From Candidatus Rokuibacteriota bacterium (GTDB lineage Bacteria; Methylomirabilota; Methylomirabilia; Rokubacteriales; CSP1-6), in assembly GCA_003220675.1 (NCBI GenBank), contig QHTD01000060.1, positions 1 to 35,528 on the forward strand: a stretch of 35,528 nt of DNA, written 5' to 3'. Below the pieces are notes generated by a model. It saw nothing but the letters and a program-made list of their open reading frames with translations. It had not been told where the DNA came from and searched no databases. Positions 1 through 35,528 of the stretch are shown in pieces. Made by a program: the position numbers and the translations under genes. Position 1 is the first letter of the stretch. Each line of letters starts with the position of its first letter.

Positions 1-420
1 GGCGCCGACCTGCTCGATGGCCTCCAGAATGCCCGCCAGCGTCTGCGGTTCGAGGGACAGGACCGTGCGCGTGCCCGGCAGCGCGACATCGAGCCGGTGC
101 ACCGCCTTCGCCACCTCCTCATACGAGATGGCGCACACGTCGCAGAGCTCCTGGGTCAGGATCAGGTCCGGCTCGAGCCGCTCGAGCAACGCCTGATCCA
201 GCGTGTAGATGCTGCTGCCGCTGTGGGCAGCCGCCGTGACGTGGTTGTGGATCTCGCGACTGCTGGCCTGCCCCTGATCGACGCGGCTGCGCGTGATAAC
301 GGGAACCTCGCGCAGCCCGGGGGGGAGATCACACTCGTGAGTGACGGCGACGAGCTGATCGCCGAGGCCCAGGGCCAGGACGATGTCCGTCGCGCTCGGC
401 AGCAGCGAGCAGATGCGCAT
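1..420 (-). CDS. BtuF-like cobalamin/Fe-siderophore substrate-binding protein without signal peptide, 3' end truncated by window edge
   Basis: Own translation of minus strand from ATG (418-420): MRICSLLPSATDIVLALGLGDQLVAVTHECDLPPGLREVPVITRSRVDQGQASSREIHNHV...LEPDLILTQELCDVCAISYEEV; no stop before the edge. Not in the ORF track. Confidence 0.8.
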   Translation of the reverse strand, partial: MRICSLLPSATDIVLALGLGDQLVAVTHECDLPPGLREVPVITRSRVDQGQASSREIHNHVTAAAHSGSSIYTLDQALLERLEPDLILTQELCDVCAISYEEVAKAVHRLDVALPGTRTVLSLEPQTLAGILEAIEQVGA

Positions 421-436
421 GCGGGTCTTCCTCCGT

Positions 437-1261
437 CTACACGTGGCCAGCGACGCCGCGGCCGTACAGCAGCCGCACGCGGGGCGGGCCGGTCCCGGCA
501 TCCGTGTCCACACGCACCGCGCAGCCGTACACCGACGCGATCAACGACTCGTCGAGAACCTCGGCAGGCGCGCCGAGCCGCGCGACCCGTCCATCGGCGA
601 GCAGCAGCAGGCGATCGGCGACTTCGGCTGCCAGGTTCAGATCGTGGGAGACGAGCAGGACCGTCAGGCCCCGCTGCCGGTTGAGGCGCCGCAAGAGCGC
701 GGCCGTCTCCGCCTGGTAGCGGAGGTCGAGGTGCGCGGTCGGCTCGTCCAGGACGAGCAGGCGCGGCTCCTGGGCCAGCGCCCGTGCGATGATCGCCCGC
801 TGGGTCTCGCCGCCGCCGAGCGACGCGAGCGCCAGCGGCGCGAGGTCGAGCACGCCTGTCGCGTCCATCGCGGCGCGCGCGGCTCGCACGTCCGCCGGAT
901 TCTCGAAGTAGCGCCCAGGGGCGTGCGGGTAGCGACCCATCAGCACCAGCTCCTCGACCGTGAACGGAAAGTCCCGCGATACGCCCTGTGGGACGACGGC
1001 GATCCGGCGCGCGAGCGCTGCCCGTCCCCAGTCGCGCAGTCGCTTGCCCTCGAGCGCGATCTCGCCTTCTCCGGGTTCGAGCACGCGCGTGAGGAGCCGG
1101 ATCAGCGTGGTCTTGCCGGAGCTGTTCGGACCGATGACGCCGACGATCTCGCCCGGCGCGATCGCGAAGGAGAGATTCGCAAGCCTGAACGGGCGCGCGC
1201 GGTACTTCGCCGACGCGGGATACGCGAAGCCGACGGCGCGGAACTCGGCGAGCGCGGTCAC
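437..1261 (-). CDS. btuD: ABC transporter ATP-binding protein, cobalamin/Fe3+-siderophore type (BtuD/FecE-like)
   Basis: Walker A GPNSSGKTT, signature LGGGETQRAIIARAL, Walker B LLVLDEPTAHLD; adjacent to BtuC-like permease. Confidence 0.92.
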   Translation of the reverse strand: MTALAEFRAVGFAYPASAKYRARPFRLANLSFAIAPGEIVGVIGPNSSGKTTLIRLLTRVLEPGEGEIALEGKRLRDWGRAALARRIAVVPQGVSRDFPFTVEELVLMGRYPHAPGRYFENPADVRAARAAMDATGVLDLAPLALASLGGGETQRAIIARALAQEPRLLVLDEPTAHLDLRYQAETAALLRRLNRQRGLTVLLVSHDLNLAAEVADRLLLLADGRVARLGAPAEVLDESLIASVYGCAVRVDTDAGTGPPRVRLLYGRGVAGHV

Positions 1262-2277
1262 AGCGTACCCCGGTAGCGCGTGCGGAGGAGATAGACGAAG
1301 AAGGGCGCGCCACAGAACGAGGTGATCACACCGACGGACAGCTCCGCCGGCGCCACGACGTTGCGCGCGACCGTGTCGGCGACCAGGAGGAAGATGGCGC
1401 CGCCCACGAGGGACGTCGGCACGAGGAGTCGGTTGTCGGGCCCGAGCAGCATCCTGAGCGTGTGCGGGACGACGAGCCCGACGAAGCCGATGGGTCCCGC
1501 GAAGGCGACGACGCTCGCGGTGAGGAGCGCCGCGCCGGTGAAGATCATGAGCTTCAGGCGCTCGGCGTTCACGCCGAGCTGCTGCGCCGACTCCTCGCCG
1601 AGGGCCAGGAGGTTCAGCTCGCGCGCGTGGCTCAGCACGAGCCCGAATCCCGCCGCGAGGAGAAGCGCAAAGAGCCCGAGCGCGCCCGGCGGGATCGGCG
1701 CGAGGTTGCCGAGGAGCCAGTGGATCACGCCGCCGAGCCGGTTGAAGTCGAGGAGCGAGATGATCACGGTGATCGCGGAGGCGAAGAAGATCCCGACGAT
1801 GACGCCCGCGAGAAGGAGCGTCTGGATCTGGATCGCCGCCCGGCCCACCGCGGCGATCAGGTAGACGGCGGCCGCCGCCAGAAGGGCGCCGGCGAAAGCG
1901 AAGCCGGTCAGCCCCACCGCCTCGACCACCGTGAGCCCGAGCCCGAAACTCTGGCCGATGACGACGCCGAACGCGGCGCCGCCCGAGATGCCGAGCACCG
2001 AGGGCTCGGCGAGCGGGTTGCGCGTGAGCGCCTGGAACGCGACCCCGGCGACCGCGAGCGCCCCGCCCGCCAGCGCCGCCACGGCGATTCGGGGCAGGCG
2101 GATCGAGAGGGTCACGACGCGCTCGACCGACTCGGCGGCCGCGCGCCCCGTCACGGCGCCGATCACGGCGCCGGGCGAGATCGCAGCGCTCCCGAGGAAG
2201 AGCGCCGCGGCGGCGACGGCCACGAGGAGCCCGACGAGCCCTCCCAGCACGAGAGCAAGCCGTCCCTGCGGACTCAC
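1258..2277 (-). CDS. btuC: ABC transporter permease, BtuC/FecCD family
   Basis: Polytopic FecCD pattern (RLPRIAVAALAGGALAVAGVAFQALTRNPLAEPSVLGISGGAAFG). Start placed at GTG 2275-2277, overlapping the upstream stop; the ORF-track start at 2616 is too far upstream. Confidence 0.92.
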   Translation of the reverse strand: MSPQGRLALVLGGLVGLLVAVAAAALFLGSAAISPGAVIGAVTGRAAAESVERVVTLSIRLPRIAVAALAGGALAVAGVAFQALTRNPLAEPSVLGISGGAAFGVVIGQSFGLGLTVVEAVGLTGFAFAGALLAAAAVYLIAAVGRAAIQIQTLLLAGVIVGIFFASAITVIISLLDFNRLGGVIHWLLGNLAPIPPGALGLFALLLAAGFGLVLSHARELNLLALGEESAQQLGVNAERLKLMIFTGAALLTASVVAFAGPIGFVGLVVPHTLRMLLGPDNRLLVPTSLVGGAIFLLVADTVARNVVAPAELSVGVITSFCGAPFFVYLLRTRYRGTL

Positions 2278-3167
2278 TTGAACGCCTCGGGGTGGATCGC
2301 GCGCGCGAGCTGCTCGAGGCCGTCCACGACGCGCGGACCGTAGCGGTGGAGGAGGTTCCCGTCCACGCGGTGGAGCCGTCCAGCGCGGATCGCGGGCAGG
2401 CTCGTGAGGCGCTGCCACTTCGTCTCGTCGATCGGCCCGGTGTTCGCGCCGTGGTTGGCGAGGAGGATCACCTCGGGCGCCTTCGCCACGGCCGCCTCGA
2501 GGCTGTAGCGCGGGTACGCGTCCGCCTCGCCCGCGGTGACGGGCTCCCCGCCGGCGAGCCGGATCAGCTCGGTCACGAGCGCCGTGCGCCCCGGGACGAT
2601 GAGCGGCTCGGGCCACAGCACGTAGAGGACGCGCGGCCGCGGCTGCGGCGCGACCGCGCGTTTGACCGCCTCGATGCGCCGCTCGAGGCGCGCGAGCACG
2701 GGGCCCATCGCGCGCTCGCGCCCGGTCAAGGCACCGAGCCGCGCGATGAGGTCGGTGACGTCGCTCACGAGGTGGGCGGCGACGAGATACGTCGGGATGC
2801 CGAGGCGCTTGAGCTGGGCGAAGGTTTCCTCGCTGTTGCCTTCGGTCGTCGCGATCACGAGGTCGGGCTTGAGCGCGACGATCGCCTCGAGGTTGGGATT
2901 GACCATGCCGCCCACGCTCGGCCGCTGGCGTGCCGCCGGCGGGTAGTCGCAGAAGTCGGTCACGCCGACCAGCCGCTCCTCGGCGCCGAGCGCGTAGAGG
3001 ATCTCGGTGACGCTCGGGACGAGCGAGACGATGCGCGCGGGCGGCGCCGCGAGCGTCACCTCGCGACCGAGCATGTCGCGCGCCGAGAACGCGGCGGCGG
3101 GCGGGGCGACCGCAAGGAGGACCCCGACGGCGAGGGCGGGCGCTCTCACGCGCGCGACCCGGCGCAC
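2274..3167 (-). CDS. btuF: Periplasmic cobalamin-binding protein (BtuF-like) with signal peptide
   Basis: Signal peptide RAPALAVGVLLAVAPPAAAFS, then PARIVSLVPSVTEILYALGAEERLVGVTDFCDYPPAA. Confidence 0.9.
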   Translation of the reverse strand: MRRVARVRAPALAVGVLLAVAPPAAAFSARDMLGREVTLAAPPARIVSLVPSVTEILYALGAEERLVGVTDFCDYPPAARQRPSVGGMVNPNLEAIVALKPDLVIATTEGNSEETFAQLKRLGIPTYLVAAHLVSDVTDLIARLGALTGRERAMGPVLARLERRIEAVKRAVAPQPRPRVLYVLWPEPLIVPGRTALVTELIRLAGGEPVTAGEADAYPRYSLEAAVAKAPEVILLANHGANTGPIDETKWQRLTSLPAIRAGRLHRVDGNLLHRYGPRVVDGLEQLARAIHPEAFK

Positions 3168-4540
3168 GCGGCGACGAAGGCGCGCGGCAGCTCGGGGTTC
3201 GAGGCGAAGTGGAGGTGGATGTAGCTCATGAGCGTTCGGCCGACGAGATAGCCTTCCGCGCGCGCGGGCGCGCCGCGCTGGGCGACCCGGTAGACACGCT
3301 CGATCCCTGCCGGCACCGGGTCGAGGGTCGAGTAGTGGAACTCATGGCCGCGGGCGACGGCACGCGCGGGCCCGATCGGTGTGTCGCGCGTGAGCACGAC
3401 TTCCGCGTAGCCGAGCGCCATGCGTCGCGGTTCCAGCCTGACGGCGGCGGGGAGCACGCCCACCATCGGATGGGCCACGCCGTCGGCGTCCCCCAACGTT
3501 TCGGCGAGGTACATGAGGCCGCCGCACTCGGCATAGACCGGCCGCCCCGCCTCGGCGAACCGCCTCACCGCCTTCCGCATCGCGGCGTTCTCGGCGAGCC
3601 GCCGCGCGTGGAGCTCGGGGTAGCCGCCGCCGAAGTAGAGGCCATCCACGTCCGGGAGCTCAGAGTCGCGGAGGGGGCTCCAGAACACGAGCTCGGCGCC
3701 CGCCTCGCGAAGCAGGTCGAAGTTCTCCGCATAGTAGAACTGAAACGCCGCGTCGCTCGCGACGCCGATTCGAACAGGTCGGGAGGGGGCCGCCTCCCTC
3801 TGCTCGGTACTACACTCGCCCGGGAGGCGGCCCCCTCCCGACCCGATCGCCAGCGGGGTCGCGAGCGAAAGCAGGCGGTCCAGATCCACAGAGCGCTCGA
3901 CGGCATCGGCGAGACGGCGGAGCTTTCCGGCATCGAGCACTCCCTCCGCCGCCGTCACCAACCCGAGGTGCCGTTCCGGGAGCGTCAGCGTCTCATCGCG
4001 GGCGACGGCGCCGAGCGGTGTCGCGCGGCACGTGGCGGCGATCGCGTCGAGCACCATCCGGCCGTGGGCATCACCGCCCACGCGATTGACGATGACGCCG
4101 GCCAGGTTCAGCGCCGGATCGAAGCTCTCGAAGCCACGAACCACCGCTGCGGCACTGCGAGCGGACGCCCAGGCGTCCACCACCAGCACGACGGAAGCGC
4201 CCAGCCACTTCGCGATCTGCGCCGTCGAGCCCTCCTCGCTCGTGCCGTCGATCCCGTCGAAGCACCCCATCACGCCCTCGGCCACGGCCAGGTGCGCGTC
4301 CTGGGACTGGCGAGCGACGCACGCCTGCACCGCCCGGTATCCGCACATCCAGCCGTCGAGGTTGTACGACGGGCGCCCAGTTGCGAGCGCGTGGAAGCCC
4401 GGATCGATGAAGTCGGGCCCCACCTTGAACGCCTGCACCCGGAGGCCGCGCGCTCGCAGCGCTTCGAGCAGGCCGAGCGTGATCGAGGTCTTGCCCACGC
4501 CGCTCGCCACCCCTGCGACGACGATCACACGCGTTGTCAT
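3146..4540 (-). CDS. cobB: Cobyrinate a,c-diamide synthase (CobB/CbiA)
   Basis: MTTRVIVVAGVASGVGKTSITLGLLEAL...GPDFIDPGFHALATGRPSYNLDGWM and GATase domain YFGGGYPELHA, YAECGGLMYL. Start set at ATG 4538-4540. Confidence 0.93.
   Translation of the reverse strand: MTTRVIVVAGVASGVGKTSITLGLLEALRARGLRVQAFKVGPDFIDPGFHALATGRPSYNLDGWMCGYRAVQACVARQSQDAHLAVAEGVMGCFDGIDGTSEEGSTAQIAKWLGASVVLVVDAWASARSAAAVVRGFESFDPALNLAGVIVNRVGGDAHGRMVLDAIAATCRATPLGAVARDETLTLPERHLGLVTAAEGVLDAGKLRRLADAVERSVDLDRLLSLATPLAIGSGGGRLPGECSTEQREAAPSRPVRIGVASDAAFQFYYAENFDLLREAGAELVFWSPLRDSELPDVDGLYFGGGYPELHARRLAENAAMRKAVRRFAEAGRPVYAECGGLMYLAETLGDADGVAHPMVGVLPAAVRLEPRRMALGYAEVVLTRDTPIGPARAVARGHEFHYSTLDPVPAGIERVYRVAQRGAPARAEGYLVGRTLMSYIHLHFASNPELPRAFVAACAGSRA
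3777..3843. repeat. Perfect inverted repeat (22-bp arms, 23-nt loop) inside cobB
   Basis: GGTCGGGAGGGGGCCGCCTCCC ... GGGAGGCGGCCCCCTCCCGACC. Confidence 0.92.
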
Positions 4541-5661
4541 CGGCCCCGTTCGAGCGCCGGCTTCGCCGGCGCAATCCTGTCGCTGGGGGTGGCTTCGGAG
4601 GGGGCCACCGAGGCCCCCTCCGAGGTACTCACGCCCGCGGACTTGAACGTGGCCATCTCGCTCCAGATCAGGGCGGCGGCGCGCGCCAGGTGAATGAACA
4701 GCGCGGCGCCCGTCCCCTCCCCGAGACGCATCTCGAGGTCGAGGTAGGGCGTGAGCCCGAGGCGCTCGAGGATCACCGCGTGGCCCGGCTCGGCCGAGCG
4801 GTGGGAGGCGAAGAGCGCGTGGCGCGCGTCGGGGGCGAGCGTCACGGCGGCGAGAGCCGCAGCGCCAGCGATGAAACCGTCGAGGACCACGGGCACGCGG
4901 CGGGCGGCGCCGACGAGGATCACGCCGACGAGCCCGGCGATCTCGAAGCCGCCGACCCCGGCGAGGACGTCCACGCCGTCGCCCGGATCGGGGGCGTTCA
5001 CGGCGAGCGCGCGGCGGACGACGTCCACCTTGCGGGCGAACGCCGTGTCGTCCACGCCGGTGCCGCGACCTGTGACTCGCTCGGGGGCCGCGCCGGTGAT
5101 CGCCGCGGTGATCGCGCTCGCCGCGGTGGTGTTGCCGATCCCCATCTCGCCGGTGGCCAGAAGGTCGGCTCCCGCGTCCAGCGCTCGCTCGGCGAGCCGC
5201 GCTCCGGTCTCGATCGCGCGCACGGCGTGCTCGCGCGTCATCGCCGGACCGCGCGCCATATTCGCGGTGCCGGGCGCCATCGGGCATGAGACGAGCTCCG
5301 GCGAGCCCGGGATCGGGTTGGCCACGCCGAAGTCGGCGACGACGACGCGCGCCCTCGCCTGGCGCGCGAGGACGTTCACCGCGGCTCCGCCCCGCAGGAA
5401 GTTTTCGACCATCTGCGCGGTCACGACCTGAGGATAGGCGCTGACGCCCTCGGCGACCACGCCGTGGTCGGCTGCGAAGGTGAAGATCACCGGTCGCTCG
5501 ACGCACGGCGTCCCGTCCCGCAACACGGCGAGGCGCGCCGCGATCTCCTCGAGCCGCCCGAGGCTTCCGGGCGGCTTGGTGAGGCTATCGAGGTGACGCT
5601 GCGCCTCCGCGAAGGCGTCGGCCGGCGGCGCGGCGATCGCGCTAAGGAGACTGGAGAGCAT
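4537..5661 (-). CDS. cobT: Nicotinate-nucleotide--dimethylbenzimidazole phosphoribosyltransferase
   Basis: LDSLTKPPGSLGRLEEIAARL, FAADHGVVAEGVSAYP, GEMGIGNTTAASAI, DGFIAGAAAL; extended C-terminus after MATFKSAGVS. Confidence 0.94.
   Translation of the reverse strand: MLSSLLSAIAAPPADAFAEAQRHLDSLTKPPGSLGRLEEIAARLAVLRDGTPCVERPVIFTFAADHGVVAEGVSAYPQVVTAQMVENFLRGGAAVNVLARQARARVVVADFGVANPIPGSPELVSCPMAPGTANMARGPAMTREHAVRAIETGARLAERALDAGADLLATGEMGIGNTTAASAITAAITGAAPERVTGRGTGVDDTAFARKVDVVRRALAVNAPDPGDGVDVLAGVGGFEIAGLVGVILVGAARRVPVVLDGFIAGAAALAAVTLAPDARHALFASHRSAEPGHAVILERLGLTPYLDLEMRLGEGTGAALFIHLARAAALIWSEMATFKSAGVSTSEGASVAPSEATPSDRIAPAKPALERGR
4548..4623. repeat. Two-hairpin palindromic element in the 3' end of cobT
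   Basis: GCGCCGGC-TTC-GCCGGCGC (4554-4572) and TCGGAGGGGGCC-ACCGA-GGCCCCCTCCGA (4595-4623). Confidence 0.85.
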
Positions 5662-6220
5662 CGTCTGGCCTCACGGACCCCGCCGGCGGGCCCGGCGTGG
5701 CGACGGCTTTGATCGTGAGCGGCACGCCGGCCACCATCAGCACGACGCGGTCGCACGCGGCGGCGACCCGCTGGTTGACGAAGCCGAGGAGGTCGCGGAA
5801 GCGGAGCCCCATCGCGGTCTCGGGGTGCACGCCCTCGCCCACCTCGTTGGAGACGACCGTGAAGGACGTCGCGCGGCGGCCGATCAACTTGGCAAGCGCC
5901 TCGGCCTCGTCGAGGATCGCGTCGTCCGTGTCGCCGCGCAGGAGGCAATTCGAGACCCAGAGCGTCAGGCAGTCCACGACGACCGCATCGAAGGCGTCCT
6001 CGAGCCCGGTGAGGTGCTGGACGAGATCGTACGGCTCCTCGACGGTCTTCCAGTGGCGGGGACGCTCGGCCCGGTGGCGCGCGATCCGGCGCGCCATGTC
6101 GTCGTCGGCGGCGCGCGCCGTCGCGACGAAGGCGACGCGCCTGGAGAGCGCGGCATCCGAGACGGCGAAGCGGCTCTTACCGCTGCGCGCGCCCCCGAGG
6201 ATGAAAAGCGACGACGCCAT
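5642..6220 (-). CDS. cobU: Adenosylcobinamide kinase / adenosylcobinamide-phosphate guanylyltransferase
   Basis: MASSLFILGGARSGKSRFAVSDA, VVDCLTLWVSNCLL, VSNEVGEGVHPETAMGLRFRDLLGFVNQRVA. Start set at ATG 6218-6220. Confidence 0.93.
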   Translation of the reverse strand: MASSLFILGGARSGKSRFAVSDAALSRRVAFVATARAADDDMARRIARHRAERPRHWKTVEEPYDLVQHLTGLEDAFDAVVVDCLTLWVSNCLLRGDTDDAILDEAEALAKLIGRRATSFTVVSNEVGEGVHPETAMGLRFRDLLGFVNQRVAAACDRVVLMVAGVPLTIKAVATPGPPAGSVRPDDALQSP

Positions 6221-6263
6221 GCTCCGGGTCCTCCCTCGAAGACCGGTGTACTGGTGCGCGCCC

Positions 6264-6430
6264 GGGCAGGTCTCCTGGCTCTCGGATCGTCCTACTCCCC
6301 GCGCCTTCCCGGCCTCGCGGCCAGTGGCTCTCCGGCGGGTTTCGTCCCCGATTACAGTGACGGGGTCGCGGCGGCCTTCAACCGCCTTCCCTGGGCCCTT
6401 CGGGGCATCCCGGGGCGCGAACAACGCGCA
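6264..6430 (-). promoter_or_regulatory. Cobalamin riboswitch upstream of cobU operon
   Basis: Minus strand reads CCAGGGAAGGCGGTTGAA...CGACCCCGTCACTGTAATCGGGGACGAAACCCGCC...AGCCACTGG...GGGAAGGCG...GAGCCAGGAGACCTGCC: recognised conserved blocks including the B12 box (6266-6280). Ends approximate. Confidence 0.95.
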
Positions 6431-6554
6431 GACGGTAGCAGAATCGCGCGCGCTGCGCAACGCGCCCGGCAGGCGCTCCGGCGGCCCGGAACCGCGTTGC
6501 GCGGGTACGCGTTGTAGATCCGCGTGCTATGTTTGCCGACAAGGAGGAGCCGAC

Positions 6555-7388
6555 ATGGAGATGGAGCGGCGCGATTTCTTGAAGCTCACCGCGGGCGCAC
6601 TCACCTACGCGCTCGCCACCGAATCCACCTGGGCGCAGACGACGAAGGTGGAGGTGCAGTGGCTCGGCCAGGCGTCGACCAGGCTCACGACGCTGACTGG
6701 CAAAGTCATCGTGATCGACCCGTTCCTCACGAACAACCCGAAGACGCCGCCCCAGTACAAGAACCTGGACTCGCTCGGCAAGGTGGACGTGATCCTCGTC
6801 ACCCACGGCCACGGCGACCACACGGGCGACGTGAAGGAGCTGGCGGCGCGGACGGGCGCCCCGGTACTCGGTCCCGCAGGGCTCATCGCGACCATGATCG
6901 ACCTCGGCTGGGTCGCGCCCGAGAAGGGCGTTCGCTTCGGCAAGGGCGGCCGCGTGAACCCGCTCGGCCCGCAGGTCACGATCACGCAGGTGCGCGCGGA
7001 GCACTCGTCGGAGGTCACGGTCGTCGATCCCGTCACGAAGAAGAGCACGACCTATCCGGGCGGCGAGCCGTGTGGCTTCATCGTCGAGTTCGAGAACGGG
7101 TTCAAGCTCTACCATATGGGCGACACGGGACTCTTCGGCGACATGAAGCTGATCGGGGAGTACTACAAGCCCGACCTGGTCATGATCCCCATCGGCGGCC
7201 ACTTCGTCATGGACCCGCGCGACGCGGCGTACGCGACGAAGGAGATGCTCCGGCCCAAGTACGCGATCCCGATCCACTACGGGACGTTCCCGGTGCTCCG
7301 AGGCACGCCGCAGGAGTACCAGGGGGCACTCGGTCAGACGACGGTCCAGGTCTTCCCGATCAGCCCGAGCGACAAGCTCACCTTTTAG
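6555..7388 (+). CDS. MBL-fold metal-dependent hydrolase (UPF0173-like) with Tat-like N-terminus
   Basis: MEMERRDFLKLTAGALTYALA leader; VTHGHGDHTGD metal-binding motif; AAGGAGG at 6541-6547 before the ATG. Confidence 0.88.
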   Translation: MEMERRDFLKLTAGALTYALATESTWAQTTKVEVQWLGQASTRLTTLTGKVIVIDPFLTNNPKTPPQYKNLDSLGKVDVILVTHGHGDHTGDVKELAARTGAPVLGPAGLIATMIDLGWVAPEKGVRFGKGGRVNPLGPQVTITQVRAEHSSEVTVVDPVTKKSTTYPGGEPCGFIVEFENGFKLYHMGDTGLFGDMKLIGEYYKPDLVMIPIGGHFVMDPRDAAYATKEMLRPKYAIPIHYGTFPVLRGTPQEYQGALGQTTVQVFPISPSDKLTF

Positions 7389-7408
7389 GAGGACTAGCGG
7401 CCGAGGTT

Positions 7409-7441
7409 TCGGAAGGGGGGCGAAGCCCCCTTCCGAGTCAG
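7409..7441. repeat. GC-rich palindrome between convergent genes, near-identical to 12306-12338
   Basis: TCGGAAGGGGGGCGAAGCCCCCTTCCGAGTCAG; no T-tract. Confidence 0.8.
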
Positions 7442-8373
7442 CTCAGCGCCTCGAGCGGGAGCCCGCGCTCCCGCCACCCCTCGAGCCCGCCCAGGAGCGG
7501 GCGGACGCGCGTCACGCCGTTACCGCGGAGCTTCATCGCCACACGGGCGCTCGTGGCCTCGTTCGGTCAGGTGCAGTAGAGGACGATGTCGTGGTCGCGC
7601 GGGATCTCCCGATGGCGCTCCTCGATCTCCTCCGCGGTGATCCGGAGCGCGCCGGGGATCGTGTACGGGTCCGCCTCGACGTCGAGCGCCGCGCGCAGGT
7701 CGACCACGACCAGGGGCTCGCCCGCGTCGAGCTTCTGCTTCAGCGTGTCGGGGCTGATCCGCGCGACGCGCAGCCGGCGGCTGACGCGCTGGCGCTGGAT
7801 GAACTTGAGCGCCACGTAGCCTACGACGACGACGATCACCGTGGCGACGAGCCAGGCGCCGAGGCGCTCGGCCCGGCCCACCACGGGCTCGAGTGCCTCG
7901 CCGGCGAGGTAGCCCACGCCCGACCAGATCCCTGTCCAGAGCAGCGCCCCCGCGCCACCGTAGAGCACGAAGCGCGCAACGCCCACGCCGAAGATCCCGG
8001 CGAGCGGCGGCGCCACGGTGCTGAGCCCGGGGACGAACTTCGCGATCAGGAGCGAGCGCGTGCCGTGGCGCGCGAAGAGGTTCTCCGTGCGCCGGACGCA
8101 CGAGTCGGGCTCGAGCGAGAGCCTGCAGAGGAGCGCGAGCACGCGGCTTCCGCGCTGGCGCCCGAGGTAGTACCAGATCAGGTCGGCCAGGAGCGAGGCG
8201 ACCGTTGCGATCACGAGCGCGAGCAGGAGATTGATGCGCCCCGTCCCCGCGAGCGCGCCCACGGCGAGCAGCGTCGGCACCGCGGGGATCGGCAGGCCCA
8301 CCTGCTCGGCGAAGACGAAGCCAAATAGCACGAGGTAGCCATACTCCGTAAGGAACTGGAGCGTATCGTGCAT
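7438..8373 (-). CDS. DedA-family membrane protein fused to C-terminal rhodanese domain, with in-frame TGA at 7567-7569 (candidate selenocysteine)
   Basis: ORF track stops at ...HDIVLYCT; translation past TGA continues PNEATSARVAMKLRGNGVTRVRPLLGGLEGWRERGLPLEALS* to a TGA stop at 7438-7440, completing a rhodanese domain. Confidence 0.8.
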
Positions 8374-8426
8374 GGCCTTCTGATGGCGGCGCGCCGCTCC
8401 AGGATTCGCGCGCCCGTCCGGGAATG

Positions 8427-8888
8427 TCAGGTGCCGCGCGGCTCCTCGACCTGTCGGACGCGCCGCGAGAGCGTCACGAGGATCTTTTCGGTGAGCCCCG
8501 GGACCTCCTTGAGGAGGCGCCAGAAGTGGGTGCGGTCGATGACGAGAAGCCGCAGGTCAGTCTCCGCCTTCACGGTCGCCGAGCGGGGCTCGCCGTCGAG
8601 CAGGCTCATCTCGCCGAAGAACGCGCCGGGCTGCATGCGGTGCCGCTTCTGGGGAGAGAGCGTCACGAGCGCCGTGCCGTCGATGATGACGAAGAACTCG
8701 TCGCCCGGCTCGCCCGCACGGGTGAGGACGGTGCGCTCCGGCACCTCCACGACTGTGGAGATGTCGGCCACGGCGCGGAGCTGGCGCAGGCTGCAGTCTT
8801 CGAAGAGCGGAACGCGCTCGAGGTGCGTGATTTTCTCGTCACGGGCGACGTGGAACGCGTTGAACATCTTTCCGATGAGCTCCATCAC
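8427..8888 (-). CDS. Cyclic nucleotide-binding domain protein (stand-alone CNBD)
   Basis: VPLFEDCSLRQLRAVADIS...GDEFFVIIDGTALV...GAFFGEMSLLDGEPRSATVKAETDLRLLVIDR; no HTH. Confidence 0.85.
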   Translation of the reverse strand: MMELIGKMFNAFHVARDEKITHLERVPLFEDCSLRQLRAVADISTVVEVPERTVLTRAGEPGDEFFVIIDGTALVTLSPQKRHRMQPGAFFGEMSLLDGEPRSATVKAETDLRLLVIDRTHFWRLLKEVPGLTEKILVTLSRRVRQVEEPRGT

Positions 8889-8940
8889 GCTTCCCTTCGC
8901 TCTGCACGGCCCACGTTAGCCGCAGGTCTCGGTGGCCATC

Positions 8941-9321
8941 TCAAAACCCCCGCAGGCGCTCGAGCTCCCGACGCTCGCGCTTGGTCGGCCGGCCAGCACC
9001 CGGCGGTCGCCACGGCGGCGGCGCCCGGCGCGTGCGCGGCGGCGCCGGGGGTGTCAGGTCCTCGTAGAGGGCGCGCGCGACCGGCGCGGGCCCGCGCGTG
9101 TCGGCGAGCGCCTGCACCTTCAGGATCCGCTTGTCCCCGCCCTGCGTGAGACGGAGCAGGTCGCCCACCCGCACGAGCCTGGCCGGTTTCGCCGCACCGT
9201 CGTTGACGTCCACCTTGCCGCCGGCGCACGCCGCGGCGGCGAGGCTCCGCGTCTTGAAGAAGCGCGCCGCCCAGAGCCACTTGTCCACGCGGAGCGAATC
9301 CGGCGAATCCGTCACGCCCAA
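8941..9321 (-). CDS. S4-domain RNA-binding protein (Hsp15/HslR-like)
   Basis: LRVDKWLWAARFFKTRSLAAAACAGGKVDVNDGAAKPARLVRVGD. Confidence 0.87.
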   Translation of the reverse strand: MGVTDSPDSLRVDKWLWAARFFKTRSLAAAACAGGKVDVNDGAAKPARLVRVGDLLRLTQGGDKRILKVQALADTRGPAPVARALYEDLTPPAPPRTRRAPPPWRPPGAGRPTKRERRELERLRGF

Positions 9322-9340
9322 ACGGTATCATAGCCCTGCC

Positions 9341-10036
9341 ATGACCCCGGATACGTCAACGAGGGTCGCCCCGGCCGTGTGCCTGGCCCTGGCGCTCCTC
9401 CTCGTCGTCTCGGCGTGGGCGGCCGACGTGGTCATCGTCGAGGACTGGACGAAGCCCAAGCTCGGCGCCAAAGGCATCCCCGACGGCTGGAAGAGCGGCC
9501 AGATGTGGGGCCTCCCGAAACACGACTTCACGATCGTAGAGAACGAGGGGCACCGCGCGCTCCACCTCCGGAGCGAGGGCGACAGCTCGATGATCACCAA
9601 GGAGCTGGACGGGGCGGTCAACCTCAAGTCGACGCCGGTCCTCGAGTGGCGCTGGATGGCGGTCACGCTCCCGAAGGGCGCCGACGCGCGCAGCAGACAG
9701 ACCGACGACCAGGCGGCACAGCTCTACGTGGTGTGGCCACGCTTCCCCCAGGAGTTCCGCTCGCGGATCATCGGGTACATCTGGGACACGCAGGCACCCG
9801 AGGGCCTCGTCGTGAAGAGCCAGAAGGCACTCACGGTCACCTACATCGTCGTGCGCTCCGGCCCAGCCGAGCTCGGGAAGTGGCTCACCGAGCGGCGGAA
9901 CGTCGTCGAGGACTACAAAAAGCTCTACGGCGAGCCGCCGGACAAGCCCGGTGCCCTCTCGATCGCGATCGACTCCGACGACACGAACTCCTCGGCCGAG
10001 TCCTTCTTCGGGCCGATCGTCTTCACGAAGCCGTGA
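9341..10036 (+). CDS. Secreted DUF3047-like protein
   Basis: Signal peptide, then VEDWTKPKLGAKGIPDGWK...LEWRWMAVTLPKGADARSRQTDDQAAQLYVVWPRFP; family from memory. Confidence 0.7.
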   Translation: MTPDTSTRVAPAVCLALALLLVVSAWAADVVIVEDWTKPKLGAKGIPDGWKSGQMWGLPKHDFTIVENEGHRALHLRSEGDSSMITKELDGAVNLKSTPVLEWRWMAVTLPKGADARSRQTDDQAAQLYVVWPRFPQEFRSRIIGYIWDTQAPEGLVVKSQKALTVTYIVVRSGPAELGKWLTERRNVVEDYKKLYGEPPDKPGALSIAIDSDDTNSSAESFFGPIVFTKP

Positions 10037-10686
10037 CGGCTGCGCGCGACTTCGTGCGGGAGCTCGCCCACGAGAACGCGACCTTCTGGCGCGGCCGCGA
10101 CGTGCGCCTCGACCCCGAGGCGCCGCCCGTCGTGAGGCGCGAGCAGATCCGCTACCGCATGCGCCAGGGCGTCTACAACGAGCTGCGCTCCGTCGAGCTG
10201 ATCGCCGCGTGGATCCCGTACGTGCCCGAGCGCGAAATCCGCGAGCTCCTGCCGGGTCAGCTCGACGACGAGCAGCGCCATTACCAATTATTGCGGACGC
10301 GCCTTTTCGGGCTCGGCGAGGACCCGGACGCCTACCGTCCCCTGCCCGAGTGGCAGGCGCTCTTCGACTGGCTCGTCGCCTGCCGGACCCGGCCGACGCT
10401 CGAGAAGCTCGCCATGTTCCAGTTCGCCGGCGAGACTCAGTCGTGCGAGGGGTTCGAGGCGCTGATCGAGCTGGCGCAGGACGTCGATCCCGAAACCGCG
10501 GAGCTCTATCGCACGCAGATTCTTCCGGACGAGTACCGCCACGCGGCGATCGGCCGCAAGGCGCTCTCGCTGCTCGCCGACACTCCCGCGGCGCAGGAGC
10601 GGGCGCGCGCGGCGTGCCGGGAGATGAACGAGAAGATCTTCGCCGCCTACCGCGCCCACCGCGCCCGCGTCGACCGCGGCGCATGA
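10033..10686 (+). CDS. Ferritin-like domain protein
   Basis: GTG start overlapping the upstream stop; NELRSVELIAAWIPYVP...DDEQRHYQLLRTRLF...ILPDEYRHAAIGRKAL carry E/EXXH-type ferritin-like motifs. Confidence 0.6.
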   Translation: MTAARDFVRELAHENATFWRGRDVRLDPEAPPVVRREQIRYRMRQGVYNELRSVELIAAWIPYVPEREIRELLPGQLDDEQRHYQLLRTRLFGLGEDPDAYRPLPEWQALFDWLVACRTRPTLEKLAMFQFAGETQSCEGFEALIELAQDVDPETAELYRTQILPDEYRHAAIGRKALSLLADTPAAQERARAACREMNEKIFAAYRAHRARVDRGA

Positions 10687-10722
10687 GAGCGGATCACCTC
10701 GCAGCGTGTCGGAATAACGGCA

Positions 10723-10751
10723 GTTCGAGCGCGGGCTTCGCCCGCGCAATC
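10723..10751. repeat. Palindromic repeat left of the IS110 element
   Basis: GTTCGAGCGCGGGCTTCGCCCGCGCAATC; same 29-mer as 4548-4576 except two compensatory changes in the stem. Confidence 0.8.
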
Positions 10752-12290
10752 GATCCTTATACTGCATCCGTCGCGAGTCGTAGGTCAGGAGAGAGGAGAC
10801 TCGCCTGTCGAGGGGAGAAGCAGGAAGAGGAGACGCGGCGGCCGAGCATGGCGGCCAAGGGCTTGCTGACCAGAGGACCAAAACGATCGGAGCCCCCGGA
10901 GGCTCACCCCCAGAGTGTCCCGGTCGGCAAGAGAACGGCACTGAAGGTTCAAGAGAAAGTGGCCCCCCGGAGGGCCGGTATAAGGGCAACCTGCCGTTCC
11001 CGCTCCGCGGCCGCGAGCGCGGTGCCCGAAGGAGGCGGACCAGTGCGCTACCACCTCGGAGTCGATTGGGCGGATCAGACGCATGCGGTCTGGGTCGTGG
11101 ATGAGCGCGGGACCAAGATCACCGCGCGCACGGTGCCGCACACGGCGGAGGGGTTGAGCGAGTGGGGCCGGGAGCTGGACGAGTGGCGGGCGCACGGGAT
11201 CGAGCTGTGGGCGGCGATTGAGCGGCCCGAGGGCCGGGTGGTGGATTTCCTGCTCGACCATGGCATCGTGGTCTATCCCGTGAACCCCAAGGCGCTGGAC
11301 CGGGCCCGGGATCGGTTTCGGCAGAGTGGAGCGAAGGATGATCCGTTCGACGCCCGGGTGCTGGCCGACTTCCTCCGCACGGATCATGCCCACCTCCGGC
11401 CCTTGCGGCCGAGCTCGGAGGCGGCCCAAGAGCTGAAACTCCTCACGGAGGACTACCAGCGGCAAGTCCGGCAGCAGACGCGCCTAGTCAACCAGCTCAC
11501 GATCACCCTCAAGGCGTACTATCCGCGGGCCCTCGAGGTGGCGGAGTTGACGACGGGGTTGGCGCAGGCGTTCCTGCAGGCGTACCCGACGCCGGCGGCC
11601 GTGGCGGCGCTCACCGAACGTCAGTGGCAGCGGTGGGCCCGCGCGCATCGCCTGAGCGCGACCCGGACCCGGGAGCTCTGGGAGGTCCTCCAGCGACCGC
11701 AGCTGCCCGTGCCCGCCCACGTCGTGCGAGCCAAGGCCCGGTTGATGCGAAGCCTCGTGGCGCAGCTGACGCCGGTCGTAGCGGCCGTCGGGGAGTACCG
11801 GGAGGCGATCGAGGATTTTTTCGCCCGTATGTCGACCGCGCAGTGGATTCGGACGCTGCCGATCGGTGACCACGGCATCACGGCCCCGACGCTCTGGGCC
11901 CGCTTGGGCGACGCCCCCGGGCGATGGGAGGCGTTTCGGCATCTCCAGGCCCAGGCTGGAGCCGTGCCGGTGACCAAGCGGAGCGGGAAGCAGCAGCGGG
12001 TCGTGCACTTCCGCGTCGCCTGCGACAAGGCGTTGCGGTACGTGGTCGATCAGGTCGCGTTCCTCTCGCTCCGGTCGTGTGAGTGGGCCCGGGCGTACTA
12101 CGACCAGCAGCGGGGGCGGGGGCATTCTCATCGCCGGGCACTCCGGGCGTTGGGCGCGAAGTGGCTGAAGATCATCTTCGTCATGTGGCAACGCCACGCA
12201 TCCTACGACGAGCCGTACCACCTCGCGACGATGGCGCGGCAGCAGCTGCGGCAGCCGCAGACAAAAATCGCTTGATATGGACCAGAGAAA
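10752..12290 (+). mobile_element. IS110-family insertion sequence (boundaries approximate)
   Basis: Contains IS110-type transposase 11043-12275; flanks resemble two halves of the palindromic repeat found intact at 4548-4623. Confidence 0.65.
11043..12275 (+). CDS. IS110 family transposase
   Basis: DEDD-type N-terminus (YHLGVDWADQTHAVWVVD, AIERPEG, KDDPFDARVLADFLRTD) and C-terminal Tnp_20-like region with candidate serine (AGAVPVTKRSGKQQ). Start at GTG 11043; ORF-track start at 9951 is an artefact. Confidence 0.92.
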   Translation: MRYHLGVDWADQTHAVWVVDERGTKITARTVPHTAEGLSEWGRELDEWRAHGIELWAAIERPEGRVVDFLLDHGIVVYPVNPKALDRARDRFRQSGAKDDPFDARVLADFLRTDHAHLRPLRPSSEAAQELKLLTEDYQRQVRQQTRLVNQLTITLKAYYPRALEVAELTTGLAQAFLQAYPTPAAVAALTERQWQRWARAHRLSATRTRELWEVLQRPQLPVPAHVVRAKARLMRSLVAQLTPVVAAVGEYREAIEDFFARMSTAQWIRTLPIGDHGITAPTLWARLGDAPGRWEAFRHLQAQAGAVPVTKRSGKQQRVVHFRVACDKALRYVVDQVAFLSLRSCEWARAYYDQQRGRGHSHRRALRALGAKWLKIIFVMWQRHASYDEPYHLATMARQQLRQPQTKIA

Positions 12291-12305
12291 GTCTGGGGGG
12301 AGGAG

Positions 12306-12338
12306 TCGGAAGGGGGGCGAAGCCCCCCTCCGAGTCAG
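12306..12338. repeat. GC-rich palindrome right of the IS110 element, near-identical to 7409-7441
   Basis: TCGGAAGGGGGGCGAAGCCCCCCTCCGAGTCAG. Confidence 0.8.
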
Positions 12339-13205
12339 TTATCGGCTGTCGCCGACGGTTTGCGGTAGGAGGGTGACGAGCTCGACCGCTGCGAGCTCGG
12401 CGGCCATGCCTACCGCGTCCACGACGGCGCGGTTCATGGCCTCCACGAACCAGCGCCCCGCGCTCGACTCGACCCACCGCGCGTAGGCCGCCAGCTCGTC
12501 GTCGTCGAGCCCGCGATAGGCGACCAGCATGTTCACGAGGTAGGCGCGCCTGATCTCCGGGAAAGCCGCAAACCGCGTGAGGGTGATCCGCTGCTCGAGC
12601 CGCCCGGGCCCGAGCCGCGCGTGGACCGGCAGGATCCAGTCCGCGGCGCGCGCCAGGCTCCGGACCAGGGCCATGGTGATGTCGAGCGCGGCCTCGGAGG
12701 CGCCGCCCGCCTCGTCGAGCCGCTCGATCAGAGGTAGCCGCTCGGCCGAGGGCTGGCCCATCGTGACGGGCCGGCCGCCGTCTGCCAAGACATCGAGGTC
12801 GGCGGCGACTATCCGACGTCCGAGGGGCGAGCGGTACCAGGCGAGCGCCGCCGCCACCGTCGAGGAGTTCACCGCGCTCCCGAAGGCTAGGCGAGTGCGG
12901 GCGTAGAGCATCTCAGGCCCCAGGTACCGCGCGACCACCCGGTCCACCGTAGCGTGCTCTTGCTCGGTCATCCCAGGATGGTGGAGTTGGGCCCGGAGCC
13001 CGGCGGCGAGAGTCACGAGCCTCTCCTTCAGGCCGGACAGCTCGAGGAGCTCGTCGACAGCGGCAGCGGTGATTTCAGAGGGACGTTCGACGGGAGAAGC
13101 CGGCCCGGATTCCGCGTCGCTGCCAGGAATCGCAGCGTGTGAGGCGTAGGGCCCCCACACGAGCGTTACTGCGAGCACGGAACAAAGCGTGTAGCCGCGG
13201 ACCAA
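12339..13205 (-). CDS. Secreted DUF2059-like protein
   Basis: N-terminal signal peptide; ALAWYRSPLGRRIVAAD and YARWVESSAGRWFVEAMNRAV resemble the DUF2059 pattern. Confidence 0.55.
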   Translation of the reverse strand: MVRGYTLCSVLAVTLVWGPYASHAAIPGSDAESGPASPVERPSEITAAAVDELLELSGLKERLVTLAAGLRAQLHHPGMTEQEHATVDRVVARYLGPEMLYARTRLAFGSAVNSSTVAAALAWYRSPLGRRIVAADLDVLADGGRPVTMGQPSAERLPLIERLDEAGGASEAALDITMALVRSLARAADWILPVHARLGPGRLEQRITLTRFAAFPEIRRAYLVNMLVAYRGLDDDELAAYARWVESSAGRWFVEAMNRAVVDAVGMAAELAAVELVTLLPQTVGDSR

Positions 13206-13220
13206 TCACTGCCTCCTTCA

Positions 13221-13241
13221 AGGGGTGCCTCAGGCACCCCT
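13221..13241. repeat. Short perfect palindrome (9-bp stem, 3-nt loop)
   Basis: AGGGGTGCC-TCA-GGCACCCCT. Confidence 0.75.
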
Positions 13242-13439
13242 CGCCGGAGAGTGCATAAGCGATGCCTCAGGGGGTTGGGCCTGTTCAGTCAGGTACTTAC
13301 GTGACGTCAACAGTGCCAGGCTGGCCAGAAACGAGCCAGGCTGAAACCGAATCACCCACACCGACGGCTTACCTCTTCAGAATCTAAGGGCACTTGGCTT
13401 TTGGCGTTCCTATTGCGCCGCAGGAGGAGGGTTCAAGCG

Positions 13440-13694
13440 ATGAGTCAACTGACTGCGGAGGAGCGTCGTCGGAGCTTCGAGCATCGCCTGGCGGCCGGGC
13501 TGGGTAGCCAGCGGCCACGGTCGATCATGATCGAGGAGTTCGCGGGCCGTCAGCGCGTCTGGCCGCGCACCGCCAGGTTCGGGGCGCTGGTCGCCCTCGC
13601 CGTCGCGGGGGCGCTACTCATGGCGCAGACGGCGCGCGTCGTCTCGCTCCAAGGCGCGCCCGCGTTGATCGAGAGGTTCCTGCCGCGCGTCTGA
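13440..13694 (+). CDS. Small single-TM hypothetical protein
   Basis: MSQLTAEERRRSFEHRLAAGLGSQRPRSIMIEEF...FGALVALAVAGALLMAQTARVV; AGGAGGAGG about 10 nt upstream. Confidence 0.6.
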   Translation: MSQLTAEERRRSFEHRLAAGLGSQRPRSIMIEEFAGRQRVWPRTARFGALVALAVAGALLMAQTARVVSLQGAPALIERFLPRV

Positions 13695-13710
13695 CGCGTC
13701 GGCGACCCGT

Positions 13711-15327
13711 TCAGATCGCCAGCGCGTAGCCGTCGCGGCGCGGGTCGGCGCCGGCCATCAGGGCACCCGACTCGCGGTCACGCACGATCCCCTGCCCGCC
13801 GCCCACGATCCAGGACCACTCGTCGATCACGTTGACCTGGTGGCCGCGTCCCGCGAGCGCCGCGCGCGTGTCAGCGGGAATCCGCGCCTCGGCGTCGATC
13901 CGGCGGTCGCGATAGATGCGCACGCGCGGCGCCTCGATCGCCTCCTGGATGTTCATCCCGAACTCGAGGACGTTCAGGAGCATCTGCGGCGTCGTCTGGA
14001 GGATGCCGTAGGAGCCCGGCGTGCCGATGGACATCGCGAACGCGCCGTCCCTGAAAACCTGCGTCGGTGACATCATGGTCCCCGCCCGGCGCCCCGCGCG
14101 CAGAACGTTGGGCGACTCGGGGTCGCGGTCCATCCATTTCAAAATGTTGTTCAGCACGATCCCCGTGCCGGGCACGGCGAAGCCCGAGCCGAACGGCACG
14201 CCGAGCGTCTGCGTGACGGTGACGACGGTGCCGCTCGCGTCGGCGCAGGCGAAGTGGGTGGTGTGCTCGTTCACGAAGTGCGCCGGGTGACCTTCGAGGA
14301 TCTGAGTCGGGAGCTTCTCGCGGTTCCAGCGCTCGCCCTCGCTCCGGCCCGCCCGCACGGGGTCGATGCGCGCGCGCTGGGACACCGCGTACGCCTTCGA
14401 GAGAAGCCCTCCGATCGGGACCTCGGGCGTGTAGGCGTACGCGAGGCGGTCGGCGGAGGCGAGCTTGACCGCCTCGATCAGGTGGTGGAGGTACTCCACG
14501 GAGTTGTGGCCCCACGCCGCGACGTCGTAACCCTCGAGGACGTTCAGCGTCTCGAGCATCTGGAAGGCTGAGAAGGGCGGGGGAACCGAGGACACCTGGT
14601 GGTCGCGGTACGCGATCGTCGCGGGCTCCCGCCACTCGGGCGCGAGCGCCGCGAGGTCCTCCTCGTCGAGCCAGCCGCCCGCCTCGCGCACCGCGCGGGC
14701 GATCGCCTTGGCGATCGGCCCTCGGTAGAAGACGTCGCTCCCGCCTTCCGCGACCTGGCGGAGTGTCGCGGCCAGCTCCTTGTAGGTGACGACGGCGCCG
14801 GGCCGCAGGCCGCCGTTGCCGAGGTAGAGGCGCTCTGCCTCCCGCGAGCGCCCGAGGGTGGCACGCGCCGCCTCGAAGAAGTCCACGTTCTTGAATGTCA
14901 GAGGCACGCCCTGCTCCGCGAGCGCAATCGCCGGCGCGAGCACGCGCGCCGGGTCCATCGAGCCGAACCGCTCGAGCGCGACGAGCCAGCCGCCGAGGTT
15001 TCCCGGAGTCGCGCAGGACTTCGGGCCACCGGCCAGCTCGTCGTCGGTGCACGCCGCGGGATCGGCGGCGCGCGGGGCTCGCCCGATGAAGTCGAGGACG
15101 TGGCGTTGGGACCCGCGCGAGAGCAGCATCAGGCCGACCCCGCCGACGCCTGACATGAACGGCTCGACGACGTTGAGGGTCGCGGCGACGGCGACCGCCG
15201 CGTCGACCGCGTTACCGCCGGCGAGCAGCATCTGGATCCCCGCCATCGACGCGAGTGGGTGCGCGGAGGCGACGGCCCCGCGCCTACCCATGACAACCGG
15301 ACGATAGGCTCTCTTGTGTGGAGGCAT
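13711..15327 (-). CDS. ggt: Gamma-glutamyltransferase family protein
   Basis: GAVASAHPLASMAGIQMLLAGGNAVDAAVAVAATLNVVEP, catalytic-region NEHTTHFACADASGTVVTVTQTLG, GSGFAVPGTGIVLNN. Confidence 0.92.
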   Translation of the reverse strand: MPPHKRAYRPVVMGRRGAVASAHPLASMAGIQMLLAGGNAVDAAVAVAATLNVVEPFMSGVGGVGLMLLSRGSQRHVLDFIGRAPRAADPAACTDDELAGGPKSCATPGNLGGWLVALERFGSMDPARVLAPAIALAEQGVPLTFKNVDFFEAARATLGRSREAERLYLGNGGLRPGAVVTYKELAATLRQVAEGGSDVFYRGPIAKAIARAVREAGGWLDEEDLAALAPEWREPATIAYRDHQVSSVPPPFSAFQMLETLNVLEGYDVAAWGHNSVEYLHHLIEAVKLASADRLAYAYTPEVPIGGLLSKAYAVSQRARIDPVRAGRSEGERWNREKLPTQILEGHPAHFVNEHTTHFACADASGTVVTVTQTLGVPFGSGFAVPGTGIVLNNILKWMDRDPESPNVLRAGRRAGTMMSPTQVFRDGAFAMSIGTPGSYGILQTTPQMLLNVLEFGMNIQEAIEAPRVRIYRDRRIDAEARIPADTRAALAGRGHQVNVIDEWSWIVGGGQGIVRDRESGALMAGADPRRDGYALAI

Positions 15328-15337
15328 GACGGTCTCC

Positions 15338-16234
15338 TCAGGTGGCGCGTTGGCGCTCGGTCTGGAGCCCCCGGATCTTCGGGTCGAGCAGGTCGCGCAG
15401 GCCGTCGCCGAACAGGTTGAGGGCGAAGATGGTCAGCATGATCGCCGCCCCGGGGTACAGGACGAGCCACGGGGCCTGCTGGATGTAGAGGCGCCCCTCC
15501 GACAGGGTGTTCCCCCACGACGGCACGTAGGGGGGTACGCCCACGCCCAGGAACGAGAGCGCGGCCTCGGTGAGGACCGCGGCGGCGAAGACGAAGCTTC
15601 CCTGCACGATCACGGGCGACAGACAGTTCGGCAGGATGTGCCGCCCCATCAGCGTGAGGTCGGAGGCGCCTAGCGCGCGACCGGCCTCGACGTAGGCGGT
15701 CTCGCGGATGACCAAGACCGAGCCGCGCACGACGCGCGCGACCCGCGGCGAGTAGACCACGCCGATCGCGATGATGACGTTCACGACGCTCGGCCCGAGT
15801 GACGCCATGAGCGCGATCGCCAGCACGATCGCCGGGAACGCCATGAGCCCGTCCATGACCCGCATGATCGGGTTGTCGAGGCGGGGGTAGTGGCCGGCGA
15901 AGAGGCCGGAGAGCACCCCGACGACGAACGAGAACACGACGACCGCCGCTCCCACCAGCACCGACAGGCGCGCGCCGTGGATCACCCGGCTGAAGACGTC
16001 GCGCCCGACATCGTCGGTGCCGAACCAGTGGGCCCGGTTCGGCGGCGTGAGGCGCGCGGCCACGTCCATGTGGGTCGGGCTCCCCGCAAACAGGGGCGCT
16101 CCGAGCCCGATCGCCACCACCGCGACCATCAGTGTCGCTCCGACGAGCGTCGTGCGTCGCCGTGCGAGCAGCACGAGCCAGCGCGGCGTGGTGCGCGCCG
16201 CCGGCGCCTCGCGGGGGAGAGCGATGACGCTCAC
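15338..16234 (-). CDS. Dipeptide/oligopeptide ABC transporter permease (DppC-like)
   Basis: HWFGTDDVGRDVFSRVIHGARLSVLVG; ALGASDLTLMGRHILPNCLSPVIVQ. Confidence 0.92.
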   Translation of the reverse strand: MSVIALPREAPAARTTPRWLVLLARRRTTLVGATLMVAVVAIGLGAPLFAGSPTHMDVAARLTPPNRAHWFGTDDVGRDVFSRVIHGARLSVLVGAAVVVFSFVVGVLSGLFAGHYPRLDNPIMRVMDGLMAFPAIVLAIALMASLGPSVVNVIIAIGVVYSPRVARVVRGSVLVIRETAYVEAGRALGASDLTLMGRHILPNCLSPVIVQGSFVFAAAVLTEAALSFLGVGVPPYVPSWGNTLSEGRLYIQQAPWLVLYPGAAIMLTIFALNLFGDGLRDLLDPKIRGLQTERQRAT

Positions 16235-17175
16235 TGGTACCGCACCCGCGGATCGAAGAGGGGGTATGAGAGATCCACGGCCAGGTTGATCAGCATGTAG
16301 ACTCCGGCGATGCAGAGCACCACTCCCTGGATTACCGGATAGTCACGGCGGAGCACGGCGGAGATGATGAGGCGGCCGAGCCCCGGGATGTTGAACACGG
16401 TCTCCACGACGATGGCGCCGCCAATGAGGATCGCGAAGCTGATGCCGATGATGGTGATCGTCGGGATCATCGCGTTCTTGAGCGCATGCTTGTAGACCAG
16501 CGCGGGCTCACCGAGCCCCTTGGCCCGGCCCGCCAGGATGAACTGCTCGCGCAGGACGTCGAGCATCGCGGATCGCGTGATCCGGGCGATGAGGCCCGAC
16601 TGCACCACCCCAAGGGCGAACGCCGGCAGGACGAGCGAGCGGAGCGTCTTCGCCCAGCCGTACTCGAGCGGCGAATAACCCGCCACCGGGAACCAGCCGA
16701 GCTGGACCGAGAAGAACAGGATCAGCAGCAGCCCCAGCAGGAAGTTCGGGACCGAGATGCCGACGAGCGCCAAGACCATCACCGTCTGGTCCGCCGCCGT
16801 GTTGTGCCGGTGGGCGGAGACGATCCCGGCCGGCACGCCGATGAGCACCGCCACGACCGTGGCGAAGACCGTGAGGAGCAGCGTCGGCTCGACGCGGTCG
16901 GCGATCGCGTCGAGCACGGGCTTGCGCAGGAAGATCGAGTCGCCCACGTCGCCGCGCAGCAGCCGCCCGTACCAGCGCGCGAGCTGGATCCAGAGCGGCT
17001 GGTCGAGACCGAGCTGGTGCTGGAGCCTCTGGACGTCCTCGGCCGACGCGTAGGGCCCCGCGATGACAGAGGCGGGATCGCCCGGCGCCAAGTGGATCAG
17101 CACGAAGGCGACCGTCGCGACGACGAGCGCGACGGGGATCAGCGCCAGCAGCCGGCGGACGACGTACGTCTTCAC
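16231..17175 (-). CDS. Dipeptide/oligopeptide ABC transporter permease (DppB-like)
   Basis: YVVRRLLALIPVALVVATVAFVLIHLAPGDPA; ALKNAMIPTITIIGISFAILIGGAIVVETVFNIPGLGRL. Confidence 0.92.
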   Translation of the reverse strand: MKTYVVRRLLALIPVALVVATVAFVLIHLAPGDPASVIAGPYASAEDVQRLQHQLGLDQPLWIQLARWYGRLLRGDVGDSIFLRKPVLDAIADRVEPTLLLTVFATVVAVLIGVPAGIVSAHRHNTAADQTVMVLALVGISVPNFLLGLLLILFFSVQLGWFPVAGYSPLEYGWAKTLRSLVLPAFALGVVQSGLIARITRSAMLDVLREQFILAGRAKGLGEPALVYKHALKNAMIPTITIIGISFAILIGGAIVVETVFNIPGLGRLIISAVLRRDYPVIQGVVLCIAGVYMLINLAVDLSYPLFDPRVRYQ

Positions 17176-17185
17176 CGCGGAGGCT

Positions 17186-18721
17186 TTACTTGTCGAGCCA
17201 AACGTTCCAGAGGAACAGCTCGGGCGACGGCTGGAAGCCGCGCATCTCCTTGCGCAGGACGTCCAGCGGGAAGTAGTCGCCGAACTTGATCCGGCCGACG
17301 TCCTCGTAGAAGAGCACCTGCACGCGCTCCCAGATCGCGCGGCGCCTCTTGGGATCGAGCTCGGTGAGCATCGACTCCATCAGCCGGTTCTTCTCCTCTT
17401 GGCACCACCAGCCAGGCCAGTTGCAGTCCACCGCCGTGGCGAACGCCGGCTCGTGGGTGAAGGTGAAGCCCGTCGAGAAGACGTCCCACAGCTCCGGCTT
17501 GTTGCGCCGCTGGACGAGCGTCGCCCAGTCGACCACCTGGAGGTCCACCCTGAAGCCGGCCTCCTCGAGCTGTTGCTTGGACACGAGCGCATTCTTGTAC
17601 ATCCACTGATATTCCTGCGTCGTGACCCAGCGCACGGGCTGGCCCGCGTAGCCAGCCTCCTTCAGCAGCTTCTGCGTCTTCGCGCGACTGTGCTGGTTGT
17701 ACGCCTCGCCGCCGGACTTCGTGTGCCAGCCGGTCTGCTCGACGTAAAGGAGGCCCGGATCGAGCCGGTAGAAATCCTTGTGGCCGAAGCCGGCGGCCAT
17801 GATCGGCTCCATGTCGAGCGCGGCCTGGAACGCCTGGCGCAGCCGCTTGTCGGTCATCATGCCCTGCTTGTGGTTCAGCACCGCGGTGGACCAGCCGTAG
17901 GGCTTGACGACGGACGCGACGACCGCGGGAATCGTCTTGACCCGGTCGTACTGGTCCTGCTTGATCTGCTGCGAGAAGTGATAGTCGCCCGACTCGACGC
18001 CCGCGAGGCGCACGGCGACGTCCGGCACGGGGATGAAGAGGATCTCGTCCACGTAGGCGGTGCGCTTGCCGCCGTAGCCGTCGGGCGCCTCGCTCCGCGC
18101 GACGTACTCCTTGAAGCGCGCCAGTTTGATGTGGCGGTCCGGCTTGTGCTCGACGAAGCGGAACGGTCCGGTACCCACCGGCTCCTTGATCTGGTTCTCG
18201 CCGGCCGCGTCCACGATCTCCTTCGGGAAGATCGCGGCGCCGTTGTTCGGGCGCGCGAGCGCCGCCAGGAGCACGCCCGACGGCTGCTTCATGTGGATCA
18301 CGACGGTCAGCGGGTCCTTCGCCTCCACCGCCTCGACGTTCTTCCACATCGCCTTGCCCGTGCCCGCCATCTTCCCCCAGCGCATCAGCGAGGCCACGAC
18401 GTCGGCAGAGGTCATCTCCTTGCCGGTGTGGAACTTGACGCCCTTGCGGAGGCGGATCGTGTAGCGTCGGCCGCCGTCGGCCACCGTGTGGCCCTCGGCG
18501 AGCATCGGCACGACGTTGAAGACACGGTCGTACGTGTAGAGGGTCTCGACCGCGTGCCAAGTGATCTGCTGCGTGATCACCGCCGTCGTCCAGTGGATGT
18601 CCAGCGACGGCGGCTCGCCGATCATTCCGGCCTTGAGGACACCGCCGGTCCTCTGCGCCGCGGAGGGCTGGGCGGTGACGACGACGAGGGCGAGGGCGAG
18701 CAGCGGGACGAATCGGCGCAT
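17186..18721 (-). CDS. Peptide-type ABC transporter substrate-binding protein (SBP family 5)
   Basis: Signal peptide; EPPSLDIHWTTA, FHTGKEMTSADVVASLMRW, PVGTGPFRFVEHKPD. Confidence 0.92.
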   Translation of the reverse strand: MRRFVPLLALALVVVTAQPSAAQRTGGVLKAGMIGEPPSLDIHWTTAVITQQITWHAVETLYTYDRVFNVVPMLAEGHTVADGGRRYTIRLRKGVKFHTGKEMTSADVVASLMRWGKMAGTGKAMWKNVEAVEAKDPLTVVIHMKQPSGVLLAALARPNNGAAIFPKEIVDAAGENQIKEPVGTGPFRFVEHKPDRHIKLARFKEYVARSEAPDGYGGKRTAYVDEILFIPVPDVAVRLAGVESGDYHFSQQIKQDQYDRVKTIPAVVASVVKPYGWSTAVLNHKQGMMTDKRLRQAFQAALDMEPIMAAGFGHKDFYRLDPGLLYVEQTGWHTKSGGEAYNQHSRAKTQKLLKEAGYAGQPVRWVTTQEYQWMYKNALVSKQQLEEAGFRVDLQVVDWATLVQRRNKPELWDVFSTGFTFTHEPAFATAVDCNWPGWWCQEEKNRLMESMLTELDPKRRRAIWERVQVLFYEDVGRIKFGDYFPLDVLRKEMRGFQPSPELFLWNVWLDK

Positions 18722-18750
18722 GGCACACTCCTCCGGCGCCGCGCGGGCGC

Positions 18751-19722
18751 CTACTTCACGACCTGGCGTACGGCCGCCTCGACGTCCTCAGCCTTCGGTG
18801 TCGCGAAGGCCTCGAGCGGCGGGCTGAACGGGATCGGCACGTTGGGGCCGGCGACGCGCGCGATCGGCGCGTCGAGATCGTCGAAGCACTCCTCCATGAT
18901 CACCCACGCGAGCCACGCCCCCGTGGACCCGCGCATCGGCCCTTCCTCGGCGATGACGACGCGGTGCGTGCGCCGCACCGAGTCCGCGAGCGTGGCCCGG
19001 TCGAGGGGCACGAGGCTCCGTGGGTCCACCACCTCGACCTCGATGCCATCCTCGGCGAGCCGGCGCGCCGCCGCGAGGCTCTCGTGCACCATCCGGGCCG
19101 TGGCGATGACGGTCACGTCGCGCCCGGGCCGCTTGACGTCCGCCGAGCCCAGCGGGACGAGCGTCTCCGCGTCGCCCACCTCACCCGTGACCCGGTAGAG
19201 GCCGCGGTGCTCGAACACGAGCACCGGATCGGGATCGCGGATCGCCGTCGTGAGCAGTCCGTAGGCGTCGGCGGGCGTGGACGGAATGCAGAGCTTCAGC
19301 CCCGGGATGTTGACGAACCACGCCTCCACCGAGTTCGAGTGGTGACCGCCCCCGGATCGGCCGATGCCGTACGGCATCCGCAGCGTGATCGGGCAGTCGA
19401 TCTGGCCGCCGAACATGTAGCGCGACTTCGCGATCTGGTTCGCGACCTCGTCCATGGCGCACGTGACGAAGTCGGCGAAGTGCATGTCCACGACAGGGAC
19501 GAGGCCCGTCATCGCCGCGCCCATCGCCGAGCCGACGATCGCCGCCTCGGAGATCGGCGCGTTCAGGACCCGCTCGGGCCCAAACTCCTCGCAGAGCCCC
19601 TTCGTGACGCCGAAGGGCACGCCGAGCACGATGTCCTCGCCGATACAGAACACGCGCGGGTCGCGCCGCATCTCCTCGCGGAGTGCCTTGTTGAGCGCGT
19701 CGCCGAAGTCCATGCTGGGCAC
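18751..19722 (-). CDS. 2-oxoacid/acetoin dehydrogenase E1 beta subunit
   Basis: ALNKALREEMRRDPRVFCIGEDI, FGPERVLNAPISEAAIVGSAMGAAMTGL, MPYGIGRSGGGHHSNSVEAWF. Confidence 0.92.
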   Translation of the reverse strand: MPSMDFGDALNKALREEMRRDPRVFCIGEDIVLGVPFGVTKGLCEEFGPERVLNAPISEAAIVGSAMGAAMTGLVPVVDMHFADFVTCAMDEVANQIAKSRYMFGGQIDCPITLRMPYGIGRSGGGHHSNSVEAWFVNIPGLKLCIPSTPADAYGLLTTAIRDPDPVLVFEHRGLYRVTGEVGDAETLVPLGSADVKRPGRDVTVIATARMVHESLAAARRLAEDGIEVEVVDPRSLVPLDRATLADSVRRTHRVVIAEEGPMRGSTGAWLAWVIMEECFDDLDAPIARVAGPNVPIPFSPPLEAFATPKAEDVEAAVRQVVK

Positions 19723-19723
19723 G

Positions 19724-20701
19724 TCAGTCGCGCCAGGGGTACGAAGCGAAGAGGTCGGTCAGCGCCTCGTGAGGCTCGGGCAGCGGGCTCGCCTCGGCGT
19801 GGGCGACCGCGTCGTCGATCTCGGCAACGATCCCGTCGCGGACCCGCTGCGCGTGGGCGTCGTCGAGGACCTTTGCGTCTCTCAGGAGGCGCTCGAGGCG
19901 CGCGACTGGATCCGTGCGCCGTCCTGCGGCAACCTCCTCCTTCGAGCGGTACGCCTGCGGATCACCCTCGAAGTGCCCCACCCAACGGATCGTGTGCGCC
20001 TCGACGAGCGACGGCCCGTCGCCGCGCCGCCCCCGTGCGGCGGCCCGCGTGACGGCGTCCCACACCGCCAGCACGTCGTTGCCGTCGATCGACTCGCCCG
20101 GGATGCCGTAGCCCGCCGCGCGCGCCGCGATCGAGCCGCCGGCCGTTGAGAGCGCGTGGGCGCTGGTCGAGGCCCAGCGGTTGTTCTCGCAGACGAAGAT
20201 GACCGGAAGCTTCCAGAGCGCGGCCAGGTTCACGCCCTCGTGGAACGGGCCGCGGTTGGCGGCGCCGTCGCCGAAGAACGCGACGACCACCTGACCCGAC
20301 CTCCGGTGCTTGATCGAGAGCCCCACGCCCGGCGCCAGCACGCATCCGGCGGCGAGAACGCCGTTGGCGCCGAGGTACCCGACCGACGCGTCGGCGATGT
20401 GCATCGTACCGCCCTTGCCGTGGCAGATCCCGTTGGCTTTGCCGTAGAGCTCGGCCATGAGGCCGCGAAGCGAGCCGCCCTTGGCCACGAGGTGACCGTG
20501 GCCTCGGTGGGTCGAGAGCACGTAGTCGTCCGGGCGCAGCGCCGCGCACACGCCCACAGCGACCGCTTCCTGGCCGACCGACGTGTGGAGGAAGCCCGGG
20601 ATCCTGCCGCCGGCGAAGAGCTCGCGCACGCGCTCCTCGAAGAGGCGCACGCGAAGCATCCCGGCGTACATCGCGAGCAGCCGGTCGGGAGCGGGCGTCA
20701 T
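19724..20701 (-). CDS. 2-oxoacid/acetoin dehydrogenase E1 alpha subunit (TPP-dependent)
   Basis: SVGQEAVAVGVCAALRPDDYVLSTHRGHGHLVAKG, KGGTMHIAD, TPP motif FGDGAANRGPFHEGVNLAALW. Confidence 0.93.
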   Translation of the reverse strand: MTPAPDRLLAMYAGMLRVRLFEERVRELFAGGRIPGFLHTSVGQEAVAVGVCAALRPDDYVLSTHRGHGHLVAKGGSLRGLMAELYGKANGICHGKGGTMHIADASVGYLGANGVLAAGCVLAPGVGLSIKHRRSGQVVVAFFGDGAANRGPFHEGVNLAALWKLPVIFVCENNRWASTSAHALSTAGGSIAARAAGYGIPGESIDGNDVLAVWDAVTRAAARGRRGDGPSLVEAHTIRWVGHFEGDPQAYRSKEEVAAGRRTDPVARLERLLRDAKVLDDAHAQRVRDGIVAEIDDAVAHAEASPLPEPHEALTDLFASYPWRD

Positions 20702-20714
20702 TGTAACGGGGGCC

Positions 20715-20867
20715 GCGAGCCCGGCGCGTTCGGCGGGTGGCCTGAGACGAGGTGCGCCCCGGCTCCGCTTCGCATGTCGCTTCCCACTCCACCCAGAGGC
20801 TGCGAGCCCGGCGCGTTCGGCGGGCGGCCTGAGACGAGGTGCGCCCCGGCTCCGCTTCGCATGTCGC
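20715..20867. repeat. Direct repeat: two 66-bp copies (20715-20780, 20802-20867), one mismatch
   Basis: GCGAGCCCGGCGCGTTCGGCGGG[T/C]GGCCTGAGACGAGGTGCGCCCCGGCTCCGCTTCGCATGTCGC, period 87 bp. Confidence 0.9.
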
Positions 20868-20903
20868 CTTTCATTCCAAATGGTGGCTCAGAACGCGCGC
20901 GCA

Positions 20904-21518
20904 TTATAGCATCGGCGGCTCGTTGAGCCGCGCGAGGCGCCACCCCTCGGCGACGCGCTCCAGCACGCTCAGCGCGCCGCAGTCCTGACCGAGCGCGAGA
21001 ATCCGGTGGAGCTCGAGCCCGAGCGCGGTGCAGAGCAGCGCGCGGTTCGTCCCGCCGTGAGCGACGATGGCGATGGACTCACCCGCGTGCGCGGCCACGA
21101 TCGCTACGAACGCGGGCCAGGCGCGGGCGCGGAGGTCAGGAACGCTCTCGCCCTCCGGGAACGGGACCTCGCCGACGCGCGCCATCCAGTCCGCAAATGC
21201 TGCCGGCTCGCTGCGCCGGATCTCCTCGGCAGTCCGCCCGTCCCAGCGGCCCATCGCCATCTCCCGCAGCGCAGGGATCATGGTCGGGGTGAGCCCGTGC
21301 GGCGAGGCGATGATCTCCGCGGTGCGGCGCGCGCGCTCGAGATCGCTCGTGAACACCGCGGCGAGCCGGGCGCCGGCGAGCCGCGCGGCCTGCGCCCGGC
21401 TCTGCCGCTCGCCGTGCGCGGAGAGCGGCACGTCGAGGTGGCCGATGAACCGGCGCGTCTCGGCGAGGACCACCTCGCCGTGGCGCAGGAGGTAGATCAG
21501 GGTTTGACGTGCGCCCAT
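20904..21518 (-). CDS. cobC: Histidine phosphatase family protein, probable alpha-ribazole phosphatase
   Basis: MGARQTLIYLLRHGEVVLAETRRFIGHLDVPLSAHGERQ...VFTSDLERARRTAEII...IAIVAHGGTNRALL; overlaps cobS. Start at ATG 21516-21518. Confidence 0.82.
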   Translation of the reverse strand: MGARQTLIYLLRHGEVVLAETRRFIGHLDVPLSAHGERQSRAQAARLAGARLAAVFTSDLERARRTAEIIASPHGLTPTMIPALREMAMGRWDGRTAEEIRRSEPAAFADWMARVGEVPFPEGESVPDLRARAWPAFVAIVAAHAGESIAIVAHGGTNRALLCTALGLELHRILALGQDCGALSVLERVAEGWRLARLNEPPML

Positions 21519-22240
21519 GCCGACACCGCGAGGAGCCCCGCCAACTCGGCGACCTCGACCGCCGCGCCGAGCACGTCGCCCGTGACCCCCGCGAGGCGTG
21601 CGGCCATGAAGCCCGCGAGCCCGAGGGCGGCCACGATGGCTGCCGCAGCGACGAGGAGCCCGGCGACGCCGAGCCCCAGCCAGGCAAGGACCAGGGCCAG
21701 CGCGAGGGCGATCGGCGCCGCGCTCGCGCGGAGGCCGGCTCGGAACGCAGCGCCGTGGCCCTCGACCCTCGCCGGCGGAAAGCACCGCGCGAGGAGGGGC
21801 GGGGTCGCCCGGGCGAGCGACGGCAGAACGAGGAGCGCGCGCCAGCGCAGGCCGGCCGGGAGTTCGGCGACCGCGGCGATCTCGAGAAGCAGGAAGAGGA
21901 TGAGACCGATCGCGCCGAAGGCGCCGATACGGCTGTCGCGCATGATGCTGAGCCGGTGCTCGGCGTCGCGACCGACGAGGCCGTCGAGGCAGTCCGCCAG
22001 GCCGTCGAGGTGGAGGCCGCCGGTCAAGACCTTCCACGCGGTCACCGTGAGGAGCGCGGCGAGGAGCGAGGGGAAGAGGACACTCGTCACGCGCTCGACG
22101 CCGACCAGCACGAACCCAATGCCGAGCCCGACGACCGGGAACCAGACCGCCGCGCGTCCGAGCGCGTCCACGTCGTGCGCCGTGCGCCCCGGCAGCGGCA
22201 CGATCGTCAGGAAGCGCACAGCAAGGGCAAGGCCCGTCAC
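21497..22240 (-). CDS. cobS: Adenosylcobinamide-GDP ribazoletransferase (cobalamin synthase)
   Basis: AVRFLTIVPLPGR, GGLHLDGLADCLDGL, MRDSRIGAFGAIGL. Confidence 0.93.
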   Translation of the reverse strand: MTGLALAVRFLTIVPLPGRTAHDVDALGRAAVWFPVVGLGIGFVLVGVERVTSVLFPSLLAALLTVTAWKVLTGGLHLDGLADCLDGLVGRDAEHRLSIMRDSRIGAFGAIGLILFLLLEIAAVAELPAGLRWRALLVLPSLARATPPLLARCFPPARVEGHGAAFRAGLRASAAPIALALALVLAWLGLGVAGLLVAAAAIVAALGLAGFMAARLAGVTGDVLGAAVEVAELAGLLAVSAWAHVKP

Positions 22241-22341
22241 CCGGCGATGCTAGCACGGTGGAACGGCTTGTCGTTGACACGGGCTCGGCCCTGCAGCAAC
22301 AATCGCGGGACTCGACGGCACTTCGGAGGCGCACGCGAACC

Positions 22342-22971
22342 ATGGCAGAGCCCTGGCGGATCGAAGGCGAGTACCTCGAGAACTGCAACTGCGAGGTTCT
22401 GTGTCCCTGTCTCTTGGGGCCGCGCAACGCGCGAGGCGGCGCAACGGCGCGACCGACCGAGGGTCACTGCGACGTACCCCTGGTCTTCCGCATCGAGCGA
22501 GGTCAGTATGGGCGGCTCGACCTCGGCGGCACCCATGCCGCGCTCGTCATCCACACCCCCGGCCCGATGGGCGAGGGGAACTGGACCATCGGCGCTTACC
22601 TCGACCAGCGGGCGAGCGACGAGCAGCGCCGCGCGCTGGAACAGATCTTCACCGGTCACGCCGGCGGCGTCCTCGGGGTACTCTGGGGCCTCGCGACCAA
22701 GCGGCTGCCGACGCGTGTGGCGCCCATCGAGTTCGGCAAGGACGGCCGGCGGCGCTCGGCTCGCATCGGGGATCACCTGGAGGTGGAGATCGAGGGCATC
22801 GAGGGGCGCCAGCCCGACACCGAGACCTGGATCGACAACGTCAGGCACCCGGTCTCCACCCGGCTGGCCGCCGCGCGCGCCGTCCGGATGTCCTACCGGG
22901 ACCACGGCCTCAACTGGAACCACACCGGCCGCAACGGCCACTACTCCGCCTTCGTCTGGTCGGGACCCTAG
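22342..22971 (+). CDS. DUF1326-like protein
   Basis: MAEPWRIEGEYLENCNCEVLCPCLLGPRNARGG...PTEGHCDVPLVFRIERGQYG...HTPGPMGEGNWTIGAYLDQRA. Confidence 0.85.
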   Translation: MAEPWRIEGEYLENCNCEVLCPCLLGPRNARGGATARPTEGHCDVPLVFRIERGQYGRLDLGGTHAALVIHTPGPMGEGNWTIGAYLDQRASDEQRRALEQIFTGHAGGVLGVLWGLATKRLPTRVAPIEFGKDGRRRSARIGDHLEVEIEGIEGRQPDTETWIDNVRHPVSTRLAAARAVRMSYRDHGLNWNHTGRNGHYSAFVWSGP

Positions 22972-22997
22972 CGCGCTCGGTGTTAGAGTGGACGGCG

Positions 22998-23132
22998 GTG
23001 CTCGACCTCGATGTTGAGCTCCGTCGCATCGCCGAGTCGCCCGAGCCGGTGGTGTCGCCTACGCGCTCGCCGGAGGCTCCGCCGTGTCGATCCACACGCC
23101 GACTGCGTGGGGAGCGGTGAACGGGCTTGAGT
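22998..23132 (+). pseudogene. Possible nucleotidyltransferase N-terminal remnant, frameshifted and truncated
   Basis: Frame 1 VLDLDVELRRIAESPEP; shifted frame GVAYALAGGSAVSIHTPTAWGAVNGLE resembles a nucleotidyltransferase YALVGGLAVSIH start; nothing catalytic downstream. Confidence 0.4.
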
Positions 23133-23218
23133 GCCGGGGTCATTCAATTCCGCGACAGGGCCCGAAAGCTTAGATCGGACGTCCCGGTTTCGATCAGGAA
23201 TGCGAAAGGAGGGACGGG

Positions 23219-23785
23219 ATGAGCCTACAAGATCGGGTCACGAATATCTTGCTGCGGCCACAAGAGGAGTGGACGGTGATCGCCGGGGAGCGCTCGCGTA
23301 TGGGCGAGTTGTACCTGTCGTACGTCGCCCCGCTGGCAGCCATCGGCCCCCTGGCCTCGGTCGTCGGGCTCTCAGTGATCGGCTATGGTAACCCCGTGAC
23401 GGGGCACTACCGCGTGGCATTCGGCAACTCCATCACCCAGGCCGTCGTGACGTACGTCTCCAGCCTGATCGGCATCTACGTGCTCGCGGTCATCATCGAG
23501 CGCCTGACCCCATTCTTCTCGGGCTGGGAGGATCAGCGCCAGGCGTTCAAGCTTGCGGCCTATTCCAGCACCCCCGCCTTGCTGGCCGGCGGCTTCCGCC
23601 TGATCCCGGCGCTGGACTTCCTGGTGCTCCTGGGCTTCTACAGCCTCTACCTCCTCTACCTGGGTGCGCCCGTGCTCATGAGGGTGCCCCAACAGAACGT
23701 CGTGGGGTATGCGGCGACAGTCATCGTCGCGGCCGCCGCCATCTTCTTCGTGATCAGCGTGATCGGCGGCTGGTTTCTCCCCTAG
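23219..23785 (+). CDS. Yip1-family membrane protein
   Basis: LQDRVTNILLRPQEEWTVIAGE N-terminus and several TM segments; AAYSSTPALLAGGFRLIPAL. Confidence 0.75.
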   Translation: MSLQDRVTNILLRPQEEWTVIAGERSRMGELYLSYVAPLAAIGPLASVVGLSVIGYGNPVTGHYRVAFGNSITQAVVTYVSSLIGIYVLAVIIERLTPFFSGWEDQRQAFKLAAYSSTPALLAGGFRLIPALDFLVLLGFYSLYLLYLGAPVLMRVPQQNVVGYAATVIVAAAAIFFVISVIGGWFLP

Positions 23786-23811
23786 CGCGCCACCGGGAAC
23801 GCCGGGCGGCG

Positions 23812-25341
23812 CTACACCGGGTAGACGCCGTTGCGGCGCGGAGGGAATTCGTGGACCTTGGTCTGCGCGTACGCGAGGCGCTTCAGCAGCTCGTCGCGGA
23901 GCACCGAGCCCGGCACGATGTCGTCCACGAGCATCTCCGAGGCGAGCTTGGCGATGTCGACGTCTCGCGCGTACTCTTCGCGCTTCGCCTTCACGTAGGC
24001 CGCGCGCTCGCTCTCGGGCAGCTCCATGATCTTGTTGTAGTAGACCGCGTTCACGGCCGGCTCGGGCCCCATGATCGCGATCTGCCCCTGCGGGAGCGCG
24101 AGCGCCGCGTCGGGCTCGAACGCCGGCCCGCACATCGCGTACAGCCCGGCACCGTAGCACTTGCGGACGATCACCGAGATCTTCGGCACGGTCGCCTGCG
24201 AGGTCGCGAAGATCATCTTCGCGCCGTGGCGGATGATCCCCTCGCGCTCGACCTTGGTCCCGACCATGAACCCGGCGACGTCGGCGAGGTACACGAGGGG
24301 GATGTTGTAGGCGTTGCAGAGCCAGATGAACCGCGCCGCCTTGTCGGCGGAGTCCGCGAAGAGGACGCCCCCCTTCACCTTCGGCTGGTTGGCGACGATC
24401 CCGACGGGCCGGCCGCCGAGGCGCGCCAAGCCGACGATGATCTCGCGCGCGAAGAGGCGCTTGATCTCGAACCACGACCCCGCGTCCACCACACGGTCGA
24501 TGACCTCGTACATGTCGAAATACTTCCGCTGGTCGTAGGGCACGATCTCGTCGATCGACCTGCCGGCCTTGGGGTCGATGGCGTCGCGCGTGGGCGGCAG
24601 CTCCCGGTACGACTGAGGCATGTACCCGAGGTAGTGCTTGGCAAGCTCGATCGCCTCCTCGTCGGACGCCGCGAGCACGTCGCCGCACCCGGAGACCTCG
24701 CAGTGCATCCGCGCGCCGCCGAGCTCCTCGAGCGTCGTCTTCTCGCCGATCGCCATCTCGACCATCCGCGGACTGCCGACGTAGAGCGACGCCTTGCCGT
24801 CCACCATGATCACGACGTCGGTGAGGGCCGGCAAGTACGCCGAGCCCGCCGGCGAGGGGCCGAACAGGATGCAGACCTGGGGCACGACGCCCGAGAGCTG
24901 CACCTCGTTGTAGAAAATGCGCCCCGCGTGGAAGCGCCCGGGGAAGATCTTGATCTGCTCCGAGATGCGACCGCCGGCGGCGTCCACAAGGTATAGAAGG
25001 GGCACGCGGAGGCGCGCGGCCTTCTCCTGGATGCGCACGATCTTCTGCACGGTCTTCTCGCCCCACGAGCCGGCCTTGACCGTGTAGTCGTTGGCCATGA
25101 CGCACACCGGGCGGCCGCCGACCCGGCCGACCCCCGTCACGACGCCGTCCGCCGGCGTGTCCGGCTCCTGCGAGCGCGCGAAGAGCCAGTCCTCCTGGAA
25201 GTCGGAGCCGGGGTCGAGGAGGAGCTTCAGGCGGTCGCGGACGAAGAGCTTGCCTTCCTCGCGAAGCTTCTCGCGGTACTTCGTGTGGCCCTGCTCGATC
25301 CGGGCCCGCTCCTGGAAGTATCGCTCCTCGCCTGTGCTCAC
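23812..25341 (-). CDS. Acyl-CoA carboxylase carboxyltransferase (beta) subunit
   Basis: RLKLLLDPGSDFQEDWLFA, YLVDAAGGRISEQ, RLGGRPVGIVANQP, GKGGV-type carboxyltransferase pattern, YAMCGPAFEPD. Confidence 0.93.
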   Translation of the reverse strand: MSTGEERYFQERARIEQGHTKYREKLREEGKLFVRDRLKLLLDPGSDFQEDWLFARSQEPDTPADGVVTGVGRVGGRPVCVMANDYTVKAGSWGEKTVQKIVRIQEKAARLRVPLLYLVDAAGGRISEQIKIFPGRFHAGRIFYNEVQLSGVVPQVCILFGPSPAGSAYLPALTDVVIMVDGKASLYVGSPRMVEMAIGEKTTLEELGGARMHCEVSGCGDVLAASDEEAIELAKHYLGYMPQSYRELPPTRDAIDPKAGRSIDEIVPYDQRKYFDMYEVIDRVVDAGSWFEIKRLFAREIIVGLARLGGRPVGIVANQPKVKGGVLFADSADKAARFIWLCNAYNIPLVYLADVAGFMVGTKVEREGIIRHGAKMIFATSQATVPKISVIVRKCYGAGLYAMCGPAFEPDAALALPQGQIAIMGPEPAVNAVYYNKIMELPESERAAYVKAKREEYARDVDIAKLASEMLVDDIVPGSVLRDELLKRLAYAQTKVHEFPPRRNGVYPV

Positions 25342-25353
25342 CCTACGCTCCGA

Positions 25354-26376
25354 TCACGGGTTGGGGTGGCCCCACACGATGATGATGAGCGTACCGTCAC
25401 CGTAGCGAGGCCCGCCGATAACCGCGGGGTTGCCCGACTGCGTCTGGATGTTGGTCGTGACCTCGGTGAGACTTCCGCGTGTGAGGCGCACGTTGAGCTT
25501 CAGCGTGGCCCCCCGGACACTCTCCGGCGTGACTTCGAGCTGGCGGTCGCCGGGTACGGGCCAGCGCTGGGTCGCGCCGACAGGCACCTCGGCCCGGTAG
25601 CGCTCGAGCGACGTGTATTCCTTGTAGCGGAAAAGCTGCCGGAGCTTCGGCAGGAAGCTTTGGAGGCGCTCGTCCGGCCCCGCGGGCGCGAGCCGCATGC
25701 CGGGCGGCGGCGGCGTGTCGCTGGCGAGAACGACGCGGGTCCCGAAGAGCACGATCTGCTGCGCCGCCACGGGGGTCGTGCCGAGGAGCGCCAGCAGGGC
25801 GAGCACGACGCCGAGCAGGGGGCGGAGCGCCGCGCGCAGGCGTTTGCGCGCGTGGTGCAGACGCGACATGACGGTTCCCATCGGGATCCCCAGCACCTCT
25901 GCGATCTCGCGGTACGAGAGGCCCTCGAGATCACTCAACATGATAATCGCGCGGTGATGCTCCGGCAAAGCGTCGAGCGCGCGCTCGATTCGCCGCCGCT
26001 CCTCGGCGCGCGCCGCACGCGCGTCGGGCGCCTCACCCGAGTCGATCAGCTCGCGGTCCCATTGCTCCTCGTCGACGCGCTCGGTCCCGAAGGCCCGCCC
26101 GCGCGCGGCCCGCGCTCGGGCGCGATCGGACGCGACGTTCATGGTGATTCGGAACAGCCACGTGTAGAAGGCCGACTGTCGCCGGAACGACGGGAGCCCT
26201 TCCCACGCGCGGATGAACGCCTCCTGGGCGACGTCCCACGCCTCCTCCGTGTCCCGCAGGACGTTGAACGCGAGGCGGTAGACCCGTTGACGGTATTTCT
26301 GGACCAGCGGCTCGAACGCCGTGACGTCGCCCGAGCGGCAACGCTCGACCAGGGCGAGATCGTCGAGGTCCGGCAC
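25354..26376 (-). CDS. ECF-type RNA polymerase sigma factor fused to a hydrophobic/AxA segment and uncharacterised C-terminal domain
   Basis: Sigma-70 region 2 (FEPLVQKYRQRVYRLAFNVLRDTEEAWDVAQEAFIRAW) and region 4 (ALPEHHRAIIMLSDLEGLSYREIAEVLGIPMGTVMSRLHHARKRLRAAL), then LLGVVLALLALLGTTPVAAQQ and ~130 residues. Confidence 0.88.
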   Translation of the reverse strand: MPDLDDLALVERCRSGDVTAFEPLVQKYRQRVYRLAFNVLRDTEEAWDVAQEAFIRAWEGLPSFRRQSAFYTWLFRITMNVASDRARARAARGRAFGTERVDEEQWDRELIDSGEAPDARAARAEERRRIERALDALPEHHRAIIMLSDLEGLSYREIAEVLGIPMGTVMSRLHHARKRLRAALRPLLGVVLALLALLGTTPVAAQQIVLFGTRVVLASDTPPPPGMRLAPAGPDERLQSFLPKLRQLFRYKEYTSLERYRAEVPVGATQRWPVPGDRQLEVTPESVRGATLKLNVRLTRGSLTEVTTNIQTQSGNPAVIGGPRYGDGTLIIIVWGHPNP

Positions 26377-26434
26377 GGATCACCCGCGCGCCCCGCGCAC
26401 GTCGCCGGTTAGACGGCGGCGCGGATGCGGCGAT

Positions 26435-26905
26435 TCACCGACGGGCGCGCGCAAGCGGACGCGCGCGCGCGAGCGCCGCGAGCGCGTCGAGCCCGAGCAA
26501 GTAGCTCTGCGTGCCGAAGCCCGAGATCTGGCCGCGCGCGACGGCGGCGATCACCGAGTGGCGGCGAAACTCTTCGCGCCCGTGCACGTTGGAGAGGTGA
26601 ACTTCGACGACCGGGAGCTTGATGGAGGCGACGGCGTCCCGCAGCGCGATCGAGTAGTGAGTGTACGCGCCGGGGTTGAGGATGACGCCGCCGAAGCCCG
26701 CGCCCTCCGCCGACTGTAGCCAGTCGACCAGCTGGCCTTCGACGTTCGACTGACGGCACTCGACGCGCATGCCTCGGCGCCGGGCGTGCTCGCGGATCAG
26801 GCGGTCGAGTTGCGCGAGCGTCACGCGCCCGTAGACCGACGGCTCCCGCGAGCCGAGGAGGTTGAGGTTGGGACCGTGCAGCACGAGCGCTGCTCGCACG
26901 CTCAT
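26435..26905 (-). CDS. aroQ: Type II 3-dehydroquinate dehydratase
   Basis: [66 protein letters not shown]. Confidence 0.96.
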
Positions 26906-26939
26906 GGCGGGCAGGATAGCACGGCGGTGCGCGCGCGAA

Positions 26940-27671
26940 TCAGCGCCCGCCGAGCGGGGCGAGGAGCCAGTCGGACAACGCGAACAGGGCCAGGCCCGCG
27001 AAGACCGTCCAGCCCAGCGCGGGGCCGCCCTCCCGGTTCACTTCCGGAATCAGGTCCGACGCGGCCACGTAGATCGTGACGCCGGCGGACACGGCGAGCG
27101 CATACCCCACGTGGTGCTCGGCGACGAAGCCGGTCGCGATCGCGCCGGCGATCGTCAGCGCGCCGAGCGTCGCACCCGCGCCGACCGCCGCCGCGCGCGA
27201 GTGCCCGCCGGCGAGCATGATCGACGCGATCGTGAAGCCCTCGGGCACCTTGTGGAGGAAGACGGCCATGGAGAGGAGCGCGCCGAGCGCGGGGCCGATC
27301 ATGAAGCCGGCGGCGATCGCGACGCCGTCGAAGAGCGTGTGCACGCCGAGGCCGAGCAGCGCGAGCCAGCCCGCCGCGGGATCGAGGAGCGCCTCGGGAT
27401 GCACCTCTTCGCCGAAGTGGAAGTGGGGCGCGACCGTGTGCTCGAAGAGGTGAATGCCGAAGTAGCCGATGAGGACGAAGAGGAAGGCGTGCGGGATGTT
27501 AGCGCTCTCGGGCAGCATCCGGACGAATGCCGCCGCGAGCATGAAGCCGGCCCCGGCGGCGACGAAGTACCGGAGCGGCGCCTGCCCCTTCCGGTGGGCG
27601 GTCACGACGAGCACGGCGCCCGCGAGATCGGCGGCCGCCGCGACCGTCGCGAAGGTCAGGTATGCTAACAT
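26940..27671 (-). CDS. ZIP-family metal transporter
   Basis: [17 protein letters not shown] and [18 protein letters not shown] with His motifs. ATG start at 27669-27671 preferred to the track's GTG at 27677. Confidence 0.9.
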
Positions 27672-27688
27672 GGTCACGCGAGCATAGC

Positions 27689-29383
27689 ATGGTCATCGCA
27701 GCGCTTCTTCGCCGTCTCGGCGAGATCCTGGTCCAGGAACGCCTGACCACCCCTGACGTCGTGGAGGAAGCCCTCGCGCGCGCCAAGACGACCGGCGAGC
27801 GCCTGGGCGAGGCGCTCGTGGCGCTCGGCGCGGTCAAGAGCGAGGAGGTGCTGCGTGCGCTCGCGCAGCAGCAGAACCTCGCCTATCTGTCCCGCGACGA
27901 GCTGCCGTCGCCGCTGCCCATCGTCAAGAACCTCTCGGCAAAGTACCTCCGGCAGTACGCCGTGTGCCCCGTGAGCGTCGAGAACGGCCAGCTGACCGTC
28001 GCCACGGCCGACCCGCTGAACCCGGTCGTCGTGGACGACCTCCGCCAGTTCACCGGGCTCGCGGTGAAGCTGGTCGTCAGCTCCGCGGAGGCGATCACCG
28101 AGGCGATCGACCGGACGTACGACGGAGCGGCCACGCCGCTCCAACGGATCGTCGACGGCATGGAAGACGAGCGCAAGGGTGAAGGCGAGGAGGACGTCAA
28201 CCAGCTCCGTGACATGGCGTTCGAGGCGCCGGTCGTCCGGCTCGTGAACCTCCTCATCGAGAATGCGATCGCCGCCCAGGCCTCGGACATCCATATCGAG
28301 CCCTTCGAGGACACGCTCCGGATCCGCTACCGCCTGGACGGCATCCTGTTCGACCAGGAGGCGCCGCCGCGGCGACTGCAGGCCGCGGTGACCTCGCGCA
28401 TCAAGCTCATGGCGGAGATGAACATCGCCGAGCGGCGGCTGCCCCAGGACGGGCGCATCCGCGTGACGGTCCCCGGCCGGCGGGTGGACATCCGCGTCTC
28501 CACGATCCCGACCGTGCATGGCGAGTCGATCGTCATGCGGCTGCTCGACCGCTCGAGCGTGTTCCTGGCGCTCGAGAAGCTCGGCTTCGCGCCGGGCACG
28601 CTCCGGCACTTCGAGTCGCTCATCAAGCGCCCGCACGGTATCGTGCTCGTCACCGGGCCGACGGGCTCCGGCAAGACGACGACGCTCTACGGGGCGCTCG
28701 ACAAGATCAACTTGCCCGACCGAAAGATCATCACGGTCGAGGACCCGGTCGAATATCAGCTCAAGGGCGTCAACCAAATCCCCGTGAAGCCGAAGATCGG
28801 GCTCACGTTCGCCACGGGGCTCCGGCACATCGTCCGGCAGGACCCGGACGTGATCCTCATCGGCGAGATCCGCGACCTCGAGACCGCGGAGATCGCTATC
28901 CAGGCGGCGCTCACCGGCCACATGGTCTTCTCGACGCTCCACACGAACGACGCGCCCGGCGCGATCACGCGACTGCAAGATATGGGCGTGGAGGCCTATC
29001 TGGTCGCCTCCGTGCTCGAAGGCGTGCTCGCCCAGCGGCTCGTGCGGCGGATCTGCACCGCCTGCCGCGTCCCCGACACGCCCAGCGCCGCCGACCTCGA
29101 GGCGCTCGGGATCGAGGGGGCAGCGGACCGGCAACTCTACCGCGGACGTGGCTGCGACGAGTGCCGCGGGACCGGCTACCGCGGGCGCACCGGCATCTAC
29201 GAGCTGTTCCCGATCACCGAAGAGGCGCGTAGCCTCATCCTACGGCGCGCGCCGACCCGCGACATCCGTCGCCACGCGATCGAGGGGGGCATGGTCACCC
29301 TCCGGATGGACGGCTGGCTCAAGGCCGGCGAGGGCGTGACGACCGTCGAGGAAATCCTCCGCGTCACCCAGGAAGACGCCTAG
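27689..29383 (+). CDS. gspE: Type II secretion ATPase GspE
   Basis: ASDIHIEPFEDTLRIRYRLDG, Walker A GPTGSGKTTTLYGAL, RHIVRQDPDVILIGEIRDLETAEIAIQAALTGHMVFSTLHTNDA, zinc motif CTAC...CDEC. Confidence 0.95.
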   Translation: MVIAALLRRLGEILVQERLTTPDVVEEALARAKTTGERLGEALVALGAVKSEEVLRALAQQQNLAYLSRDELPSPLPIVKNLSAKYLRQYAVCPVSVENGQLTVATADPLNPVVVDDLRQFTGLAVKLVVSSAEAITEAIDRTYDGAATPLQRIVDGMEDERKGEGEEDVNQLRDMAFEAPVVRLVNLLIENAIAAQASDIHIEPFEDTLRIRYRLDGILFDQEAPPRRLQAAVTSRIKLMAEMNIAERRLPQDGRIRVTVPGRRVDIRVSTIPTVHGESIVMRLLDRSSVFLALEKLGFAPGTLRHFESLIKRPHGIVLVTGPTGSGKTTTLYGALDKINLPDRKIITVEDPVEYQLKGVNQIPVKPKIGLTFATGLRHIVRQDPDVILIGEIRDLETAEIAIQAALTGHMVFSTLHTNDAPGAITRLQDMGVEAYLVASVLEGVLAQRLVRRICTACRVPDTPSAADLEALGIEGAADRQLYRGRGCDECRGTGYRGRTGIYELFPITEEARSLILRRAPTRDIRRHAIEGGMVTLRMDGWLKAGEGVTTVEEILRVTQEDA

Positions 29384-29388
29384 TCCAG

Positions 29389-30660
29389 ATGCCCGTCTTC
29401 GTCTATCAGGCGGCCGACCGACGGGGCCAGACCATCGACGGCGTGATGGAGGCGCCCGACGCGCGGGCCGTCGTCGAGCGCCTCCAGAAAGATTCCTACT
29501 TCCCGATCCGCGTGGTCCCCCACGCCGAGCGCGCGCGCTGGCTCGCGTTCGGCCTCTCCGCGCGCGTCGGCCAGCGTGACCTGCTCGCGCTCACCCAGCA
29601 GCTCGCGACTCTGGTCGAGGCGGCGCTCCCGCTCGACCGCGCGCTGGCGATCCAGGAGGAGCTCGCGCCCAACCCGCGCGTGAAGGCGATCGTCGGCGAT
29701 CTGCTCAACAGCGTACGCGGCGGCTCATCGCTCAGCGAGGCGCTCGCCAAGCACCACCCCCGCCCGTTCTCGCGCCTGTACATCAACATGGTACGTGCGG
29801 GCGAGAAGGGCGGCGTCCTCGAGGTCACGCTGCGGCGCCTCGCCGAGTTCCTCGAGTCGCGCGCCGCGTTCACCGAGGCGCTCGTCTCGGCGCTCGCCTA
29901 CCCCGTGGTGATCTTCTCGGTCGGCATCGGCGCAATCGTGTTCCTCATGACGTTCGTGATCCCGCGCTTCGCCACGATCTTCGCCGACCTCGGCCAGGCC
30001 GTGCCGCTCCCGACGCAGATATTGTTGTCGGTCAGCGCGGGCTTCCAGCACTACTGGTGGGTGCTGCTCCTCGCGATCCTCGCGACGGTCCTCGCGTGGC
30101 GGGTGTCGACGGGGACGCCCGAGGGCCGCCTCGCGTGGGACCAGACGGTGCTCCGGCTTCCGCTCATCGGGCGGCTCGCGATGCGGGTGGAGACGGCGCG
30201 CTTCGCGCGCACGCTCGGCACGATGCTCAAGAGCGGCGTGCCGGTCATGGGCGCGCTCGCCGTCGTCGGCGACATGATGACCAACCAGGCGATCGGCCGC
30301 GCCATCGGGCGGCTGGCCGACGGCGTGACGCGCGGCGGCACGATCGCGGCGGGGATGCAGGCCGAGGGCAAGTTCCCCGCGCTCGCGGTGCACATGGTGC
30401 GTGTCGGCGAGGAGACCGGGCGGCTCGAGGAGATGCTTCTCAAGGTGGCCGACACCTTCGAGAACGACGTGCGCATCGAGCTCAAACGGGTGCTCGGGCT
30501 CCTCGAGCCCGCCATCATCCTCGGCATGGGGGTGCTCGTGGCGTTCATCGTGGTGGCGCCACGCCCGTGCCCCGCCGCGATCACTCGCCGGAATTCTTCA
30601 TGTCCGCGATCAGAGCCGTTGCAACCGTCCGGAGCCGGGGGCAACGGGGGTTCACGCTGA
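29389..30660 (+). CDS. gspF: Type II secretion inner-membrane protein GspF, with atypical C-terminus
   Basis: FVYQAADRRGQTIDGVMEAPDARAVVERLQ...ALTQQLATLVEAALPLDRAL; ends VLVAFIVVAPRPCPAAITRRNSS... overlapping gspG by 61 bp. Confidence 0.92.
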   Translation: MPVFVYQAADRRGQTIDGVMEAPDARAVVERLQKDSYFPIRVVPHAERARWLAFGLSARVGQRDLLALTQQLATLVEAALPLDRALAIQEELAPNPRVKAIVGDLLNSVRGGSSLSEALAKHHPRPFSRLYINMVRAGEKGGVLEVTLRRLAEFLESRAAFTEALVSALAYPVVIFSVGIGAIVFLMTFVIPRFATIFADLGQAVPLPTQILLSVSAGFQHYWWVLLLAILATVLAWRVSTGTPEGRLAWDQTVLRLPLIGRLAMRVETARFARTLGTMLKSGVPVMGALAVVGDMMTNQAIGRAIGRLADGVTRGGTIAAGMQAEGKFPALAVHMVRVGEETGRLEEMLLKVADTFENDVRIELKRVLGLLEPAIILGMGVLVAFIVVAPRPCPAAITRRNSSCPRSEPLQPSGAGGNGGSR

Positions 30661-31058
30661 TCGAGCTGCTCGTTGTCATCATCGTGCTGGGGCTGCTCGT
30701 GGGCCTGGTGGGCCCGCGCCTGTTCGGGCGCGTCGGCCAGTCCAAGCAGGCGGCGGCGCGAGCCCAGATCGAACTGCTCGGCGCCGGGCTCGACCAGTAT
30801 CGGCTCGACGCCGGCTCCTACCCGACGACAAGCCAGGGCCTCGACGCGCTCCAGAGGAATCCGGGCGTGGCCAACTGGAACGGCCCGTATCTCAAGAAGG
30901 CCGTACCCAAGGACCCGTGGGGCAACGCTTACAAGTACCGCTGCTGCCCGGGCCAGCACGGCGACTACGACCTCTGGTCCGAGGGCGGCGACGGGCAGCC
31001 GGGCGGGGAAGGCGAGAACGCCGACATCACGTCATGGGACGCGAGCGCGCAGCAGTAG
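30600..31058 (+). CDS. gspG: Type II secretion major pseudopilin GspG
   Basis: QRGFTLIELLVVIIVLGLLVGLVGPRLFGRVGQSKQAAARAQIELLGAGLDQYRLDAGSYPTTSQGLDAL...DPWGNAYKYRCCPGQHGDYDLWSEGGDG. Confidence 0.95.
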   Translation: MSAIRAVATVRSRGQRGFTLIELLVVIIVLGLLVGLVGPRLFGRVGQSKQAAARAQIELLGAGLDQYRLDAGSYPTTSQGLDALQRNPGVANWNGPYLKKAVPKDPWGNAYKYRCCPGQHGDYDLWSEGGDGQPGGEGENADITSWDASAQQ

Positions 31059-31486
31059 CATCGCGCGGCTTCACGCTCCTCGAGGTCGTCGTCACGCTGC
31101 TCGTCATCGTGGTCGCCGTCGGGCTCGTCGGCCCGTCGATCGGCCGTAGCACTCAGGCCATCCGGACGCGCGCGGAGGTCGCAGGGTTCGCCGCGTTCTT
31201 CCGGCACGCGCGCGAGCAGGCGATCACCCGCCGGGAGCCCCAGCGCGTCGTGGTCGAGCCGGACGCGCACCGGTTGACAGTCGTGGTCGGCGAGGAAACC
31301 ATCCGCCAGAAGCGTGTCTTCTCGGAGCACCTGACCATCGAGCCGGCGTCGCCCGCGACGCTCGTCGTCCGCTTCGAGCCCGAGGGGACGTCGAGCGGCG
31401 GCGCGTTCCGCCTCACCTCGGGCGCCACGACCTACCGCGTGACCGTGGACGCGGCCACCGGCCGCGTGCGGAGCGTCCGCGAGTGA
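31034..31486 (+). CDS. gspH: Type II secretion minor pseudopilin GspH
   Basis: SRGFTLLEVVVTLLVIVVAVGLVGPSIGRSTQAIRTRAEVAGFAAFFRHAREQAI; ATG 31034, overlapping gspG. Confidence 0.87.
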   Translation: MGRERAAVASRGFTLLEVVVTLLVIVVAVGLVGPSIGRSTQAIRTRAEVAGFAAFFRHAREQAITRREPQRVVVEPDAHRLTVVVGEETIRQKRVFSEHLTIEPASPATLVVRFEPEGTSSGGAFRLTSGATTYRVTVDAATGRVRSVRE

Positions 31487-32073
31487 GCGGCGTCACCACG
31501 GTGCGGCGCGAGGCGGGTGGCTGGGGATGCGCCCCCGCGCCGGGCTCGGAGGCACCCCTCCGAGACCCGTGTAGTCAGCGCGCGGGCGCCGCACCGCGCA
31601 GGGCCCGACGCGGCGCACTTGAGAGCCGTCGTGGTCGAGGAGGGGTGCCCCGAGCCCGGCGCGGGGGCGCCATTCCCTCACGCCGCGAGGGCGGGTTCAC
31701 GCTGCTCGAGGTACTCGTCGCCTTCACGATCCTGAGCCTCGCGGTGGTCGCGGCGATCCAGGGGTTTGCGGGGGGATTGCGGCTGCTCCGCCTGGCGGGC
31801 GAGCACCAGCAGGCGATCCTGCTCGCCGACCAGAAGATCCGCGAAGTCGTCACGCCGGCCGAGGCGCGACAGGAAGAGGTCGAGGGCGCGTACAAGTGGG
31901 AGCGGACAATCACGATCGTTCCGACGCCCGAGCTCAGCCGGACACCCGCCACCGAGATGTGGCACCTCTACCTGATCACGGTGAAGGTGAGCTGGGGCGA
32001 CACGCGTTCGATCGAACTCGCCACGCTACGCTCCTCGGCCCAACCGCCGGAGACGCCGGGAGCCCGCCCGTGA
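31483..32073 (+). CDS. gspI: Type II secretion minor pseudopilin GspI (start uncertain: GTG 31483 or GTG 31645)
   Basis: GGFTLLEVLVAFTILSLAVVAAIQGFAGGLRLLRLAGEHQQAILLADQKI; upstream 70 codons cover an inverted-repeat element. Confidence 0.83.
   Translation: MSGVTTVRREAGGWGCAPAPGSEAPLRDPCSQRAGAAPRRARRGALESRRGRGGVPRARRGGAIPSRREGGFTLLEVLVAFTILSLAVVAAIQGFAGGLRLLRLAGEHQQAILLADQKIREVVTPAEARQEEVEGAYKWERTITIVPTPELSRTPATEMWHLYLITVKVSWGDTRSIELATLRSSAQPPETPGARP
31525..31676. repeat. ~150-bp element bounded by ~37-bp imperfect inverted repeats at the gspH/gspI junction
   Basis: GGATGCGCCCCCGCGCCGGGCTCGGAGGCACCCCTCC (31525-31561) versus GGAGGGGTGCCCCGAGCCCGGCGCGGGGGCGCCATTCC (31639-31676). Confidence 0.85.
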
Positions 32074-32684
32074 CGCGCGGTCCGCGCGGCTTCACGCTGC
32101 TCGAGGTGCTCATCGCGCTGGCGATCGTCGGTGCGCTCCTCGTGATCGCCCTCGGCGGCATGCGCGTGGCGCTCGGCGCGTGGCGCCAAGGCGAGGACCG
32201 CGCCGAGGCGTACCAGCACGTGCGCGGCGTCGCGCTCTCGCTGGCGCGCACCGTGGGCTCGGCGCATCCATACTCGGCACCACGCGGCGAGGCGCCGGAC
32301 TCGGTGCTCCTGTTCTCCGGGAGCGAGACACGTCTCGAATTCGTCGCACAGGCGCCGCCGGCGCCGTTTCCCGTCCCCATCGCCTTCACCGCGGTCGTCG
32401 TCGCGTTCGACGAGAGCGTGGAGCGTCCCGGGCTCGTCATCCGGCAGCGCGCGCTGCCGAACCGGAACCCGTTCTCCGAGGCGGAGGTCGCCTTCCACGA
32501 CCCGACGGTCACGTCGCTCGCCCTGGGGTACATGGACGAGAGCGGCAATTTTCGGGATACGTGGGACGGCGCGCAAGACAAGACCCTCCCGCGCGCCGTC
32601 CGCATCACGGTCAGCACCACGCTCAACGGTCAGACCCAAACGCTGCCGCCACTGACCGTCTCGCTCCGCGTGGGGACCGAATGA
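32070..32684 (+). CDS. gspJ: Type II secretion minor pseudopilin GspJ
   Basis: PRGFTLLEVLIALAIVGALLVIALGGMRVALGAWR; GTG 32070 overlapping gspI stop. Confidence 0.88.
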   Translation: MTRGPRGFTLLEVLIALAIVGALLVIALGGMRVALGAWRQGEDRAEAYQHVRGVALSLARTVGSAHPYSAPRGEAPDSVLLFSGSETRLEFVAQAPPAPFPVPIAFTAVVVAFDESVERPGLVIRQRALPNRNPFSEAEVAFHDPTVTSLALGYMDESGNFRDTWDGAQDKTLPRAVRITVSTTLNGQTQTLPPLTVSLRVGTE

Positions 32685-33610
32685 GGACCGAGCGCGGGGT
32701 CGCGCTGATCGTCGTCCTCCTCGTGATGGCGCTCGTGGGCGTCGTCGGCGCCGAGTTCGCCTACTCGATGCGGCTCGAGGCCTCCGCCGTCCGCGCGTAC
32801 AAAGACCAGATCCGTGCCAGCCACCTGGCCGAAGCGGCGGTCGCGCAGGCCCTGCGCGAGGTCGTCGGCGACTCCGCGTACGTCACCCCCGACGAGCACG
32901 GGCTGCTCACCTTCTACACGCGCGACGGGCTCCCGCTGCCGCAGCTGCCCCGGGAGAAAGTGGACTTCGGGGGCGGCCAGTACTCGTACCGGCTCTCCGA
33001 CGAGGAGGCACGGATCAACCTCAACACCTCGACCCCCGATCGCATCGACCGCCTCCTGAACTTCTGCCTGGGGCTCGACAAGAGCGACCGAGACGTCATC
33101 GGCGACTCCCTCCAGGACTGGCGCGACGCGAACGAAGCGCACAGGCTCAACGGCGCCGAGAGCGAGGACTTCTACCTGAAGCTCCCGCTGCCCTACCGCG
33201 CGCACAACGCCAACCTCGAGTCGGTCACCGAGCTCCTGCAGATCCATGGCGTGCTCGAGAAGCCGGCGATCTTCTACGGCACGGAGGAACGGCCGGGCCT
33301 CCGGGACGTCGTGACCGTGAAGACCCCAGGCCAGGTCAACATCAATACCGCGACGCCGTGCGCGATGCAGGCGCTCGGCCTTTCGGACGCTGAGATCAGC
33401 GAGATCATGCAGTCGCGCAGCCTCGCCCCCTACACGACCCCCGGCCGGTTCGGCGGTCGGGGGTTCCGCGCTACGACGCAGACCTTCCGGATCGAGGCGC
33501 AGGGAATCGTCGACGGGCGCGTCGCCGCACGGGTCAGCGCCATCGTCCAGAAGCGGCCGCAGGGCACCCCCCCCACCGTCCCCATCCTCGAGTGGTCCAC
33601 CCTGCGCTGA
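32681..33610 (+). CDS. gspK: Type II secretion minor pseudopilin GspK
   Basis: RGVALIVVLLVMALVGVVGAEFAYSMRLEASAVRAYKDQIRASHLAEAAV, LNLNT-like INLNTSTPDRI, GQVNINTATPCAMQALGL. Confidence 0.9.
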   Translation: MRTERGVALIVVLLVMALVGVVGAEFAYSMRLEASAVRAYKDQIRASHLAEAAVAQALREVVGDSAYVTPDEHGLLTFYTRDGLPLPQLPREKVDFGGGQYSYRLSDEEARINLNTSTPDRIDRLLNFCLGLDKSDRDVIGDSLQDWRDANEAHRLNGAESEDFYLKLPLPYRAHNANLESVTELLQIHGVLEKPAIFYGTEERPGLRDVVTVKTPGQVNINTATPCAMQALGLSDAEISEIMQSRSLAPYTTPGRFGGRGFRATTQTFRIEAQGIVDGRVAARVSAIVQKRPQGTPPTVPILEWSTLR

Positions 33611-33673
33611 GCGGGTTGGAATCGCGCGGAAACTGCCGGATTTCGTGGTAAATTTCGCGCAGACCTTATAACG

Positions 33674-35191
33674 ATGAGACTCGGACCAGTGAGGCTCGCC
33701 GTCGTCCTTCTCGGCGACCGGCTCAGTGGGGCGGTCGTCCAGCAAAATCGCGTGGATACGTTCGTCATCGACGCCGAGACCCCGGCCGCGGCGCTCCGTG
33801 CGGAGTTGGACGCGCGCGGGCTCGCGCCCCGGAGCGTGTCAGTTGGCTTGGCCCGCACGGTTGTGGTTGTCAAGCCAATCGACCTCCCGCCGGTCGTGGG
33901 TAAGCTGCGGGAGATGGTCAGGTTCGAGCTCGACCGCCACCTGCCCTTCCCCGCGGACGACGCGCCGTTCGACTTCCTCCCGTTGCCGCCGGACGGCGAG
34001 GTCGGGCAGCCGACGAGCGAGACGAAACGCGTGCTCATCGCCGCGGCGGACCGGCGCGTGGTGGACACTGCCCTGCGCCTCGCCGAGGAGGCGAAGCTGC
34101 GACCAGTCTCGATCACGGTGGCGGCCCACGATCTCCTCGCCCTCGTCAAGACGGCCCGCCGCCAGCACGTCGCGTGGCTCCACCGGTGCGGCGACACCGC
34201 GGATGTGCTGCTCCTGGATGGCCCCACCCTCGTGCTGAGCCGCAGCGTGCGCGCGACGGACGAGGCGGAGGTCGCCGCCGAGGCTCTCCGAAGCTTCACC
34301 GTCGCCCGCTGGCGGGCGTGCGATGCGATCTGGGTCTCCGGCGACCAGGCCGACGCGCTCACGGCTGCGCTCCTCCCGCTCGGCGCGCCGGTCACGCGCC
34401 CGCCCTACACGCCGCGCGCGGAGCGGCGCCTCGCCGCGATCACGGAGGAACCGCGTGGCGAGCGCGAGCTCGCCGTCGCCGTCGCGTCCGGCCGGGGCAT
34501 TCGACCGCTGGACCTGATCCCGCCCGCGCTGCGTCGGCGGCGGCTCACCCGCTCGCAGTGGATCACGGTGGGAGTGCTCGCGGCGTCCGTCGTCCTGTCG
34601 ATCGCCGCGCTGCTGGTCCCGGGCTACCGCGAGCACCGCCGGCTCGAGACGCTGAGCGGGGAGATCGGGCGCATCGACTCCGGGGTCCGCAGCGTCGAGC
34701 GCATCGTCGCGGAGCTCGAGCGCAAGCGCCAGCTCCTCGCCGCCGTCCAGAACATCGAGGCGAGTGCGATCAGGCCCCTGCCCCTGCTCCGCGAGCTGAC
34801 CGAGATCCTGCCCGGCGATGCCTGGCTCACGATGCTCTCCTTGGATGCCAAGGGCGTCGAGTTGACCGGCCAGGCGGCGCAGGCGAGCGCGCTGATCCCG
34901 CTCCTCGAGAACTCGCCCCTGCTCGAGCGCGTCGAGTTCGCGTCACCCGTCACGCGAGGCCGCGACAGAGAGCAGTTCCGTATTCGCGCCGCGTGGGAGG
35001 CCCGGCGCCCGGCGGCAGCGCCCGCAGCCGTTACCCCCGCCGGCCCACGGGCGCCCGAGTCCCCGGCGGCGACGCGCCCCAAGCGCGACGAGGCGGACGA
35101 GGAGCTACCGGCGCTCGGGGGAACCCCCACCCCGCCGCGGCCGGCTCCCGGCACACCACCGCGCGTTCCCCCAGGAGTCCGCCGTCCATGA
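33674..35191 (+). CDS. gspL: GspL-like protein: PilM-type actin-like domain plus PilN-type TM/periplasmic domain
   Basis: VGLARTVVVVKPIDLPPVVGKLREMVRFELDRHLPFPADDAPFDF; later TM ITVGVLAASVVLSIAALLVPGY and PilN-like LPLLRELTEILPGDAWLTMLSLD. Confidence 0.83.
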   Translation: MRLGPVRLAVVLLGDRLSGAVVQQNRVDTFVIDAETPAAALRAELDARGLAPRSVSVGLARTVVVVKPIDLPPVVGKLREMVRFELDRHLPFPADDAPFDFLPLPPDGEVGQPTSETKRVLIAAADRRVVDTALRLAEEAKLRPVSITVAAHDLLALVKTARRQHVAWLHRCGDTADVLLLDGPTLVLSRSVRATDEAEVAAEALRSFTVARWRACDAIWVSGDQADALTAALLPLGAPVTRPPYTPRAERRLAAITEEPRGERELAVAVASGRGIRPLDLIPPALRRRRLTRSQWITVGVLAASVVLSIAALLVPGYREHRRLETLSGEIGRIDSGVRSVERIVAELERKRQLLAAVQNIEASAIRPLPLLRELTEILPGDAWLTMLSLDAKGVELTGQAAQASALIPLLENSPLLERVEFASPVTRGRDREQFRIRAAWEARRPAAAPAAVTPAGPRAPESPAATRPKRDEADEELPALGGTPTPPRPAPGTPPRVPPGVRRP

Positions 35192-35528
35192 TGGCCAACC
35201 TCTCGCGGCGCGAACGGACGGTCATCGCGGCGGGGCTTCTCGTCGGGATTCTGCTCGGCGGCTGGTCGTTCGTGGTCGAGCCGATCCTCGAGTCGAACCG
35301 CCGCGCCGGCGAGCTGGTGCCCGCGCGCGAGCAGATGCTGGAAAAGAGGCGCGACCTGATCGCGCGCAAGGGCGTGATCGAAGCCGAGCTCCGGAGCTTG
35401 ACCGAGCGGCTCAACGCCGTCTCCGCGCGGTTCCTCACGTCGGCGACGCCCGCGGTCGCCGCGTCGGAGCTACAGAAGCTCGTCAAGGAGATGGCCGCCC
35501 AGGCCAATACCGAGGTCCGCAGCGAGCG
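35188..35528 (+). CDS. gspM: GspM-like protein, truncated by window end
   Basis: Own translation: MMANLSRRERTVIAAGLLVGILLGGWSFVVEPILESNRRAGELVPAREQMLEKRRDLI...; position after gspL. Confidence 0.78.
   Translation, partial: MMANLSRRERTVIAAGLLVGILLGGWSFVVEPILESNRRAGELVPAREQMLEKRRDLIARKGVIEAELRSLTERLNAVSARFLTSATPAVAASELQKLVKEMAAQANTEVRSE

Follow-up and report, generated by a model that had tools for sequence, protein, structure and literature searches.

A TGA codon within a DedA-rhodanese gene

The locus analyzed here raised the question of whether a TGA codon lying inside the gene for a membrane protein ends translation or specifies selenocysteine (Sec). In the window, i.e., the whole stretch of 35,528 nucleotides from a Candidatus Rokuibacteriota contig (QHTD01000060.1; Methylomirabilota), direct reading revealed a minus-strand open reading frame (ORF) at 8373-7567 that starts with ATG, encodes 268 amino acids, and ends ...DHDIVLYCT at TGA 7569-7567. 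As the first-pass annotation of this DNA had pointed out, the same frame continues beyond this codon, with 42 further codons (PNEATSARVAMKLRGNGVTRVRPLLGGLEGWRERGLPLEALS) and no other stop until TGA 7440-7438, so that the called ORF covers only 268 amino acids of a 311-residue protein. The complete coding sequence, with the candidate Sec at residue 269, occupies 7438-8373 on the minus strand, a length shared with its homologues.

Read-through yields a protein with two domains, both scoring above the Pfam gathering thresholds (33.9 bits for PF09335 and 22.2 bits for PF00581): a VTT/DedA domain at residues 29 to 156 (7906-8289, minus strand; PF09335, 59.3 bits, E value of 7e-16) and a rhodanese domain at residues 207 to 302 (7468-7755, minus strand; PF00581, 41.2 bits, E value of 2.4e-10), the latter containing the TGA. 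The proposal that read-through completes a rhodanese domain behind a DedA domain was thereby confirmed, and the C-T-U motif (C267-T-U269) likewise falls in the rhodanese active-site loop, where it had been placed. The sequence VLYCTU matches the LYC-x-U motif, and Cys267 (7573-7575, minus strand), the Cys of C-x-U, is invariant in 112 of 112 aligned proteins and aligns with the active-site Cys of the rhodanese structure 3tp9, i.e., it takes the catalytic position. From CxU to the following conserved Ser, the loop of the DedA-rhodanese protein exceeds that of 3tp9 by two residues. The predicted structure of a natural Cys homologue (L115; pLDDT of 84.9 and pTM of 0.72) was matched by its fold to rhodanese structures.

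Conservation of the TGA codon among relatives

Across 146 genomes surrounding that of the source, almost all near-full-length relatives carry one internal TGA. Codon 269 (7567-7569, minus strand) corresponds to TGA in 48 of the 50 near-full-length relatives extracted and to TCA (Ser) and GAG (Glu) in one each, suggesting that the residue is not always needed, while the motif YC[TS]U-P-N-E-A-[TS]-S-A-R-[VA]-A-L is kept. The source genome itself holds three DedA-rhodanese genes with TGA, on contigs C207 (the window copy), C379, and C424. Among GTDB genomes, 80 loci were returned, and the 74 with a readable motif comprised 47 with TGA, 15 with TGC, 11 with TGT, and 1 with TCA at this column. TGA loci came from genomes labeled as Rokubacteria, NC10, Acidobacteria, Deltaproteobacteria, SAR324, and others, and Cys loci from genomes labeled mostly as Nitrospira/Nitrospirae and Verrucomicrobia, with some Acidobacteria. 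The Cys homologues mentioned in the first-pass annotation are real, e.g., YCTCPNEATSAR in loci L146 and L178. Moreover, a tree computed without the columns around codon 269 contains well-supported branches that force at least four switches between Sec and Cys. Natural loss was seen at L053 (1501-2418, genome G055) and L190, where TCA (Ser) occupies the Sec codon and the downstream hairpin described below is intact.

These data bear on whether TGA 7569-7567 is a true stop, in which case the DedA product would be cut off halfway through its rhodanese domain and the frame beyond the codon would be a relic (pseudogene). ORF callers do end the protein there, and Sec/Cys has been lost in 2 of 50 relatives, but the active-site loop after the TGA is intact, an identical TGA recurs in 48 of 50 relatives with Cys at the same column in GTDB loci, and purifying selection is stronger after the TGA than before it (dN/dS of 0.134 versus 0.213 in nine close pairs). 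Decay of the domain and unrelated stops were looked for in the relatives and were absent. Based on the comparative data, we count the pseudogene explanation as refuted and give it a very small residual probability. A sequencing or assembly error, with TGA standing for TGC or TGT, might be suspected in a MAG-like assembly (4.08 Mb in 437 contigs, 96.9% complete), but the codon is present in independent genomes and in three paralogues of the source genome; as 48 of the 50 relatives, which come from many genomes, share it, a read error is excluded, and this explanation is untenable, with a probability close to nil. Considering TGA conservation, the exchange with Cys codons, the Sec/Cys switches, and the dN/dS values together, neither a true stop, a relic, nor a read error is an adequate account of the codon.

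A conserved hairpin downstream of the TGA

A candidate SECIS hairpin was located at 7535-7551 on the minus strand, consisting of a 5' arm (7551-7546), a 5-nt loop CGUGU (7545-7541), and a 3' arm (7540-7535), which in the window copy form four consecutive pairs, separated from an outer A-U pair by a G-A mismatch. In its conserved form, AGCGCC-[CGKGY]-GGCGCU, the hairpin spans +16 to +32 after the UGA (arms at +16 to +21 and +27 to +32), and across 46 distinct sequences 273 of 276 cells were paired, compared with at most 172 of 276 when one arm was shifted by 1 to 4 nt. All six pairs were present in 80 of 82 distinct TGA sequences versus 10 of 26 Cys sequences (Fisher test, 1e-10, ignoring relatedness). 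The most synonymous-constrained of 119 codon columns were 271, 275, 276, 278, and 279, the last four being stem codons, while loop codon 277 was free to vary between CGG and CGT; in addition, a compensatory C-G to G-C change was observed in the stem of L071. With a stem of 4 to 6 bp, a 5-nt CGKGY loop, and a loop start 22 nt after the UGA, the element agrees in loop size, G position, and spacing with the published bSECIS model (PMC13188914). The exact hairpin put forward in the first-pass annotation (+10 to +15 with +24 to +29) did not hold up: it is not conserved, with only 217 of 276 cells paired versus 273 of 276, and was ruled out as the SECIS element.

Folding energies were less telling. 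The window hairpin, which with its mismatch is the second weakest of 82, gave -5.5 kcal/mol alone, and the 48-nt stretch gave -13.6 kcal/mol in another fold, while the -15.4 kcal/mol fold of paralogue L055 contains the hairpin; in the bSECIS model, the minimum free energy is at most -7.5 kcal/mol (PMC13188914). Compared with shuffled sequences, the window copy and two paralogues showed no excess stability (z-scores near zero), and thermodynamic folding, being uninformative for these three copies, was dropped in favor of conservation as the evidence for the hairpin.

Selenocysteine machinery of the source genome

The sel genes asked for in the first-pass annotation were recovered. Profile matches in the source genome identified selA (507 bits), selB (368 bits, 628 codons), and selD (337 bits), the last being a selenoprotein gene of its own (AACAGUASK, one in-frame TGA; C120:28738-29679, L214 1239-2180, minus strand). 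Of 60 genomes searched with the Rfam tRNA-Sec model, 51 had a gene above cutoff; the source genome had none above cutoff, its best matches being ordinary tRNAs. A same-genus tRNA-Sec gene, called tRNA-SeC with anticodon TCA by ARAGORN, matched the source genome at 100% identity in two halves, C1:6029-6056 and C392:1-39, with 27 nt including the anticodon falling between the two contigs, and C392 runs on from this half into selA and selB. Because both matches are perfect, lie at contig ends, and in one case adjoin selA and selB, selC is present in the source genome and is broken by the assembly. Across genomes, SelA was found in 22 of 24 TGA-form genomes (two as partial matches only) versus 7 of 26 Cys-form genomes (Fisher test, 3e-6). 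Like the Fisher test on the hairpin pairs, this one ignores relatedness; independent contrasts on the tree pointed in the expected direction and were too few for significance.

One further explanation is that a suppressor tRNA or an altered genetic code assigns Cys or Trp to the UGA, or that SelA loads sulfur, resulting in Cys in vivo. A few bacteria are known to insert Cys naturally at Sec codons, and together with the existence of Cys homologues this lends the explanation some ground. Against it stand the complete Sec machinery of the source genome, the conservation of the SECIS hairpin, and the use of UGA to close ordinary genes in the window, the DedA-rhodanese gene included, and we regard it as highly improbable. 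Read as sequence evidence, the locus argues that UGA 7569-7567 is, with very high probability, translated as Sec and that the DedA-rhodanese protein is a selenoprotein; the actual insertion of Sec at residue 269 is what we infer from these comparisons. In the proposed mechanism, SelB with Sec-tRNA(Sec) would decode the UGA, directed by the hairpin 16 to 32 nt downstream in the mRNA, and the product would be a 311-residue inner membrane protein with an N-terminal DedA/VTT membrane domain and a C-terminal rhodanese domain.

Comparison with known families

The rhodanese half is closest to NF041203 (rhodanese_LYCAU, "rhodanese-related (seleno)protein"; form 3, CxU; PMC13188914), which likewise has C-x-U after an LYC strand in a homologous rhodanese domain and matches 61 of 61 members of our alignment. 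Unlike the DedA-rhodanese protein, NF041203 has no membrane domain, its model covering 126 rhodanese positions; the score of the window protein is 88.3 bits, below the curated cutoff of 115, and among 60 relatives only two matched above the cutoff, both of them short frames (136 and 144 amino acids) with TGA. The two-domain architecture is shared with proteins named "DedA family protein/thiosulfate sulfurtransferase GlpE" (Xanthomonas sacchari WP_043095768.1), but these carry Cys in place of Sec (e.g., YCACPNE) and have no UGA; the C83/C92 motif and K112, discussed below, are also present in three plasmid-borne fusions of this name. Cys-type DedA-rhodanese fusions are already known (PMC10127716, PMC12893004), and Pseudomonas aeruginosa PA1209 has been described as DedA-rhodanese (PMC12893004). 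TsoB (rhodanese/DsbD fusion-like, NF045694, PMC13188914) is comparable, going by its inventory name, as a membrane-type fusion of a rhodanese selenoprotein, whereas its description sets it apart by a UxxxxU motif with two Sec residues and a DsbD-fusion-like rather than DedA partner. The membrane domain belongs to the family of the UptA/DedA undecaprenyl-phosphate (UndP) transporters (NF052604, 58.9 bits), but the window protein falls far under the cutoff of 250 bits, has a rhodanese domain fused to it, and has the phosphate-binding arginine pair replaced.

We found no NCBIfam model for the DedA-rhodanese fusion. The present case links selenocysteine to a membrane domain of the DedA type; the 119 families of the 2026 inventory (PMC13188914) include no DedA/VTT selenoprotein, although one may already be listed in Deng et al. 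2026 (Cell Rep 45:116760), cited in PMC13188914 for a Methylomirabilota MAG predicted to encode 63 selenoproteins. The remark in the first-pass annotation that the DedA-linked context may be less described was thus fair, given that the inventory holds the CxU rhodanese and no DedA/VTT entry. We call it a new domain architecture among known CxU rhodanese selenoproteins, one that is kept in Rokubacteria, Acidobacteriota, Deltaproteobacteria-labeled genomes, and SAR324 and is invisible in databases because annotation pipelines end these proteins partway through the active site.

Possible function of the membrane domain

Two cysteines of the DedA part, Cys83 (8125-8127, minus strand) and Cys92 (8098-8100, minus strand), lie in the motif LCRxSLEPDSCVRRTE and are conserved in 110 of 110 Sec and Cys members. 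The two members without Sec or Cys at 269 have Trp (L053) and Phe at position 92; C92 alone is missing in one of them, and both C83 and C92 are missing in the other. The pair could, as a suggestion, form a thiol relay to the C-x-U site, a link that is weakened by the presence of the same pair in several DedA-only relatives without rhodanese (L198-L200, L202, L204, L205, and L207). The pair was for the same reason ruled out as a hallmark of the rhodanese fusion, and the DedA-only subclass with two cysteines may have a redox partner in trans.

DedA proteins of COG0586 have been proposed as UndP flippases, and rhodanese fusions are on record among them (PMC10127716). In YghB, two essential arginines, Arg130 and Arg136, stand six residues apart (PMC10127716). 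Mapped onto these by spacing and homology rather than by alignment to YghB, the corresponding positions hold K112 and S/N/T/G118 in 112 of 112 fused proteins, versus R and R in 11 of 14 DedA-only relatives; on this mapping, the arginine pair of the second re-entrant helix of the COG0586 UndP flippases is absent from the fused proteins. Ordinary UndP flipping by the DedA-rhodanese protein is doubtful for this reason. The protein might still be mainly a DedA UndP flippase with the Sec-rhodanese domain serving as a redox switch on it, as DedA homology, the match of UptA models to 61 of 61 members, and the COG0586 proposal would favor; given the replaced residues in every fused protein, we consider such a role possible but unlikely.

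By the positive-inside rule, the K/R-rich stretches at residues 70 to 112 and 190 to 206 would place the rhodanese domain and the C83/C92 loop on the cytosolic side. There, C267 and U269 would most likely form a selenenylsulfide or a persulfide/selenopersulfide redox pair whose target is either a membrane-linked substrate or the protein's own conserved C83/C92 pair. Because each of the 112 fused proteins has the arginine pair replaced, we find a plain flippase less likely than a membrane-anchored thiol/selenol redox or persulfide enzyme. A bolder version, in which the protein represents a separate enzyme class whose Se-dependent redox/persulfide center gates or drives DedA-type transport, with UndP binding lost and C83/C92 acting as relay, strikes us as tentative and rather improbable. 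The natural Sec/Cys pairs, together with the two Sec-less members (Ser and Glu), offer a direct way to study the contribution of Sec and to ask if DedA-rhodanese fusions are flippases at all.

Genomic neighborhood and related rhodanese genes

The upstream neighbor on the same strand, 53 nt away at 8427-8888 (minus strand), encodes a cyclic-nucleotide-binding-like protein, named from sequence. No conserved operon was seen in the neighborhoods of 20 relatives, where the neighbors differ; judged from sequence, TolC-like genes occur in three of them and nitroreductase-like ones in two. The intrinsic-terminator consensus had no match beyond the second stop, and an inverted repeat without a T-run, GGAAGGGGGCTTCGCCCCCCTTCC, lies just past this stop at 7409-7432 between convergent genes. 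Elsewhere in the window, a cobalamin riboswitch (RF00174, 84 bits; 6268-6392, minus strand) precedes apparent cobalamin-pathway genes on the minus strand, and a plus-strand frame at approximately 11000-12275 reads like an IS110-type transposase (HLGVDWADQTHAVWVVDERG...), again named from sequence.

Other rhodanese genes with in-frame TGA were also observed, with domains of the first two loci judged from sequence. At L107 (source genome C375:79800-82200), a second architecture joins a trypsin/HtrA-like protease region and a membrane segment to a rhodanese with YCTUPDEATSAR and TGA, and its paralogue L108 (C389:2500-5800) has Ser (AGC) for Sec and a broken hairpin. In a genome of the same genus, L110 (G001 C266:14000-17500) is a second rhodanese with an in-frame TGA (YCAUPAEATAAG) located directly after the DedA-rhodanese selenoprotein gene, and a similar gene in the source genome, L109 (C437:2800-4300), encodes a stand-alone CxU rhodanese. 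The hairpins of L110 and L109 have other bases but are both fully paired, with all six pairs formed in L109.
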